Under the pieces are notes generated by a model. It worked only from the letters and a program-made list of their open reading frames with translations, ran no database searches and had not been told where the DNA came from. Position numbers and translations under genes: made by a program. A stretch of DNA of 64,000 bases from Treponema sp. (lineage in GTDB: Bacteria; Spirochaetota; Spirochaetia; Treponematales; Treponemataceae), in NCBI GenBank assembly GCA_016286365.1, contig JAEESN010000003.1:124001-188000 (forward strand), in the 5' to 3' direction. Each line of letters begins with the position of its first letter. Positions within the stretch are counted from its first letter, which is position 1. This document shows, piece after piece, positions 1 to 64,000 of the stretch.

Positions 1-503
1 TTAGAATTCATTTCGCTGATGATTTTTTTGGCTTCCGTAAGTTTTTTATCTATTTTTTTATGCTCTTTTTTATTCGGAACAATCACAAATTCTTCATCAT
101 CATACAAAAACTTTCCGTCTTTAATTTCTATCTGATTTGCATCAAAAACCTGAATATCAGCATTTTCATCAAAGGCTTTCCAGTCAATAAAATCAAGGGA
201 ATATTCTTTTATATTGATTTTTACAATACCATTTTCCAGAGGATTTCCTTCGTAAGTTCCCCTGCAGTACCAGGTATTACGCATGATATCCTTGGTTTTA
301 TCCTTTAAAAAGCTTCTTTCCACATCACGGATAGTTACAACAGGCTCTTTAAGATTAAATTCAACTTCTACTTCTTCGCCAATTACGCGTAAAAGCCAGT
401 CAGACTGAGTAACATTCTTATAAACAACAGTTTTATCTGCACAGGAAACAAAAAATAAAGCGCAAATCAGAAAAACCGGAATCAGTTTGAGCTTTTTAGT
501 CAT
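1..503 (-). CDS. Lipoprotein, 3' end outside the window
   Basis: The reading frame is open from the ATG at 503 down to base 1 with no stop, so about 167 residues are visible and the C-terminus is missing. The protein starts with a Lys-rich n-region, a hydrophobic stretch and the lipobox FVSC at about residues 18-21, so it should be a lipid-anchored envelope protein. The mature part is rich in Lys, Glu and Asp and I recognise no domain in it. Its ATG overlaps the hydA stop codon (ATGACTAA), which suggests translational coupling to the hydrogenase operon. Nothing in the sequence shows a role in hydrogen metabolism. Confidence 0.75.
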   Translation of the reverse strand, partial: MTKKLKLIPVFLICALFFVSCADKTVVYKNVTQSDWLLRVIGEEVEVEFNLKEPVVTIRDVERSFLKDKTKDIMRNTWYCRGTYEGNPLENGIVKINIKEYSLDFIDWKAFDENADIQVFDANQIEIKDGKFLYDDEEFVIVPNKKEHKKIDKKLTEAKKIISEMNS

Positions 504-2235
504 TACTGTATTCATCCTTTGCTTCGTATTTTGTATGTAAAAGTTCATGTGACTTTTCTCCAAGAGGTTTTCCAAGGAAATCATCATAAATCTTTTTAAT
601 TTCAGGATTGTTATGCGACTGTCTGATTGTTGATTTTTCATCGTCGGTATACAAAGCCTTAGTTCTGGCCTGGCGGATTTCGTCTGTTACACCATAAGGC
701 TGACCACCTCCACCAATACAACCACCACGACATGCCATAACTTCTATAAAATGATAGCTTGGCTCTTTTCCGGCAGCAAGCTCACGGCGTACAGTTTCAA
801 GAACACCATCAACTTTTCCAATCTGATGAATTACCATGATGCGGAGAGTTTTTCCACCAAGAGTTACTTCTGCAAGTTTTGTTCCGGCTAGACCACGCAC
901 ATCCTTATATTCAATTGGACCAAGTTCTTTCTTTTCGGTTAAGAAATATGCTGTACGAACGGCTGCTTCCATTACACCACCGGTAACACCAAAGATTGTA
1001 CCTGCTCCCGAATATGTTCCCATGATGCTGTCGGCCTTATCGTCTGCAATATTTGCAAAATCAATTCCGGCTTCTTTTAAAAGCATTGCAAGTTCTCTTG
1101 TTGTTAAAACCTGATCATAGTTTTTAGCGCCGTCTCTTGTGCTTTCGTAGAGTTTTGCAGTACAAGGCATTATAGAAACATTATAGATTTCTTCCGGTTT
1201 AAGATTATTTTCCTGTGCAAAATAAGTCTTTATCATTGCACCCTGCATTTCCTGTGGAGATTTACATGAAGAAAGATGAGGGATTAAATCAGGATATTTT
1301 TTCTCACAGTAATCTACCCAGCCAGGACAACAGCTTGTAAACATTGGAAGAGGTTTCCCGCTCTTGATTCTTTCCAGAAGCTCGTTTCCTTCTTCCATGA
1401 TTGTAAGGTCTGCGGCAAAGTTTGTATCGAATACGTATTTAAAACCAATTGCACGAAGTGCTGCGTAAAGCTTACCTGTTGTTAAAGTTCCAGGCTCCAT
1501 TCCAAATTCTTCACCGATTGCGGCACGAACAGCAGGAGCAATTGAAACAACAGAAGTAAGATTTTTATCTGCAAGCTTGTCGAACACTTTTCTGATCGGA
1601 TTACGGATTGTAATTGCTCCAACCGGACAATGAACGGCACACTGACCGCATTTAATACATGGTGAATGAGCTAAATCTACACCGGCAACAGGACCGATTA
1701 CAGTTTTATCTCCACGGTTTACGTATTCCATTGCATAAACGCCCTGCATTTCCTGACATGCAGTAACACAACGTCCGCAGCTTATACATTTCTTGCGGTT
1801 TAATACTATTTCCGGATAAGATTCGTCCAGTGGAAGATCGCGGTAAATCTTATCAAAAGGATTGTCGCGGATTCCAAACTGAGCGGCGAGTGCCTGCAGT
1901 TCGCAGTTCTGGTTGCGCGCACATTTAAGACAGTTGTCCGGGTGGCTCGAAAGGATGAGCTCGAGGACGGTTCTGCGCGCCTTATACAAATCCTGGTCGT
2001 TTGTTACGATGTTCATTCCGGGGGTTACGGCGGTGCAGCAGGCACGAGTCATTCTTGCACGACCTGTTCTAGGGTCTACGTTTTTTACAACACAGATTCC
2101 GCACGAAGCCCATGGTTTTAAATCATCACAATAACACAAAGTAGGAATTTTAAATCCTGCGCTCTGTGCAGCCTTAAGGATTGTGGTTCCTTCTTCAACT
2201 TCTATCTCTCTATTATTTATAGTTAATTTTACCAT
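496..2235 (-). CDS. hydA: [FeFe]-hydrogenase catalytic subunit HydA
   Basis: Catalytic subunit of a multimeric [FeFe]-hydrogenase, interconverting protons and H2. In order it has an N-terminal plant-type 2Fe-2S ferredoxin domain (Cys set beginning CYC..SCGIC), a His-Cys3 4Fe-4S site (HPDNCLKCARNQNC), two 4Fe-4S motifs (CISCGRCVTAC and CIKCGQCAVHC), then the H-cluster motifs TSCCPGW (near residue 302), MPCTAK and MACRGGCIGGGGQP, and a small-subunit-like tail. It is cytoplasmic. I start it at the ATG at 2235, because GGAG lies 8 bases upstream; an ATG 18 bases earlier is also in frame. It follows hydB closely and is last of the three subunits. Together with HydB and HydC it fits the trimeric, often electron-bifurcating type that couples NADH and ferredoxin oxidation; bifurcation itself is inferred. 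Confidence 0.95.
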   Translation of the reverse strand: MVKLTINNREIEVEEGTTILKAAQSAGFKIPTLCYCDDLKPWASCGICVVKNVDPRTGRARMTRACCTAVTPGMNIVTNDQDLYKARRTVLELILSSHPDNCLKCARNQNCELQALAAQFGIRDNPFDKIYRDLPLDESYPEIVLNRKKCISCGRCVTACQEMQGVYAMEYVNRGDKTVIGPVAGVDLAHSPCIKCGQCAVHCPVGAITIRNPIRKVFDKLADKNLTSVVSIAPAVRAAIGEEFGMEPGTLTTGKLYAALRAIGFKYVFDTNFAADLTIMEEGNELLERIKSGKPLPMFTSCCPGWVDYCEKKYPDLIPHLSSCKSPQEMQGAMIKTYFAQENNLKPEEIYNVSIMPCTAKLYESTRDGAKNYDQVLTTRELAMLLKEAGIDFANIADDKADSIMGTYSGAGTIFGVTGGVMEAAVRTAYFLTEKKELGPIEYKDVRGLAGTKLAEVTLGGKTLRIMVIHQIGKVDGVLETVRRELAAGKEPSYHFIEVMACRGGCIGGGGQPYGVTDEIRQARTKALYTDDEKSTIRQSHNNPEIKKIYDDFLGKPLGEKSHELLHTKYEAKDEYSND

Positions 2236-2257
2236 TTGTCCAACTCCATTCAAAATC

Positions 2258-4123
2258 CTAGCGTTTTTCTATTGCACTGAATCTACAGGTTTCTGCGCAG
2301 GCACCACATTTAAGACAGCGGGTAGGATCTATGCTGTGCTTCTGTTTAATTGTTCCGGAAATACATCCGACAGGACAACGGCGGGCACAGGCACCACAAC
2401 CAATACATTTATCTGTAATCACGTAGTTCAGTAAATCTTTACACTTACCGGCTACACATTTCTTTTCGTTTACGTGCTGTTCGTATTCTGAACGGAACTT
2501 CTGTAAAGTAGAAAGGGTTGGGTTTGGAGCTGACTGTCCAAGGGCACACAACGAAGAACACTTCATTGCAGAGCCGATGTCCTGAAGCTTCTGTAAATCT
2601 TCCATTGTTCCCTGTCCCTTCGAAATCTTTTCAAGAAGGTTGAGCATCTGTCTTGTACCGATTCGGCATGGAGAACATTTTCCGCACGATTCATCAACAC
2701 AGAATTCCATATAGAATTTAGCGATATCTACAACACAGTCATCTTCGTCCATAACAATCATACCACCCGAACCCATCATGGAACCAAGCTTTATGAGAGA
2801 GCCAAAATCGATCGGTGTGTCGAGTTCAGATTCAGAAATAATACCGCCCGAAGGACCACCGGTCTGAACTCCTTTAAATTTCTTTCCGTTTTTACATCCG
2901 CCACCAATATCAAAAATTATTTCGCGGAGGGTTGTTCCCATTGGAACTTCTACAAGACCGGAGTTATTGATTTTTCCTGTAAGGGCAAAAACCTTTGTTC
3001 CCTTAGAATCTTCATCACCAATAGAAGCAAACCATTCTGAACCTTTAAGGATGATTACAGGAATGTTTGCCCAGGTTTCTACGTTGTTGATTACTGTAGG
3101 TTTTCCCCACAATCCGCTTTGAGCAGGGAAAGGAGGTTTTGGTGTTGGCATACCGCGTTTTCCTTCGATAGAACGAAGAAGTGCAGTCTCTTCACCACAT
3201 ACAAATGCTCCCGCTCCAAGACGAATCTCTATATCAAAATTAAAATCACTGCCTAAAATATTTTTTCCAAGGAAGCCCTTTTCGCGAGCCTGTTCAATCG
3301 CAATTTCGAGTCTGTGAACGGCAAGCGGATATTCAGCGCGGATATAAACAAATCCCTTCTGAGCACCGATTGCGCGACCACATATACACATTGCTTCGAG
3401 TACTGAATGAGGATCTCCTTCGATAGTAGAACGATCCATGTATGCACCAGGGTCACCTTCGTCGGCATTACAGACAACGTATTTTATATCGCCCGGAGCT
3501 TTTGCACCCGCTTCCCACTTAAGACCTGTAGGGAATCCGGCTCCACCTCGGCCACGCAATCCTGATTTTTTAAGCTCTTCGATTACGTCTTCAGGCTTCA
3601 TTTCGAAAAGAACTTTTTCCAGCGCCTGATATCCCTGGCGGCCGATATATTCATCAATATTTTCCGGATTGATTACACCACAGTTTCTTAAAACAATACG
3701 AAGCTGCTTTTTATAGAAAGGAATTTCCTCTACGCCATTAACCTTTTTAGCATTAGGATCATAAAGAAGATGATTTACTTCCTTTCCGTTTACAAGATGC
3801 TCTTCTACTATCTCTTTTACATCATCCGGCTTTACGTTTACATAAAAAGAATTTTCCGGCATGACTTTTACAATCGGGCCTTTTTCACAGAAACCAAAAC
3901 ATCCGGTTTTTACAACAGTGATTCTGTCTTCAAGTCCATGCTCTTTAATGCCCGCAATCAGATTTTCATAAATTTTTGGAGAATCAGATGATTCACAGGC
4001 AGTACCACCGCAGACAAGTACAGTTTTTTTAGAAGTTTCACGTACTCTTTTTCCTTCCGAAGCACGAATTTCCATTTCGTCTTTCATGCTTTCATATATT
4101 TTATGCAGTTCTTCTCGTGTCAT
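2258..4123 (-). CDS. hydB: Hydrogenase NADH-binding subunit HydB (NuoF-like)
   Basis: Flavin/NAD-binding subunit of the hydrogenase, homologous to NuoF of complex I. The 621 residues comprise an N-terminal thioredoxin-like 2Fe-2S domain (CGGTAC...CFGFC), the NADH-binding glycine loop (GLRGRGGAGFPTG), the FMN-site segment (GAGAFVCGEETALL), the SCGKCSPCR 4Fe-4S motif, and a C-terminal ferredoxin pair (CIGCGACARRC and CLKCGACAETC). This extended form is typical of HydB rather than respiratory NuoF. It sits 3 bases after hydC and about 20 bases before hydA, so the three form one operon. In bifurcating enzymes of this family the HydBC module takes electrons from NADH; that function is transferred from the family. 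Confidence 0.95.
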   Translation of the reverse strand: MTREELHKIYESMKDEMEIRASEGKRVRETSKKTVLVCGGTACESSDSPKIYENLIAGIKEHGLEDRITVVKTGCFGFCEKGPIVKVMPENSFYVNVKPDDVKEIVEEHLVNGKEVNHLLYDPNAKKVNGVEEIPFYKKQLRIVLRNCGVINPENIDEYIGRQGYQALEKVLFEMKPEDVIEELKKSGLRGRGGAGFPTGLKWEAGAKAPGDIKYVVCNADEGDPGAYMDRSTIEGDPHSVLEAMCICGRAIGAQKGFVYIRAEYPLAVHRLEIAIEQAREKGFLGKNILGSDFNFDIEIRLGAGAFVCGEETALLRSIEGKRGMPTPKPPFPAQSGLWGKPTVINNVETWANIPVIILKGSEWFASIGDEDSKGTKVFALTGKINNSGLVEVPMGTTLREIIFDIGGGCKNGKKFKGVQTGGPSGGIISESELDTPIDFGSLIKLGSMMGSGGMIVMDEDDCVVDIAKFYMEFCVDESCGKCSPCRIGTRQMLNLLEKISKGQGTMEDLQKLQDIGSAMKCSSLCALGQSAPNPTLSTLQKFRSEYEQHVNEKKCVAGKCKDLLNYVITDKCIGCGACARRCPVGCISGTIKQKHSIDPTRCLKCGACAETCRFSAIEKR

Positions 4124-4126
4124 CTT

Positions 4127-4612
4127 TTAATCCTTATTTCTATATTTATCAAGAATAGTCTTAATTTGAGCTGTAGTTACTTTTCCAAAAACTTCGCCAT
4201 TAACACTCACAACAGGAGCAAGACCACAACAACCAATACAGCGAACCGGTTCAACAGAAAACAATCCGTCTTCCGAAGTAATTTCCCCATCCTTTAATGC
4301 TAAAAGACGTCTTGTTTCGTCCAAAAGATTCTGCCCACCCTTAAGATAACAGGCAGTTCCAAGACAAACCGAAATCTGATTTTTTCCCGGCTTTTTTGTT
4401 TTAAAGAAATGATAGAATGAAACAACACCATGAATGCGTGCAAGCGGAAGCCCCGTAATCTTTGCTACTTCTGCAGCCGCTTCGTTCGAAATGTATCCCT
4501 GTTCCTGCTGGATTTTATGCAGAATCATGATGAGATTACCCGGTTTATTTTTCCATTCTTCAACAAAAGCCAAAAGCTCTGCCGAAAAAACAGACTTTCC
4601 CGATTTAGCCAT
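4127..4612 (-). CDS. hydC: Hydrogenase subunit HydC (NuoE-like)
   Basis: Small thioredoxin-like 2Fe-2S subunit, homologous to NuoE, which partners HydB. The 161 residues have the usual helical N-terminus followed by the four cluster cysteines arranged as CLGTAC and, about 35 residues later, CIGCC. The length is normal for the family. It is the first gene of the hydCBA operon, preceded by a GAGG ribosome-binding site and a good housekeeping promoter. Identification is secure from the cysteine pattern and the neighbours. Confidence 0.95.
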   Translation of the reverse strand: MAKSGKSVFSAELLAFVEEWKNKPGNLIMILHKIQQEQGYISNEAAAEVAKITGLPLARIHGVVSFYHFFKTKKPGKNQISVCLGTACYLKGGQNLLDETRRLLALKDGEITSEDGLFSVEPVRCIGCCGLAPVVSVNGEVFGKVTTAQIKTILDKYRNKD

Positions 4613-4659
4613 ATATGTACCTCTTACCTTATGTAACGTGAATGATTAATAGATTTTCT

Positions 4660-4688
4660 ATTATACTGTACAAACCACGTTTATACAA
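4660..4688 (-). promoter_or_regulatory. Sigma-70-type promoter of the hydCBA operon
   Basis: On the minus strand there is a perfect -10 box TATAAT (4660-4665), a 17-base spacer and a partial -35 box TTGTAT (4683-4688). The predicted leader is about 40 bases and contains the hydC ribosome-binding site. No Rex-type operator is apparent. Confidence 0.7.
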
Positions 4689-4713
4689 ATGGCATGGGGG
4701 GAGAAATGTTTAT

Positions 4714-6396
4714 TTAATATGAATAGATAAAATTGTAAAAGATATTTCCTGTATATCCATAATTCTTTAACAAAAATACTGATTGATTATCTATCTTTAT
4801 ATTATCAAACAATACCATACTCCATGGAAGAACTTCCCTTATTTCTGATTCATTATAGACTTTCGGAAGTTGTAGATTGATTTCAGGCATATTACAAAAG
4901 TATTCTACATATTCTTCTGTAACTGGATCTTTTTGATAATTTATTTTACCCGATTCAATACGGCATAAATTTATTTCTTCTACAAACTCTGTAAATAATT
5001 CTTCTATTGGTAATCCATAAATTTTTCCAATATTCTCCCAACCAGTATCCTTAGAATTAATTAATTCCTTCAAGAACTTAATTCCACCGCAGTCTTTTAT
5101 TTCTATAGGATTATAATTATCCCAGGACATACCACCTTTTTTCCAAAATAGCCAGGATAAAAATAGACACATTGCACCCCTTTGTCCAGCAGAATCATTT
5201 TGTCCAAAGGCATTTTCTTTGCAAAAAGAATAATCCAATGTATTTTCTAAATAATATCTTATAAAATCTACATTTCCCCCACTTATTCCATAACCACATA
5301 AATTTTCACTCAAATGACTTAATCCTTCATCTATGAAAATTTCTTCCTGGAGTACATTTTGTTCGCCATTTAATATTCTCTTATAGGTTTTACTATTGAA
5401 TGTTATGGCATGTGTAATTTCATGAGCCATCGTAGCTGTAATAGAATCTAAACTATAACTACTTTCCTTATCATCTGGAATTGCAAAATAAACTATATCC
5501 ATTTCATTTGAATAATTATTATCTTCATTTTTAAACAAATCAGAAGGATTAAAAAATCCGATCGCCTGTTTTTCCTGATTAATCGTTGGAGAAAAAACAA
5601 ATGCTATTTTTCCATCTTCATCAATATCTGCCCAATTGCCCCATATTTTTGTTATTCTTGGAAAAATAATTGTTTCAAATCTTTTTGTTACTTCTTGTAT
5701 TTTTTCTATACCAAAATCTCTTTCTACAGGAATCCAAACAGTACAGTTCTGACTACTTTTTATCATTTCAAATTCTATTTCATGAGGAACATTATTCTGG
5801 TCATCTGTTTTTATTATATAAAAATTCTTCTTTTCCCCTTCTGTATATTTTCTGACCTTATTAGACCTGGAATCATTTATCATGATTCTTTTCTTACTCT
5901 TTATATTTGTATTAATCCTAAATAATTCGCTACCGTTTATATCACAATTTGATTCCTGTATTTTTTGAATTTCTTTTCCCTTTCCTTCACAAGAAATAAG
6001 ATATGGATAATAGTTACCAGGTTTAAGCTTCACTTCTTTATTACTTTCATTTAATAAATTAACTATGCTTTCGCCATATCTATAATTTCGTTTCTTAACA
6101 AAGATTTGTACTTTTTTTCTATATCCATTTATCAAACAAAATATTTCATGTTCTCCTTCTGAAAGGAAAACATTCAATCCATTTTTATTTCCAAGAAAGC
6201 CGTCTTTTGTTGAATACCAATTAATATTTTCTGTGTCAACATTTGTAGTAAAATGTATTTTATTATCTTCATAATAAGTCCAGCCACTTACAGGAGAGAC
6301 AATCCTTATTACATCATCCTGATTAATTTCTTTCTGACATGAAATCATATTAAAAATGAGAAATAACAATATGAGAAAATTAAATTGCTTTTTCAT
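4714..6396 (-). CDS. Lipoprotein with zinc metalloprotease signature
   Basis: A 560-residue predicted lipoprotein: hydrophobic leader, lipobox MISC at about residues 17-20. The N-terminal ~120 residues look like beta-sandwich (Ig-like) repeats. The C-terminal half holds HEITH at residues 325-329 and DEGLSH with a possible third zinc ligand at Glu357, an HExxH...E arrangement reminiscent of hyicolysin-type (M30-like) or gluzincin peptidases. A secreted or surface zinc peptidase is therefore likely, though the substrate is unknown and the family assignment is only a resemblance. It is the last gene of a five-gene minus-strand run and overlaps the preceding gene by 4 bases. It is clearly more AT-rich than the hydrogenase genes beside it. 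Confidence 0.7.
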   Translation of the reverse strand: MKKQFNFLILLFLIFNMISCQKEINQDDVIRIVSPVSGWTYYEDNKIHFTTNVDTENINWYSTKDGFLGNKNGLNVFLSEGEHEIFCLINGYRKKVQIFVKKRNYRYGESIVNLLNESNKEVKLKPGNYYPYLISCEGKGKEIQKIQESNCDINGSELFRINTNIKSKKRIMINDSRSNKVRKYTEGEKKNFYIIKTDDQNNVPHEIEFEMIKSSQNCTVWIPVERDFGIEKIQEVTKRFETIIFPRITKIWGNWADIDEDGKIAFVFSPTINQEKQAIGFFNPSDLFKNEDNNYSNEMDIVYFAIPDDKESSYSLDSITATMAHEITHAITFNSKTYKRILNGEQNVLQEEIFIDEGLSHLSENLCGYGISGGNVDFIRYYLENTLDYSFCKENAFGQNDSAGQRGAMCLFLSWLFWKKGGMSWDNYNPIEIKDCGGIKFLKELINSKDTGWENIGKIYGLPIEELFTEFVEEINLCRIESGKINYQKDPVTEEYVEYFCNMPEINLQLPKVYNESEIREVLPWSMVLFDNIKIDNQSVFLLKNYGYTGNIFYNFIYSY

Positions 6397-7079
6397 TGTG
6401 TTGTAAAACTGTAATTACTACTTTCTATTACGTTTATAGAATAATAATCCGATGTTTCGTAAAAAATATCTCCAGATATTCTTTCTGCAAGAATTTTGAT
6501 GTAATAAGTATTTCCAGACTTTAAAATATTTTCTGGAATAAATACCGTCGTGTTTTCTGTAGATATACTATATAAAGTTTCAAATGTATTTTTTATCTCA
6601 ATAAGATAAACACAATCATCTTCCATTGCAGTCCATGATACCTGCATGGGACAAGAAGAATCTATCTTTTGTCCCTGCAAAACAGAATTCCCTTTTGAAT
6701 CACATATCATAGAAATAATAGGTTTTTCGGATATTACTTTATGAGGAATTTCATAAACTCTTGGTTTTGTAAATAAGGAAGAATCTATTCTAACCTCTAT
6801 AAGTTCTGCTATTAAAGAAAAATTCGCTTCATAACAACACAGCTCTGGATTATAAGAAACGGTATTATAAATACCGTTCTTATTTCTTACCAGAATATAT
6901 GCTCCATCTACAGTTTTTCCATATATGTCTTCCAAACTTACACTTATATGTACTGTCTGCGAATTAGATGATTCAAGACTTATTCTAACCCTTACGTTAT
7001 TTTCTATTTCTTGTGAACAAGATATGAATGACACTAGTAAAATAAAACAACAAAAAAGTATATGAATTCTATTTTTCAT
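6393..7079 (-). CDS. Lipoprotein with fibronectin III-like segment
   Basis: A 228-residue lipoprotein with a signal peptide ending in the lipobox FISC (about residues 18-21). The rest looks all-beta. The C-terminal ~100 residues, with a W-T-x-x-E-D-D start and Tyr-rich closing strands, look like a single fibronectin type III-like module; this is a judgement from pattern only. Its start codon overlaps the stop of the PQQ-type gene by one base, and its own stop overlaps the start of the protease-like gene by 4, so translation is probably coupled. No enzyme motif is visible; a structural or accessory role in the same export set is likely. Confidence 0.65.
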   Translation of the reverse strand: MKNRIHILFCCFILLVSFISCSQEIENNVRVRISLESSNSQTVHISVSLEDIYGKTVDGAYILVRNKNGIYNTVSYNPELCCYEANFSLIAELIEVRIDSSLFTKPRVYEIPHKVISEKPIISMICDSKGNSVLQGQKIDSSCPMQVSWTAMEDDCVYLIEIKNTFETLYSISTENTTVFIPENILKSGNTYYIKILAERISGDIFYETSDYYSINVIESSNYSFTTQ

Positions 7080-8392
7080 TATTCTGCCTTTATTGCTACT
7101 AGATCGATATGATCCCTCTTATTTATAAATGTTAGTAAAATATTTTTATATTGATAGATACAATCCATACCAGTCCCTCTATAATCTTTATTTACTCCAA
7201 TCAATTTACCAGTCTGAGATTCATACACCCTTAGATATTTATCTCCTGGCACATAAATTTTATCATTATATACACAAGGGACTACATCATTCGAAATAGA
7301 AAACATATACATATCTCCCCAGACATATGAACCATCTTCTGCATTTATACAGATAAGATTTTTATAATTCTCCTGCGGAAATCCTGTTAACGAACCTGAG
7401 CCGGGAAATTCTTCATTTGTGAAATAAAACTTACCGTCATAATAAAGAATGTCTTTTATATGGGTTTCTGTTCTTATTATGATTTCATTTTTATAATCTT
7501 CTTCTGTCTGAAGTATATGCCACAATTCCTGCCCTGTTTTCTTATCGTAACAATACCGTCCGTTTCCCAACAAATAAATTTTATCCCCTACTATCTGAAT
7601 AGTTCCCTGTGCCAGAAAATGTTCTATGGTAATTTCATTTACCCAAACCTTAGTGTTCGTTTCGAGATTCCATGCGACAAAATATGTTACACCTTCATTT
7701 TTGTGTTGATCGGGATTGTATGTAAGAAAATACAGAATACCATTTTCTAATACCATCGAAACTATAGCTTCTCCATTAAATTCATCACAAAGATACTCAA
7801 CTTCGTAAATTTCAGCCGTACAGTCAATAATATCCTGTAGGTTCGCTTTTACGACATTTTTCTTTTGTAAGACCTTTTCTCCATTTTCGTTTTTAATTCT
7901 AATTGCCCCGTTTTCCCAATATAAATTTCCCTTATATTCATACACAGGACCTTCTACAAGATGACGGACTTTCTGTTTTTTTATTAAAGATAAATCATTT
8001 TTATCAAGAATTATCATATCAAAATCTTCTGTCCCTATAATAAGTTTATCTTTGATTATTAAAAATTTTGAACTTTCCCTGCCTATAAACTCTTGTGATT
8101 CAATTATTTCTGAAGGATTGTCTAAATTTATTTTTATAATTTGAAACTTCCTAATATCTGTTGTATAACGAAAATCTCCTTTTATCGTATAAAAAAAATT
8201 ATCTTCAAGAATGGATACTTCCTTTGGACGCCCAATTAAGTTTACATTCCATAATGGCTCAACATCTAGTTCTGGTTCTTCAAGAACAACCGTTTTATGT
8301 TTTTCTTTTTTATTTGTTACCCAGAACTGACAAGAGGTTTCAAAAATACTCAACGCAATAATAAACAGAATAATAATAATTCTTTTCATCAT
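7079..8392 (-). CDS. PQQ-type beta-propeller lipoprotein
   Basis: A 437-residue lipoprotein with signal peptide and lipobox ETSC (about residues 18-21). Several blade-like repeats with the pattern Asp/Asn-x-x-x-G/N-x-x-x-W are visible, for example DKKTGQELW, NAEDGSYVW and NLETNTKVW, characteristic of PQQ-like/BamB-like propellers. No cofactor-binding set typical of quinoprotein dehydrogenases is seen, so a binding or scaffold role is more likely. GGAG lies 8 bases before the first of two adjacent ATG codons, supporting the start at 8392. It follows the hydrolase gene by 19 bases. Confidence 0.7.
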   Translation of the reverse strand: MMKRIIIILFIIALSIFETSCQFWVTNKKEKHKTVVLEEPELDVEPLWNVNLIGRPKEVSILEDNFFYTIKGDFRYTTDIRKFQIIKINLDNPSEIIESQEFIGRESSKFLIIKDKLIIGTEDFDMIILDKNDLSLIKKQKVRHLVEGPVYEYKGNLYWENGAIRIKNENGEKVLQKKNVVKANLQDIIDCTAEIYEVEYLCDEFNGEAIVSMVLENGILYFLTYNPDQHKNEGVTYFVAWNLETNTKVWVNEITIEHFLAQGTIQIVGDKIYLLGNGRYCYDKKTGQELWHILQTEEDYKNEIIIRTETHIKDILYYDGKFYFTNEEFPGSGSLTGFPQENYKNLICINAEDGSYVWGDMYMFSISNDVVPCVYNDKIYVPGDKYLRVYESQTGKLIGVNKDYRGTGMDCIYQYKNILLTFINKRDHIDLVAIKAE

Positions 8393-8411
8393 GCTTATAT
8401 CTCCTGTTTAA

Positions 8412-9857
8412 TTAATCTAAAGTCCTTGCTTTTACAGTTGTTTTCTCTAATAATTCAATTATTTTTCCCTTTACAAAATCATTTTCTGTTGGATCTATCT
8501 GACCATGATTATATTCTGGGAAAGGTTCATAACCTAAAGATGTATCTGTCAAAACTTTTGAATGAGCTTCTCTTGAATAAAACTGGCTCTCTTTTGCTAT
8601 AAAGCAGTCATTTTCATCAGAACCAATAAGCTCATAAATTTCTCCATCAAGATTACTTACCCATTCGGATGCACGTCTTGCATCTTTTGCATAATTAATT
8701 GAATTAGTAAGAAGTCCAACAAGAAGAGCTGTTTTTATAGTATGAACCATTTCTGCTGTATCAAAAAGTTCTTTTAAAGTTGCAACAGTACTATCTCTAA
8801 TCTCTTTTGCTGCTATATCATCGTCGAATAAACTACACATATCATTATTTAAGCCAACTATGTAAGCTACTGGTATATCTTCATCCATTTTTAGTTTATC
8901 TTCTTTATATTCTGTGTAAACCTTATAATGTGGATAATATACATTTGTAAGATATGGTATTTTAAACCATCCAAGTTTATAAAATCTCCATTCTACAGAC
9001 CATTCTCCTCCATCTTCAACTTTTTTTGTTATTGTTTTAATATCTGCTACATTTTCTGCAATAAAATTACTGTAAGGCATCATATCTCGAATTTCTTTCA
9101 TTTCATCAGGATTTACTTCATCCATACCAAGAGATATATAGTGTCTGATATTTTCATTAGGAATTAAGGACAAACACAACTTTACTACTTCATTTTTATC
9201 AGATAGATTCGTATCTGTAATCCATCCTGCTCCGAAAATACCAATATCTACAAGAATTCCTACTATCTGTGAATTATGTATTACTGAATTAAGACCATTA
9301 TACAAAATATTCACATCTTCCATTACCCTTGATTTTAATACACCAAATCCACCTTCAAGCATCTTTATTCCTTTATCAATTCCAGAAACTGTTATTACAG
9401 CACCAAGATGTTCATAAGCATTTTCATATTTTGCCTTCATTTCTGGATCAGTTTCTGATAGAGCCTTTTGTTTAATAACATTTGCATAAGCTAAAGCTCT
9501 TAATCCTCCCTGGCTATGGCCTACAACTGCATAATCCGCTGTATTACCTACCCAGCTTTCTGCCATAACTTTCGCAGACTCATCCATTATTTCCTGTACT
9601 TCTATTCCTGGTCGTGGATTATAATCTTTTAATGGAAATCCTGTAAAATTTATTACATTTTCCTGTACTCCACTTCCATTACTCTTAGAAAGAACTTTTT
9701 TATTTTCTGTCCCCTCTGTTTTCTCTGTAACTCCTGCTATTCTTATAGGAATTACCCTTTCATCACTACCAGAAGCTGCTTGAGCAAAAATACTTCCACT
9801 ATAAATTGTTAATAATACTACTGCTATAATTCTTTTTAATATTTTATTCTTTTTCAT
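8412..9857 (-). CDS. Secreted alpha/beta hydrolase (lipase/esterase-like)
   Basis: A 481-residue protein with an ordinary cleavable signal peptide (hydrophobic core ending in SIFAQA-A; no lipobox Cys). The nucleophile elbow GHSQGG places the catalytic Ser at residue 115, preceded by a hydrophobic strand as in lipases and PGAP1-like hydrolases. Candidate Asp and His residues lie in the C-terminal half but cannot be assigned with confidence. A role in cleaving ester or lipid substrates outside the cytoplasm is likely. The gene starts one base after the preceding lipoprotein gene, and three lipoprotein genes follow it. Confidence 0.7.
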   Translation of the reverse strand: MKKNKILKRIIAVVLLTIYSGSIFAQAASGSDERVIPIRIAGVTEKTEGTENKKVLSKSNGSGVQENVINFTGFPLKDYNPRPGIEVQEIMDESAKVMAESWVGNTADYAVVGHSQGGLRALAYANVIKQKALSETDPEMKAKYENAYEHLGAVITVSGIDKGIKMLEGGFGVLKSRVMEDVNILYNGLNSVIHNSQIVGILVDIGIFGAGWITDTNLSDKNEVVKLCLSLIPNENIRHYISLGMDEVNPDEMKEIRDMMPYSNFIAENVADIKTITKKVEDGGEWSVEWRFYKLGWFKIPYLTNVYYPHYKVYTEYKEDKLKMDEDIPVAYIVGLNNDMCSLFDDDIAAKEIRDSTVATLKELFDTAEMVHTIKTALLVGLLTNSINYAKDARRASEWVSNLDGEIYELIGSDENDCFIAKESQFYSREAHSKVLTDTSLGYEPFPEYNHGQIDPTENDFVKGKIIELLEKTTVKARTLD

Positions 9858-9858
9858 T

Positions 9859-10842
9859 TTATCTGTCTCCTTCTAATAATCTGAATTCAGTTCTATCACA
9901 ATCATTAATAATAATATTTTCATAAACTTCTATAATTGTTTCAACATTGCTTAAATCAGCTGGATTACCATATCTCATATTATTTACATCAAAAGCTAAC
10001 CCTTTTGCCTTAGCTTTTTCATATTCTTCCTTTGATGCTTCCGGAATTTCATCTATTGAATTAAAATATTCAACATTTTCAAGGCCAGAAAGCATTTCTG
10101 TCATTTTTGTATCTATGATAGAAATTTGTCCAATTTTTATCATTTCACCATTATATTCTTCATAGACAGGCATAATTGTTGTAGTAATAGTATTTCCTTC
10201 CAAATCTACATCTATCATCTCTATCTCTTTCAATAATTCATCTTTTAAATCAAACTTTATTTTTGTAGATATTCTACCGTAATTTTCCTGTTCTATAAAA
10301 TAATTACATGGTAAAGATACTGTCATTACCTCTTTATGTTCTTCGGTTATATCAAAATTAAGTTTCTCTGAGATACTTTTAATCTTATCAAGATTAATTC
10401 TACCGTAAATTAAATTACCAGTAAGATAATCAAGATCTTCATTCTTGCTTTTTTCTGAAATACGCATTTCAACTTTACCAGTAGATTTATCTGCTATAAT
10501 TATCTCAGAATTACTTTTTAATACCATCTTTTCACGATCACCGAATTTTCCTTTTGGAAAATCTATTCTTGCAAGAATCTCGTCTCCTACCTTTTTAGTC
10601 ATTAACCGATATTTATTTGAAACAGAAGCATTTTTATTTACTCTGCTATTTTTAGAATAAACTGTAACATCAGCTTTAAAACTTTCCATCTCTTTTGCCT
10701 GGGAACTTTCCCAAGAAATAGTTACAGGGTGTTCTTTAAAGATTTTCATTTCTTCATTTACATTTTTATTCATCCCATTTTCACATGATATTAAGAATAA
10801 AATTCCTAATACAAGACCAATTCCATGTTTCACACGTTTCAT
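9859..10842 (-). CDS. Lipoprotein of unknown function, first in a five-gene run
   Basis: A 327-residue lipoprotein with signal peptide and lipobox LISC (about residues 17-20). The mature protein is Lys/Glu-rich with alternating beta strands, and resembles outer-membrane lipoprotein carrier-like folds only in general composition. I do not recognise the family. A strong AAGGAG ribosome-binding site precedes the ATG. As leader gene of the run it is next to the secreted hydrolase, so a chaperone or specificity partner for that enzyme is one possibility, but this is inference from position only. Confidence 0.6.
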   Translation of the reverse strand: MKRVKHGIGLVLGILFLISCENGMNKNVNEEMKIFKEHPVTISWESSQAKEMESFKADVTVYSKNSRVNKNASVSNKYRLMTKKVGDEILARIDFPKGKFGDREKMVLKSNSEIIIADKSTGKVEMRISEKSKNEDLDYLTGNLIYGRINLDKIKSISEKLNFDITEEHKEVMTVSLPCNYFIEQENYGRISTKIKFDLKDELLKEIEMIDVDLEGNTITTTIMPVYEEYNGEMIKIGQISIIDTKMTEMLSGLENVEYFNSIDEIPEASKEEYEKAKAKGLAFDVNNMRYGNPADLSNVETIIEVYENIIINDCDRTEFRLLEGDR

Positions 10843-10940
10843 TTTTCATCTCCTTTTTTTAAACTCTACTTTATCCGAGTTTTTTTTAATCTAACCGTAT
10901 GGTATAAGCAGAATTTCCATTTGTAAACCCGTTAAACGAA

Positions 10941-10960
10941 AAAAGAACTAAAGTTCTTTT
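10941..10960. promoter_or_regulatory. 20-bp palindrome between divergent genes, candidate operator
   Basis: Perfect 8-bp arms AAAAGAAC and GTTCTTTT flank TAAA. It lies between the divergent lipoprotein-hydrolase operon and the membrane LuxR-type gene. Its core has the form GAAC-N4-GTTC, the same as the Bacillus-type LexA box, but no LexA is seen here, so which protein binds is unknown. A weak hairpin terminator is the alternative. Confidence 0.45.
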
Positions 10961-10997
10961 ATTTAATTTTTCTCTTTTACTATTGACATTTTTCCCT

Positions 10998-11003
10998 TAT
11001 AAT
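10998..11003 (+). promoter_or_regulatory. TATAAT box of a probable leaderless transcript (LuxR-type gene)
   Basis: A perfect TATAAT ends 6 bases before the ATG at 11010, so transcription should begin at or next to the start codon. No ribosome-binding site is present. The hexamer 17 bases upstream (TTTTAC) is a poor -35 box. Confidence 0.55.
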
Positions 11004-11009
11004 TAACTT

Positions 11010-11762
11010 ATGATTAAAAAACAACATCTCAAAATGTTTCAAAAAGTAATTCCGCTGGTTTGCGCAGTAATTTTTGGGTTTTTTCTTGTCACTTTTTTAA
11101 TTCATTCCGAAAAAACGCCTCTAAACATTGTGATTAATATCTGGCTGGGACTTTCAACGCTTTTTTCTGTGTTTTTATTCTTTTTTCCAAAGGCATTTTC
11201 GGTATACGGGATTTTTTCTTTCCTTTATTCGTTTCTTTTCTGCTTTTTCAATGAATATTATTTACTGATGATCTTCAGTTATGTGATTACGATTGTATTT
11301 TTGTGGAACCAGGGCTTCTTTAAAAACAATAAGATAATCAAACTTCCCTTAAGTATCCTTTATTTTGGGATTCTTGTTGGAATAAGGCTCTATCTTTTCT
11401 CCGAAAGCTTTTTACAGCACGTCATCATGTTCCTTCCGTTCGTTATTGTAACGCTTGTTCTTGGACTTTTTGCAGTAAACTCTTATACACTTTCTGTAGG
11501 TCAGAATTCAGAAAAAGTTATTCATGTTGATGAACTTCCACTTACAGATAGACAAAAAGAAATATTAATACAGATGATTTTAGGAAAAGCATACAAAGAA
11601 TATGCGCTGGAAAACAATGTTTCTGAATCGGTTATAAAAAAAGATGCAACAGAAGTTTTTAAATACTACAACGTCTGTAACAAATATGCATTTTTAGCAA
11701 AATTTTCACACTTTACTTTTATTTATAAAGGAAACAATTATCTTCCGGCAACCCATAACTAA
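11010..11762 (+). CDS. Membrane protein with C-terminal LuxR-type DNA-binding domain
   Basis: The 250 residues contain about five or six hydrophobic segments between residues 10 and 170, then a cytoplasmic tail whose last ~65 residues match the LuxR/GerE helix-turn-helix pattern (LTDRQKEILIQMILGKAYKE... followed by ...VSESVIKKDATEVFKYYNV). This suggests a membrane-bound transcription regulator, perhaps sensing an envelope signal directly. It is transcribed away from the lipoprotein-hydrolase operon across a region with a 20-bp palindrome, so control of that operon is plausible. It has no Shine-Dalgarno sequence and is probably translated from a leaderless mRNA. Its 3' end overlaps recR by 4 bases in convergent orientation. 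Confidence 0.7.
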   Translation: MIKKQHLKMFQKVIPLVCAVIFGFFLVTFLIHSEKTPLNIVINIWLGLSTLFSVFLFFFPKAFSVYGIFSFLYSFLFCFFNEYYLLMIFSYVITIVFLWNQGFFKNNKIIKLPLSILYFGILVGIRLYLFSESFLQHVIMFLPFVIVTLVLGLFAVNSYTLSVGQNSEKVIHVDELPLTDRQKEILIQMILGKAYKEYALENNVSESVIKKDATEVFKYYNVCNKYAFLAKFSHFTFIYKGNNYLPATHN

Positions 11763-12358
11763 ATCTGACTTCTTCCGCGGAAGCTTAAAGACAGTGTTCG
11801 TTTGTCTATGTATTCAAGGTCCCCGCCAACCGGGATTCCAGTTGCAAGACGGGTTACTTTTGGAGAAGGTGAAAGATTCATCTCTGTAATCATCTTATTT
11901 ATATATAAAGCAGTTGTGTCACCTTCGACCGTTGGATTAGTAGCAATGATTACTTCTTCGATTTTTTCGTTTTTGATTCTGTTTAATAACTGCGGGATTA
12001 AAAGCTGCGAAGGACCAATTCCGTCGAGTGGTTTTATAAGACCGCCAAGTACATGATAAAGTCCTTTATATTCTCCGTACGCTTCGATTGTACTTACATC
12101 CTGCGATTCTTCTACAACACAAATCTGATTTTTTTCTCTTGCAGGATTTGAACACACCGGACAGATTTCTTCTTCGGTCCATGCCCCGCAAATCTTACAT
12201 GGTTTTATTTTATCCTGAAGCTGACTAAGGTTTCGTGCAAAATTCTGAACATAGGTTATATCCTGTTTTAAAAGCCAGTTCACCATGCGAAGCGCACTTT
12301 TTTTCCCGATTCCCGGTAAGCGCGAAAAATTATTTGTCAGATCGTCGTAAATACTCAT
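11759..12358 (-). CDS. recR: Recombination protein RecR
   Basis: RecR acts with RecO/RecF in loading RecA onto gapped DNA. The 199 residues show a helix-hairpin-helix near the N-terminus (FSRLPGIGKKSALRM), a zinc finger with four cysteines (CKICG...CPVC, about residues 57-72), and a Toprim domain beginning ICVVEESQD and including the GGLI(K)PLDGIGP segment. Length is normal. It is the last gene of dnaX-ybaB-recR, a very common bacterial order, and has a GGTGG ribosome-binding site. Confidence 0.95.
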   Translation of the reverse strand: MSIYDDLTNNFSRLPGIGKKSALRMVNWLLKQDITYVQNFARNLSQLQDKIKPCKICGAWTEEEICPVCSNPAREKNQICVVEESQDVSTIEAYGEYKGLYHVLGGLIKPLDGIGPSQLLIPQLLNRIKNEKIEEVIIATNPTVEGDTTALYINKMITEMNLSPSPKVTRLATGIPVGGDLEYIDKRTLSLSFRGRSQI

Positions 12359-12392
12359 TATTCCACCCGTTTTCCCATTAATGATTTAACGA

Positions 12393-12704
12393 TTATAAAC
12401 CAAACTGACTCAAATCAACTCCGCCAAGAATTGATGATGATTTTTCTTTTATCTGCTCCTGTACATTTTCTACCGCATTTCTGTGTGCAGCAACAATCAA
12501 ATCTTCGAGCATTTTTACATCGCGGTTATCTACGCAGATTGGATCAAGCTTAATACCCATCATCTCGAACTTTCCATTAAGAGTTACAGTAACCATTTTT
12601 CCGCCAGAATTACCTTCTGCCCTTATTTCTGCAAGTTCCCTCTGCAATCTTTCTGACTGTTCTTTTATTGCACCCGCATTTTTTATCAAATCAAATGGAT
12701 TCAT
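12393..12704 (-). CDS. ybaB: YbaB/EbfC nucleoid-associated protein
   Basis: Small 103-residue dimeric DNA-binding protein of the YbaB/EbfC family, thought to act in nucleoid organisation. The typical start MNPFDLIKNAGAIKEQ, the central beta segment with VTVTLNGKFEMMGIKLDP and a helical C-terminus are present. It lies between dnaX and recR with short gaps, the expected operon position. EbfC of the spirochaete Borrelia is known to bind DNA broadly. Confidence 0.93.
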   Translation of the reverse strand: MNPFDLIKNAGAIKEQSERLQRELAEIRAEGNSGGKMVTVTLNGKFEMMGIKLDPICVDNRDVKMLEDLIVAAHRNAVENVQEQIKEKSSSILGGVDLSQFGL

Positions 12705-12713
12705 CTTTACCCC

Positions 12714-14798
12714 TTATACTTTTCCTGCAACCACAGTTCCCTTAAATGCATTCAGCAAAATATTTACCTGCTCCGGCACTGTGTTCTCTGATTTTTTTTC
12801 TTCTATTACATTATCAGTTTTTTCCTGAAGATTCACCGTAAACTTCATCTGTTTTCCGCAGATTTTTGTGATTTCTTCGGTAATCGGACCAAGTTTTTTA
12901 TTCAAAAGCTCTCTGTCATAAGAACTCTGAATTGTCGTGATGATTTCTTCTCCGTTTATCTTCCATTCACCGGTTTTTTCTATAACACTTGCAGCAAATC
13001 CATCTGTTAAAGAAAGCGCCGCAGTTACGTTTCCCCTGAGCTGAATGACAGACATAGAAGTTCCATCCGCAGTTGTAAAAGTCTGTGATTGAGCCAGCTG
13101 ATTTCCGGCATTATTTACTGTAAAAGCAGCACCCTGATTACTATTTTCTCCGTCAAAAGACTCTTCGTAATACTGATCATCACGATTTTGACTTTCATCT
13201 TCGTAATAACCGTCTTCCGGAGGCTCTTCTGTATTTGTCCATCCGTCTTCTTCGCTGTCCGGATTAAATGAATAATCAGTTGGAGCAGGCATTGTGTGTA
13301 CCTGTTCTACCGGTTTTTCCTCTGTTACATTTTCTGCTGCATGAATAATCAGTTTTTCGTTTACAGTTTTCTGTTCTGTATCTGAACCTTTTGATTCAGC
13401 CACTGATTGTTCAGGCGGCAGTGGTCCGCCATCATGAAAAGGGGGCGTATCTTCCAGTGAATTATTTTCCTCCGGAGGATTATCCAGCATTGAAAGACGA
13501 GGAAGCCCGTTAGGAACAGGATTTATTCCAGAAACTTTTTCTGCCTGACCGGACTGAGCCAACGCTCCCTGATTAAAGTTCTGAGCCGGAGAAGCTTGTG
13601 CTCCCTGTGCTCCATTTCCTGTTCCACCAGAAGCGCCTGTGTTTGTTGCCCCGGAAGATTCAAGCAAAGCCCTTGCACCGTCAATCGCTTTTTTAACATC
13701 CTGATTAGAAACAAACTGACCAATCCAGCACATTCTGGAGAAGGCAAGTTCCAGTTCGTAGCGAGGAGAAAGCGAATATCTTATATCCTTATAAAGCTGA
13801 AGGTAAATCGAAAGTGCTCTTTCTACCTGAATTGTATTCCAGGCATTCAAAACAACCTTGCTGTATCTTTCTACTGAATTTCCAAGAAGAGATTCCTTTG
13901 TAATTCCAGATTTTATGAGCATGAGGCTTCGTAAATAATCTGCACAGTTAGAAACAAGCTGTTCAATTGAAATACCACTTTGAAGGAATTCATCCAGAGA
14001 AGTAAGAACCTCGTCTGAACGTCCGTAAGCGCAGGATTCAAAAATCATATTCAGGCGGTCAATTCCAACAAGACCAAGCTTGTCTCGGATTTTTTCGTAA
14101 GTAATGTGTCCGTCGCTGAATGCAACAACCTGATCAAAAAGTGTATATGCATCACGCATTGAACCTGTAGACTCACGCGCAATCCAGAATAATGCTTCGT
14201 CATCAGCCTTTATATTTAATTCTGCCGCAGCCTGAGCAAGACATTCCTTTACTTTTTCTACAGCAACTAAACGGAAATTAAACTGCTGGCATCGTGATTT
14301 TATTGTAGCCGGAACCTTCTGAAGCTCTGTCGTAGCAAAAATAAAGATGACATAAGCCGGTGGCTCTTCGATTGTTTTTAAAAGCGCATTAAAAGCCGAA
14401 GTCGAAAGCATATGAACTTCGTCTATAATATAAATCTTATAGCGGCAGCTGTTTGGAGGGAAAAGAACTTCATCCTTAATCTGACGGATGTTTTCTACAG
14501 AGGTATTTGACGCACCGTCTATTTCGATTACATCAAGAGATGAACCCTTTGTAATTTCCTGACAGGTAGAACAGGTTCCACACGGATTATCTGTTGGTCC
14601 GTTCTGACAGTTCAAAGCCTTTGCAAGAATTCTTGCCGTAGAGGTTTTTCCACATCCGCGTGGTCCGGAAAAAAGATATGCGTGTGCAATTTTTCCGGAT
14701 TTTATGGAATTTTTTAAAGTCTCCGCAACAAATTCCTGACCAACAAGATCATCAAATTTCTGCGGACGACGTCTGGTAGCTGTTACTTCATAAGACAT
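12714..14798 (-). CDS. dnaX: DNA polymerase III subunit gamma/tau
   Basis: Clamp-loader ATPase of the replicative polymerase. Visible features are Walker A GPRGCGKTSTAR, a zinc site (CGTCSTCQ with upstream Cys), the DEVHMLS Walker B with the ALLKTIEEPP segment, and a sensor-1/SRC motif (TIKSRCQQF). Domain III ends near residue 368, followed by a long Gln/Asn/Glu/Pro-rich linker (about 380-580) and a tau-like C-terminal domain, total 694 residues. An A6 tract at codons 369-370, exactly at the end of domain III, could allow a -1 shift to an immediate stop and give a gamma-length product (see findings). The start codon follows TATAAT by 6 bases with no ribosome-binding site, suggesting a leaderless transcript beginning in the tail of the upstream ATPase gene. 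Confidence 0.95.
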   Translation of the reverse strand: MSYEVTATRRRPQKFDDLVGQEFVAETLKNSIKSGKIAHAYLFSGPRGCGKTSTARILAKALNCQNGPTDNPCGTCSTCQEITKGSSLDVIEIDGASNTSVENIRQIKDEVLFPPNSCRYKIYIIDEVHMLSTSAFNALLKTIEEPPAYVIFIFATTELQKVPATIKSRCQQFNFRLVAVEKVKECLAQAAAELNIKADDEALFWIARESTGSMRDAYTLFDQVVAFSDGHITYEKIRDKLGLVGIDRLNMIFESCAYGRSDEVLTSLDEFLQSGISIEQLVSNCADYLRSLMLIKSGITKESLLGNSVERYSKVVLNAWNTIQVERALSIYLQLYKDIRYSLSPRYELELAFSRMCWIGQFVSNQDVKKAIDGARALLESSGATNTGASGGTGNGAQGAQASPAQNFNQGALAQSGQAEKVSGINPVPNGLPRLSMLDNPPEENNSLEDTPPFHDGGPLPPEQSVAESKGSDTEQKTVNEKLIIHAAENVTEEKPVEQVHTMPAPTDYSFNPDSEEDGWTNTEEPPEDGYYEDESQNRDDQYYEESFDGENSNQGAAFTVNNAGNQLAQSQTFTTADGTSMSVIQLRGNVTAALSLTDGFAASVIEKTGEWKINGEEIITTIQSSYDRELLNKKLGPITEEITKICGKQMKFTVNLQEKTDNVIEEKKSENTVPEQVNILLNAFKGTVVAGKV

Positions 14799-14804
14799 AA
14801 CAGA

Positions 14805-14833
14805 ATTATAATATAAAATAGATTATTCGTCAT
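14805..14833 (-). promoter_or_regulatory. Promoter of dnaX-ybaB-recR, leaderless
   Basis: Minus-strand TATAAT (14805-14810), 17-base spacer, ATGACG (14828-14833; four of six matches to the -35 consensus). The gap from TATAAT to the dnaX ATG is 6 bases. The -35 box lies inside the last codons of the metal ATPase gene. Confidence 0.6.
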
Positions 14834-17120
14834 TAGTTGTTTTTCTGAGTAATCGTAAACTGTTCAAAACAGCAAGGATTGTAACTCCGACATCACCAAA
14901 GACCGCAATCCACATATTAGAAATTCCAAGCGCACTCAAAACAAGAATTGCACCTTTTATACCAAGTGAACCATACAGGTTTTCATGCACAACCCTGAGT
15001 GTCTTTTTAGCAGTTTTAATACCCTGTGTAATCTTAGAAGGTTTATCTTCCATAATGATGATGTCTCCGGCTTCTACCGCAGCATCGCTTCCCATGGCAC
15101 CCATCGCAATTCCCGCATCGGCACGTGCAAGAACAGGAGCGTCGTTTATACCATCCCCTGTGAAAATCAGTGTACCTCTCTTTTTTGCAGGACGTTTTTC
15201 TGTAGCTGGAGAGATTTCGAGTTCTTTTAAAAGCTCTTCAACTTTTTTAAGCTTATCGCTGCTCATCATCTGATCATAAACCTTGTGAACTCCAAGGCGC
15301 TGGGCAACAGAAAGAGCCGCAGTTTTATTATCACCTGTAAGCATTACGATATTTTCTACGCCGACTTTCTTAAGCTCTCTGATAGCCTGTTCTGAATCAT
15401 CTTTTATTTCATCACTGATTACGATGTGTCCCGCATATTTTCCGTCGCATGCTACATGAATAATTGTTCCATCTTTATGTTCAGGACACTCAGGATAATC
15501 AACTTTAAACATTTCCATTAAAGAAGCATTTCCGGCAAGAACAGTCTTTTTATTTACAACAGCCTTAATTCCCTTACTTGTGATGTCTTCTACGTTTTCA
15601 AGCTTTACCTTATCACAGCAGTTTTCGTGATGAATTGCTCGCAGGCTTGCAGAAATAGGATGTGTTGATAAAAGCTCTGCATGGGTAGCAATTGCAATCA
15701 GTTCCTGTTTTGTGATGGAAGGATTCATAGGATGGATATCTGTAACAACAAAGTTTCCTTTAGTTAAAGTTCCTGTCTTATCGAAAACTGCAATCTTTGT
15801 TTTTGCAAGCGCTTCCAGGAAGGTTGACCCTTTAATAAGTATTCCGTTTTTAGCAGAACTTGTAATTCCACAGCAGAAGCTTAAAGGAATTGAAATAACA
15901 AGGGCACAAGGACAGCTTACTACAAGGAATTCGAGCGCACGGTAAACCCATTCTTTAAATCCAAACTGCATAAAATAATCAGGCATAAAGAACTTTGTAA
16001 ATAATGGAGGAACAAAAGCGATAACTAAAGCTGCCACACAGACAATCGGTGTATAAACTTTTGCAAAGCGTGTAACAAACTGTTCCGAGCGAGTCTTGTT
16101 TTCTGTTGCATTTTCTACAAGTTCAAGGATGCGGGCAAGAGCAGAATCATGAGAAGCCTTAGTTGTTTTTATTTCAATTACACCCTGCTTGTTGATTGAA
16201 CCAGAGAGAACTTCGTCGCCTTTCATAACATGACGAGGAACACTTTCTCCTGTTAATGCAGAAGTATCTACAAATGTATCACCTTCGGTAATCACACCGT
16301 CTATAGGGATTCTTTCTCCGGCCTTTACGATGATTACTGTTCCAATCTTTACTTCATCAACAGGAACTTCCTTAATTTCTTTTCCAGTTTTTACGTTTGC
16401 TTTATCAGGCCTCATCTTTGCAATTTCTCCGATTGCATCCCGTGATTTATCTACAGCAAAATCTTCAAACTTTTCGCCAATCTGATACAAAATCATAATG
16501 GCTGCCGCTTCCGGATATTCGCCCAAAACAAGTGCACCAATAGAAGAAATCGACATTAAGAATCTTTCGTCTAAGAATTCGCCCCGTAAAAGATTTTTTA
16601 CCGCTTCTACAACAATATCTTTTCCACTCACAATAAAGGCAATTGCAGAAAATACGATTGTAAGCGAAGTGATGATGTCGTACTTAAGCCATGAAATCTT
16701 TATTTCGGCCAGCGAAGGAATCCATTTTGTAAGAGGAAGATGTTCGCACAAAAGAGCCAGCACAAAGAAAACAGAGCAGATGATGATTTTTCCCTTTCCA
16801 AATTCTTCTTCTTCGCCGTCGTGATGACCGTGCTCGTGTCCGCAACCGCATCCGTCGTGGTGATGATGTCCATGCTCATGCCCGCAGCCACAGGAATCGT
16901 GATGATGTTCGTGGTGGTGTTCGCCGTGTTCATGGTGATCATGTTCATCGTGATGGTGTTCATGTTCGTGTTCATCATCTTCATCGTGATGATGCTCATG
17001 CCCGTGATGACCGCCTTCCCCTCCACCGTGGTGATGATGCTCATGATGTTCGTCGTGTTCATGGTGGTGGTCTTCGTGATGATTAAATTTTATTTCTCTG
17101 AACTGTTCTATAAGTTTCAT
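14823..17120 (-). CDS. zntA: Zinc/cadmium/lead-type P1B ATPase with His-rich N-terminus
   Basis: Metal-exporting P-type ATPase of the inner membrane. Motifs seen are TGES in the actuator domain, the transmembrane metal site CPC in SCPCALV, the phosphorylation site DKTGTLT, the P1B-specific His-Pro pair in STHPIS, TGDN and GDGINDAP, and the last helix with DVGVTILAVLNSLRLL as in Zn/Cd/Pb pumps (P1B-2). Instead of a ferredoxin-like HMA domain, residues ~13-105 form a tail with about 40 His interspersed with Asp/Glu and two CGCG clusters in repeated units, likely a zinc-binding or buffering segment. It is 69 bases downstream of an SmtB-type repressor gene and probably co-transcribed and metal-induced. 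The symbol is by family; the exact metal is not proven. Confidence 0.92.
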   Translation of the reverse strand: MKLIEQFREIKFNHHEDHHHEHDEHHEHHHHGGGEGGHHGHEHHHDEDDEHEHEHHHDEHDHHEHGEHHHEHHHDSCGCGHEHGHHHHDGCGCGHEHGHHDGEEEEFGKGKIIICSVFFVLALLCEHLPLTKWIPSLAEIKISWLKYDIITSLTIVFSAIAFIVSGKDIVVEAVKNLLRGEFLDERFLMSISSIGALVLGEYPEAAAIMILYQIGEKFEDFAVDKSRDAIGEIAKMRPDKANVKTGKEIKEVPVDEVKIGTVIIVKAGERIPIDGVITEGDTFVDTSALTGESVPRHVMKGDEVLSGSINKQGVIEIKTTKASHDSALARILELVENATENKTRSEQFVTRFAKVYTPIVCVAALVIAFVPPLFTKFFMPDYFMQFGFKEWVYRALEFLVVSCPCALVISIPLSFCCGITSSAKNGILIKGSTFLEALAKTKIAVFDKTGTLTKGNFVVTDIHPMNPSITKQELIAIATHAELLSTHPISASLRAIHHENCCDKVKLENVEDITSKGIKAVVNKKTVLAGNASLMEMFKVDYPECPEHKDGTIIHVACDGKYAGHIVISDEIKDDSEQAIRELKKVGVENIVMLTGDNKTAALSVAQRLGVHKVYDQMMSSDKLKKVEELLKELEISPATEKRPAKKRGTLIFTGDGINDAPVLARADAGIAMGAMGSDAAVEAGDIIIMEDKPSKITQGIKTAKKTLRVVHENLYGSLGIKGAILVLSALGISNMWIAVFGDVGVTILAVLNSLRLLRKTTNDE

Positions 17121-17189
17121 TCTGGTACCTCACATATATTTATCATCTTTTTTCGCAGAACTTTTCTTTTACAAAAACTTTTCTGCTGA

Positions 17190-17561
17190 TTATTTTTCTT
17201 CAAATTTTTCCATAATGTGTTCAACGCCACATTCGATTACTTTCTGAACGTGCTCGTCTGCCGGTGAATAATAAACAACCTTACCGTTTCGCCTTGTTTT
17301 TACAAGATTTGAGTCTCGCAGTATTTTAAGCTGATGTGAAACTGCCGAAATTGTCATTCCAAGAAGAGATGAAATATCGCCAACACACATTTCTTCCTTA
17401 TCCAGGGCATAAAGAATTTTGAAGCGGGTTGAATCGCCAAAAATCTTAAAAAAGTCAGCAGTTAAAAAAATAACTTCGTCGGGTAAAAAACTCTTTTTAA
17501 GCTTTTCAATTACATCGCTGTGAATAACCGATGTATCACACTCAAACTCTGATTTTCCCAT
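17190..17561 (-). CDS. ArsR/SmtB-family metal-responsive repressor
   Basis: A 123-residue winged-helix repressor that should release DNA on binding zinc or a similar metal. The recognition helix region is SAVSHQLKILRDSNLV. The C-terminal helix has D-x-H-x10-H-x2-E (DEHVQ...EHIME), which matches the spacing of the four alpha-5 zinc ligands of SmtB exactly. One Cys occurs at the alpha-3 position (EEMCVGD), where CadC has two, so the alpha-5 site probably dominates. It has a GAGG ribosome-binding site and is first in an operon with the P-type ATPase. Three operator copies surround its promoter, implying autoregulation. Confidence 0.92.
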   Translation of the reverse strand: MGKSEFECDTSVIHSDVIEKLKKSFLPDEVIFLTADFFKIFGDSTRFKILYALDKEEMCVGDISSLLGMTISAVSHQLKILRDSNLVKTRRNGKVVYYSPADEHVQKVIECGVEHIMEKFEEK

Positions 17562-17638
17562 AAAAACCTCGAATATTATTGTCCGGAATGTCCAATGAGT
17601 TTATTCAAAAAAACCGGGTTTTATCCCCCGCCGCTCAC

Positions 17639-17670
17639 TTGAACAACCATTCAATTGAACATCTATTCAA
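17639..17670. promoter_or_regulatory. Two adjacent SmtB/CadC-type operators
   Basis: Two 16-bp sites lie directly end to end: TTGAACAACCATTCAA (17639-17654) and TTGAACATCTATTCAA (17655-17670). Each is an imperfect inverted repeat of the TTGAA...TTCAA form typical of ArsR/SmtB operators. They cover the transcription start and early leader of the repressor-ATPase operon. Confidence 0.75.
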
Positions 17671-17699
17671 ATAATAATCTCATTTGAGTAAATATGCAA
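17671..17699 (-). promoter_or_regulatory. Promoter of repressor-ATPase operon with third operator
   Basis: Minus-strand -35 box TTGCAT (17694-17699), 17-base spacer, -10 box TATTAT (17671-17676). A third, weaker operator copy TTGAGTAAATATGCAA (17684-17699) covers the -35 box and half of the spacer. Confidence 0.7.
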
Positions 17700-17719
17700 G
17701 TGTTTTTTTCAAAAAGACA

Positions 17720-17755
17720 ACAAAAAACCCGGAAAACATTGTGTCCTCCGGGTGA
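17720..17755 (-). terminator. Rho-independent terminator after the sirtuin gene
   Basis: On the minus strand the 7-bp stem ACCCGGA/TCCGGGT with a 13-base loop (17727-17753) is followed by a run of T. It closes the ctpA-to-sirtuin run just upstream of the metal operon promoter. Confidence 0.8.
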
Positions 17756-17776
17756 AATTTCAATTTATAAAGGCTA

Positions 17777-18514
17777 TTACACTTTAATCTGACTCAAAAC
17801 CTGGCCAATCGGCTCGTGTATCACAAGGTCTGCCGCATCATCCATCTGGGTAGAAGATTTATTCAACAAAACAAGATGCTTACCCTGGAAATATCTAACA
17901 AAGCCCGCAGCCGGATAAACAACAAGAGAAGTTCCCCCGATTATAAGCGTTTCTGCCTCTGCAATCGCCCTCACAGACTTATCGATTAATTCCTGATCAA
18001 GCCCTTCTTCGTACAAAACAACATCAGGCTTAATAAGTCCACCGCATTTTTTACAGTGAGGAAGCTTATCGGGAGCATTTTCACTTTCTTTTATGATATT
18101 TTCATCATAAAACTCGCCGCATTCAAGACAATAATTTCTGAGCGTACTTCCATGAAGCTCATAAACAACCTTACTTCCCGCCTTCTGATGAAGTCCGTCT
18201 ATATTCTGTGTGATTACGGCTCTGAGTTTTCCCTTTGCCTCCATTTCTGCAAGCTTAAGATGTGCTGCATTCGGTTCAAAACCTGTAGGCAAAAGTTTTT
18301 CCCTGTAAAATCTGTAAAACTCTTTTGTGTCGCGGTAAAAAAATGAATGACTGATTATCTCTTCCGGCGGATACTTCCACTTCTGGTTATAAAGACCATC
18401 CACACTTCGAAAGTCCGGAATACCGGATTCTGTAGAAACACCTGCACCGCCAAAAAAAACAATATTCGAAGACTCGTCGATTATTTTCTGCAGCTGTTGA
18501 ATCTTTTCATCCAT
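17777..18514 (-). CDS. cobB: Sirtuin, NAD-dependent protein deacylase
   Basis: A 245-residue class III deacetylase/deacylase that removes acyl groups from lysines with consumption of NAD. It has the NAD motif GGAGVSTESGIPDFRS, TQNIDGLHQKAG, the catalytic His in ELHGS, and a four-Cys zinc site (CLECG...CKKCG). Length is normal. It starts 9 bases after the phosphohexomutase stop and is followed by a terminator. Whether it prefers acetyl or longer acyl groups cannot be read from the sequence. Confidence 0.93.
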   Translation of the reverse strand: MDEKIQQLQKIIDESSNIVFFGGAGVSTESGIPDFRSVDGLYNQKWKYPPEEIISHSFFYRDTKEFYRFYREKLLPTGFEPNAAHLKLAEMEAKGKLRAVITQNIDGLHQKAGSKVVYELHGSTLRNYCLECGEFYDENIIKESENAPDKLPHCKKCGGLIKPDVVLYEEGLDQELIDKSVRAIAEAETLIIGGTSLVVYPAAGFVRYFQGKHLVLLNKSSTQMDDAADLVIHEPIGQVLSQIKV

Positions 18515-18523
18515 AGCATTCCT

Positions 18524-20023
18524 CTATTTAAGGCAACTTCTATCCAGCCGATCAAATCCATCTGTAAGCTCTTTTGCAATTTCTATAAGCTTTGCAAGGT
18601 CACCCTTACGTCCACCTTCGATATTCATCGGCATTACAGGATCGTGTAAACTCAAGCGGAGTAAAATCCATCCCTGAACATCATCACCTGTAAACGAAAG
18701 ACGGACTCCTTCGTAAGAATGAGGCATCTTATAACCCTTTGCTTCTGCCCTCTTTTTAAATTCTTCCAGAACTGATTTTCCGTATTCCTTAAAATCTTCG
18801 CCCGAAATCTTAAAGCGGTATTCACCTTCTTCAACCAAGGGAGGAAGTTTTTCTATAAGGCTGTCGAGTTTTTTACCTTCTTTTGCTGCTTTAGCAAGAG
18901 CAACAACAAGTTTTACTGCAAGGAATGCACCATCATCAAGGAAGTAATTATCTTTTAAAGCCCCATGTCCCGAAGTTTCCATTGCAAGCGGAGCAACAGT
19001 ACCCGAAGCATTTAATTCCTTCTGCTTGTTGATTACGTTTTTATAGCCGCGCATGTAGCAAAGGTGTTTAAGACCCAAAACCTGTTCAAGGAAGTATGTA
19101 AGTCTGTCCGAAGTAACCGAGTCTGTAATGATTGTAGAACCAGGATAGTCCGGAGCAAGGATTGCGGCAATCATCGCGATGATAGAATCTCTGTTGATTT
19201 CACTTCCATCCGATAAAACTGCGCTCATGCGGTCTACGTCTGTATCAAAAATCAAACCGAGGTCTGCCTTGTTGTTGAGTACGGCAGAACGGATAGCTTC
19301 CATTGCCTGCTTGTTTTCAGGGTTTGGAATATGGTTCGGGAACATTCCGTCCGGTTCAAGGAACTGACTTCCTGTTGTGTCTGCTCCAAGCGGCTTTAAA
19401 ATTTTATCTACAAAGAATCCCGAAGCACCGTTTCCGCTGTCTACAACAATGTGAAGTCCTTTTAAAGGTGTATCACCTTCGTTTATAGAATCCTTAATTT
19501 TATTTTTAAGATAATCAGCATAAACACTAAGTAAATCAAAAGTCATTACATTAGAAGGAACCTGTGCAGGGTTAAGCAGTGTTGCAAGGTTCAGGATTTC
19601 TGTAATATCTTCGTGTTCAAGACCACCGTTTTCATCAAAGAATTTAATTCCGTTTCTATTAAATGGAAGATGACTTGCCGTAATCATTGCCGAAGCATCA
19701 AAATCTGTTTCTTCGAATACAATCGACATAAACATTGCAGGCGTTGTAGCCATTCCACAGTCAACAACCGTTGCACCTGCGCTTTCAAGACCAAAAATCA
19801 AAGCATCTGCAAGAGCCGGACCCGAAATGCGGGAATCACGACCAACACCAATTTTAAGTGCAGTGGCATCTACATCCTTTTTCTTTGCAAGCCAGCTTAC
19901 AAATGCACATCCGATTTTTTTACAAATGTCCTCTGTTAAATTTACGTGTTCGCCTTCTACGCCTTCGAGCGCAACTCCACGAACATCACTACCGTTCTGT
20001 AATTTTAAAATTTCGTTACTCAT
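18524..20023 (-). CDS. Phosphoglucomutase/phosphomannomutase
   Basis: A 499-residue alpha-D-phosphohexomutase, shifting phosphate between C1 and C6 of glucose or mannose phosphate. Visible are GVGRDSRISGPAL, the phosphoserine loop TASHLPFNRNG, the metal loop FDTDVDR, the sugar-binding loop METSGHGALKDN, and the C-terminal phosphate-binding domain. The sugar loop has Met-Glu-Thr in place of the usual Gly-Glu-x, a minor variation. TATAAT ends 7 bases before the ATG with no ribosome-binding site, so a leaderless internal promoter inside the end of the upstream gene is possible, besides read-through. Confidence 0.9.
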   Translation of the reverse strand: MSNEILKLQNGSDVRGVALEGVEGEHVNLTEDICKKIGCAFVSWLAKKKDVDATALKIGVGRDSRISGPALADALIFGLESAGATVVDCGMATTPAMFMSIVFEETDFDASAMITASHLPFNRNGIKFFDENGGLEHEDITEILNLATLLNPAQVPSNVMTFDLLSVYADYLKNKIKDSINEGDTPLKGLHIVVDSGNGASGFFVDKILKPLGADTTGSQFLEPDGMFPNHIPNPENKQAMEAIRSAVLNNKADLGLIFDTDVDRMSAVLSDGSEINRDSIIAMIAAILAPDYPGSTIITDSVTSDRLTYFLEQVLGLKHLCYMRGYKNVINKQKELNASGTVAPLAMETSGHGALKDNYFLDDGAFLAVKLVVALAKAAKEGKKLDSLIEKLPPLVEEGEYRFKISGEDFKEYGKSVLEEFKKRAEAKGYKMPHSYEGVRLSFTGDDVQGWILLRLSLHDPVMPMNIEGGRKGDLAKLIEIAKELTDGFDRLDRSCLK

Positions 20024-20030
20024 AATATTG

Positions 20031-20036
20031 ATTATA
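20031..20036 (-). promoter_or_regulatory. TATAAT box of a possible leaderless transcript (phosphohexomutase)
   Basis: Minus-strand TATAAT lies 7 bases from the ATG at 20023 and overlaps the stop codon of the upstream AAA+ gene. No good -35 box is seen, so this is weaker than the other cases. Confidence 0.4.
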
Positions 20037-21186
20037 CATCAAATTCTATATCTTGGATATCAATTTCACTCTTTTGTGTCTTACATGCGCGCTCAAGACA
20101 GAACTGTAACTGCCTGATATTTCCCGGCCATGGATAAGTTTCTAGTTTACGAAGCGTTATATCAGAAATTGTTTTTCCAAATTTTTTTACAATGTGTTTT
20201 GCAATGAGCCCTATATCTTTTTTTCGCTCTTTTAAGCTCGGAAGATGAATTACATCGCCTGCAATACGATACAGTAAATCCTTTCTGAACTCGCCTTTCA
20301 AAATCTTTAATTTCAGGTCCGCATTTGTAGCACAAATAAGCCTGACATCTGTCTTTTTTAAAACATCGCTTCCAACACTGTAATAATTTCCGGTATCAAG
20401 GATTGTCAAAAGCTTTCCCTGAATACTCATCGAAGCGTTCCCGATTTCATCAATAAATAAAGTTCCGCCGTCAGCAGTTTTAAACTTTCCATCCCTCTTC
20501 TGCGCATCCGTATATGCACCTTTTTCGGAACCAAACAGTTCTGTTTCTGCAAATGTATCATCAACATTAGAAATATTTATATGAACATAAGGCGCTTTAT
20601 TTCGTCCGGAAAGGTCATGAATGATTTTTGCAATGGTGCTTTTTCCGGTTCCCGTCTCCCCGGATAAGAGGACCGGCAGATTAGACTGGGCGCAGGAGAC
20701 AATTTTTCTTTTTACAAAACGAATCTGCTTTGACTCGCCAATAAAATCATCAAAAAGAGACTCGTCGTAATTCAAATCCAGGGATTTACTTTCAAAAACA
20801 TTATTCTGCTTATAATCCGAAACAAGATTCCAGAAAAGACTTACCGCCTGTTTTTCGTTACAGGGGAACACAAGCTTATGGATGATAACGTCCGAAAGCA
20901 GATTGACAACAGATTCATCATTAAGCGATGAAACAAGAAAAATAATTTTTTTAGAATTCTTTTTTAAAAGCTCATAATACTTAATAACATCTTCTTTTGA
21001 TAAAAGGGAGACGTCTAAAAAAATAAGTGTCGAAAAGACAATCAGTCTTCCGGCTAATTCAGCTTCAAAATTTAATATAAAACAGTTCCCGACAACCCTT
21101 CTTGTAAACTGTAATATATCCTCTCTTTTAGTAATCAATGTTACACTGCTCAAATCAAAAGATTCTCTACAATGTAATTTTTCCAA
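20032..21186 (-). CDS. AAA+ protein related to sigma-54 activators, lacking a DNA-binding domain
   Basis: The 384 residues comprise an N-terminal ~130-residue domain that looks like a degenerate receiver (LIFLDVSLLSK, IIFLVSS), then a bacterial enhancer-binding AAA+ core: Walker A GETGTGKST, Walker B GGTLFIDEIG, sensor and arginine-finger region (LLYRIAGDVIHLPSLKERKKDI). The sigma-54 contact loop GAFTGA reads GAYTDA here, with an Asp in place of a conserved Gly. The protein stops soon after the AAA+ lid (NIRQLQ...IEFDV), with no Fis-type helix-turn-helix. It may have lost sigma-54 activation or act in trans. It lies between a glycosyltransferase and a phosphohexomutase gene. Confidence 0.8.
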   Translation of the reverse strand: MEKLHCRESFDLSSVTLITKREDILQFTRRVVGNCFILNFEAELAGRLIVFSTLIFLDVSLLSKEDVIKYYELLKKNSKKIIFLVSSLNDESVVNLLSDVIIHKLVFPCNEKQAVSLFWNLVSDYKQNNVFESKSLDLNYDESLFDDFIGESKQIRFVKRKIVSCAQSNLPVLLSGETGTGKSTIAKIIHDLSGRNKAPYVHINISNVDDTFAETELFGSEKGAYTDAQKRDGKFKTADGGTLFIDEIGNASMSIQGKLLTILDTGNYYSVGSDVLKKTDVRLICATNADLKLKILKGEFRKDLLYRIAGDVIHLPSLKERKKDIGLIAKHIVKKFGKTISDITLRKLETYPWPGNIRQLQFCLERACKTQKSEIDIQDIEFDV

Positions 21187-21192
21187 CTTTTA

Positions 21193-21936
21193 TTAATCTC
21201 CGTCTTTAAATAGTTTGTAAAGTACAAGCTTAAAGATGTAATATAAATAAGGGAAGAAAAGGAAAATCTTGAATGGATTTCTTATAACCTCAACAAAAAA
21301 TTCCAGTCCCCTTGAATACGTTTTTTCGCTGATTCGTCTGATTTTTCCGGAAAAAATTCCGAATGCTTCTTTATAATAAACAAAGATGCTGGAAGAAAAA
21401 CGGGTTCTTCTGTTCCACGACCAGCAGTTCTTTTCTTTAATACCATCGCTCACAATTACAAGCGAAGGCTGAGCTTTATGAATAGCCTGAATGATGTCGT
21501 CTTCTATATTTTTAGAATAATATCCTACACATTTTCCAACGATTCTGAGCCCCGGAAATGTTGCCCTTACATTGCTTTCTGCTTTTTCCAGAGTTTTTTT
21601 GTTGGAACCAAGCATGTACAAAGTTTTATAGTGATTTTCCAGAATAGACAGAATCTGAATGATTGCGTCAAAAGGATTATATCTTACAGGAACAGCCTTT
21701 TTTAAAAATCTTGCTCCCGATAGAATACTCTTTGAAACAGGAAGAACAAGGCTTGCGTTTCTAAGGCATTCGCTGTATTCGCCCTTTGATTTTACCTTTA
21801 ATAAATCCCACAAAGATAAGAAAACAATCTGCTTTGTTCCCGGTTTTGCAAGGAGTTCAAGAATTTCATTTTCCAGATTGTCTGGAGAACAGACATCAAT
21901 CGGAACACTCATAAAATTAATTCTTTCTAAAGACAT
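21193..21936 (-). CDS. WecG/TagA/CpsF-family glycosyltransferase
   Basis: A 247-residue protein similar in layout to GT26 enzymes, which transfer ManNAc(A)-type sugars onto lipid-linked intermediates. The middle has a Rossmann-like half (TLYMLGSNKKTLEKAESN..., PSLVIVSDGIKEKN), and the C-terminal ~40 residues are a basic, hydrophobic membrane-association segment (FFPYLYYIFKLVLYKLFK). The usual Gly-x-Pro-x-QE signature after the VxxG strand is altered to SDGIKEKNCW, so catalytic function is less certain. The start codon follows the rsmE stop directly. A role in surface glycan synthesis, fed by the nearby phosphohexomutase, is plausible. Confidence 0.7.
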   Translation of the reverse strand: MSLERINFMSVPIDVCSPDNLENEILELLAKPGTKQIVFLSLWDLLKVKSKGEYSECLRNASLVLPVSKSILSGARFLKKAVPVRYNPFDAIIQILSILENHYKTLYMLGSNKKTLEKAESNVRATFPGLRIVGKCVGYYSKNIEDDIIQAIHKAQPSLVIVSDGIKEKNCWSWNRRTRFSSSIFVYYKEAFGIFSGKIRRISEKTYSRGLEFFVEVIRNPFKIFLFFPYLYYIFKLVLYKLFKDGD

Positions 21937-22743
21937 TTAATTCACCGCCGTTTGTACTGCAGCAATTCCATACAAAGCCGCAGTTTCGCATCTTAAAATG
22001 TTAACTGAAAAATGAACCGCATGAAATAAACCTTTTGTAATAAGTTCTTCCACTTCTGCAGGACTTAGTCCGCCTTCACTTCCCACCACTATTCCTATTT
22101 TATCAAATTTACCGCCAGAAGCAAGGATTTTCCGGATATCACCGTCTGTGTCATCTCTTTCCGATAAAACAAATCCGATTTTCCCATCATTTTTATTCCA
22201 TTCTATCAGCGCTTTATCTAATTTTACAGGAGAAAGCATTTTTGTTTCAACAGGGGAACCGCTCTGCTGCCTTGCTTCCCGGATAATCCGCTCAATTCTT
22301 TCTGCTTTAGAATTAACAAGTGCATTTACACTGCTTTTTTCGGAATACTCTCCTATAACCGGGACAATATATTTTACACCGCATTCAGTTGCCTGCCGCA
22401 CAATCTGTTCAAATTTCTGTGCTTTGGGAATAAACTGAAAAAGCCAGTATTCATATTTTAAAACCGTCTTATTTTCTTCCAGCTCTTTTGCCTGAACTCC
22501 GCGGGTAATAGACTTTTGTTCATCCTGTAAACCTGTGTCCGCACAAATCTGAAGGATTATCTTTTTTGATTTTTCATCGATCTGCGCAACAGTAGAATTT
22601 TTTAACTGCCCATCCAAAAGACGTACGCTTATCATATCGCCGGGTTTTGCCCGAAGAACCTGTCTTAAATACTTAAAGTCCTTCCCCGAAATACTTACGA
22701 CGCCCGATTTATCAGGATTTTTATCTAAAATAAACTGTCTCAT
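21937..22743 (-). CDS. rsmE: 16S rRNA m3U1498 methyltransferase RsmE
   Basis: SPOUT methyltransferase for U1498 of 16S rRNA. It has an N-terminal PUA-like beta barrel and the C-terminal knot with VVGSEGGLSPAEVEEL and SVNILRCETAALYGIAA, matching the family motifs GPEGG and LRxETA (Pro replaced by Ser in the first). The 268 residues are slightly long. Start and stop codons overlap neighbours tightly: ATG overlaps the ctpA stop by one base. Confidence 0.92.
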   Translation of the reverse strand: MRQFILDKNPDKSGVVSISGKDFKYLRQVLRAKPGDMISVRLLDGQLKNSTVAQIDEKSKKIILQICADTGLQDEQKSITRGVQAKELEENKTVLKYEYWLFQFIPKAQKFEQIVRQATECGVKYIVPVIGEYSEKSSVNALVNSKAERIERIIREARQQSGSPVETKMLSPVKLDKALIEWNKNDGKIGFVLSERDDTDGDIRKILASGGKFDKIGIVVGSEGGLSPAEVEELITKGLFHAVHFSVNILRCETAALYGIAAVQTAVN

Positions 22744-24239
22744 TACTTTTTGTCTTTTTTATCTTTCTTTTCTTTTAACTCAACTTCCTCCTGAAGCTGC
22801 TTTAAAGTCTTTGTCTTTTTTACAAGAGTTTTATATTCACCACCCTGAAGAACCTCCATTGCGGCCTTAAGCTGTAAATCAAAATCAAGATCGTAAAGAG
22901 GTGCTCCCTGAGTTCTATTAACCTGATTTCTGATTATTCTTCTTACAAGGCGTTCTTCTATTCCATATTCAGCAGCAATATTCTTTGCCTTAATCTTAAT
23001 CTGTGCTTCTGTCATATTAGGATTTGCTTCTACCGCTTTTTCAATAAGCCCGGAATTAATCATCTTAACATATGCTTCTTCCTGCTCTTTTGTAAACGGC
23101 TGAATATTGATTACTTCCTTATCCGGCGGAATACCAATCTTATCTATATTAACATCACTAGGAGTGTAGTATCTTGCCATTGTGATTTTGATTCCGTCTG
23201 TTTCGCTCAATGGAATTACCTGCTGAACAGAACCCTTACCGTAAGTTCTTTCACCAACTAAGTAAGCAAGTTTATAATCCTTTAAAAATCCCGAAAGAAT
23301 CTCGGAAGCACTTGCAGAACCCTTGTTGATTAAAACTACAACCGGAACACTGTTTTTGATTGTTGTTTTATCTTTTCCTGCACTGTAAACCTGATTTTCT
23401 GCGGCAAGGCGGCTTCTTGTAGAAACAATTACTCCTTTGTCTACGAATTTATCTGCAACATTTACAACGCTGTCTATAAGTCCACCAGGATTATCTCTAA
23501 GGTCGATTATCATTCCCTTGTAGCCGTTCTTTTCGAACAAATCCAGTGCATCCTGGAATCTCTTTGGTGTTTCCTTTGTAAATTCTATAAGACGGACATA
23601 TCCGATTGAGGTTCCTTTTATCATTCCGTATTTAGCTGTAGGAACTTCGATTCTTGCGCGAACAAGCTTTACGTCAAAACGCATATTCTTACCGCGGAGA
23701 ATTGTAATTGTAACGGATGTACCAACTTCACCACGAAGAGCGCCTAAAACCTCGTTCATTGTCATCTCGGGGGTCGGGCGGTCTTCGATAGCAACAATAT
23801 AATCTCCAGCCTGAATGCCAGCCTTAGCTCCAGGAGAATCTTCGATTGGAGAAGCAACTTCTACGTATGCCGGTTTTTCCGGAGTTGATTCTGTTGGCTT
23901 AGAAATAGAAAGACCTACACCTCCAAAGCTTCCAACAGTTGTATCTGTTAAATCCCTCATATAATCTTCATCAAGATACAGGGTATATGGATCTCCGAGC
24001 GCATCAAGCATTCCCTTTAATGCACCTTCATATAAAACACGGGCATCTACTTCGTCTACATAATTCTGTTCAACAAAATCAAATACAGAATTAATAGTCT
24101 TCATGTACTGAAAACTGTTTACCTTATTATCTCTCTGAGATTTCTGCTGCGCAAAAGCAAAAGAAGCTCCAAACACACCGATTACTAAAACAACAGCAAT
24201 AATTATTCTTTTAAGATATTTTTTCTCGTTTAAACTCAT
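22743..24239 (-). CDS. ctpA: C-terminal processing protease (S41)
   Basis: Periplasmic tail-specific serine protease, 498 residues. It has an N-terminal membrane/signal segment (RIIIAVVLVIGVFGASFAFA), an S41 N-terminal helical domain, a PDZ domain (about residues 105-185), and the catalytic domain with Ser in GSASASE and Lys in TYGKGSVQ. A ~120-residue charged tail follows, ending in a Lys/Asp-rich stretch. It probably trims envelope proteins. It is divergent from the MinD-like gene over a 73-base gap and is followed by rsmE with a one-base overlap. Confidence 0.93.
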   Translation of the reverse strand: MSLNEKKYLKRIIIAVVLVIGVFGASFAFAQQKSQRDNKVNSFQYMKTINSVFDFVEQNYVDEVDARVLYEGALKGMLDALGDPYTLYLDEDYMRDLTDTTVGSFGGVGLSISKPTESTPEKPAYVEVASPIEDSPGAKAGIQAGDYIVAIEDRPTPEMTMNEVLGALRGEVGTSVTITILRGKNMRFDVKLVRARIEVPTAKYGMIKGTSIGYVRLIEFTKETPKRFQDALDLFEKNGYKGMIIDLRDNPGGLIDSVVNVADKFVDKGVIVSTRSRLAAENQVYSAGKDKTTIKNSVPVVVLINKGSASASEILSGFLKDYKLAYLVGERTYGKGSVQQVIPLSETDGIKITMARYYTPSDVNIDKIGIPPDKEVINIQPFTKEQEEAYVKMINSGLIEKAVEANPNMTEAQIKIKAKNIAAEYGIEERLVRRIIRNQVNRTQGAPLYDLDFDLQLKAAMEVLQGGEYKTLVKKTKTLKQLQEEVELKEKKDKKDKK

Positions 24240-24300
24240 AATTTAACATTTTACGCCACTACCTTTAAAAAATCTACTAGTTTTGAGCCGACAATCATGT

Positions 24301-24306
24301 TATAAT
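24301..24306 (+). promoter_or_regulatory. TATAAT box of a leaderless transcript (MinD-like gene)
   Basis: Perfect TATAAT ending 6 bases before the ATG at 24313. The box itself lies inside the longer open frame beginning at 24283, arguing that the upstream ATG is not used. Confidence 0.55.
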
Positions 24307-24312
24307 TTATAT

Positions 24313-25461
24313 ATGGCACAGATAATTCCAGTAGCAAGTGGCAAAGGTGGAGTTGGTAAAAGTCTTCTTTCGGCCAATCTTGCAATCGCTCTTGGTCAAC
24401 AGGGAATGCGTGTTGTTTTAGCAGACCTTGACTTAGGCGCATCAAATCTTCATCTCGTAATTGGACAGCACCCGGGCAATGCGAGCCTTGGTTCCTGGTT
24501 CACAGAAAAGACTGAATTTAAAGATATAGTTCAGCCTACTGATTATCAGAATGTAAGTTTTATCGCCGGCGACAGTCAGATTCCAGATTTAACTTCTCTT
24601 AAATATTCACAGAAAATCAGGCTCATCCGTAACCTGAAAAATATCGACACAGACTTTTTGATTCTTGACCTTGGAGCCGGAACCCATCAGTTCATTCTTG
24701 ATATGTTCCTTTTGTCTCCACAGGGAATCGTTGTTTCTGCCCCTGCTGTTACAGCAACTTTAAATGGATATCTTTTCCTTAAAAATGCTGTTTTCCGCCT
24801 TCTTTATACAACATACCGTAGAAATACACCGGGACGCGAACTTCTTGATAACTTAAAAAAGAATTCTCAATCCATGCAGAAGCTTTATATTCCACAGCTT
24901 GTTCAGGCGCTCGGCCAGGTAGACCCGGATACAACTCAGCTTTTTATTTCCAGAATGCAACAGTTCCGTCCTCGTCTTGTAATGAATATGATAGAAAATC
25001 CTCAGGATGCAGAAAAAGCACAGAGAATTAAAACCTCATGTAATCAGTATCTTGGACTCGAAATTGATTTCCTTGGTCTTATGTACCGCGACATGCTTCA
25101 GGATAAAGCTCTTTCTTCACAGCTTCCACTTGTAGTTTATAAACCAAAATCAGTTTTAGGACAGGCCATCTATAGAATTGCAGACAAAGTGATAGCTACT
25201 CCTCAAAGAAATTTTGATGCCGACTTTGATCCAGAAACCTTTAACTCAGATTCCTTCAACAATGCCGAAGAAGAAGCTTTAAATGATTATGATTTTAAAC
25301 TTTCCGGTATTGATGATTTAGTTTCCGGCGGCTCACTCACAATCGGTGAACTTGCAGAGATGATTAAAACCCAGCAGTATGAATTAACTCAGCTTAAAAA
25401 AGAAAATATGCTTCTTAAATCTAAACTCGTTAAAGCTGCTGAACAGGGATTTAAGGTTTAG
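24313..25461 (+). CDS. ParA/MinD-family ATPase
   Basis: A 382-residue P-loop ATPase with the deviant Walker A motif SGKGGVGKS right at the N-terminus, the switch DLDLGASN, and a Walker B-like DFLILDLGAGT. Such proteins position cellular structures; MinD, FlhG/FleN and ParA are all relatives. The last ~70 residues contain a predicted coiled coil (ELAEMIKTQQYELTQLKKEN) not found in typical MinD, which suggests a spirochaete-specific variant. I start it at 24313 because the open frame upstream (from 24283) covers its own TATAAT box. No flagellar or division neighbour fixes its role. Confidence 0.88.
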   Translation: MAQIIPVASGKGGVGKSLLSANLAIALGQQGMRVVLADLDLGASNLHLVIGQHPGNASLGSWFTEKTEFKDIVQPTDYQNVSFIAGDSQIPDLTSLKYSQKIRLIRNLKNIDTDFLILDLGAGTHQFILDMFLLSPQGIVVSAPAVTATLNGYLFLKNAVFRLLYTTYRRNTPGRELLDNLKKNSQSMQKLYIPQLVQALGQVDPDTTQLFISRMQQFRPRLVMNMIENPQDAEKAQRIKTSCNQYLGLEIDFLGLMYRDMLQDKALSSQLPLVVYKPKSVLGQAIYRIADKVIATPQRNFDADFDPETFNSDSFNNAEEEALNDYDFKLSGIDDLVSGGSLTIGELAEMIKTQQYELTQLKKENMLLKSKLVKAAEQGFKV

Positions 25462-25497
25462 AACCAGAATTCAGATAAAAAGTTTTAAGGAAAGACT

Positions 25498-26505
25498 ATG
25501 TTTTTATATTTAAATTACCCTTCATGGATAACACCAGAAATATTTCCCAACGTAAAATTTCTTTCACTCTTACGCTGGTATGGACTTATGTATGTTTTTG
25601 CTTTTGTAACTGCATATTTTATTTTAAAAAAAGTCACAAAAGAAGGCGCTTTAGATAACGGAAAGTATAAGGCCACCGAAGATGATTTATTCAGCTTTAT
25701 TGGAACCGGAATCCTCTTTCTTTTGATTGGAGCCCGCGTTGCTTCAACATTAATCTATCAGCGCTACGACCCTTCTGATCCTGCATCAATAAATTACTGG
25801 ACACATCCATGGCTGATTTTCTGGCCTTTTGATAAGCAGATGCATTTTACAGGCTTTGCAGGAATGTCTTATCACGGTGGATTTGTCGGCGGCCTTTTAG
25901 GAATGATTATATGGTGTAAAAAACACAAGCAGCCGATTGCCAAATGGGTTGATGCAATGGTTTGCGGTATTCCACTGGGATTTACTTTCGGAAGAATCGG
26001 AAACTTCTTAAACGGTGAATTATATGGAAGAATTACAACAATGCCTTGGGGTATGACCTTTAATGTTCCATATTCAGAAAGATTTTCTCCGGCAGAACAG
26101 TGGGTTCAGGATTTTGCCGCTAAAATCAACATGGATATTTCTACACTGAACTTTGTTAATTTTCCACGCCATCCAAGTCAGCTTTACGAAGCATTTTTTG
26201 AAGGAATTGTCCTCTGGCTCATAATCTGGCTTTTACGCAAGCATAAAAAATTCGACGGAATGCTCGGCTGTATCTACACTTTCGGTTACGGCTTGTTCCG
26301 TTTTGTAATAGAATATTTCAGAAAACCGGATACAGAAATAGGATACGTAATTGCAAAGGATTCTTCTGCCCCGATTTACACAAATACATCTCTTTTGAAT
26401 ATTTCTACGGGCCAGATTCTCTGCTTTTTGATGATTCTTGGTTCTATTGCGGCTTACATAATACTATGGAGAAAATCACTAAAAGCTGCCGATAATAAAG
26501 CGTGA
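25498..26505 (+). CDS. lgt: Prolipoprotein diacylglyceryl transferase
   Basis: Inner-membrane enzyme that moves a diacylglyceryl group from phosphatidylglycerol to the lipobox Cys of prolipoproteins. The Lgt signature GRIGNFLNGELYGR is present, as are MSYHGGFVGG (catalytic His region) and about seven membrane helices over 335 residues. An AAGGA ribosome-binding site lies 6 bases before the ATG. It supports all the lipoproteins predicted in this window. A lipoprotein gene follows 10 bases later. Confidence 0.96.
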   Translation: MFLYLNYPSWITPEIFPNVKFLSLLRWYGLMYVFAFVTAYFILKKVTKEGALDNGKYKATEDDLFSFIGTGILFLLIGARVASTLIYQRYDPSDPASINYWTHPWLIFWPFDKQMHFTGFAGMSYHGGFVGGLLGMIIWCKKHKQPIAKWVDAMVCGIPLGFTFGRIGNFLNGELYGRITTMPWGMTFNVPYSERFSPAEQWVQDFAAKINMDISTLNFVNFPRHPSQLYEAFFEGIVLWLIIWLLRKHKKFDGMLGCIYTFGYGLFRFVIEYFRKPDTEIGYVIAKDSSAPIYTNTSLLNISTGQILCFLMILGSIAAYIILWRKSLKAADNKA

Positions 26506-26515
26506 GGTTTTTATT

Positions 26516-27376
26516 ATGAAAAAATCATTTTTAACAGCTGGAATTTTATTATCTATTTTCACTTTATTAACTGTAACTGCATGTAAACTCGATGTTCAGC
26601 AGGAAAAAAAGCTTAACCGTCCCGAAGTAGAATTCGTAACAGGCGGAGTGCAGATTCGCGGAACTTACGGCTCAAACGATGTAAAATACATCAATATCTA
26701 CAGACAGAATGTAACCGGCGCAACACCTGGCGATCCTGTAAATATTGGAATCATCTTTCCTTCCGGATTCGACAAAAACGATAAAACTTTTGCATTTATT
26801 GATACACAGGCTATAGAAGCACAAAAATATCAATATTTCTGCCGCTACTGCGATGAAAGAAATGATTATTATGTAACAAACCTCACAGATAAAATTACTA
26901 TCACATCGGGCTACGGCCTTTCTTCTTCTACAACAGAAGCTTCCCTTCTTGTAGACACAGGTTCGGCCACCTTTAAATACGATGAAGATTCAAAATCATT
27001 CGACATAAGCAGCGGAATTACAATGCCAACACACACACCGGCATATGACCTTGCTTTAGTAATAAAATCAGAAACTCAAACCCAGGCCTTTTTATTAAAA
27101 GAAAGCTCTTCCATCTCTGGAAGCATGAGTTTTGCCCTTGCTTCCTTCTTACCCGAAGATTTTCTTAACAAAGAAATCCAGCTTGTAGGATTAATCGGTC
27201 AGTATAAAGAATATTCAGACCCTGCAGATCCAACCAGCGCTGTAAAAAGAATATACTGGACGGGCATAAAAACTTTCACACTCACAAACACAGATGCTAC
27301 TCCTGTTGCCTACACAGACAATAAAATCACAGTAGACACAAGCGGCGGAAATACAGGAATTGATTACGGATTTTAA
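26516..27376 (+). CDS. Lipoprotein of unknown function
   Basis: A 286-residue lipoprotein with lipobox VTAC (about residues 20-23). The mature part appears all-beta, with Thr- and Ser-rich strands resembling tandem fibronectin-like modules (an N-terminal module around residues 35-110). No catalytic motif is recognised. It has a GAGG ribosome-binding site and starts 10 bases after lgt, so it is probably co-transcribed with it. Confidence 0.65.
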   Translation: MKKSFLTAGILLSIFTLLTVTACKLDVQQEKKLNRPEVEFVTGGVQIRGTYGSNDVKYINIYRQNVTGATPGDPVNIGIIFPSGFDKNDKTFAFIDTQAIEAQKYQYFCRYCDERNDYYVTNLTDKITITSGYGLSSSTTEASLLVDTGSATFKYDEDSKSFDISSGITMPTHTPAYDLALVIKSETQTQAFLLKESSSISGSMSFALASFLPEDFLNKEIQLVGLIGQYKEYSDPADPTSAVKRIYWTGIKTFTLTNTDATPVAYTDNKITVDTSGGNTGIDYGF

Positions 27377-27434
27377 TCAGCGGCACTCAGATTGACAATT
27401 GAACAAAAAGTGCAAAAATGTTAATTTTTTATAG

Positions 27435-28601
27435 ATGAATACTTTAGTTGCACTTTGTGCAGTCGGTGCCGAAAAAATTCTTGGTAACGAAATTAAACAT
27501 TTAGGCTATAAACTCAAAGACAACGCACCCGGAAGAGTTGCTTTTTTTGGTGATGATGATGCTCTTTTCCGTGCAAACCTTTGCCTTAGGACTGCCGACC
27601 GCCTTTATCTCTTACTCGCAGAATACGATTCATCAGATTTTGATTCCCTTTACGATGGTGCCTACGCAGTTGAATGGCAGGATTACTTAAATAAAGATTC
27701 ACGCATTGTTGTAGATAAGGTTCGTTCATATAAAAGCAAATTAAATTCGGAACACAGCATCCAGGGAATTGTTCATAAAGCAATTTATGCAAAGCTTGGC
27801 GACAAGTGGAAGATGGCTACTCTCCCCGAAACAGGCGAGCAGTCAGATATCCGTGTTTACGTAGACGAAAATAAAGTTTTAATTCTTTTAGACCTTTCGG
27901 GTCTTCCACTCCATAAACGTGGCTACAGAGTAGACGGCGGAATTGCTCCTTTAAGGGAAACAACTGCTGCCATTCTTTTACAAGAGATGCTCTGGAGAAG
28001 AAGAACACCTCTTCACGATCCATTCTGCGGCTCAGGTACAATCGCTATAGAAGCAACACTCTATGCTTTTAATGTTGCCCCAGGCTTTGGAAGACGCTTT
28101 GCAATTGAGAACTTACCGTTTTATAATGAAAAAAGAGCTTTGGAAATAAAGCAGAAGGAAGCAGAACAGATTCGTACCGATGTGGAAGTCCGCATTACCG
28201 GTTCAGACATAGATCCTAAAGCCGTAGAGCGTTCTAAAAAGAATGCTGAATATGCCTGCGTTATGGCCGGCCGCGCCTTAAAATCAATCGGAATCTCCAG
28301 CCACATCCCGCGGCCGGACTTTGTACAATCAGATTTCTCCGAACTTTCGGCACCTTATGCTTCGGGGCTTCTTTTGTGTAACCCTCCCTATGGAGAGCGC
28401 TTAGGAGACGAAGAGCAGGCCAGAGAATTATACAAAAACATGGACTCTCTCTGGATAGATTTCCCTGGTTGGGACATAGGAGTTATCACCTCTAACGAAG
28501 AGTTTCAAACCGCTTTTGGTCATAAAACAAGTAATATCAAAAAGTTCAAGGCAGGAAACCTCGATACCTGTTTTTACATCTACAAACGGAGCGAAAAATA
28601 A
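27435..28601 (+). CDS. RlmL-like rRNA/tRNA N2-guanine methyltransferase
   Basis: A 388-residue SAM-dependent methyltransferase of the THUMP/UPF0020 class. The N-terminal ~160 residues include the THUMP domain, followed by the methylase with motif I HDPFCGSGTIAIEA and the N-methyltransferase catalytic motif NPPYGERLG. The family modifies guanine N2 in 23S rRNA (RlmL N-terminal half) or tRNA (Trm14-like); which applies cannot be decided. There is no clear ribosome-binding site, and a TTGAAC-17-TAATTT promoter would end 7 bases before the ATG, a weaker example of the leaderless layout. The next gene overlaps by one base. Confidence 0.88.
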   Translation: MNTLVALCAVGAEKILGNEIKHLGYKLKDNAPGRVAFFGDDDALFRANLCLRTADRLYLLLAEYDSSDFDSLYDGAYAVEWQDYLNKDSRIVVDKVRSYKSKLNSEHSIQGIVHKAIYAKLGDKWKMATLPETGEQSDIRVYVDENKVLILLDLSGLPLHKRGYRVDGGIAPLRETTAAILLQEMLWRRRTPLHDPFCGSGTIAIEATLYAFNVAPGFGRRFAIENLPFYNEKRALEIKQKEAEQIRTDVEVRITGSDIDPKAVERSKKNAEYACVMAGRALKSIGISSHIPRPDFVQSDFSELSAPYASGLLLCNPPYGERLGDEEQARELYKNMDSLWIDFPGWDIGVITSNEEFQTAFGHKTSNIKKFKAGNLDTCFYIYKRSEK

Positions 28602-29197
28602 TGGCAATCATCGTTGAACACGAAAAACGAAGAAAAGAAATCCTTCAGAAATCTCTCGACGTATTTATAGAAGAAGGCTATGACGACGTAACCTTCCAGA
28701 AAATCGCAGACAGATGCGGAATCACAAGAACAACTCTCTACATATACTTCAGCAACAAACACGAAATCTTTCTTGGAAGTATAAAAGAACTCCTTTCCGA
28801 CATCGAAAAAGGTCTTGTTTCCATCATCGACGATAAATCACATAATTCCGAATCAGCACTCCGCGCCATGCTCATAAGCATTGTTGATCAGTGTGAAGAT
28901 AACAGAAAACTTTTTTCTATCGTACTTCCATATCTTTTCCAGCTAAAAAAATCAGGCGTTGACCCTAACGAAAAAGTAAAAAGACGTGTTGTAAGAATGC
29001 GCCATCACTTAAATACAATTCTCATTACTGGAATTAAAAACGGCGAATTCAAAAACATGAATGTAAAATACATGAACGATTTACTTTACGGAATCATCGA
29101 AGCTTCTATCTTCCGCATTTCCGTTTTGAATCAGAGTGATATTTCGGATATTCACGGTACAATCAACCTCGCAATAGACGGATTTTTAAATAAATAA
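28601..29197 (+). CDS. TetR-family transcription regulator
   Basis: A 198-residue regulator with the TetR N-terminal helix-turn-helix (EILQKSLDVFIEEGYDDVTF, KIADRCGITRTTLYIYFSNK) and a helical ligand-binding domain with no recognisable signature. Its ATG overlaps the stop codon of the methyltransferase gene (TAATG), indicating translational coupling. Targets are unknown; no palindromic operator was found close by. Confidence 0.9.
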   Translation: MAIIVEHEKRRKEILQKSLDVFIEEGYDDVTFQKIADRCGITRTTLYIYFSNKHEIFLGSIKELLSDIEKGLVSIIDDKSHNSESALRAMLISIVDQCEDNRKLFSIVLPYLFQLKKSGVDPNEKVKRRVVRMRHHLNTILITGIKNGEFKNMNVKYMNDLLYGIIEASIFRISVLNQSDISDIHGTINLAIDGFLNK

Positions 29198-29301
29198 AAA
29201 CAAAACCCGCAATTCCCTGATTATTCATTTCTCACCGGTACACACAAAATCACGGGCCCCCGCGATGCAATAAACTTTTCGCAAAATCATCCTTTCTGGT
29301 T

Positions 29302-29307
29302 TATAAT
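29302..29307 (+). promoter_or_regulatory. TATAAT box of a leaderless transcript (glpK)
   Basis: Perfect TATAAT ends 6 bases before the glpK ATG at 29314. A TTCGCA hexamer 18 bases upstream is a fair -35 candidate. No ribosome-binding site precedes the ATG. Confidence 0.55.
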
Positions 29308-29313
29308 TGATTT

Positions 29314-30804
29314 ATGGAAAAATACATAATCGCTTTAGACCAGGGAACAACTTCTTCCCGCGCAATAATTTTCGATAAAAACGTTCAGCAGATTACATGC
29401 TCGCAGCGTGAATTCCAGCAGTACTTTCCAAAACAGGGCTGGGTAGAACACAATCCAGAAGATATTTTTATAAGCCAGCTTTCCGTCATGAAAGAAGCCA
29501 TAATGAAGGCAAACCTCTCCGAAGAACAAATAGAAGCCGTTGGAATTACTAATCAGAGGGAAACTGTAATCCTCTGGGATAAAAAAACCGGAAAATCTGT
29601 ATACAACGCAATCGTATGGCAGTGCCGAAGAACCGCTGATATTACAGACAAACTGATTAAAGAAGGAAAAACAGATTTAATTAGGGAAAAAACAGGGCTC
29701 ATTCCAGATCCATATTTTTCCGGAACAAAGATAAAGTGGATTTTAGATAATGTTCCCGGTGTAAAAGAGCGTGCAAAAAATGGAGAAATCCTTGCCGGAA
29801 CGGTAGATACCTGGCTCACCTGGCGATTAAGCGGTAAAAAAGTCCACGTAACTGATTACACAAACGCAAGCCGCACTATGCTTTTTAATATCCACACTTT
29901 AAAATGGGATAAAGAACTATTAGACCTCCTCGATATTCCTGAATGCATACTCCCCGAAGTAAAAAATTCTTCAGAAATTTATACTGTTACAGATAAATCA
30001 ATCTGCGGATTCGAAGCTCCCATTGCCTCTATGATCGGCGACCAGCAGTCTGCACTTTTCGGGCAGGCATGTTTTAATCCCGGTGATGTAAAATCAACTT
30101 ATGGAACAGGCTGCTTTATGCTCATGAACACGGGAACAACTCCTGTTACTTCAAAGCACAAGCTTTTAACCACAATCGCAATCGGATTGAACAATAAAGT
30201 TGAATACGCACTCGAAGGAAGTGTCTTCGTTGGCGGTGCGCTCATAAAATGGCTCAGAGACCAGCTTGGAATTATCCAGACAGCAAATGATGTAAACATT
30301 CTGGCAGAATCAGTTCCAGACTCAAACGGGGTGATTATTGTTCCGGCGTTTACAGGACTTGGTGCCCCATATTGGGATGCATACGCACGCGGTACCATCG
30401 TTGGATTAACAAGAGGTGCATCCAAAGCACACATATGCCGTGCAACACTCGAAGCAATCGCTTTTCAGGTAAAAGATGAACTTGAATGCATGAAGGAAGA
30501 TTCCGGTAACGAAATAAAGAGCCTTAAAGTCGACGGTGGTGCATGCGTAAGTAATCTTATGATGCAGTTCCAGGCCGATATCCTTAATACCCAGGTGTAC
30601 CGCCCCGAAAATACTGAAACTACCGCAACCGGAGCTGCATTCCTCGCTGGCCTTGCAACTGGCTACTGGAAATCAAAAGACGAAATCAAAAAAGTCTGGA
30701 AGATTGATGCAATTTTTGAGCCTGGCATGGATGCCGAAGAAAGAAAAACCCGCTACACACAATGGCAGCGGGCTGTCGAACGTTCCCAGGGTTGGTGCCT
30801 GTAA
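29314..30804 (+). CDS. glpK: Glycerol kinase
   Basis: Phosphorylates glycerol to glycerol 3-phosphate with ATP. The 496 residues carry FGGY-family features: [13 protein letters not shown] at the N-terminus, NQRETVILW, a glycerol-site region VWQCRRTAD, the [10 protein letters not shown] segment, and the nucleotide loop ([19 protein letters not shown]). It stands alone, without glpF or glpD beside it. TATAAT lies 6 bases from the start codon and no ribosome-binding site is present. Confidence 0.96.
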
Positions 30805-30868
30805 TCGAAGAACCGTTAAAAACAAAGCCGACAGGGTTTGTTTAGGTTCATCGAAAGATCGGCACAGA

Positions 30869-30884
30869 GCCCGATTTATCGGGC
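30869..30884. repeat. Inverted repeat between convergent glpK and pheS
   Basis: GCCCGA-TTTA-TCGGGC forms a perfect 6-bp hairpin with a 4-base loop in the 94-base gap between two convergent genes. It lacks a strong T run on either side, so it may be a weak bidirectional terminator or a dispersed repeat. Confidence 0.45.
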
Positions 30885-30898
30885 GACTGGTTTATTTA

Positions 30899-32455
30899 TT
30901 AGAACTTAGCCTTTCTTAATCTTACTTTCTCGATATCCTCACAGAATAATTCTCTCAAATCATTCAATCCCAATGCCATGAGTGCCATACGGTCAATACC
31001 GATACCCCATGCAAGAACCGGGCAGTCAACACCCATAGCCTTTGTAACTTCAGGACGGAAAATACCAGAACCACCAAGCTCAAACCATCCTAAAACAGGG
31101 TGCTTGATATGAACTTCGATTGAAGGTTCTGTGAACGGGAAGTATCCAGGAACATATTTTACTTCTTCTGCTCCCGCAATTTCTGTAGCAAACATCTTGA
31201 GCATACCAAGAAGGTCGCGGAGTGTTACATCGTTTCCGGCAATAATACCTTCTGTCTGATAGAAGTCAGAAAGGTGTGTAGCATCTACCTTGTCGTAGCG
31301 GAAACAGCGTGCAATACCAAAGTATTTTCCAGGAATTTCTGCTTTATGAAGCTGATGTGCAGAAAGAACTGTACCCTGTGAACGGAGGATTAAGCGGCGT
31401 GTAAATTCGTTATCAAAAGTATAATTCCAACCGCGGCTTCCTGTGTTTCCACCGTTTTCATGAACAGCCTTTACGTTGCTCAAATATGGTTCTTCGATTG
31501 ATTTTGCGTGTGTAGGATTTTTAATTCGGTATACGTCGTGAATATCACGTGCAGCGTGGAACTGTGGCATGAACAAAGCATCACCATTCCAGAATTCTGT
31601 TTCTACAAGCGGACCATCAAACTCCTGGAAACCAAGGCTTACAAGCTTATCTTTTACAGATTCAAGGAACTGTACGTAAGGATTTGTGCGTCCAGGAATA
31701 ATGCGTGCAGGAGGAATTGCAATATTGTAACCACGGAATGTTCCGTCTTTCCATTCTCCAGAAGCAAGCATTTTTGGAGTGATTTCACCAATTTCGTTAC
31801 CGGTAATTCCTGCTTTCTTTAATTCGTCTACAACCTTTTCAAAGCCTTCGATTAATTTATAGAAAACAGTTTCTCTTTCTATCATCTTGAACGGACTGTC
31901 GTTTGCACCACGTTTTTTTGCAAGACCGTTCATTGTTTCTACTTCTTCTGCAGATAAATCATCTTTGTTTAATAATCCGTCTACTGCTTCACATCCCTTT
32001 TTAATAAGGGCAGAAGTAACGGTAATTCTGGAAGGAAGATCTTTACCTGTGTATTCAACCTTCTTTTCGGCATTCATCTGTAAAACGCCTTCCTTTACAA
32101 GAGGACCGAATGCAGAACCAACATCCTTCTGTTCAAGACCGATTCCACTAGCGATTTCCGGCATTGTGTGGGCACCGTTATTCTTTAAGAATTTAACCAT
32201 TCTTTCTTCTACAGTGCCTGTTTTTGCCATAGCGCGGCCAAAATCTGTAATTTCAAAATATGTATGTGGAGTTCTGCGGATTTCTTTTAATAATTCTTTT
32301 CCGGAAAGCCATGAAAAAGCCTGATTGGCATGACCTTCTTTATAATCCAGTTCCTTCTGAAGTTTTTCCGAAGTAAGCTCATCCTTTCCCGTATACTTTA
32401 ATAAAACTTTAATCTCGAGCGGATGAAGATTTTTGATAATGTTTTTAATGTCCAT
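30899..32455 (-). CDS. pheS: Phenylalanyl-tRNA synthetase alpha chain, archaeal/eukaryal type
   Basis: Charges tRNA-Phe. At 518 residues it is much longer than the usual bacterial PheS (~330-350): the N-terminal ~200 residues form winged-helix domains (ELTSEKLQKELDYKEGHANQ), followed by a class II catalytic core with motif 2 (FGIARCFRYDKVDATH) and motif 3 (AWGIGIDRMAL). This is the archaeal/eukaryal form known from spirochaetes, taken as an old lateral transfer. I start it at the ATG at 32455, with AGGA 8 bases upstream. An open frame continues upstream to 32512, but those codons (VPEHVEGF) come from a dispersed intergenic repeat. No pheT is in the window. Confidence 0.94.
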   Translation of the reverse strand: MDIKNIIKNLHPLEIKVLLKYTGKDELTSEKLQKELDYKEGHANQAFSWLSGKELLKEIRRTPHTYFEITDFGRAMAKTGTVEERMVKFLKNNGAHTMPEIASGIGLEQKDVGSAFGPLVKEGVLQMNAEKKVEYTGKDLPSRITVTSALIKKGCEAVDGLLNKDDLSAEEVETMNGLAKKRGANDSPFKMIERETVFYKLIEGFEKVVDELKKAGITGNEIGEITPKMLASGEWKDGTFRGYNIAIPPARIIPGRTNPYVQFLESVKDKLVSLGFQEFDGPLVETEFWNGDALFMPQFHAARDIHDVYRIKNPTHAKSIEEPYLSNVKAVHENGGNTGSRGWNYTFDNEFTRRLILRSQGTVLSAHQLHKAEIPGKYFGIARCFRYDKVDATHLSDFYQTEGIIAGNDVTLRDLLGMLKMFATEIAGAEEVKYVPGYFPFTEPSIEVHIKHPVLGWFELGGSGIFRPEVTKAMGVDCPVLAWGIGIDRMALMALGLNDLRELFCEDIEKVRLRKAKF

Positions 32456-32473
32456 TTTGAATGTCCTGTTTAT

Positions 32474-32518
32474 GGTGATTTCGACAAACCCTTCGACATG
32501 CTCAGGGACCACTCAACC
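32474..32518. repeat. PEHVEGF-type dispersed repeat
   Basis: This stretch contains TTCGACAAACCC followed by TTCGACATGCTCAGGG, a short semi-palindromic repeat found between genes in many unrelated bacteria. Read on the minus strand it encodes VPEHVEGFVEI, a well-known false N-terminal extension. Only one copy is present in the window. Confidence 0.65.
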
Positions 32519-32525
32519 ACCGCAC

Positions 32526-32566
32526 AAAAAAAAATAAACCGGTGTAATCTTATAATTTACACCGGT
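32526..32566 (-). terminator. Rho-independent terminator
   Basis: A perfect 10-bp stem ACCGGTGTAA/TTACACCGGT with a 9-base loop (32538-32566) is followed on the minus strand by a T-rich run. It ends the five-gene run 37087 to 32604. Confidence 0.85.
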
Positions 32567-32603
32567 CTTTATTGTACTATATTTGAAATAAAATAAAAAT
32601 ACC

Positions 32604-32999
32604 TTATCTCGAAAATTTTACGTAACTTATCAACATTGCTTTACGTCGTCCGTTATCGTCTTTAAAGAAACGTTCTCTGTCATCAGTAAGATATCTGTAA
32701 TTATAGTATTTATGCTCTTTCTGGAAATCAGCAAGACATTCCAGAATTGTATTCATTGCTTCACCTCTGTCGTAAGTAACATACATACATTCATAATAGA
32801 TACGTACTTCATCATACAATGGCATATATTCAATCTTTACCGAAGCTGTCTCATCATAAATATGCTGATCCTTTGGAACTATAACTTCTACTTTTAATTT
32901 CTGAGATTCAATTTCCTCGTCTGTTTTAGCATTATTCTGTCCGAACAAAGCTGCACACATAACTGCCAAACAAGAAAGCAATACAATTCGTCTTTTCAT
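32604..32999 (-). CDS. Small exported protein of unknown function
   Basis: A 131-residue protein with a cleavable signal peptide (core LLSCLAVMCAALFG; no acceptable lipobox). The mature ~110 residues are charged, with repeated Tyr and Glu, and show no recognised family. A strong GGAGG ribosome-binding site precedes the ATG. It is last in the run that includes the GGDEF and rhomboid genes and is followed by a strong terminator. Confidence 0.65.
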   Translation of the reverse strand: MKRRIVLLSCLAVMCAALFGQNNAKTDEEIESQKLKVEVIVPKDQHIYDETASVKIEYMPLYDEVRIYYECMYVTYDRGEAMNTILECLADFQKEHKYYNYRYLTDDRERFFKDDNGRRKAMLISYVKFSR

Positions 33000-33014
33000 A
33001 CAAGGATCCTCCTG

Positions 33015-33824
33015 TTAAAACTGCGAATACTCTTTTATTTTACCGTATTCTAGGAAAAAATCAAGAATTATTACATAGCGTCCCTGATCAATTCCAAGAG
33101 TAGGAACCTTACGGATTAAAACTTTACCTGTGATTTCCTTGGGCTTATTCTTAATCTTTTTACGGTAAAAATTCCTTACGGCATTCTTTAAAGCATCTTC
33201 CGACGCTTCCTTAATTCCATCAAAACCTTTTTCCAGAGGCCCATAACCACGCCCCTGAATTATAGGATTATTGATGGATGACCACAGATTATAAGTCTGA
33301 ACCTGATGATCGGTCCTCTCATAATCTACCCAGCAGCAGAATTTGTTATCTTCTATCCACGGAGAAGAATATACTATTTGATTTGAACTTTTTTCTAAGG
33401 TCTGTATTTCTTTTATTTCAAGAAATTCACTCACACGGCGCGCTTTATCGGACGGCACATAAGTAAATTCCCATCCATAAACCATTCCGCGGACTAAAAA
33501 AGGACTTATTTCCTTAATTCTTCCAACGGCATATGAATAAGGTTTGTTTTCTTCATCATCACTCTGCGCCCCTCCGGCACCTCCGAATCCCTCATCATCA
33601 ACTGATTTATCTCCTGCTTCATCATCTGCGGAATCTTCTGATTTTTTATTTTTTTCCGCAGTTTCCTGTTTTAATTCAAGACCAGGATAAGCATCAACTT
33701 CGGCCCAGATAGGAAATCTTATATGACGAACAAGAGATGGAGTTTCTGCAACAACAGTAAAGCATATCAATAAAACAAAAAGAGAAACTATTAATTGTCT
33801 GAATCTTTTAACGTTCTTTTCCAT
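33015..33824 (-). CDS. Exported protein with acidic linker, unknown function
   Basis: A 269-residue protein with a signal peptide (LIVSLFVLLICFTVVAE). Residues ~55-90 are an Asp/Glu/Ser/Gly-rich linker; the C-terminal ~150 residues form a compact alpha/beta region I do not recognise. Its start lies 34 bases inside the end of the rhomboid gene, an unusually long overlap, and the signal peptide supports this start. It may work at the envelope together with its small exported neighbour. Confidence 0.65.
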   Translation of the reverse strand: MEKNVKRFRQLIVSLFVLLICFTVVAETPSLVRHIRFPIWAEVDAYPGLELKQETAEKNKKSEDSADDEAGDKSVDDEGFGGAGGAQSDDEENKPYSYAVGRIKEISPFLVRGMVYGWEFTYVPSDKARRVSEFLEIKEIQTLEKSSNQIVYSSPWIEDNKFCCWVDYERTDHQVQTYNLWSSINNPIIQGRGYGPLEKGFDGIKEASEDALKNAVRNFYRKKIKNKPKEITGKVLIRKVPTLGIDQGRYVIILDFFLEYGKIKEYSQF

Positions 33825-34429
33825 ACTTTAAAAGGATGAACTCCAAACCTTATCACAAAATATAATCCGGCTGCCACAAAGCCAAACAGATGAGTGTAAT
33901 GAGCTATGTGCGAACCGTAATTAAAACTTGTTACAAACTCAATCACAGCATAAATGAAGACAAGAATCGGCGCACGAACAGGTATTATTCCCCAGATAAA
34001 AATCCTTGAACGGGGGAAAATAACTGCATATGCAAATAAAATTGCATAAAGAACACCGCTTGCTCCAATCAGATTCACAAAGGGCTGGCCGGACAAAGCG
34101 TAAACTATTAACGAAAACAATCCTCCAAGCACGCCCGTTACAAGATAAAACATAAGAAATTCTTTAGAACCTACGGCTTTTTCTACAGTCACTCCGAACA
34201 TGATAATACCAAACATATTCCAGAAAAGATGACTAAAGTTGTATTGGGTAAACATATAGGTGATTATGCGCCAGAACTGCTTTCCTTCTATTACCGAATA
34301 CAGATTGAGCGAAAAAATACTTGCAATATTAGATCTTTGTGCAAGCAGAAAAACGGCAACATTGATTGCTACCATTATAAAAGTGACATAAAAATACGAG
34401 TAGTTGAATTTTTTTCGTAAAAAAGACAT
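33791..34429 (-). CDS. Rhomboid-family intramembrane serine protease
   Basis: A 212-residue six-helix membrane protein. The catalytic Ser is in GASGVLYA and the catalytic His in HYTHLFGFVAAG, with the upstream HLFWNMFG segment as in bacterial rhomboids. It cleaves membrane proteins within the bilayer; substrates are unknown. I start it at the ATG at 34429 with GGGA upstream; a TTG 12 bases earlier is in frame. It follows the GGDEF gene by 18 bases. Confidence 0.9.
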   Translation of the reverse strand: MSFLRKKFNYSYFYVTFIMVAINVAVFLLAQRSNIASIFSLNLYSVIEGKQFWRIITYMFTQYNFSHLFWNMFGIIMFGVTVEKAVGSKEFLMFYLVTGVLGGLFSLIVYALSGQPFVNLIGASGVLYAILFAYAVIFPRSRIFIWGIIPVRAPILVFIYAVIEFVTSFNYGSHIAHYTHLFGFVAAGLYFVIRFGVHPFKVWKRTLKDSDN

Positions 34430-34447
34430 TTGCGTTCCCAATAATGA

Positions 34448-35503
34448 TTATATTTCTGATGCAGGATCAAAGAAGGTTACCCTGTTTCTTCCTGCACTCT
34501 TAGATAAATATAATCCTTTATCGGCCTGATTGACAAATTCATTCGGTGTATTTACGAGATTTGTTCTTGTGTCGAAAACAGAAACTCCTACCGAGATGGT
34601 TACATGAAGATGCTGATCATTGAATACAAAATCATATTCATCAATTGCTGTTCGGATTCTTTCTGCCACAGACATTGCTTCTTCTTTGCCTGTATTGTTC
34701 AAAAGAACCGTGAACTCTTCTCCACCATAACGGCTGGCAACATCAGTTTCCCTTAAACTCTGCTTTATGATATTTGCAACAGAAATAAGAACGAAGTCGC
34801 CGCATTCATGTCCGTAAGTATCATTAAATTTCTTAAAGAAATCTATATCAAACATAAGAACAGAAATATTTGAGTTAGTTAAAAATGCGTTATCCATCTC
34901 CTGCGAAAGAAGATTAAAGAAATAATACTTGAGCTTAAGATGAGTCATCATATCTGTAGAAGACTTTTCGAGTAAAGCCGCATTATTTATGGCAACGCTA
35001 GCCAGAGAGCCGATAAGCATTATCTGATTTTTTTCGTAATCTGTATAATCATTATTATCTTCGATTGCAATTCTTTCCTGGAGGAGTAAAAATCCATTAA
35101 GGTGATTATTCTGAATAAGCGGGATAAGGAGGGTTGGATTTAATTTTGCAATAAGTTCAACATCCTTATCGTTATTTGTAAGTTGTTTTAATTCAGTAAA
35201 TGATAACGGTCTTTTTTCTGCAAGAAGTGTTGTGATTACAGGAGAAGAGCCCGACAGAACAATGCTTCCAGGCTGTTCACTTGTTTCCAGTATAAACTGA
35301 TCATTAGTGATTAAATCACGAACAAAAATATCTGCACCAAGAACATGCATCTGTGCCATACAGATGTAGACAATAGACTCCAGAAGGTTACTAAAATCCA
35401 GATTTGAACAGAACGATTTTGCTATATCAAGCATCTGTTCGAGGTCGTAAATTCTTTTTTCGTTCTGAACGTTTGTATTATTCTCTTCTTTTTTCTCCAA
35501 CAT
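34448..35503 (-). CDS. GAF-GGDEF diguanylate cyclase
   Basis: A 351-residue cytoplasmic enzyme expected to make cyclic di-GMP. Residues ~20-175 look like a GAF sensor domain, and the rest is a GGDEF domain with intact active site RYGGEEF. The inhibitory I-site RxxD is present five residues before it (RETD), so product feedback is likely. It sits 3 bases downstream of a spirochaete-type unknown gene and upstream of the rhomboid. A PilZ protein at 55696 is one possible reader in this window. Confidence 0.92.
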   Translation of the reverse strand: MLEKKEENNTNVQNEKRIYDLEQMLDIAKSFCSNLDFSNLLESIVYICMAQMHVLGADIFVRDLITNDQFILETSEQPGSIVLSGSSPVITTLLAEKRPLSFTELKQLTNNDKDVELIAKLNPTLLIPLIQNNHLNGFLLLQERIAIEDNNDYTDYEKNQIMLIGSLASVAINNAALLEKSSTDMMTHLKLKYYFFNLLSQEMDNAFLTNSNISVLMFDIDFFKKFNDTYGHECGDFVLISVANIIKQSLRETDVASRYGGEEFTVLLNNTGKEEAMSVAERIRTAIDEYDFVFNDQHLHVTISVGVSVFDTRTNLVNTPNEFVNQADKGLYLSKSAGRNRVTFFDPASEI

Positions 35504-35506
35504 AAA

Positions 35507-37087
35507 TTACATCTCACTGTTTGTTATAATAACATAATTTTTCATAATTGCAAAAAAAGTATTCCAGCTCTGATACTGCTCTTCAAGTAAATTAGTATTA
35601 TCACGGTTTCGCGAAGACATCATCAAAACTTTTACGTTAGAAATGATTTCGCTCGAAGGCTTCTTTGAATCTGCAAGTAATTCCCCAAGGATTTTATGCA
35701 AAGAATGAAGCGATGCCGTAATATTCTGTAAAACATTATGTCCCTGATTATTAGCGTTTCCTACCATTTTTTCAAGACGTTTATAAAAATCCTTGTCTTT
35801 AGAGCTATCTTTAATATAACCCTGCATAACCGCAATACTGTTCGGCTGGTCTGAACCAAAAGATACTTCAAAATCTTTTAAAGTGTCTTCCGCATTGATG
35901 ACAGAATATACAACCGAAGAAAAGTTTGATTTATAGGCCGGATTACTGAAAAATCCTTCGATAACAAGGTCGTTTAAAAGTCCCTTGATTCCATCAGAAA
36001 CATAAATCTTTAAGAAGGTTTTTAAAATCTTAAGAGGTAAAATCCATTTAAAAGAAAGCGATGTATTTTCCTGAAGAACTGCATTTGCTTCTGCATCGTA
36101 TCCGAATAAAGGTTCAAGAGGAGTATCCTTAAACAAGGTTGCAACTTCTGTAGAAACCTGTTCTGCCTGAATTTCTGATTTAATTCTCTGTTCTTCTGCT
36201 TCGAATCTTGATTGAATTAAATCTGCAAATTCCTGACGTGGATTTCCGCCCCGCACTTCTACCTTAGGTTCATAAATTGCATCTTCGCGGGCATATCTTA
36301 TGAGTGATTTTATTCTTTCTGCAGGAATTACTTTAGAAAGTACATAATTTATTTTTTTAAGATTTCCAACATAAAGAGCAGAATCTTCATCCGAAAGCAT
36401 TTCGCCTTTTTTAAGCTGAGCCAGAGCTTTAACCTGATCTGCAATAACAGTTGTTACCTTTAATCCTTCTATCTGATAGTATAAATCTTCCAGAAGATTA
36501 ACTGCCTTGCTCACCGAAACCGATGTATAGCGTGGTTTGTAGGTATAATCAGCAGGAACAAAGTTTGAATCAAAAAGCTGAAGGAACTGTACAAAATTGT
36601 ATCGGCAGAATTCCGCAAAATGACGCAGCTCGATGATATCCTTATCCATCATTTTAAAATCATCAGAATTTAATTCGCGGAGGAGGGTTTCCAGCTGCTT
36701 TCGCTGATGGATGTAAACGCGCTCAACATTTGAACGTTCAGAAAGAACTTCCATCTTGCGGTTTTCGTAGGACAAAGATTCAAACAGATTCTGATAGTCA
36801 GAAGAATAACCAGTCATGATGAGCTGTGCTTCGAATCTGTGTCTTTTCTGCGCGTCGTTAGGATTTATGGTTGAATAGAATAAATCATCCAGGGGTTTTA
36901 CCATCTTGTAAAGGATATAAAGCCCTTCTGCAAAATTTGGAAGAAGTTCTCCGTCTTTATAAATTGCCGGTGAATAAGAACGCAATTCAGAATCCATCTT
37001 TTTAAGACTCTGTTTTTTCTGAACTTCTGGAGAGGATCTTTTAAAAATACTTTCAAATAATTCCGAAATTGCCTGGATTAAACTCAT
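35507..37087 (-). CDS. Large cytoplasmic protein of unknown function
   Basis: A 526-residue mainly helical protein without signal peptide or membrane segment. Its start (LIQAISELFESIFKRSS) and overall layout match what I remember of a Treponema-restricted family (possibly DUF5312), but I cannot verify this. No catalytic motif is visible. It is the first gene of a five-gene run and has its own promoter. The only hint to function is its neighbours: a diguanylate cyclase, a rhomboid and two exported proteins. Confidence 0.6.
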   Translation of the reverse strand: MSLIQAISELFESIFKRSSPEVQKKQSLKKMDSELRSYSPAIYKDGELLPNFAEGLYILYKMVKPLDDLFYSTINPNDAQKRHRFEAQLIMTGYSSDYQNLFESLSYENRKMEVLSERSNVERVYIHQRKQLETLLRELNSDDFKMMDKDIIELRHFAEFCRYNFVQFLQLFDSNFVPADYTYKPRYTSVSVSKAVNLLEDLYYQIEGLKVTTVIADQVKALAQLKKGEMLSDEDSALYVGNLKKINYVLSKVIPAERIKSLIRYAREDAIYEPKVEVRGGNPRQEFADLIQSRFEAEEQRIKSEIQAEQVSTEVATLFKDTPLEPLFGYDAEANAVLQENTSLSFKWILPLKILKTFLKIYVSDGIKGLLNDLVIEGFFSNPAYKSNFSSVVYSVINAEDTLKDFEVSFGSDQPNSIAVMQGYIKDSSKDKDFYKRLEKMVGNANNQGHNVLQNITASLHSLHKILGELLADSKKPSSEIISNVKVLMMSSRNRDNTNLLEEQYQSWNTFFAIMKNYVIITNSEM

Positions 37088-37119
37088 AAGCTTTTTCTAA
37101 TTCTTTTATTAATTCTTCT

Positions 37120-37148
37120 ATTATAACAGAAAAGCCGGCATTGGGCAA
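37120..37148 (-). promoter_or_regulatory. Sigma-70-type promoter for the GGDEF-rhomboid run
   Basis: Minus strand: TTGCCC (37143-37148), 17-base spacer, perfect TATAAT (37120-37125). The leader is about 25-30 bases. Confidence 0.7.
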
Positions 37149-37225
37149 ATTATAGGAGGCGGTATAACAAAAATTGGTGATGTAAATTGGTTATGCTGAT
37201 TATGCTTTAAATTTTAAAGATTGCT

Positions 37226-38218
37226 TCAGGCGTTTTTAAGAACTGATTCGAATATCCTTTTATAATCTTCCACTGTTTCGGCGTGGACTATCTGTGCGCG
37301 TAATGCCGCTCCGTTTTCGATTCCTTTTGAATATGCGGAAAATCTCTTCCTCATCTCCAGACAAGCGTGATGTTCATTTGTGTCGGCCACCAATCTCTCC
37401 AGTTCCTCAAATCCCGTCCTCACCCTCACGTCTGCAGGAACTGGAGTATACGTTCCCTCCGTAAGAAGAGATGTTGCATCGCGGAAAATAAACGGATTAC
37501 CCATCGCCCCGCGTGCAAACATAACAGCGTCTACACCTGTCTGTTCAATCATACGCTTAGCATCTTCTGGCTTGAATAAATCGCCAGAGCCAAAGACCGG
37601 AACACGAGCGTCTACAAACTGAACAAGTTCCTTCATTATATTCCAGTCAGAAAGCCCTTCGTAGCCTTGAGCCCTTGTGCGTGGATGAATTGTTATTGCA
37701 CTTACTCCCGCTTCCAATGCCGCCTCGGCCGCTTCCTTCCAGGTGATGTGAGGTTTATCCCAGCCCGAACGTATTTTTACAGTTACAGGAGTGTCCCCAA
37801 CGGCATCTTTTACCGCTTTTGTAATTTTATAAAGCTTTTCGGGATCCTTTGTTAATGCAGAACCAGCCCCACTTTTTATGATTTTTGGAACGGGACATCC
37901 GCAGTTTATGTCTATGCATTCGCAGTGAGTTTTTTCGAGCACAATTCTTGCAGCCTCTGCCATGATGTTTTCTTCACCACCAAAAATCTGTACGGCATAG
38001 GCTTTTTCATTACAGGCGCGTGCCATTAATACTTCTGTCTTCTGATTTTTTCTGTACAGGGCTTCTGCACTCACCATCTCGGTATAAGTAAAGCATGCCC
38101 CGTTTTCTATGCAGACAGAACGAAAAGCCGAGTCACTGTACCCCGCAACAGGCGCTAAAAAGAGATTTCCCTTAAGATTAATTTTCCCGATTGAAACAGG
38201 ATGATAAAGTGCTTTCAT
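37226..38218 (-). CDS. dus: tRNA-dihydrouridine synthase
   Basis: FMN enzyme that reduces specific uridines of tRNA to dihydrouridine. The TIM-barrel begins FLAPVAGYSDSAFR, and the catalytic Cys lies in INCGCPVPKI; later FMN phosphate-binding segments (VFGSGDLF, VMFARGAMGNPF) are present. From the ATG at 38218 it has 330 residues, the usual length and N-terminus (YHPVSIG). The frame is open to 38275 with three more Met codons, one of them (38263) behind an AAGGA site, so a longer start is possible. Which Dus subtype it is remains open. Confidence 0.9.
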   Translation of the reverse strand: MKALYHPVSIGKINLKGNLFLAPVAGYSDSAFRSVCIENGACFTYTEMVSAEALYRKNQKTEVLMARACNEKAYAVQIFGGEENIMAEAARIVLEKTHCECIDINCGCPVPKIIKSGAGSALTKDPEKLYKITKAVKDAVGDTPVTVKIRSGWDKPHITWKEAAEAALEAGVSAITIHPRTRAQGYEGLSDWNIMKELVQFVDARVPVFGSGDLFKPEDAKRMIEQTGVDAVMFARGAMGNPFIFRDATSLLTEGTYTPVPADVRVRTGFEELERLVADTNEHHACLEMRKRFSAYSKGIENGAALRAQIVHAETVEDYKRIFESVLKNA

Positions 38219-38232
38219 ATTAAAACAGTTTT

Positions 38233-38307
38233 TCCGGGTTTTATTCATCAAAACCCGAAGCCGAGTCATATGCATGTCCTTTTTAAAAAAGATGTATACT
38301 CGGCTTC
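38233..38307 (-). promoter_or_regulatory. Two stable hairpins between tatD and dus
   Basis: An outer 10-bp perfect stem (38257-38266 with 38298-38307, GAAGCCGAGT/ACTCGGCTTC) with a 31-base loop is followed by an 8-bp stem CGGGTTTT/AAAACCCG (about 38235-38256). Neither has a proper T run, so they resemble a structured leader more than a terminator. The outer loop contains AAAAAGGA, a possible ribosome-binding site. Confidence 0.4.
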
Positions 38308-39086
38308 TAGTCTTCCGGAAGCTTAAATGCCTTGCAGCTATTCTTCCAGAGCTGTTCGCTCAACTCTTCCAAACCCATATCAAGCATTTCTGCCAGGAAT
38401 TTAGCTGTAGAAGGAAGATATGCCGGCATAGTTCGTTTCTTTTCGCGGAATTCTGCCGGAATCATGAACGGACTTTCTGTTTCTATAAGAATGCGGTCTA
38501 CAGGAATGTTCAAAACAGTTTCGTGAAGGTTTCTTGCATTTCTGTATGTTAAATTTCCTGCAAAAGAAAACCAGATATTTTTATCAAGACACTTCTGGGC
38601 ATATTCTGCATCTTCTGAATAACAGTGGAGGATTGCTCCGGAATCAGGAAGGCGTTCAGAAAGAACATCATATAAATCACGACCAGCTTCTCTGTTATGA
38701 ATGATTACAGGAAGATTGTGTTTCTGTGCAAGTTCCAACTGAGTAATAAATAATTCAATCTGAGATCTCTTATCTCCAAACTGCTTGTAATAATCAAGAC
38801 CTGTTTCACCAACTGCTACAACATTTGGAAGTTCAAGATATTTTTCTATTGTATTGTAGAAATCTGGTCCCGGATTAGTAACTTCTGATGGAGCTACACC
38901 AACTGCGTGGTAAATTCCGGAAATAGATTTTAAATTTCCATAAACTCTTGGAAAATCGAGTAAACTATTATTAATGCTCACAATTCTTGCAACTCCAGCC
39001 TTTTTTGCCTGCTGAATTACGCGTAATTGTTCAATAGGGTCATCGTATATAAGCCCGATGTGGGCATGAGTATCAAAAAACTTCAT
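38307..39086 (-). CDS. tatD: TatD-family metal-dependent DNase
   Basis: A 259-residue TIM-barrel hydrolase. Metal ligands are seen in FFDTHAHIG at the N-terminus, GETGLDYY, IIHNREAG, ILHCYS and ETESPF, as in TatD/YcfH nucleases. I start it at the second Met (39086) because AGGA lies 8 bases upstream; the ATG nine bases earlier is in frame. A minus-strand TATAAT about 25 bases upstream likely serves it. Confidence 0.92.
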   Translation of the reverse strand: MKFFDTHAHIGLIYDDPIEQLRVIQQAKKAGVARIVSINNSLLDFPRVYGNLKSISGIYHAVGVAPSEVTNPGPDFYNTIEKYLELPNVVAVGETGLDYYKQFGDKRSQIELFITQLELAQKHNLPVIIHNREAGRDLYDVLSERLPDSGAILHCYSEDAEYAQKCLDKNIWFSFAGNLTYRNARNLHETVLNIPVDRILIETESPFMIPAEFREKKRTMPAYLPSTAKFLAEMLDMGLEELSEQLWKNSCKAFKLPED

Positions 39087-39136
39087 GGCTTTCATCCTAA
39101 ATGGCGGGTATTATAATTAATCAGCCTTTACCAGAC

Positions 39137-39164
39137 TAATTATTTAACTGTTTTCTACCGATAA
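39137..39164 (+). promoter_or_regulatory. Possible second sigma-28-type promoter before the M23 gene
   Basis: ACCGATAA (39157-39164) is seven of eight to the sigma-28 -10 consensus and identical to the one before flgM. Its upstream element is TAAT at 16 bases, a poorer match. It lies 40 bases upstream of a good sigma-70 promoter. Confidence 0.35.
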
Positions 39165-39201
39165 AGATAACACAGGTTTTCCGTATCGTCAACTTATTTG
39201 T

Positions 39202-39231
39202 TTGACATGCTCGAAAATAACATGTTATACT
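39202..39231 (+). promoter_or_regulatory. Sigma-70-type promoter of the M23-bactofilin operon
   Basis: Perfect -35 TTGACA (39202-39207), 18-base spacer, -10 TATACT (39226-39231). It overlaps the upstream part of the open frame, so the true start must be downstream. Confidence 0.75.
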
Positions 39232-39269
39232 ATAAGGAATTCATAATAGTAATATGCCCGGAGTTTATT

Positions 39270-40298
39270 TTGGCTACTAAACAGAAAAAAAACAAAAAAT
39301 TAAATAGATATTATTACACAAAGTCAAATACAAAGATTTCTCTTTTTGGTAAAAAAGTTAAAAATTTATTCATTAAGATTTTTAAAGTATTAGACAGTAA
39401 ATTAACTATCATGATTGTACCTCACTCTAAGAGCAAGGTACTCAATTTCCAGACAAATGTTTTTGCTTTATTTTTAACTCTTTTCTTAACTGTCGGAATT
39501 ATTTTCTCTTTCTTCTATTTTAACAAGAAATCTATTACAGCAAATATGACCATCGCTTCTCTGGAAACACAGAACAGAGAAACTCTTGCAAGCCTTGATC
39601 AGCTCCGTGATGAAAACGCAAACCTCTTCCAGGCTGCAAAAAAATTCCAGGCATCATTATCACAGAGCCTTTCTTTAATCGGTATTAATCAGGTTAGTTC
39701 GAACAGCAATTCTTCTATTTCTACAAGCGATCTTTCGGCTCTCTTTAATACAAAAGAAATTACATCGGGCTCTTCAAAAGAAATTGCAGATATTCAGGAA
39801 GTTACCCGCTATCTTGAAGGCGCTATAGATCCTATTGAACAGATTGGAAAAATGCTTAAAACACAGCAGTCGCTCTTTACAGAGATTCCAAGTGTTTGTC
39901 CATTAAAGGCAGCTAACCTTCACGTTTCAATGGCATTTGGTCCTAATATCCATCCTTTACATAACTTCTGGTACATTCATAAAGGTATAGACCTTTCTAC
40001 TTACCGCTCTGGAGACCCTGTAATTGCAGCTGCTTCAGGACAGATTGTTACAGTAGGATACGATACCGGATATGGTAACTATGTAATTATTAAACATAAT
40101 CATGGTTTTTATACACGTTACGCTCACTTAAGTGCGTTTAGAGTTCAGAAAGGTCAGCTTGTAAATCAGGGTGATGTAATCGGAAACGTTGGTAATACCG
40201 GTAATACAACTGGTCCACACCTTCACTACGAAGTTCATATCGGTTCCGATGTTGTTGACCCTGCTAAATATCTGAACATCAAACTTTCTACAAAATAG
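39270..40298 (+). CDS. M23 (LytM-type) peptidase, membrane-anchored
   Basis: A 342-residue protein with a basic N-terminus (~45 residues), one membrane helix (FALFLTLFLTVGIIFSFFYF), a periplasmic coiled coil, and a C-terminal LytM domain with the zinc ligands in HKGID, HxH in HLHYEV and the support His in YTRYAHLS. An active peptidoglycan endopeptidase is likely. I propose the TTG at 39270 as start: GGAG lies 6 bases upstream, and the frame's earlier start (39198) precedes the promoter. The bactofilin gene follows within 10 bases; M23-bactofilin pairs set cell shape in other bacteria. Confidence 0.88.
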   Translation: MATKQKKNKKLNRYYYTKSNTKISLFGKKVKNLFIKIFKVLDSKLTIMIVPHSKSKVLNFQTNVFALFLTLFLTVGIIFSFFYFNKKSITANMTIASLETQNRETLASLDQLRDENANLFQAAKKFQASLSQSLSLIGINQVSSNSNSSISTSDLSALFNTKEITSGSSKEIADIQEVTRYLEGAIDPIEQIGKMLKTQQSLFTEIPSVCPLKAANLHVSMAFGPNIHPLHNFWYIHKGIDLSTYRSGDPVIAAASGQIVTVGYDTGYGNYVIIKHNHGFYTRYAHLSAFRVQKGQLVNQGDVIGNVGNTGNTTGPHLHYEVHIGSDVVDPAKYLNIKLSTK

Positions 40299-40305
40299 GT
40301 TTCAC

Positions 40306-40719
40306 ATGGCATTAGTTTTCGACGATATTTCCTTTAATACTCTTATTGGTAATGGTACTTCTATTTCCGGCGACATTCACATTAACGGATGTGTAAGAAT
40401 CGACGGTGATGTAGACGGCAATATCGATACAGATGGAAACATCAACATTGGTGAAAATGCCAGAATCCGCGGAAACATAAGCGCAAAAGCAGTTATAGTT
40501 GGTGGAATTGTTCTTGGAAGCATTTATGCAGATAAGGAAGTAACTCTTCTTTCCGATTCAGCTGTTATGGGCGACATTGTTTCTCATAAGGTTCAGATTG
40601 AAGATACTGCAAAATTCCACGGACACTGTATTTCTATCCGCGATGAAGAACAGTACAAGACAGAAAAAGACAAATACCTTCAGTCCAAAGCTATTAAAGA
40701 GAGAGTTGTTCTTTCATGA
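40306..40719 (+). CDS. Bactofilin
   Basis: A 137-residue cytoskeletal protein forming a right-handed beta-helix that polymerises without nucleotide. The regular repeat of short strands is visible (SGDIHINGCVRIDGDVDGNI, GENARIRGNISAKAVIVGG). It sits directly after the M23 peptidase and overlaps the next gene by 4 bases. In Helicobacter, Myxococcus and Leptospira bactofilins take part in cell shape, often with an M23 enzyme, so a morphogenesis module is likely here. Confidence 0.92.
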   Translation: MALVFDDISFNTLIGNGTSISGDIHINGCVRIDGDVDGNIDTDGNINIGENARIRGNISAKAVIVGGIVLGSIYADKEVTLLSDSAVMGDIVSHKVQIEDTAKFHGHCISIRDEEQYKTEKDKYLQSKAIKERVVLS

Positions 40720-41282
40720 GTGAAATAAATTCTCTTAATTCAGCAACCTACTACGCTGGAGTTCAGAATGCCAGTTCTGAAGTTTCAAGAGAAAACAAAA
40801 AAGAAAAAATCAACAAATCGTCACGATTAAAGTTTACAGATTTAATCAAATCTGCCGAAGAATCTGAATCATCCATGACATTAAAAGGCTTTCCGCCCGA
40901 AATTAAAAATATGTCTGTGGAAGAAGCAGCTATCTTTCTTAAAGACCAGGTGGATCTTTCGGGAAATGATTTATGCATGAATCCTACACAGAAAAACATT
41001 GATGATTTTAAGGAAAAGGTTCAGCAGTTTATACGTTTTGTTGTTTTGAATAATTACGAAATCAAGAAAAAGACCAGAAGAGGATTTTCTTCTCCAATGA
41101 ATGCTTTTTCAAATTATAATACAACTAAGAGAGTTAAAGACCCCAGAACTATCGTTGTTACATTAAACGAATCTCTGGATCAACTTGCGCGCGGAATGCT
41201 TATTGGTCAAAAAAACAATCTTAAACTTCTGCAGCAGGTTAATCAAATTAAAGGTTTGATTGTAGACTTGATGCAGGCATAA
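40716..41282 (+). CDS. YaaR family protein (DUF327)
   Basis: A 188-residue soluble protein with the DUF327/YaaR pattern: a charged N-terminus, a central helical part with LKDQVDLSGNDL and VQQFIRFVV, and a C-terminal DPRTIVVTLNESLDQLARGM segment. Function is not established. It overlaps the bactofilin gene by ATGA. In Bacillus, yaaR also lies beside the PSP1 gene yaaT, so this neighbourhood is conserved across phyla. Confidence 0.8.
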   Translation: MSEINSLNSATYYAGVQNASSEVSRENKKEKINKSSRLKFTDLIKSAEESESSMTLKGFPPEIKNMSVEEAAIFLKDQVDLSGNDLCMNPTQKNIDDFKEKVQQFIRFVVLNNYEIKKKTRRGFSSPMNAFSNYNTTKRVKDPRTIVVTLNESLDQLARGMLIGQKNNLKLLQQVNQIKGLIVDLMQA

Positions 41283-41310
41283 TCGATATACTAAAAAAAA
41301 CGGTGGAAAA

Positions 41311-42228
41311 ATGAGTGATATTTTTGAAAGCGACATAGAAGAGAACGAGAACCTTTCGGCACTTGAAGATTCAGATCAGAGTGTCGTAGAGACAGAAAAC
41401 CTCGTAATTGATTTTACTCTTTATCATTTAAAACTCGAATACTCTAGCGAAACACTTTACGCTAAAACAAATAATAACCTCACTTTAAAAGCAGGAGAAT
41501 ATGTTATTGTTCCAACACGTTATGGAAAAGACATGGCCCTTGTTTTAGGTGAATCTAAAAAACCAATCGGTATTAAACAGAGCGACATTGTTGTTGTTGA
41601 CCGAAAAGCTTCTAAAGAAGATTTACAGAAGCGCGAAGAATTAAAACAAAAGGAAAAAGAAGCATTCCCTGTTTTTAAAGAAAAAGTTGCTAATCACAAG
41701 CTCGATATGAAGCTCGTAGACGTACACTTCCTCTTTGAAGAACAGAAAGCACTTTTCTTCTTTAGTTCCGATAACCGCGTAGACTTCCGTGAGCTTGTAA
41801 AAGACCTTGTTTCCGTATTTAAAATGAGGATTGAGCTTCGCCAGATTGGTGTTCGTGATGAATCCCGTATTACAGGCGGTCTTGGTGTTTGCGGTCGTCC
41901 TTTCTGCTGTCATGCAGTTTCAGATAAACTCCGTCCTGTTTCCATAAGAATGGCTAAAGACCAGAATCTTTCTCTCAATTCCATGAAGATTTCGGGCCAG
42001 TGTGGACGTTTACTCTGCTGTCTTTCTTATGAGTTTGACTGGTACAACGAAGCACATAAAAATCTACCGTCAGAGGGCGTTCATATTTACTACGACGGAA
42101 CAAACTTCAAAATCACAGAAGTAAATCCTCTTACAAATATGGTTAAAATGCTTGGCGAAGATGGTCGACTTCTCGAAGTAAATGCAAAACGCTTTACACA
42201 CGACAATAACCGCTGGAAAATAGACTAA
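41311..42228 (+). CDS. PSP1/RicT (YaaT) family protein
   Basis: A 305-residue cytoplasmic protein with the PSP1 domain and two Cys clusters, CGRPFCC and CGRLLCC, about 37 residues apart. In Bacillus the same motif in RicT binds a 4Fe-4S cluster and the protein helps RNA processing and developmental control in a complex with RicA and RicF. Those partners are not seen here. It has a GGTGG ribosome-binding site and follows the yaaR gene. Confidence 0.9.
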   Translation: MSDIFESDIEENENLSALEDSDQSVVETENLVIDFTLYHLKLEYSSETLYAKTNNNLTLKAGEYVIVPTRYGKDMALVLGESKKPIGIKQSDIVVVDRKASKEDLQKREELKQKEKEAFPVFKEKVANHKLDMKLVDVHFLFEEQKALFFFSSDNRVDFRELVKDLVSVFKMRIELRQIGVRDESRITGGLGVCGRPFCCHAVSDKLRPVSIRMAKDQNLSLNSMKISGQCGRLLCCLSYEFDWYNEAHKNLPSEGVHIYYDGTNFKITEVNPLTNMVKMLGEDGRLLEVNAKRFTHDNNRWKID

Positions 42229-42265
42229 AATTATTATTTTTCTGTTAAATTTTTAAAGTATCATT

Positions 42266-42271
42266 TATAAT
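42266..42271 (+). promoter_or_regulatory. TATAAT box of a leaderless transcript (methyltransferase gene)
   Basis: Perfect TATAAT ends 7 bases before the ATG at 42279; the sequence in between has no ribosome-binding site. Confidence 0.5.
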
Positions 42272-42278
42272 TATATGT

Positions 42279-43013
42279 ATGATATATACTAAAAAAATTA
42301 CGAAGCTTTATAATAACTTTTTTAAAATTCCAGACAATCAGATTGAGTTTATCTCTGATTTTTTAAAAACAAGGGAAAAGCCAGGAAAAATCCTCGATAT
42401 TGAATGTGGAACAGCACAGGCCGGAACTCTTCTTGCACAAAAGGGAAATCATTTAACTGCCATAGATACACACAAAGATTTTATTGTGTATTTGAATAAA
42501 AAATATAAAAAGATGAAGAAAACCTGCAATTTCTATAATCTTGGAACTATGGATGTTGCACGCTACTTAAAAAGAGAAAGTTACGATATTGCTCTTTGTC
42601 TGAACAGCCGTCTTTTATTCATCTCGGACAAAATTCTTTTTACAAAATTCCTGTTCGATACAAAAATCATGCTTTCGGAAGGCGGAATCTTTATTATAGA
42701 TATTGCAAACTTTAATAAACTCGACTTCCAGAGCGATGTAATCAGACTCCCGACAAGAGATTCTATGACAAATACTCTGAGCGTTTCTTTAACAAGAAAT
42801 AATTATTCATATTCGCTCAATGTTGTGATGTCTAAATCTGCCAAAAAAGAAATAACAATCATAGATGATGAACCTTCGTTCCCGTTCACAAAACAGACAA
42901 TTGAATCTGCTGCAAACGAAGTTCGTTATTCTTCAATTGATTTTTATTCTGATTATCGCGGAACTCCATTTACAGAAGATTCAGAAAGATTAATCTGCGT
43001 TCTTCATAAATAA
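42279..43013 (+). CDS. SAM-dependent methyltransferase-like protein
   Basis: A 244-residue class I methyltransferase-like fold: motif I LDIECGTAQAG, motif II around LTAIDTHKD, and later SYDIALCLNSR. Motif I departs from the usual DxGxGxG, so binding of SAM is probable rather than certain. The substrate is unknown. No ribosome-binding site; start codon 7 bases after TATAAT. Confidence 0.7.
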   Translation: MIYTKKITKLYNNFFKIPDNQIEFISDFLKTREKPGKILDIECGTAQAGTLLAQKGNHLTAIDTHKDFIVYLNKKYKKMKKTCNFYNLGTMDVARYLKRESYDIALCLNSRLLFISDKILFTKFLFDTKIMLSEGGIFIIDIANFNKLDFQSDVIRLPTRDSMTNTLSVSLTRNNYSYSLNVVMSKSAKKEITIIDDEPSFPFTKQTIESAANEVRYSSIDFYSDYRGTPFTEDSERLICVLHK

Positions 43014-43093
43014 TCCTCTTTGAAGGTAGAAATACAGAACTTCTGACACGGTCAGCAAAAACTTTAATCTGCACCTCCTCTTATCCCTCTTAA

Positions 43094-43122
43094 TTGTAAA
43101 AACTCCTGCTTTTTACTATAAT
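43094..43122 (+). promoter_or_regulatory. Promoter of proS, leaderless
   Basis: TTGTAA (43094-43099), 17-base spacer, perfect TATAAT (43117-43122), then 8 bases to the ATG. This is one of the two clearest -35/-10 pairs in the leaderless set. Confidence 0.6.
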
Positions 43123-43130
43123 AATGCATT

Positions 43131-44885
43131 ATGAAAGCATCTAAATTTATTATTTCGACACTGCGCGAAGCTCCAAACGACGCAGTTATTGCAAGCCATC
43201 AGCTGATGATGCGTGCAGGACTTATTCGTAAACTTGGAAACGGACTTTATTCTTATATGCCAATGGGTCTTAAGGCATTCCGTAAAGTAGAAAAAATCAT
43301 TCGTGAAGAACTCGATAAAGCCGGTATGCTCGAAATGAAGCCTACTGTAATTCAGCCGGGAGAAATATGGAAAGAATCTGGACGCTGGGAAAAAATGGGT
43401 CCCGAAATGCTCAAACCTCAGAACAGAGGCGGTCAGGATATGGTTGTTTCTCCAACAGCCGAAGAAGCATTTACAGCCCTTGTAAGAAACAATCTTACTT
43501 CTTACAAACAGCTTCCTGTAACTTTATATCAGATTAATACAAAATACCGCGACGAAATCCGCCCAAGATACGGTGTTATGCGTGGTCGTGAATTTACAAT
43601 GATGGATGCCTATTCTTTCGACAAAGATCAGGCAGATCTTGATGCTTCTTACGAAAACGCTGCAGCCGCCTACCGCCGTATTTTTAAGCGTCTTGGACTC
43701 GAAACAATCTCTGTAAAAGCTGATACAGGTGCTATGGGTGGTTCCGGCTCAGAAGAATTCATGGTAGAAAGCGAAGTTGGAGACGATACTTTAATCCTCT
43801 GTCCAAAATGTAAATACGCTGCAAACGTAGAAAAAGCTTCCTGCAAAGACGACATCCCTCTTGATAAGGATGGAAATCCTCAGAAGGTAACTACAGCGGC
43901 CGTAGAAGAAATTGCTACTCCAGACGTAAAAACTATAGATGATTTAACTGCATTCTTAAAAACAGGCGCACAGTCATTCATCAAAACTTTGATTTACCGC
44001 GTAGAAAACCCTGGAATCGACATTAAAGGAAACTTTGTTGCCGTATGTATCCGCGGAGACCTCGATGTAAACGAAGCAAAACTCTGTGCTCTCTTAAAAG
44101 CAAGCTCAGTAGAACTCGCAGAAGAAGCAGATGTTATAAAAATTACAGACGCACCGGTTGGATTTGCAGGTCCTGTAAAACTTACAAAAGCACCGGTAAT
44201 TGCAGATAACACAGTAATGAACATGCACGATGCCGTAACAGGCGCTCTTAAGAAGGATGTTCACTTTATTCACGTAGAACCGGGCCGCGACTTTACACCA
44301 TTTATGACAGCTGATGTACGAATTGTAAAACCGGGTGATATCTGTCCTGAATGCGGCGGAACTTTCTATTCTAAAAAAGGAAACGAACTTGGACACATAT
44401 TCAAGCTCGGCGAAAAATACACAAAATCGATGAACGTAACTTACCTTGATGTAAACGGAAAGCTTACAACTCCAATCATGGGATGTTACGGAATCGGTGT
44501 AGACAGAACTTTAGCAAGCATCATCGAAGCACATCACGACGATAACGGAATCATGTGGACAATGAGTACCGCTCCGTTCCAGGTTGCCGTTGTTCCTGTA
44601 ATGTACAAAGATAAAATGAAGGAAGTTGCAGATAAGATTTACGAAGAACTTCTTGCAGCCGGAATTGATGTAATTCTTGACGACAGAGATGAACGCCCTG
44701 GTGTTAAATTCAAGGATGCAGATTTAATCGGTTATCCTGTAAGAATCGTTGTGGGAGATAAAAATCTTCCTAACGTAGAACTTAAAATCCGTTCTAAAGA
44801 AACACCGGATTTAGTTCCTGCAGAAGAAGCTGCTACAAAAACAATTCAGCTTGTAAAAGATGAAATTGCAAAATTAGATGCATAA
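43131..44885 (+). CDS. proS: Prolyl-tRNA synthetase
   Basis: Bacterial-type class II ProRS of 584 residues. It has the N-terminal catalytic core (GLYSYMPMGLKAF, QINTKYRDEIRPRYGVMRGREF as motif 2), an inserted YbaK-like editing domain (about residues 240-390) that clears Ala-tRNA-Pro, motif 3 (MGCYGIGVDRTLA) and a C-terminal anticodon-binding domain. It is a single gene with its own promoter and followed by a terminator. No ribosome-binding site precedes the ATG. Confidence 0.96.
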   Translation: MKASKFIISTLREAPNDAVIASHQLMMRAGLIRKLGNGLYSYMPMGLKAFRKVEKIIREELDKAGMLEMKPTVIQPGEIWKESGRWEKMGPEMLKPQNRGGQDMVVSPTAEEAFTALVRNNLTSYKQLPVTLYQINTKYRDEIRPRYGVMRGREFTMMDAYSFDKDQADLDASYENAAAAYRRIFKRLGLETISVKADTGAMGGSGSEEFMVESEVGDDTLILCPKCKYAANVEKASCKDDIPLDKDGNPQKVTTAAVEEIATPDVKTIDDLTAFLKTGAQSFIKTLIYRVENPGIDIKGNFVAVCIRGDLDVNEAKLCALLKASSVELAEEADVIKITDAPVGFAGPVKLTKAPVIADNTVMNMHDAVTGALKKDVHFIHVEPGRDFTPFMTADVRIVKPGDICPECGGTFYSKKGNELGHIFKLGEKYTKSMNVTYLDVNGKLTTPIMGCYGIGVDRTLASIIEAHHDDNGIMWTMSTAPFQVAVVPVMYKDKMKEVADKIYEELLAAGIDVILDDRDERPGVKFKDADLIGYPVRIVVGDKNLPNVELKIRSKETPDLVPAEEAATKTIQLVKDEIAKLDA

Positions 44886-44898
44886 TCATCCTGTAAAG

Positions 44899-44940
44899 CG
44901 CAGATTTCTTTGAGTAACTTTGAAGAATCTGCGTTTTTTT
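44899..44940 (+). terminator. Rho-independent terminator after proS
   Basis: The stem starting CGCAGAT and closing ATCTGCG (44899-44933, one bulge) is followed by seven T (44934-44940). Confidence 0.85.
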
Positions 44941-44986
44941 ATATATATACACTTTTTACAAAGGAAATTTTACAAAGGAAACAAAA

Positions 44987-46090
44987 ATGAAAAAACGATT
45001 TTTATTACTTACATTTTTATTCTGCTTAATAACACCCTGTTTTGCAATGCCAGGCTTTAACCCTTACATACAGGATAAATCCGGGGAATTTGTTTATTAC
45101 AGAGATTATACTTTTTCACGCGAAAGCTACATCGGTATTCTTGAATACAGCGAATCTGAATATCAGATTAAATATTATGCACCGGCCATCCCATCAGCTA
45201 ATCTTCCGGAAAAAACAATCGCACTTTTAATCAAAATAAATCCTAAAAAAAATTATATGGAATTCACAGGCGAAACAACACTTAAAGGCGTTTCAAACAA
45301 TCCCGAAGACATAGACATTATGAATTATCTTCACGACATCCTTTATGAATTTTCATCACGACGAATCAAAATGGAAAACGTTTCTCCTTCAAATCCAAAA
45401 TATGTTTTGAATAAAGATTTTTATAAAAACGGAATTACAGTAAGCGATGAATATGAACAGTTTGGCGGTAAAGTAAAGATTGTTTACGACTGTATAATTC
45501 CATTCTTTAATATCAAACTGATTACAGATTCATCAGGAAAAACACTTCTTGAATGTGCTACAATCGGATGCCTTGATAATAACAGCGACAAAACTTTTGA
45601 TAACTTTAAGCCGGTAGATTTAACTACAATTCCAACAAAGCTCGAAAAGCTCAACTCTAAGGCTAAAGCAAAAAAAGTAAACTTTGACGGAGCAAACCTG
45701 ACACTCACAGATGAATGGCAGTCTAATTCAGAAAATTTCTATACATTTAAAGATGAATCTGTTGCAATTCTTTCTACGGTTAATGTAAATGCCCAGGATA
45801 CTGATTTTGTGAATGTTGTTCTTATCCTCTGTCGTACATTAATTTCGAGCTCAAAAAACAATATCACCAATTTTAAAGATATTTCTTTTATAATAAACGA
45901 TAAGGCTGGCGAAGTAAAAATCCTTCTTACACATTACAATGAACTTCTTACAAAAGAAGCAATCATTCTTAAAGCAGACAAAACGGATAAATCAAAAATC
46001 CATTATCTTGGACTTATAACAACCTACTACGCCTACTCAAAAAGAGTCAGTTATTACGAGAAAATCTTAAAAAGCTATAAATTAGATTAA
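44987..46090 (+). CDS. Exported protein of unknown function
   Basis: A 367-residue protein with a cleavable signal peptide (LLLTFLFCLITPCFA). The mature part is beta-rich with many Lys and Asn and no family signature I recognise. AAAGGA precedes the ATG. It is a single gene between the proS terminator and the convergent GerMN gene. Confidence 0.65.
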   Translation: MKKRFLLLTFLFCLITPCFAMPGFNPYIQDKSGEFVYYRDYTFSRESYIGILEYSESEYQIKYYAPAIPSANLPEKTIALLIKINPKKNYMEFTGETTLKGVSNNPEDIDIMNYLHDILYEFSSRRIKMENVSPSNPKYVLNKDFYKNGITVSDEYEQFGGKVKIVYDCIIPFFNIKLITDSSGKTLLECATIGCLDNNSDKTFDNFKPVDLTTIPTKLEKLNSKAKAKKVNFDGANLTLTDEWQSNSENFYTFKDESVAILSTVNVNAQDTDFVNVVLILCRTLISSSKNNITNFKDISFIINDKAGEVKILLTHYNELLTKEAIILKADKTDKSKIHYLGLITTYYAYSKRVSYYEKILKSYKLD

Positions 46091-46106
46091 TCAGACTGAT
46101 TATCTT

Positions 46107-46904
46107 TTATCTGGAGAAAGAATTCTTGTTGAGCGGAGAGCCTATCCACTGGCCTTCGCTTCCAAGATAATCTTTTTTCTGACCTTCTATAAGAAACTGT
46201 ACACTGCTTACGGTAGAAAATGTCGTAGCGGTGTACACAATCTGCATAAGCTGACCAATATATCCTTCTACACCAACCGGATTGATTTCAAACGCATCGT
46301 TAAAATTAAGATAAGCAACACCATTCGAAACCTTTGCGCTCAATAATCTTGTTCCTTCCGGAATGAGCGACATGCAGTTTTTTTCGCCAGACAGCTTTGA
46401 ATCAGGACCTTTTATTAAAAGATTGATTGCTGTAGTAAGCGGTGAATCATTTTTTTCGACAGTTCGTTTAACCATTTTGCGGTTTACAGAACCATCTGAA
46501 TCTATTTCTACAAAACAAAGCTGATAAGTTGTGTATTCAACAGGTTTTGCAGGTTTTTCTTCTTTTTTCGGCGTTTCTTTTTTAGGCTCTTCCTTTTTTG
46601 GCGTCTCTGTCACCTTTACAACTTCGTCTTCTACCGGTGGCTTTGGAATAACTGGAGGTTCATCCTGAATATTGATTGTTAAAGGAACCTCTTCCTGTAA
46701 AGGAATCTGCTCTTCGCCAGATGGATTTTTTGAAACATGATTCTGTACGAATTCCGGAGTTTTACCAAAAACTCTTCCAAAAAAATCTGTTTCCTTAAGA
46801 TTTGTAAAAATCTGATCCTTTTTTACGAGAAATAAAATAAAAACAATTAATGCTACTAAGAGACAACACGCAACGGCTAAGCCTGTACTTCTTTTCTTAC
46901 TCAT
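46107..46904 (-). CDS. GerMN-domain protein, membrane-anchored
   Basis: A 265-residue protein with an N-terminal membrane helix (LAVACCLLVALIVFILFLV), a Pro/Lys/Glu-rich linker (residues ~75-125) and a C-terminal GerMN domain (SLIPEGTRLLSAKVSNGVAY, FSTVSSVQFLIEG). The domain occurs in spore GerM and many non-spore envelope proteins and probably binds wall components. It starts 19 bases after nfnB and may be co-transcribed, though no link to transhydrogenase is known. Confidence 0.8.
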   Translation of the reverse strand: MSKKRSTGLAVACCLLVALIVFILFLVKKDQIFTNLKETDFFGRVFGKTPEFVQNHVSKNPSGEEQIPLQEEVPLTINIQDEPPVIPKPPVEDEVVKVTETPKKEEPKKETPKKEEKPAKPVEYTTYQLCFVEIDSDGSVNRKMVKRTVEKNDSPLTTAINLLIKGPDSKLSGEKNCMSLIPEGTRLLSAKVSNGVAYLNFNDAFEINPVGVEGYIGQLMQIVYTATTFSTVSSVQFLIEGQKKDYLGSEGQWIGSPLNKNSFSR

Positions 46905-46923
46905 AATACCTTTATTATCGGCA

Positions 46924-48393
46924 TTATTTTGCTAAATATTCATTAATTGAAGCAGCAGCTTTGCGTCCTTCGCCCATTGCAAGGATTACGGTTGCAGCAC
47001 CAAGAACAATGTCTCCACCTGCCCATACTTTTGCATGAGAAGTAGCCTGTCCTTCGTCTACAGTGATGTGACCCTTTTCGTCTGCGTTAAGACCCGGTGT
47101 TGTAGAAACAAGAAGCGGATTTGAACCGTTTCCAAGAGCAACAATCATAGCATCGCATGCAACATCGTGTTCTGAGCCCGGAATTGGAACAGGTGAACGT
47201 CTTCCAGAAGCATCCGGCTCTCCTAATTCGTAACGGAGACAGCGTACACCACATACGTGTCCTGTTTCGTCTCCAAGAACTTCTACAGGGTTTTCGAGGA
47301 AGCGGAAATTAACTCCTTCTTCTTCTGCGTGACCGATTTCTTCAAGACGGGCTGGCATTTCGTTTCTTGTACGGCGGTAAACAACATCTACTGTTTCTGC
47401 TCCAAGGCGGAAAGCCATACGGGCAGCATCCATAGCAACGTTACCGGCACCACAAACTACTACATGCTTTGCTTCGTAGATTGGAGTTGCAGCGTGTTCT
47501 TTGTCGTAACCTTTCATAAGGTTTGCACGTGTAAGATATTCGTTTGCAGAGAATACACCAATAAGGTTTTCTCCAGGAATATTTAAGAATTTTGGAAGAC
47601 CGGCGCCTGTTCCAACGAAGGCAGCATCAAAGCCTTTTTCGTTTAAAAGCTGTTCGAGTGTATTTGTACGTCCAACAAGGAAGTTTGTCTCGAATTTAAC
47701 ACCGATTTTCTGAAGGTTTTCGATTTCGTCCTGAACAATCTTCTTTGGGAGACGAAATTCAGGAATACCATACATCATTACACCGCCGGCTTTGTGGAAA
47801 GCTTCGAAAACTGTTACTGCGTGTCCGGCTCTTGCACAGTCAGCAGCAACAGTAAGACCTGCTGGTCCGGCACCGATTACGGCAACCTTTTTTCCTGTAG
47901 CTTTTGCAACAACAGGCATTGAAACCTGTCCGTTTTCTCTTTCCCAGTCAGCTACAAAGCGTTCAAGACGACCAATGGAAACTGCTTTTTCAGGAGATTT
48001 CCAGATTTTACCAACTGTACATTTTCCCTGACACTGTTTTTCCTGAGGACATACACGTCCACAGATTGCAGGAAGAAGGGATGTTTCCTTGATTGTATCT
48101 ACAGCGGCTTTGAATTCGCCTTTTGCAACTTCTGCAATAAATTTTGGTATATTGATGTTTACAGGACATCCTTCCATACAGAATGGTTTTGCGCACTGTA
48201 AACAGCGGTTTGCTTCGATAATAGCCTGTTCTTTTGAAAATCCGAGAGCTACTTCGTCCATCTGGCGTGCACGTACTTTTGGATCTCTTGCAGGCATTTC
48301 CATCTGAGGAATAGCATTTCTGTCTTTTGCTGTAAGAGGACCTGCCTTTAATTTTTCCTGTAATTTATTATATTCCTGTGTTACGTCTATCAT
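46924..48393 (-). CDS. nfnB: NfnB large subunit of NADH-dependent ferredoxin:NADP+ oxidoreductase
   Basis: A 489-residue flavoprotein of the glutamate-synthase small-subunit family. Its N-terminus binds two 4Fe-4S clusters (CLQCAKPFCMEGC, CGRVCPQEKQC), followed by FAD and NAD(P)H dinucleotide folds (VIGAGPAGLTVAADC, VVCGAGNVAMDAARMA). Because the gene upstream is a 2Fe-2S/FAD reductase and no glutamate synthase large subunit is present, NfnB of the electron-bifurcating NfnAB is the better call than GltD. The complex reduces two NADP+ with reduced ferredoxin and NADH. GAGGA precedes the ATG. Confidence 0.88.
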   Translation of the reverse strand: MIDVTQEYNKLQEKLKAGPLTAKDRNAIPQMEMPARDPKVRARQMDEVALGFSKEQAIIEANRCLQCAKPFCMEGCPVNINIPKFIAEVAKGEFKAAVDTIKETSLLPAICGRVCPQEKQCQGKCTVGKIWKSPEKAVSIGRLERFVADWERENGQVSMPVVAKATGKKVAVIGAGPAGLTVAADCARAGHAVTVFEAFHKAGGVMMYGIPEFRLPKKIVQDEIENLQKIGVKFETNFLVGRTNTLEQLLNEKGFDAAFVGTGAGLPKFLNIPGENLIGVFSANEYLTRANLMKGYDKEHAATPIYEAKHVVVCGAGNVAMDAARMAFRLGAETVDVVYRRTRNEMPARLEEIGHAEEEGVNFRFLENPVEVLGDETGHVCGVRCLRYELGEPDASGRRSPVPIPGSEHDVACDAMIVALGNGSNPLLVSTTPGLNADEKGHITVDEGQATSHAKVWAGGDIVLGAATVILAMGEGRKAAASINEYLAK

Positions 48394-48406
48394 CTTTTTC
48401 CTCTTA

Positions 48407-49261
48407 TTACTTTGCTAATTTATCTGCTTCTGCCTGAAGTTTACATTTGTGGAAGTCTTCTGCTTCGCGGTCTTTGAATGACTTCATACGCATCATCATA
48501 TTGTCCCAGTCTACAAGGTGTGCATCAAATTCAGGACCGTCTACGCATACGAATTTTGTTTTTCCATCGTAGCTTACACGACATCCACCACACATACCTG
48601 TTCCATCAATCATAATTGTATTTAAAGAAACTGTTGTTTTAATTCCAAAAGGCTTTGTTGTAGCAGCACAGAACTTCATCATGATTGGAGGTCCAATTGC
48701 AATTACTTCTGCAGGAGGACACTGACTTTCGCACATTTCCTTAAGTGGAACTGTAGAAACACCCTGGCGTCCGGCAGATCCATCATCAGTCATAATGATA
48801 ACTTCGTCTGCAAGAGCCTTCATCTCGTCTACATAAATCAAAAGGTCCTTTGTACGTGCAGCAATAATCATGATTACTTTATTTCCTGCAGCTTTGTGTG
48901 CCTGAACGATTGGATAACATGGTGCAACACCAAATCCACCGCCCACAACAACAACAGGGGCATCATATTTTTCGATTTTAGAAGGATTTCCTAAAGGTCC
49001 AAGAATTGCAGGGAGTTCCTGTCCGGCTTCCATCAAAGAAAGCTTATAAGTTGTAGCTCCAACTGCCTGGAAAACTAATGCAATCCATCCTTCTTCTGCA
49101 TTTGCATCTGCAATTGTAAGAGGTACGCGCTCTCCAAATTCAGCTTCCACCTGGATAATAACAAACTGTCCTGCTTTACGATTTCGGGCAATTTCAGGTG
49201 CATTGACTTTCATATAAAAAACACCTGCAGAAAGCTGTTTCTTTTCAATAATTTTAAACAT
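48407..49261 (-). CDS. nfnA: NfnA small subunit (ferredoxin-NADP reductase-like)
   Basis: A 284-residue cytoplasmic flavoprotein of the dihydroorotate dehydrogenase electron-transfer subunit type. It has the FAD region (GQFVIIQVEAEFGERVPLTI), a nucleotide-binding loop (VVVGGGFGVAPCYPI), and a 2Fe-2S site with Cys in GMCGGCRVS and FVCVDGPEFDAH. It partners NfnB 13 bases downstream. It has its own promoter, covered by an inverted repeat that may be an operator. Confidence 0.88.
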   Translation of the reverse strand: MFKIIEKKQLSAGVFYMKVNAPEIARNRKAGQFVIIQVEAEFGERVPLTIADANAEEGWIALVFQAVGATTYKLSLMEAGQELPAILGPLGNPSKIEKYDAPVVVVGGGFGVAPCYPIVQAHKAAGNKVIMIIAARTKDLLIYVDEMKALADEVIIMTDDGSAGRQGVSTVPLKEMCESQCPPAEVIAIGPPIMMKFCAATTKPFGIKTTVSLNTIMIDGTGMCGGCRVSYDGKTKFVCVDGPEFDAHLVDWDNMMMRMKSFKDREAEDFHKCKLQAEADKLAK

Positions 49262-49293
49262 TTTAAGTCCTCTTTAAATATAGTTAATTTACA

Positions 49294-49323
49294 ATTTTAC
49301 TGATTGACACTAATTGCGTCAAT
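49294..49323 (-). promoter_or_regulatory. Promoter of nfnAB with overlapping inverted repeat
   Basis: Minus strand: TTGACG (49317-49322), 17-base spacer, TAAAAT (49294-49299). The inverted repeat ATTGAC-N9-GTCAAT (49303-49323) covers the -35 box and spacer, as expected for a repressor site. It does not match the Rex or FNR consensus. Confidence 0.6.
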
Positions 49324-49369
49324 TGTCATTTTAGAGAAAGAAATAGAATAAAATCACATAATTTTTGTG

Positions 49370-50596
49370 TTAGAAGCCCACAGAAAGCTGAACAAAGGCT
49401 CCGGCTCCACCACCTCTAAAGCTTCCTGTAAAGCTTGAAGATTCAGCAGAAACACCAACTTTAACTTCAAGAAGGCGGATGTTTACATCTACAATCAGTT
49501 TGTGGCTGAAAATCTTATCTGTGCGTTCGGTCGAAACATAGAAATTAAGCGCATGCCAGAATCCAAGGCGCATTCCAAGAAGATAATCAAAATAAAAATC
49601 TGATTCAAGGCCTTCTCCGGCAAAAGGATGTTCAATTCCAAAACCAAGTCCGCCATAATAATCCATTACCCCATTGAACGGATGGAATTTTCCAGAAACA
49701 AAGAATTTTAATGGTCGGTTGATTTTAATCTCTTTTTCTTCTGCATCTCCCTTTGTAATATCCCAGGTAAACTGAGGATTTCCTATGTCCATAATTTCTG
49801 CAGACATGGAAGATGTGATTGTTGTAGGAATGCATGTGCTGATTTTTGTCGGATAAATCGGGATTCGTGCATTTCCATAAATTGTAAGATATCTGTAAAG
49901 GTCATAGCTGAAAGAAACTCCAACATCAAGACCGGAATTTTCTATAATCTTTTTATAATCCAGCAAGTAAAGGGTTTTATAGTCGATATTCTTAAAATCC
50001 GGAGTAAAATAATCAGAATAGAAAGCCATCGTTCCCTTTAAATCATAACTGAATTCGCCGTGTGCCGAGTTTGAAAGAACAACTTTTGAATCTTCCATTG
50101 CAACATGAGCAAGTGCAGAGTAAACCGTTGGAGAAATCACAAGAGAGAATTTTTTTGTGCTCCAGCCTACATCAAGTCCTGCAAAAAGAAACAAATCTGC
50201 AAAACCTTTTACATCGATTGTTATATCCTCGTTGATTGTATTTCCGTATCCAAGGAAGTCAAAAAGTGATTTTCCTATTCCGATGTTGGAATATAAATCA
50301 AGACCTGCATTAATCTTAAAAAGAAGGCCGTTTGGAATATCAAGACCGAACGATACCTGGGGCTTAGTGCTTGCGATTAACGAAAATCCATCATCACTCA
50401 TTTCGTCTGCAATCTTTGTAAAATCTATTAAAACAACGTCCTGGAAGATGTCTTTTGTTCCAATAAGATTGTTCGAAACATTAACCGGCACATCAAGAGT
50501 AAAATCTATAATACGATCGTTATAAAATCTTTCTTCGGAAAAAGTGCTTAAAGAGAAAAATAATGCAAATATTAATAAAGCTACAAGTTTTTTCAT
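49370..50596 (-). CDS. Probable outer-membrane beta-barrel protein
   Basis: A 408-residue exported protein: signal peptide (LVALLIFALFFSLSTFS), then alternating amphipathic strands with many aromatic ends and a C-terminal strand finishing in Phe (GAFVQLSVGF), a common outer-membrane barrel signal. No known porin family is recognised. I start it at the ATG at 50596, one base past the stop of the giant lipoprotein gene; a GTG nine bases earlier is in frame. It is likely translated together with that gene. Confidence 0.65.
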   Translation of the reverse strand: MKKLVALLIFALFFSLSTFSEERFYNDRIIDFTLDVPVNVSNNLIGTKDIFQDVVLIDFTKIADEMSDDGFSLIASTKPQVSFGLDIPNGLLFKINAGLDLYSNIGIGKSLFDFLGYGNTINEDITIDVKGFADLFLFAGLDVGWSTKKFSLVISPTVYSALAHVAMEDSKVVLSNSAHGEFSYDLKGTMAFYSDYFTPDFKNIDYKTLYLLDYKKIIENSGLDVGVSFSYDLYRYLTIYGNARIPIYPTKISTCIPTTITSSMSAEIMDIGNPQFTWDITKGDAEEKEIKINRPLKFFVSGKFHPFNGVMDYYGGLGFGIEHPFAGEGLESDFYFDYLLGMRLGFWHALNFYVSTERTDKIFSHKLIVDVNIRLLEVKVGVSAESSSFTGSFRGGGAGAFVQLSVGF

Positions 50597-50597
50597 A

Positions 50598-53114
50598 TTA
50601 ATCACTTCCTCCCCATACAGTTACTTCTTTTCCATTTGTGTCGATTCCCAAATCTATGCGCGATTTAAGTCCCATATCCCTTGGAATAGCAAGCATACCA
50701 GCCTTTAGCTGAAGATAAACTTCCGGCTGAAGAGGGAATGTATTTAAAAGCTTAGACGGATCTTCCGCATAACGGCCACCGCTGAGCGATAAAACCTTTG
50801 TTTCAAAATCATCATGACTTGTTCCATCCATATCCATCACAATATTTATGTCGCTCGAAGAAATAAATGGTTTTTTTGTAGGCGCATAGGCAATAGAAAC
50901 GTTATCGATTATGTCTAAAAGCTTCTGGATTTTTCCAAGACTTGTTGCTTCTGTTCTCTTCATAACGTCCCAGTTTGAATCAGATCTGTCTACACCCATA
51001 ATATCGATGATATCAATATTTACATCGCCGGTAAGATTGACTTCCAGAGGAAGAATTACCATTGCCGTGATTTTAATAGAAGTATTCTGCGCATTCTGTA
51101 AAGCATCGTGATTGATTGTAATTTCACCGGAACTACCTGTTGTAAGACCGATGTTGTAATCAATTCCGAGCTTGCTTCCAGAGTGACTTGCCGATGCATT
51201 CAAAATAGGAGCAATATCGGCAGAAAGTCCGCCTGTTACAGTAGAAGTAACAATATCTTCGGGAGTTTTTGTTAAAACCGGCTCAATGGCAAAAGGCATA
51301 ATCGCATTTGCACCCGAAGAACCTAAAACATAAAGTTCGTTGCTTCCAATTTGATTTTCAGAAGAATCTGCAAGGAAGAATTTAATCTTTCCCGAGAAGT
51401 TCGGATTATTAAATGCTTCGAGATTTGGAATATCGCAATAAAGATGAATTGGTAATGCCGAAAGATTTATCTTGTCGGAAATAGTTGTGTGCAGGGCTGT
51501 GTCGAGCGAGCCAAAAAGTGAAGAAAGATTAAAGTCCATGCAAACTTTTCCATTAGAAGATAGATTTCCAGAATCGATTGTTATTTCTTTCCAGTCTAAA
51601 ACCGGAGTAATTTCTACTTTTACCTTATATTTTTTACCAGGTTCAACATTCGAAGCAATGATTTTTCCGGCTGTTGCTCCAGGTAAATCAAGGTCTGCCT
51701 TAAAATCTATCTTTGTTGTAGATGTGATTGTAGTTGTGTTTTCTGAATCAGTAAGGAAATTTACAGTCTGATCAGTTTTTCCCGCTTCGAGCGTCTGATC
51801 CGTAGTTCCTGTTAATCCAAGGAAGTTAGAAGCAACGTTTTTAAGGACAAAATCGTTTCCAGATGGGAATGTGTTTGTATATTTTACCTTAATACCGCAT
51901 CCTTCCTTCCAGTCTATGGATTTTACCATTGATTTTGCTTCGTCCGGTAAATCCTGATTAAGGTTTATAGAAGTATCTGTCCCATCGGGGAGCTTTACGG
52001 TAACGCTCGAAATAAGAGGAACAGTTGTGCTTATAGAAATCTTTGGTTTTTTACTAAAATAGATATCTGCATTTGTAAAATTGATGGAAAGATCAAGAGT
52101 TGCATCAATATCCTGATTCTGGAATGTTGTTCCAGCCAGATTTGTCGAATCCGAAGTAATTGTTGTATTTAATCCGCCAGAAAGAGCAATTGTTTTATTT
52201 AAGGTAACACCAGTCCAGTCCGGAAGATCGATTGTACATTCAAGAGTAGAGCCAGTTCCAAAAGTACACTGCTCAAGTGCAGCGTTTCCTGTTCCAATCG
52301 GGAAAGAAGTTGTAAGCTGAGGAAGATCTACGGGGCTTCCGGTTGTTACTCCGTGTGCCGATTTTAATCTGCTCGAAGTATCAATTACACCGGTAAAAGC
52401 AGTACCCGAATTTTCAAAAGCAATGTATGTATTTGCACCGTAAAGTGTCTTTCCTGTAATGTTTAAGCTTACTTTTCCGTCAGAAAGATTTCCTTCTGCA
52501 ATTTTATTGTTCTGTGCATCTTCGAGTGTTGCACCTGTATAAAGGCTTACATGACCTGTTGTATCTGAGTCAATCTGTATATAACCTGAATTATAAATAA
52601 CGTGATCAAAGTTCGAAGCAAAATTAACCTTCTGCTTTGCATTTCCACCATCAATTCCGCCAGCAAAACTTACCATAGAATTAACCATCGAGTTTACAAC
52701 ATCAATATCGAATTCTTTAGAAGTATTTATATCTACGCTTGGAATCTGAATTTCCTGTTCAAAACTCATGGCAGTAAGACTGTCGCCTAAATCTGTAGAA
52801 GCCATGAACGAAGCAAAGTCCAGCGGGATTTCCTGAATTGGAACCCTGATTAAAAACATCTGCTTCTGCTGATTCGCACCCGGATTATAATCATAAATCT
52901 TAATTCCGTCAGACAAAGAACCGGAAATAATTGTATTAAGATTCAGATATTCAGATAAATCCAAATCCAATTCTGTGATTGTGAATCTGTATTTTGCACT
53001 TGTAGAAACGTTTACCTGTTTTGGAAGAGTAATATTTGTAATATCATTAAAACATCCGGTTAAACCGATTAAAAGAGAAAAGGCTATTAGTACCGCTGTA
53101 TATTTTTTCTTCAT
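50598..53114 (-). CDS. Very large lipoprotein of unknown function
   Basis: An 838-residue lipoprotein: signal peptide with lipobox LTGC (about residues 18-21 from this start). The mature part is almost entirely beta, with repeated strand motifs and many Asp/Thr/Ser, e.g. several SxDINxDxx stretches. No catalytic motif is recognised. The ATG at 53114 is preceded by AGGAG at 5 bases; an upstream extension to 53150 lacks this. It is followed directly by a beta-barrel gene, which suggests a lipoprotein-barrel pair at the outer membrane. Confidence 0.7.
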   Translation of the reverse strand: MKKKYTAVLIAFSLLIGLTGCFNDITNITLPKQVNVSTSAKYRFTITELDLDLSEYLNLNTIISGSLSDGIKIYDYNPGANQQKQMFLIRVPIQEIPLDFASFMASTDLGDSLTAMSFEQEIQIPSVDINTSKEFDIDVVNSMVNSMVSFAGGIDGGNAKQKVNFASNFDHVIYNSGYIQIDSDTTGHVSLYTGATLEDAQNNKIAEGNLSDGKVSLNITGKTLYGANTYIAFENSGTAFTGVIDTSSRLKSAHGVTTGSPVDLPQLTTSFPIGTGNAALEQCTFGTGSTLECTIDLPDWTGVTLNKTIALSGGLNTTITSDSTNLAGTTFQNQDIDATLDLSINFTNADIYFSKKPKISISTTVPLISSVTVKLPDGTDTSINLNQDLPDEAKSMVKSIDWKEGCGIKVKYTNTFPSGNDFVLKNVASNFLGLTGTTDQTLEAGKTDQTVNFLTDSENTTTITSTTKIDFKADLDLPGATAGKIIASNVEPGKKYKVKVEITPVLDWKEITIDSGNLSSNGKVCMDFNLSSLFGSLDTALHTTISDKINLSALPIHLYCDIPNLEAFNNPNFSGKIKFFLADSSENQIGSNELYVLGSSGANAIMPFAIEPVLTKTPEDIVTSTVTGGLSADIAPILNASASHSGSKLGIDYNIGLTTGSSGEITINHDALQNAQNTSIKITAMVILPLEVNLTGDVNIDIIDIMGVDRSDSNWDVMKRTEATSLGKIQKLLDIIDNVSIAYAPTKKPFISSSDINIVMDMDGTSHDDFETKVLSLSGGRYAEDPSKLLNTFPLQPEVYLQLKAGMLAIPRDMGLKSRIDLGIDTNGKEVTVWGGSD

Positions 53115-53124
53115 AAAAACTCCT

Positions 53125-53179
53125 AAAAAAAACCTTTTAAAACCCGCCATATTATATCATCGGCAGATATTAAAAGGTT
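53125..53179 (-). terminator. Terminator after tex containing the next gene's promoter
   Basis: Perfect 10-bp arms AACCTTTTAA (53170-53179) and TTAAAAGGTT (53131-53140) are followed by a T run on the minus strand. The 29-base loop contains a minus-strand TATAAT (53151-53156) about 35 bases from the lipoprotein start. The T run merges into the AGGAG ribosome-binding site. Confidence 0.6.
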
Positions 53180-53241
53180 ACATATATTTTAAGAAAATTT
53201 TAAGAATTTACTTATTTTACTGATATTTTAACACAAATTCT

Positions 53242-55638
53242 CTATTTCTGGTTAAAAAATGCTGCAAAAGGATTATAGCTCATTCCTTCGTCGGAATTCT
53301 GTGTATATTTTTTGTTTTCCTGACTGTCGGCCTTAAAACTATCCCTGTTTGGATTTTTCTTAACCACAACACGTCTTGCATTACCGTTTCCAGAACCCTG
53401 ATTAAAGCCTTCCGGACGATTTTCGCGCTTTGGTGCAGATTTCTGACCAGTTCCGGCTCTTCCTGCAGCATCACTCTTAAGCGAAAGACTGATACGGCGG
53501 CGAACCTGATCAAGTTCAAGGATTGTAAATTCGTGTACATCGCCTACTTTTACAACTTCCATAGGATCTTTTACAAAGCTGTCGCTCAATTCAGATACGT
53601 GAATAAGACCTGTTTCGTGAAGACCAATGTCTACAAAGGCACCAAAATCTACTACATTCTTGATTTTTCCGGTTACCTTCATTCCTTCTTTTAAATCTTC
53701 AAACTGAACGACACCTTTCTGCATGATTGGAGCAGGGTATCCGTCACGAGGGTCGCGGTTTGGCTTCTGGAGTTCTTCTACAATATCTTTTACTGTTGTA
53801 ACACCAAGGTTGTATTTAGCTGCAACTTCATCAATCTTAGAAGATGAAACTTTTTCTCCCTTCTGGATGAGAGGTAAAAATTCGCGTGCTGCGTCGTAGT
53901 TTTCAGGATGAACCCATGTATTGTCCAAAGGATCCGAGCTTTCTGCAATCTTCAAAAATCCTGCACACTGTTCGTAAGCTTTTGGACCAAGCCCCGGAAC
54001 ATTCTTTAAGTCTTCGCGGCTCTTAATCTTTCCGTTTGCATCGCGGTATGCAACAATTTTCTTTGCTGTAGGACCGTTGATTCCCGAAACATATTTAAGA
54101 AGAGAATAGCTTGCTGTATTAAGGTTTACACCAACGTTATTTACAACAGAACCAACAACTTCATCAAGCTGTTCTGCAAGTTTTTTCTGATTTACATCGT
54201 GCTGGTAAAGTCCGACACCAATTGCCTTAGGATCAATCTTTACAAGTTCAGAAAGAGGGTCCTGAAGGCGGCGTCCCATTGAAATTGCTCCACGGATTGT
54301 TAAGTCTAAATCAGGGAATTCTTCGCGTGCAATGTCGGAAGCAGAATAAACTGAAGCACCAGATTCATCTACAACTGTATAAACTACATCGCTGTAGTTT
54401 TCGCTTATTACCTTGCTCACAATTTCCTGAACTTCCTGACTTCCGGTTCCGTTTCCAACTGCTACAACCTGAATATCATACTTATCGATTGCGTCGTTTA
54501 TCTGTTTGTAAGAATCTTCCGGATCCTGTACCTGAAAAAACTTAAAATAACCAAGATATTTTCCTGTTTCATCAAGGGCGGCACATTTTGTACCGGTTCT
54601 GATACCTGGGTCTACACCAAGAACGCGGCTTCCCTTAATCGGCTGAGTCATCAAAAGATTCTTTAAGTTTTCGCTGAAAATACCAATTCCGTGAACATCT
54701 GCTTCGTCTGCTTCGTCGCTACGGATTTCGCGAACAACGGCAGGAGAAAGAAGGCGAACAACACCATCTTCAATTGCGTCTGAATGATATTTGTTATTAA
54801 TAGAATAATTTTTCTGCAAAAGCTTTACTGCAGCATCTACATCAACGTCGATTGTAACTTCGAGTGCACCTTCGCGTTCTGCTCGATTGATGGCAAGAAT
54901 ACGGTGAGGTTTTACCTGATTCAAAGGTTCTTTAAAATCCCAGTACATCTGATAAGTTGATTCTTTCTTTGCTGTTTCTTCGTCTTTACCTTCCGGAACA
55001 ATACCCTTAGTTACCATGTTTCCTTCTTTTAAATACAGAGCGTGAACAGCTTCTCGGTTTGAAGTTTCCTGGCTTACTCTTTCTGCAACAATGTCCTTAG
55101 CGCCTTCAAGAGCATCAAAAGCGGTTTCTACGTTTAATGCAGAATCTTCGTTATCTGTTTTAATAAATTTTTCTGCTTCTTTTTCGCATGCTGCATCATC
55201 ATGTTCTGCGATAATGAAATCTGCAAGCGGTTCAAGACCTTTTTCTGCAGCAATCATACCGCGAGTCTTCTTCTTTTTCTTGAACGGAGCCCAGAGATCT
55301 TCGAGTGCAGTTAAAGTTGTTGCAGACATTGCGGCATTATAAAGAGATTCTGTGAGTTTTCCCTGTGCAAAAATGCCTTTTACAATTTCGAGTCGTCTGT
55401 CTTCCAGATTCTTATATGATTTAAAAAGATGATCACAATCGCGTACCTGAACTTCGTCCAGAGAGCCATGTTTTTCTTTTCGGTAACGGCTGATAAAAGG
55501 AATGGTACATCCTTCGTTTACAAGGCTGATTACAGCGCTTACCTGCTGAAGACGAATGTTCAATTCTTCGGCAATTTTCTTCATAATGTCAACTTCGTTG
55601 ACAACCAGTGAGTCGATTAATTCTTGTGTAAATTCCAT
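53242..55638 (-). CDS. tex: Tex-family S1 RNA-binding protein
   Basis: A 798-residue transcription-associated protein. It has the Tex N-terminal helical domain, a YqgF/RNase H-like domain (RVLGVDPGIRTGTKCAALD), helix-hairpin-helix motifs (GINGPTAKKIVAYRD, LKNVPGLGPKAYEQC), and an S1 domain (GMKVTGKIKNVVDFGAFVDI). The ~75-residue C-terminal tail, rich in Asn, Lys and Gly, extends beyond the usual end. The start region carries several possible Met codons; the longest open frame is used and is not certain. Confidence 0.94.
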   Translation of the reverse strand: MEFTQELIDSLVVNEVDIMKKIAEELNIRLQQVSAVISLVNEGCTIPFISRYRKEKHGSLDEVQVRDCDHLFKSYKNLEDRRLEIVKGIFAQGKLTESLYNAAMSATTLTALEDLWAPFKKKKKTRGMIAAEKGLEPLADFIIAEHDDAACEKEAEKFIKTDNEDSALNVETAFDALEGAKDIVAERVSQETSNREAVHALYLKEGNMVTKGIVPEGKDEETAKKESTYQMYWDFKEPLNQVKPHRILAINRAEREGALEVTIDVDVDAAVKLLQKNYSINNKYHSDAIEDGVVRLLSPAVVREIRSDEADEADVHGIGIFSENLKNLLMTQPIKGSRVLGVDPGIRTGTKCAALDETGKYLGYFKFFQVQDPEDSYKQINDAIDKYDIQVVAVGNGTGSQEVQEIVSKVISENYSDVVYTVVDESGASVYSASDIAREEFPDLDLTIRGAISMGRRLQDPLSELVKIDPKAIGVGLYQHDVNQKKLAEQLDEVVGSVVNNVGVNLNTASYSLLKYVSGINGPTAKKIVAYRDANGKIKSREDLKNVPGLGPKAYEQCAGFLKIAESSDPLDNTWVHPENYDAAREFLPLIQKGEKVSSSKIDEVAAKYNLGVTTVKDIVEELQKPNRDPRDGYPAPIMQKGVVQFEDLKEGMKVTGKIKNVVDFGAFVDIGLHETGLIHVSELSDSFVKDPMEVVKVGDVHEFTILELDQVRRRISLSLKSDAAGRAGTGQKSAPKRENRPEGFNQGSGNGNARRVVVKKNPNRDSFKADSQENKKYTQNSDEGMSYNPFAAFFNQK

Positions 55639-55695
55639 AAGTGTGTGTGCGTTTTTTAATAACGCTTTTTCCCCTAAAAAAGTTGTAGGGATATT

Positions 55696-56586
55696 CTACA
55701 GATTAATTTCCATATCTTCAACATTATTTGGTAAATTCTTGTTCTCAATCATAGAAAGAGTAACTTTACCAATAAGGTTTCTGTAGTTGTTGGCCATAAG
55801 ATTGTAGATATTTGGAATAACAAGCTGTCTGTATCTTTCGCTCAAACCGTTTAAGCCGTTATCATCAAGGAAGGCAAATACATAAAGGGTGTCATTTTCG
55901 CCGACCGGACGCTTCATCATCAAAACTGCACTGGCACGGATTAAAAGTCCCTTTAAATGGAAATCCATTGCTTCTATCTTTTCGAATTCCTTTACATCGA
56001 GCTTGCCGTTCGGATAGATGAATGAAAAGTGCGAAAGACTTATATCCTGCATTGTTCCCGAATACTGTGTTCCTTCGTGATTAAAAACAAAGGTATAAGC
56101 TTTTGTACACAATGCACGAATGTTTTTTCTTCGACCCTGTGCCTGGTTAGCATATAAAATTTTCTGGATGATAAAGAAGTTTTCGCTCTTATTGTATTCC
56201 AACTGAACACATCCGCATTTTATACCAAGGTCGTAATTAAACAGTTTTTCGAGCTTACCTTTTACTTCCTTATCCGGACGTTTTACAAAAGTAACCCCGA
56301 TATAAACCTTGTTTTCGTACTTAAACTGAAGGTCGCTTATAAAGTTGAACCAGTTTAAATCGGTAATAGTGTAATCAATATTAAAAATCAAGATGATGTC
56401 ATGGAAAATTGAAACCAGAATATCGATTTTCTGCTCGAGCGGCATGTTTTTATTATATTCAACAAAATAACACTCATAGCCGAGGGCAAAATAATCTTCC
56501 AGATATGTTTCGGGAAACAAAGACATATCCGGTGTTATAAAGAACGTCTTTCTGCCTATAGCAAAATCTTTTACGGTAATTGCCAA
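55696..56586 (-). CDS. PilZ-domain protein with altered ligand motif
   Basis: A 296-residue protein with an uncharacterised N-terminal half and a C-terminal PilZ domain. The arginine motif is present (RRKNIR) but the second motif reads DISLSHF where the consensus D/N-x-S-x-x-G ends in Gly, so cyclic di-GMP binding is uncertain. I propose a TTG start at 56586 because GGAG lies 6 bases upstream; a longer frame to 56640 exists. A diguanylate cyclase is encoded at 34448. Confidence 0.72.
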   Translation of the reverse strand: MAITVKDFAIGRKTFFITPDMSLFPETYLEDYFALGYECYFVEYNKNMPLEQKIDILVSIFHDIILIFNIDYTITDLNWFNFISDLQFKYENKVYIGVTFVKRPDKEVKGKLEKLFNYDLGIKCGCVQLEYNKSENFFIIQKILYANQAQGRRKNIRALCTKAYTFVFNHEGTQYSGTMQDISLSHFSFIYPNGKLDVKEFEKIEAMDFHLKGLLIRASAVLMMKRPVGENDTLYVFAFLDDNGLNGLSERYRQLVIPNIYNLMANNYRNLIGKVTLSMIENKNLPNNVEDMEINL

Positions 56587-56645
56587 ATTCTTCTCCTGAA
56601 AAAAATGATTTAAAACACATTTTGATAAACTTTTTGGCAAATTAC

Positions 56646-56651
56646 ATTATA
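56646..56651 (-). promoter_or_regulatory. TATAAT box for the PilZ gene
   Basis: A minus-strand TATAAT about 60 bases before the proposed TTG start; -35 is weak (TTTGTT at 17 bases). Confidence 0.45.
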
Positions 56652-56708
56652 TACCATATTTGAGAATAAACAAATTTTTTTTTCTATTAATAGTATCTTT
56701 TTTTACGA

Positions 56709-57941
56709 CTAAATAAATCTGAATACCTGACGGTGTTCGGCCATATTTGTCTTATCTGCTACAATATAAGTTCCTACCATTGCAGTTGCAGTATCAATCA
56801 ATGTAGAGAAAGAACTGATTACAACTAATGCAGGAGCAAGAAGATTGTAGCTTGTTTCGAATCCTTTTCCGAATTTCTGGCACAAAATTGTAAGAAGGAT
56901 AAAAGCTCCTCCGGATGGCACGTTTCCTAAGAAGAAAGAAAGTGCAAACGAAAGGAAGAAAATAGAAATAATATCCTGGAACGGAAGACTTAAGCTTGAA
57001 TAAGACCTCCAGATGATTACAAAGCTGATTGTTGCTACAAGAGAAGAACCTCCGCGTGCAAAAATAGAGAAAATAGGGAGAACAGAACCGCCGCTTCTTC
57101 GTCTGATTCCAAGACTGTCTTTTCCATGGCGGATTAAAACAGGAAGTGTAAAGTTTGCGTCGCCGCTTATGAATCCCATGAACATTGGAGCAAGACTCGC
57201 ATAAATGATTTTATATGGATGCTGTTCGCGACAAAGATATCTGATTGCAAGCGGATAGATAACACCAATTATAATCAGGAAATCTACGGTAAAGAGGGCA
57301 ATCATAGGTCCAAAAATACCCTTCTGTAAAGTTCCCTTAAACTGAATTGTCCAATAACACATTAAAGCAATTACGAGGATGCACAAAACTTCAGAGAAGA
57401 ATGATGAAATCTTAAAGAAAAGGTGTGATAAAGAATCTGCAAGTGTGTAAACCGGTTTGAATGTATTCTGATCTGAATAACAGAACCATCCGATGAGCAT
57501 TGCAAAGAAGAAACAAACTAAAAGATATCCACCGTTTGCAAGAGAAGCAAATGCAGATGCCGGGAACAATGCTTTTAACATGTTTCCGATATTGATTGCA
57601 GAAATATCAGCAGCTTCTTCAATACCTGTAGGCGGAATTCGAGGAAGCTTTACAATTCCTACAGAAACAAGTCCGAGTAAAGTAAGAAGGAAAGATGTTA
57701 CAATGATGATAGCAAATGTCCAGAGAGCTGTTTTTCCTACTATATTAGAAATTCTAAGCTTATTAACAGAAACGATTGCTGTACAGAAAACTAAAGGTAC
57801 AACAAGATAACGTCCAAACTGAATACAAAGCTCTGTAATAAAAGTAATAATTGAAGAACCAGTCGCATTATTCCATGGAAGAATAAGGGCTGCAACAACG
57901 CCAAAAATAATACCAATTAAATATCTAATCCAAACTTTCAT
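56709..57941 (-). CDS. Dicarboxylate/amino acid:cation symporter (DAACS)
   Basis: A 410-residue membrane transporter with about eight to ten helices and two re-entrant loops. Family hallmarks include the Ser-rich loop region (GGSSLVATISF), FFLGNVPSGGAF, and the late helix with DTATAMVGTYIV. It probably takes up glutamate, aspartate or C4-dicarboxylates with Na+ or H+. I start it at 57941: TATAAT lies 6 bases upstream and there is no ribosome-binding site; an upstream in-frame ATG at 57977 lies inside the inverted repeat beyond the promoter. Confidence 0.88.
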   Translation of the reverse strand: MKVWIRYLIGIIFGVVAALILPWNNATGSSIITFITELCIQFGRYLVVPLVFCTAIVSVNKLRISNIVGKTALWTFAIIIVTSFLLTLLGLVSVGIVKLPRIPPTGIEEAADISAINIGNMLKALFPASAFASLANGGYLLVCFFFAMLIGWFCYSDQNTFKPVYTLADSLSHLFFKISSFFSEVLCILVIALMCYWTIQFKGTLQKGIFGPMIALFTVDFLIIIGVIYPLAIRYLCREQHPYKIIYASLAPMFMGFISGDANFTLPVLIRHGKDSLGIRRRSGGSVLPIFSIFARGGSSLVATISFVIIWRSYSSLSLPFQDIISIFFLSFALSFFLGNVPSGGAFILLTILCQKFGKGFETSYNLLAPALVVISSFSTLIDTATAMVGTYIVADKTNMAEHRQVFRFI

Positions 57942-57946
57942 ATTAT

Positions 57947-57991
57947 TATTATAACATACTATGGTATCACAATCCATAGTGTGTTATAATA
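57947..57991. promoter_or_regulatory. Overlapping divergent leaderless promoters in a long inverted repeat
   Basis: Arms of 18 bases with one mismatch (57947-57964 and 57974-57991) around a 9-base loop; each arm holds one promoter's TATAAT (57948-57953 minus, 57985-57990 plus). Each box ends 6 bases before its start codon. The two -35 regions (TGGATT minus, TGGTAT plus) fall within or beside the opposite arm. Confidence 0.7.
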
Positions 57992-57996
57992 TAATT

Positions 57997-58719
57997 ATGT
58001 CAGATATTTTAGTTGCAGGCAAAGATTTGCCGGATATTCTTGAATTCGCAGAAGGATTCATAGCTAACAAAAAGGTTTATACATCAGTTAAAAAAGATGT
58101 AGATTTATCAACTTTCGAATCGGAAGGAATTTATTCCTGTAACTGGAATAAATCTTCTGCAATTTCTGCAAGAAATTTCATCATAAAAGCAGAAACAACC
58201 TTACCCGACCTTTCTCAGTATGTTGTCTTCTTTGACACTCAGTATTATGCCTCTAAATTTGAATTAGACAGAACAGAAAGCGTTTCTCTTGCCGTAGACG
58301 CAATGTTTGCAAACTATCAGCTTTTGGTAAACGAGATTTTACTCCGTCTTGAACAGAGAAAAGACCCTGTTGTTGTTTCTTTCCTTGTAAAAACATACCC
58401 TTCAAGATTCGAAACTCTCCATTCTTCGGGAAAAACAAGCCTTGTACCTTCGAGCAATATTGTAAATGCAGCTCAGAATGCATTTATTTCTCTTGCAGAA
58501 AACGTTTCGACCCTTGTTCAGGATAAAACATATATGTCTGTTCTTCTTGCAAAATGCGATCCTTCAAATGAATTATACGATAACGACCACGAACTTGGAG
58601 AATGGATGGCAAAAGCTCTTGATTCTGTAGCAGCAATGAAGTCTAAACAGACAGCAAAACAGGCTTCTCAGTGGATTCGTCCGGGTTCCAGAGTTGCTGG
58701 TTTTTCGCTTTTCAAATAA
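57997..58719 (+). CDS. Cytoplasmic protein of unknown function
   Basis: A 240-residue soluble protein. The N-terminal half has a Rossmann-like beta-alpha pattern (ILVAGKDLPDILEFAEGFI, YVVFFDTQYYASKF) faintly like short-chain dehydrogenases, without their catalytic Tyr-x3-Lys. The frame opens at 57961, but the ATG at 57997 fits the TATAAT box 6 bases upstream. mgtC follows 20 bases later and may be co-transcribed. Confidence 0.6.
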   Translation: MSDILVAGKDLPDILEFAEGFIANKKVYTSVKKDVDLSTFESEGIYSCNWNKSSAISARNFIIKAETTLPDLSQYVVFFDTQYYASKFELDRTESVSLAVDAMFANYQLLVNEILLRLEQRKDPVVVSFLVKTYPSRFETLHSSGKTSLVPSSNIVNAAQNAFISLAENVSTLVQDKTYMSVLLAKCDPSNELYDNDHELGEWMAKALDSVAAMKSKQTAKQASQWIRPGSRVAGFSLFK

Positions 58720-58739
58720 GAAATAACAGGATGTGATTG

Positions 58740-59423
58740 ATGTTGGAATTTATTTCCCAGAATGTTTATCTTGATTATCTTATCCGCCTTACAGCAAGCC
58801 TTATCTGCGGACTTTTGCTCGGTTTTGAGCGAAAGCTACGCCAGCACACTGTTGGTGTAAGAACTTTAACTCTAATCAGCATTTCTTCGGGCATGCTCAG
58901 CATTCTTTCTTCGTATATGGCATCTACAGGGGCTGTTCCCGGAGATCCAACGCGTATATCTGCGGCAGTAATCACTGGTATAGGATTTTTGGGTGCGGGA
59001 GCGATTGTAACCCAGGGATTAAATATCCGCGGGCTTACTTCGGCAGCGATTACTTTTACGGCGGCTTCTTTAGGACTAACTTGTGGAGCAGGACTTTATA
59101 TTCCGGCCGCAATTATCCTTGCATTCTCGTTCATCACACTCTTTATAATCAATAAAATAGAAAAAAAGCTCTTCCCGGCAGAAAAACGAAAAATGCTTTC
59201 CATTACAATGTCTAATAATAATCCGGATGAAGATCAGATTAAAAAAATAATCAGAAAACAGAAAATCGTGATTCACGATCTTGATATAAGATACTCTTCT
59301 GAAGAAAAACAGGTAAAACTCATCTATACGATACAGGCTCCGGACTCTTTAAAGCCTTTTGTCCTCATAAATGAGCTTACAGAAATCGCCGGAATTCAGA
59401 AAATCGAATTATCCAAAAACTAG
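58740..59423 (+). CDS. mgtC: MgtC/SapB family membrane protein
   Basis: A 227-residue protein with four or five membrane helices and the family's conserved block (GFERKLRQHTVGVRTLTLIS, GFLGAGAIVTQG, RGLTSAAITFTAASLGLTCG), followed by an ACT-like cytoplasmic domain. Members relate to magnesium homeostasis and survival at low Mg2+, by an unclear mechanism. I start it at the ATG at 58740 with AGGA 8 bases upstream; a TTG three bases earlier is in frame. Confidence 0.9.
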   Translation: MLEFISQNVYLDYLIRLTASLICGLLLGFERKLRQHTVGVRTLTLISISSGMLSILSSYMASTGAVPGDPTRISAAVITGIGFLGAGAIVTQGLNIRGLTSAAITFTAASLGLTCGAGLYIPAAIILAFSFITLFIINKIEKKLFPAEKRKMLSITMSNNNPDEDQIKKIIRKQKIVIHDLDIRYSSEEKQVKLIYTIQAPDSLKPFVLINELTEIAGIQKIELSKN

Positions 59424-59433
59424 GATTTTTTAC

Positions 59434-59462
59434 TTGTTAGTTAAAGCTTTTCTTATTATAAT
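59434..59462 (+). promoter_or_regulatory. Promoter of rsmI, leaderless
   Basis: TTGTTA (59434-59439), 17-base spacer, TATAAT (59457-59462), then 6 bases to the GTG start codon. Best -35/-10 pair among the leaderless candidates. Confidence 0.65.
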
Positions 59463-59468
59463 ATAATT

Positions 59469-60149
59469 GTGTCAGTACTATATGTTGTTGGAACACCTAT
59501 TGGAAATCTTGGAGATATAACTTACAGGGCAATAGAAACTCTTAAGTCTGTAGATTTTATTGCGGCCGAAGATACACTCCATACTTTACAGCTTTTGAAT
59601 CATTTTGAGATAAAAAAGCCTATGATTTCCTGCAGGGCCCAGAACGAAAGAACTGCCGGAGAAAAAATAGTTAAATTGCTGGACGAAGGCCATAATGTTG
59701 CTTATGCAAGCGATGCCGGAACTCCGGGAATAAGCGATCCGGGCGCTGTTCTGGTAGATTTAGTCCGGGAAGCGGGACACGATGTTGTACCAATTCCAGG
59801 CGCATCGGCTTTTGCCACACTGATTAGTGTAGCGGGTTCGGGTGGAAAAACCTTGATTTTTGAAGGCTTTTTATCGCCAAAACCGGGTAAAAGACGTTCA
59901 AGATTAAAAGAACTGATGGATACTGGAGACGCTGTAATTATTTACGAATCTCCGTTCAGAATTACTAAACTTTTAATTGACGTTGCCGATATAGATAGTA
60001 CCAGGCGTGTAGTAGTTGGCAGGGAACTGACTAAACTCCACGAGGAGATTATTAGCGGTTCAGCTGAAGACTTAAAGAATAATTTTGCAAACAGACAATC
60101 CATAAAAGGAGAGTTTGCAATTTTTATTTCTGGAACAAAAAAGACCTAA
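59469..60149 (+). CDS. rsmI: 16S rRNA 2'-O-methyltransferase RsmI
   Basis: Methylates the ribose of C1402 in 16S rRNA. Tetrapyrrole-methylase fold with VVGTPIGNLGDITYRA, AAEDTLHT, YASDAGTPGISDPG and PIPGASAFATLIS. At 226 residues it lacks the C-terminal ~55 residues found in many RsmI proteins (about 280). It begins with GTG directly after a leaderless-type promoter. flgM follows, with its sigma-28 promoter overlapping the rsmI stop codon. Confidence 0.93.
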   Translation: MSVLYVVGTPIGNLGDITYRAIETLKSVDFIAAEDTLHTLQLLNHFEIKKPMISCRAQNERTAGEKIVKLLDEGHNVAYASDAGTPGISDPGAVLVDLVREAGHDVVPIPGASAFATLISVAGSGGKTLIFEGFLSPKPGKRRSRLKELMDTGDAVIIYESPFRITKLLIDVADIDSTRRVVVGRELTKLHEEIISGSAEDLKNNFANRQSIKGEFAIFISGTKKT

Positions 60150-60173
60150 ACTTTCTGAAATATCTACCGATAA
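60147..60173 (+). promoter_or_regulatory. Sigma-28 (FliA-type) promoter of flgM
   Basis: TAAA (60147-60150), exactly 15 bases, ACCGATAA (60166-60173), against the consensus TAAA-N15-GCCGATAA: one mismatch. The TAAA shares its bases with the rsmI stop codon. Confidence 0.75.
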
Positions 60174-60198
60174 TTTAAAGGTAGAGGGGTAGGACGTT

Positions 60199-60486
60199 AT
60201 GATGATAAATGGTGTAAACAATGTTACTCAATTGAACAATGTTCAGAACATCCGCAAGACAGATAACTCTGCAAGAATTAATGCAGAATCTGACTCTATT
60301 TCAGTTTCAAAAGAAGCTGTTGAAATGGCTGAAGCTTACTACCTTGATAAGGTAGCAGCAGAAACTCCTGATGTAAGAGCTGATCGTATAGCAGAAGTAA
60401 AAGCCAGAATTAAAGATCCGTCATATTTAAGCGACGCTGTTATACAGTCAACTGCTGAAAAATTTTTGACAAGTATTGGTCTTTAA
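60199..60486 (+). CDS. flgM: Anti-sigma-28 factor FlgM
   Basis: A 95-residue protein with the FlgM layout: a flexible Asn-rich N-terminus and a C-terminal sigma-binding helix region (ADRIAEVKARIKDPSYLSDA). FlgM holds sigma-28 inactive until the hook is complete, then is exported. The sigma-28-type promoter just upstream gives negative feedback. Two adjacent ATG codons follow an AGGA site; the second (60202) has the better spacing of 7 bases. A strong terminator follows, so the gene is monocistronic from this promoter. Confidence 0.88.
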   Translation: MMINGVNNVTQLNNVQNIRKTDNSARINAESDSISVSKEAVEMAEAYYLDKVAAETPDVRADRIAEVKARIKDPSYLSDAVIQSTAEKFLTSIGL

Positions 60487-60524
60487 TTTTAGTTGAATAA
60501 TTTCAGTCAGCATATTTTGGATTC

Positions 60525-60557
60525 AAAGACGGAATGAATTTTTCCGTCTTTTTTTTT
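60525..60557 (+). terminator. Rho-independent terminator after flgM
   Basis: 9-bp perfect stem AAGACGGAA/TTCCGTCTT (60526-60534 with 60542-60550), 7-base loop, followed by a T run. Confidence 0.9.
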
Positions 60558-60597
60558 AATTCTTAAATTCGACCTAAGAAAAAAGAGGGATTTATAA

Positions 60598-61746
60598 ATG
60601 AGTGATTTAATTTTTAGAATAGCTCCTAATATTGTTTTAGGTTCATACACAATAACAAGACTTGGACAGCAGGTTTTAGATTATGGCACACGTTTTATGG
60701 TCATTGTAGACCCTGTTTTAAACGAAATGAAGATTCAGGACAAGGTTCTTCAAACTCTTTCGGACAGAAACGTAGAATGCTTTGTATTTAATGAACTTTC
60801 GGAAGGTTCAAATTCAAAAACAGTACAGAGAGCCTTAGCCCTTGCAAAACAGGGACACATCCACGGTGTAATCGCAGTTGGTGGTGCAAAAGCATTAAAC
60901 CTAGGTAGAACTGTTGCAGCATTCTATAACGAAATCCACGATTTTTATAACTTTGTAGACGGGGCTTCTCCAACAACTGCATCACTTCCATGTATCTGTG
61001 TTCCTACAACATTCAGAACTCCTTTTGTATTTACAAACGAAGTTCCTGTTACAGATTCAAGAAATAATCAGCTTAAAATATTAAAAGTACAGAATCAGCT
61101 TACAAAGCTTGTACTCATAGATCCAAACCTCATGCTCACATTAACAGAAAATCAGAAGGCTACAATTTCCATCGATGTTCTTAATATGTGTATTGAAGCT
61201 TATCTTTCACAAAAAGCAAATTTCTTAAGCGATATGTTTGTAGAAAAAGGTCTTGAGCTTCTTTCCTATGCACTGGACGGCTCTCCTTCCCTGGATATCA
61301 CAACTCCGGAAGAAATTCTTCTTGCTCAGGCAGGTTGTATGGCTTCTATTGCTGCTTCTTCAAGCTCTCTGGGATTAAGTTCTCTTCTTTCTCTTTCTAT
61401 AAATGCCCGCTATAAAATCAATAAATCACTCATTTCTTCTATCCTGATTTCTTATGCGGTAGAAGATGCGGCAAAATATAAGAGTGCCAGAATCGAAAAG
61501 CTTGCACGAATCATGAGAATTGTTCCCGAAGATGTAAAAGGTCCTGAAGCAACTAAGGCATTTATAGACAATATCCGTCAGCGACTTGCAAAAGCAAATC
61601 TTCCTGCTCGTCTTAAAGATTTACAGCTTTCTGTTGAACAGCTTTCTTTGGCGGTAGAAGACGTTAGCAAAATAGACATTGTAAACCGCCTTCCTAGAAG
61701 CATGACAACTGATGATATTTTTGATTTTGTAAAACTGGCTTACTAA
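60598..61746 (+). CDS. Degenerate glycerol/iron alcohol dehydrogenase-like protein
   Basis: A 382-residue protein with the fold pattern of iron-containing alcohol dehydrogenases and glycerol dehydrogenase: an N-terminal nucleotide-binding half (GVIAVGGAKALNLGRTVAA), a PTTF loop, and a helical C-terminal half. The usual GGGSxxD loop is GGAKALN. The aspartate ligand position survives (SIDVLNMCIEAYLS), but the histidines normally in the DAxxH, AHAxxH and HG-type motifs are replaced (Met, Leu/Ser and Ser/Leu). It should therefore be a non-catalytic homologue or use another mechanism. It is followed one base later by a TrmH-type gene. Confidence 0.75.
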   Translation: MSDLIFRIAPNIVLGSYTITRLGQQVLDYGTRFMVIVDPVLNEMKIQDKVLQTLSDRNVECFVFNELSEGSNSKTVQRALALAKQGHIHGVIAVGGAKALNLGRTVAAFYNEIHDFYNFVDGASPTTASLPCICVPTTFRTPFVFTNEVPVTDSRNNQLKILKVQNQLTKLVLIDPNLMLTLTENQKATISIDVLNMCIEAYLSQKANFLSDMFVEKGLELLSYALDGSPSLDITTPEEILLAQAGCMASIAASSSSLGLSSLLSLSINARYKINKSLISSILISYAVEDAAKYKSARIEKLARIMRIVPEDVKGPEATKAFIDNIRQRLAKANLPARLKDLQLSVEQLSLAVEDVSKIDIVNRLPRSMTTDDIFDFVKLAY

Positions 61747-61747
61747 A

Positions 61748-62587
61748 ATGATAGAAAGCGGAAAGTTATTTCAACTCGAAGGCGGTCAGAAAAGACGAAA
61801 ACTGGCTTTAACTTACGGCTCCCTTGAACGCGATATTCTTGGGATTGCCGAAAAAGGCACAGAATTTTCTTTTACAGATATTTCCCGCTCAGATTATTTA
61901 ATCAAAATCACTGAAATTTTAATAAAAGACCCAAAACTCCCTCCAGAAGCACAGGATGAATTAAGAAACCTGATTGAACAAAAGCCTTTGGATGAACTCC
62001 GCCTTTGCAACACTGCACGAAATCATCTTTTAAAAATAATCGGTACCTTCCCGGCAGAATGGGACCTTGTAATCGCACCACATAAAAAACCTGATACAGA
62101 AAACGGAACTGTAGCAAAAAGAGATTTTTACCCCGGCGTATGTGTCTATGCAGAAGATATACGCTCACCTTTTAATATCGGCTCAATTTTCAGAACGGCA
62201 GAAGGAATGGGAGCAGAAAAGGTTTATATTTCTCCTTTCTGTGTACCACCCGATCATCCTCGTGCAATAAGAAGCGGAATGGGATGTATAGAAACAATGG
62301 GCTTTGAACAGTGCTCTCTTAATGAATTACCAGAGGATATCCCTGTATTTGCTCTGGAAACAGGCGGTACAGATATAAATGATTTTGTTTTCCCCGAAAA
62401 AGGAATCTGCATAATCGGAAGCGAAGAACTTGGCGTTAGTCCCGAAGCATTAAAAAGAGCAACCTACGGAACTGTCACAATCCCGATGAAAGGATTAAAA
62501 GCGTCGTTAAATGTAGGTGTAGCATTTGGAATCTTAATGCAGAAATGGGTCGAAAGCCTGAATAAAAAATCATCAGACGGACTTTAA
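61748..62587 (+). CDS. TrmH-family (SpoU) RNA 2'-O-methyltransferase
   Basis: A 279-residue SPOUT methyltransferase. The C-terminal knot has motif 1 (EDIRSPFNIGSIFRTAEGMG), motif 2 (CIIGSEELGV) and motif 3 (IPMKGLKASLNVGVAFGI). The N-terminal ~120 residues form an extra domain of unknown role. Substrate RNA is not determinable. It starts one base after the dehydrogenase-like gene and its end overlaps the convergent gene by 4 bases. Confidence 0.88.
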   Translation: MIESGKLFQLEGGQKRRKLALTYGSLERDILGIAEKGTEFSFTDISRSDYLIKITEILIKDPKLPPEAQDELRNLIEQKPLDELRLCNTARNHLLKIIGTFPAEWDLVIAPHKKPDTENGTVAKRDFYPGVCVYAEDIRSPFNIGSIFRTAEGMGAEKVYISPFCVPPDHPRAIRSGMGCIETMGFEQCSLNELPEDIPVFALETGGTDINDFVFPEKGICIIGSEELGVSPEALKRATYGTVTIPMKGLKASLNVGVAFGILMQKWVESLNKKSSDGL

Positions 62588-64000
62588 TAATCCAGCTTTT
62601 CCTGAACGCGTTTTACGATTGTTTTAAGCTTGCCTTCCGAATCGATAGAAAATTCTTTTAAGACTTTTTCGTTAATCTGATAGTATTCAACTTCGCCAAG
62701 GCTGTAATAATTAATCATATCTGCAAGATACAAAAGCGAAATCAGTTTCTTAATGTCCTTTGGCGCAATTTCCGGATTATTATGATATCTTATTGCTTCA
62801 GAGATTTTCGAAGGGAATCCCCAGTTTTTAGTAACAATGCATCCGCCCTTTGCAGTACAGCAGTTTTGAACTACCATCTTCATTGCTTTCTGGGAAACAC
62901 CTTTTTTCTGTACGGCAGCCCTTACAAGATGAGCCTGTTCCTTTGTGATAACTTCCATCAGGATATTTTCGATGTCGTGTAAAAGCGCAAAAACAAATAC
63001 TTCTTCAGCAGAAAATTCTTCTTCGGCAAAATTAAGTACAAAATTATAAGCATAGAAAGCAGCGGTATAAGCCTTTTTCCAGAGTTGTTTTTTATCCTGT
63101 GATTTTTTTATGAGCCTTAAATCAGGATTATCTTTATTGAAAATTTCTGAAAGTTTATTAAAACCGATTAATTCAATTGCTTTAGAGATTTTACAGCAGT
63201 CGTCGGAAAGCTTTGCGGCTGTTTTTAATAAAAGTGCTGTAAGTGTTACATCTTTTGTAATGCGATTAACTATTTTTTTTTTATCGGGCTCCACTTCTTT
63301 TAATTCCATGGAAAGCTCTTCGAGTTCTTCTTCAAAAACAGGTACTTTAGTCTGAGTTTTAACGCATTCAAGACATGCAGTTTCTATACCAGTCTGGATT
63401 TCTGTGTTGAGCGGAAGTGTAATCTTTGTGATTGTTTCCGTGTCGTTCGTATAAACCTTGTAGTTTTCTTTTTTAAGACCGACTTTCTGAAGCATCAAAA
63501 TGATGATGATGATTCCAAGACCTGCACCTTCTGTCTGATCAAGGATATGCTTAAATACATCATTTTCGTTTTTATACTGTTTTACGTTCTTTAATTTATA
63601 TTCAATTCGTTCTTTTTCTTCTTTACAGATAAGACTGTTATTCCTGATTTCTACAATCAGATTATCTTCTGTATATAAAAGATTTAACTTAACGTAGAGC
63701 CCGGCTTTTTTCTGCTCGGACATATAATAATCAATGTTATTTAAGGTGTCTTCCTTAAAGGTAAGCATTCCCTTTTTATAGTCATCTGAATTATTTATAT
63801 CAAGATTTTTTTCGCGAAAGTAAATACGCTTTGTGTTTGCTTTTTTAGCGTTAGTTAAAAGTTCTCCAAGACAAAAGCCCAGATATTTATTCATGTGCTG
63901 CTGATTACATTCTTCAAGAAATTCAGTTGTAACATCGCGGATATAAACATCCATATTACGAGGCAAAGTGTATGTCGTGATTTCTATTGGAGTATGCAGC
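62584..64000 (-). CDS. HATPase/HDOD-domain signalling protein, 5' end outside the window
   Basis: At least 471 residues are visible: the frame is open to the window edge beyond the first possible start (63966), and the extra codons look like protein, so the N-terminus is probably outside. The first visible half resembles a histidine-kinase-type ATPase (FCLGELLTNAKKANTKRI, then GAGLGIIII), apparently without a kinase His domain. The second half is HDOD/HD-like (ALLHDIENILMEVI, EAIRYHNNPEIAPK). HDOD proteins are regulatory in many bacteria, but no partner is seen. Confidence 0.75.
   Translation of the reverse strand, partial: LHTPIEITTYTLPRNMDVYIRDVTTEFLEECNQQHMNKYLGFCLGELLTNAKKANTKRIYFREKNLDINNSDDYKKGMLTFKEDTLNNIDYYMSEQKKAGLYVKLNLLYTEDNLIVEIRNNSLICKEEKERIEYKLKNVKQYKNENDVFKHILDQTEGAGLGIIIIILMLQKVGLKKENYKVYTNDTETITKITLPLNTEIQTGIETACLECVKTQTKVPVFEEELEELSMELKEVEPDKKKIVNRITKDVTLTALLLKTAAKLSDDCCKISKAIELIGFNKLSEIFNKDNPDLRLIKKSQDKKQLWKKAYTAAFYAYNFVLNFAEEEFSAEEVFVFALLHDIENILMEVITKEQAHLVRAAVQKKGVSQKAMKMVVQNCCTAKGGCIVTKNWGFPSKISEAIRYHNNPEIAPKDIKKLISLLYLADMINYYSLGEVEYYQINEKVLKEFSIDSEGKLKTIVKRVQEKLDY

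Follow-up and report, generated by a model that had tools for sequence, protein, structure and literature searches.

A conserved exported-protein operon, probably imported beside a resident membrane LuxR-type regulator in Treponema, and its predicted palindromic operator

The window, the whole 64,000-nucleotide stretch of rumen Treponema DNA analysed here, comes from a host genome of 2.68 Mb (G000); among named genomes, a Treponema MAG from yak rumen is the closest to it. It holds a five-gene operon for exported proteins, divergent from g6, a gene for a membrane protein with a LuxR-type tail. On balance we consider it probable that this exported-enzyme operon was imported beside a resident regulator with six transmembrane (TM) segments, which activates it through a GAACYNNRGTTC palindrome. 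The operon would have arrived by horizontal transfer and settled beside g6, which may sense a membrane or extracytoplasmic signal. The cytoplasmic helix-turn-helix (HTH) of g6 would bind the palindrome, some 23 bp ahead of the -35 box, and activate the operon from there. At the cell surface, the exported enzymes would then break down proteins and probably also lipids or esters. In the literature library searched, we found no description of such an operon, of an M30 operon or of a membrane LuxR regulator in Treponema.

The operon and its predicted products

In the ORF list, the five genes lie on the minus strand between window positions 4714 and 10842, with 4-bp, 1-bp, 19-bp and 1-bp junctions, in the order g5, g4, g3, g2, g1 counted from the promoter (Table 1). 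An earlier note on this DNA had described a tight exported-protein run facing a membrane LuxR-type gene, and both the packing and the divergent g6 were confirmed. It had also counted four lipoproteins and one secreted hydrolase. Inspection located lipobox cysteines in g1, g2, g3 and g5, a signal peptide together with the GHSQGG motif in g4, and in g1 the HEITH...DEG signature that the note had pointed out. Its PQQ-type propeller label for g3 agrees with a Pfam PQQ_2 match that is present at a sub-threshold score, and its fibronectin-like label found no support in the domain library.

Table 1. Features of the operon locus in window coordinates
Feature	Position	Strand	Description	Basis
g5	9859-10842	-	327-aa predicted lipoprotein, first operon gene, no known family	ORF; 8 aligned copies conserved
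g4	8412-9857	-	481-aa predicted exported alpha/beta serine hydrolase	GHSQGG; weak Palm_thioest, FSH1 and Lipase_3 matches
g3	7079-8392	-	437-aa predicted lipoprotein, PQQ_2/BamB-like beta-propeller	PQQ_2, E=3e-5
g2	6393-7079	-	228-aa predicted lipoprotein, no known family	
g1	4714-6396	-	560-aa predicted lipoprotein, M30-like (lugdulysin) HExxH metalloprotease	PDB 7bb8, E=2.8e-15
g6	11010-11762	+	250-aa membrane protein, ~6 TM, LuxR-type HTH tail; putative resident regulator	Divergent from operon
Candidate operator GAACTAAAGTTC	10945-10956		Core of the 20-bp palindrome	
Predicted operon promoter	10899-10927	-	TTTACA-N17-TACCAT	-35 begins 23 bp from operator centre
Predicted g6 promoter	10976-11003	+	TTTACT-N16-TATAAT	Sequence prediction
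Block missing from sibling contig L012	4721-11008		Replaced there by 25 bp	

The product of g1 is, as judged from its sequence, a lugdulysin-like (M30-like) metalloprotease. Its profile matches lugdulysin over 239 positions including HExxH, and residues H325, E326 and H329 are invariant in all nine aligned copies. The Pfam Peptidase_M30 model matched one of nine g1 members, under its cut-off (E=0.028). We use the label M30-like because the lugdulysin match spans HExxH, yet the Pfam model stays under its cut-off. Searches for g1 homologues returned one weak Deinococcus match among plasmids and none among phages. In g4, a G-x-S-x-G elbow and conserved Asp and His residues fit an alpha/beta serine hydrolase, and S115, D417 and H451, invariant in nine aligned sequences, form a candidate triad. 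The window copy stays below the cut-off of every family model; g4 is predicted to be an alpha/beta hydrolase and is perhaps lipid-cutting. Single-sequence structure models of g4 and g5 had low pLDDT (32 and 33, respectively). No significant Pfam or PDB match was obtained for g5, and nothing convincing matched g2.

Distribution and probable origin of the operon

Within the genus, 14 of 200 genomes contained g1; relatives of g4 were detected in six further genomes of the phylum Spirochaetota, from other genera, families and classes. Neighbourhoods in the genus keep the order g5-g4-(g3)-g2-g1, as do five of the six outside it, the sixth (G237) having just a truncated g1-like ORF; several operon copies run into a contig end or are missing one gene. 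In some relatives g3 is missing, and a gene for a small lipoprotein separates g5 from g4. The g3 gene is triplicated in G526, two operon copies are adjacent in G042, and copies lie on several contigs in G034. The earlier note had proposed looking for the five-gene order and the regulator in other genomes: the order was largely kept, and a membrane LuxR-type gene lay near the operon in 13 of the 20 genomes, although a genome has only about 1-8 genes of this kind; its orientation was divergent, co-directional or convergent. In G535 this neighbour belongs to a different type, whose LuxR HTH is more typical. The operon is a rare but conserved set of predicted exported proteins.

Two copies had unusual upstream regions. 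In G034, a g5 copy is immediately preceded by 10.4 perfect repeats of the octamer GAAGTATT (L014:3020-3102), possibly a phase-variable promoter. In G175 (L092:5872-7231), the operon-linked regulator is apparently split by a frameshift, and three TTACNNNNGTAA palindromes precede g5.

Base composition was compared within the window (52 ORFs), where the A+T-richness seen in the earlier note was borne out. The GC content of the operon is 0.294, against 0.384 for the remaining window, and its five genes rank lowest of all in GC3 (0.145-0.240; others mean 0.320, sd 0.034). The GC3 of g6, 0.311, is host-like. In other genomes the operon is slightly AT-richer than its flanks at 15 of 18 loci, but its GC tracks the host (0.28-0.45), which makes AT-richness by itself a weak argument. 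A contig of a sibling genome, L012, aligns at 97% to window positions 1-4720 and 11009-12508, on either side of the missing block, and keeps a 95% identical g6 copy although the block is absent. The empty site and the deviant composition together favour import of the operon beside a resident regulator; that this was a gain here rather than a loss in the sibling rests on composition. The host probably acquired the operon by horizontal transfer, and docking of the imported operon beside a resident regulator is our best reading of the locus. No target-site duplication was found at the block, the longest direct repeat between its ends being 8 bp and away from the junctions, and no recombinase among its ORFs, so that transposon or phage cargo was dropped as an explanation.

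Alternatively, operon and regulator could be one inherited module, from which the sibling deleted the operon and kept an orphan regulator. Such a history would fit the recurrence of membrane-LuxR neighbours near the operon across the phylum and an indel that left no target-site duplication. However, operon GC3 lies about 4 sd under that of the other genes while g6 is native, and codivergence of regulator and operon is unclear (Mantel r=0.19, p=0.08). After the sibling's copy, moreover, g6 has its closest relatives among paralogues that lie next to other genes (49-53% identity). We regard common inheritance as rather unlikely. The lack of clear codivergence and the closeness of g6 to non-operon paralogues suggest that the kind of partner is conserved and not the individual partner. 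These relationships, with the native GC3 of g6 and its presence in the sibling without the operon, also led us to drop the idea of a private regulator. What the earlier note had called an acquired exported module beside a membrane LuxR gene is supported by the recurring order, the deviant composition and the empty site; that the regulator was the module's own gained no support.

The candidate operator and promoter geometry

The 20-bp palindrome that the earlier note had placed between g5 and g6 is present at 10941-10960 (AAAAGAACTAAAGTTCTTTT, 9-bp arms). The promoter DNA as a whole (10838-11008) has no repeat elsewhere in the genome. GAACYNNRGTTC occurs 17 times in the host genome, always inside ORFs save for the window site and a pair at C19, and these intergenic occurrences are found only at two membrane-LuxR promoters. 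The C19 pair lies upstream of a g6 paralogue divergent from a transporter cluster. By inspection, this region (L099:3962-9592) encodes a double-glycine-leader-like peptide, a C39-type ABC transporter, and HlyD-like and aspartyl-protease-like proteins.

Promoters of operon copies contain 12-bp palindromes of the form xyAC-N4-GTy'x', often paired 17-21 bp apart; the window operon has one site and several relatives have two. Palindromes were found in 8 of 17 operon promoters, compared with 0.76 in shuffles, and tandem pairs in four, compared with none in 300 shuffles. The nine promoters without the motif are mainly those where the HTH of the neighbour differs or no such regulator is near. Some of the tested loci are those on which the motif was first noticed, so genome-wide counts are the cleaner test. 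Tandem sites gave 13 matches in 196 genomes, and the reversed control gave none. Ten of these have a membrane-LuxR gene within the fetched 3-kb stretch (an overlapping G177 pair counted as two), and two overlapping G158 matches have none within a 2.2-kb stretch. The remaining one is in G152, which we take to be the genome of the sibling; it precedes an outer-membrane-protein-like gene and is separated from the g6 of that genome by about 5 kb. Among 44 regulators gathered regardless of sites, those with a KKD/KKE-type helix carry the site more often (7/13 vs 2/31; Fisher p=0.001), by a pattern that misassigns a few. The palindrome is probably the operator of the regulator, as predicted from these comparisons.

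Spacing to the promoter was nearly constant on the target side. In 8 of 11 target promoters, the distance between the site centre and the best -35 is 22-24 bp, for which a uniform null gives p ~6e-9. The exact arrangement GAACYNNRGTTC-N17-TTTACA is found at this operon and at the sibling outer-membrane gene, and G034 and G167 have it next to g6-like paralogues. Five other matches of this looser search are, as far as we looked, away from such regulators. The sibling gene (L012:4385-5041) encodes an outer-membrane-protein-like product, was not observed at the matching position in G000, and has a promoter 72% similar, with two operator sites.

Some tandem sites precede non-coding sequence. At L156:1490-1745, L159:1263-1540 and L162:1273-1540, they lead into a promoter and then a conserved stretch that has no long ORF, lies between ABC-transporter and membrane-LuxR genes and ends in a terminator-like hairpin (CCTAGGA ... 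AAAGCGTTG). This stretch had no match in Rfam and is a candidate small RNA. At L134:9357-9640 and L135:7956-8240, tandem sites and TTTACA are followed by a conserved non-coding stretch, with a terminator-like hairpin, before a pyrK/pyrD-like gene.

Two other roles for the palindromes were weighed against activation. They could be short bidirectional terminator hairpins rather than operators, as their A-rich and T-rich flanks would allow, and three tandem sites at one syntenic position do lie between convergent genes, before an apparent short RNA. Even these three, however, show a TTGA-type -35 at the same distance; most sites are upstream of promoters at the fixed 23 bp, the loci share the GAAC/GTTC sequence, and the sites cluster at membrane-LuxR genes. 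A terminator function is highly improbable. That g6 represses the operon, or regulates its own gene only, is improbable to a lesser degree. The window site is centred 25 bp from the predicted -35 box of g6 itself, as either role would suggest, but it is the target side on which spacing is fixed, distances on the regulator side varying from 6 to 92 bp. A site near -58, as here, is typical of activators. Activation of the operon by g6 through the palindrome remains the reading that we prefer.

The regulator family and comparison with known systems

Hydropathy gives g6 about six TM segments in a polytopic N-terminal membrane domain. Its C-terminus is weakly LuxR/GerE-like: this protein alone gave matches below cut-offs to GerE (E=0.09) and to CsgD (E=0.001). 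GerE matches were seen in five of six g6-family members with E up to 0.5, the best (0.016) again below cut-off. The divergent membrane protein with a LuxR-type tail described in the earlier note was recovered, with weak GerE/CsgD similarity. With a profile of the family (A4), 124 of 196 genomes gave matches, about 1-8 in each. We suggest, with a little less than even confidence, that short membrane LuxR activators share a tandem GAACYNNRGTTC operator at a fixed promoter distance and switch on exported proteins, peptides and small RNAs, and that a travelling operon carries this operator and plugs into a resident regulator. An operator that travels with the operon while the regulator is resident would be a simple model for wiring imported genes into host control. 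The predicted operator and promoter layout is testable for the membrane-bound regulators of this large and uncharacterised Treponema family, and the analysis names a conserved exported-enzyme operon for which we found no previous description.

The nearest parallel for the regulator is found in Coriobacteriia, where DadR, HcdR and CadR are LuxR-type regulators with 10-12 TM segments, and where Eggerthella TM-LuxR proteins are activators with metabolic targets (PMC9734109). The g6 family resembles them in its polytopic membrane domain and putative C-terminal LuxR-type HTH, in its many paralogues per genome and in being encoded beside target genes, activation having been shown for the Coriobacteriia proteins (PMC9734109). 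It differs in its spirochaete hosts, diverged HTH, exported-protein neighbours and predicted operator, and was not placed with the Coriobacteriia family because its members have about 5-6 TM segments rather than 10-12. Among the operon products, g1 is like lugdulysin and hyicolysin (peptidase family M30) in its profile match including HExxH; unlike them, it is a predicted lipoprotein with an extra N-terminal region, is encoded in a five-gene operon, and scores under the Pfam M30 cut-off. The window g4, in contrast to secreted alpha/beta hydrolases and lipases with family models, falls under every family cut-off, and shares with these enzymes the GHSQGG nucleophile elbow and the invariant Asp and His.
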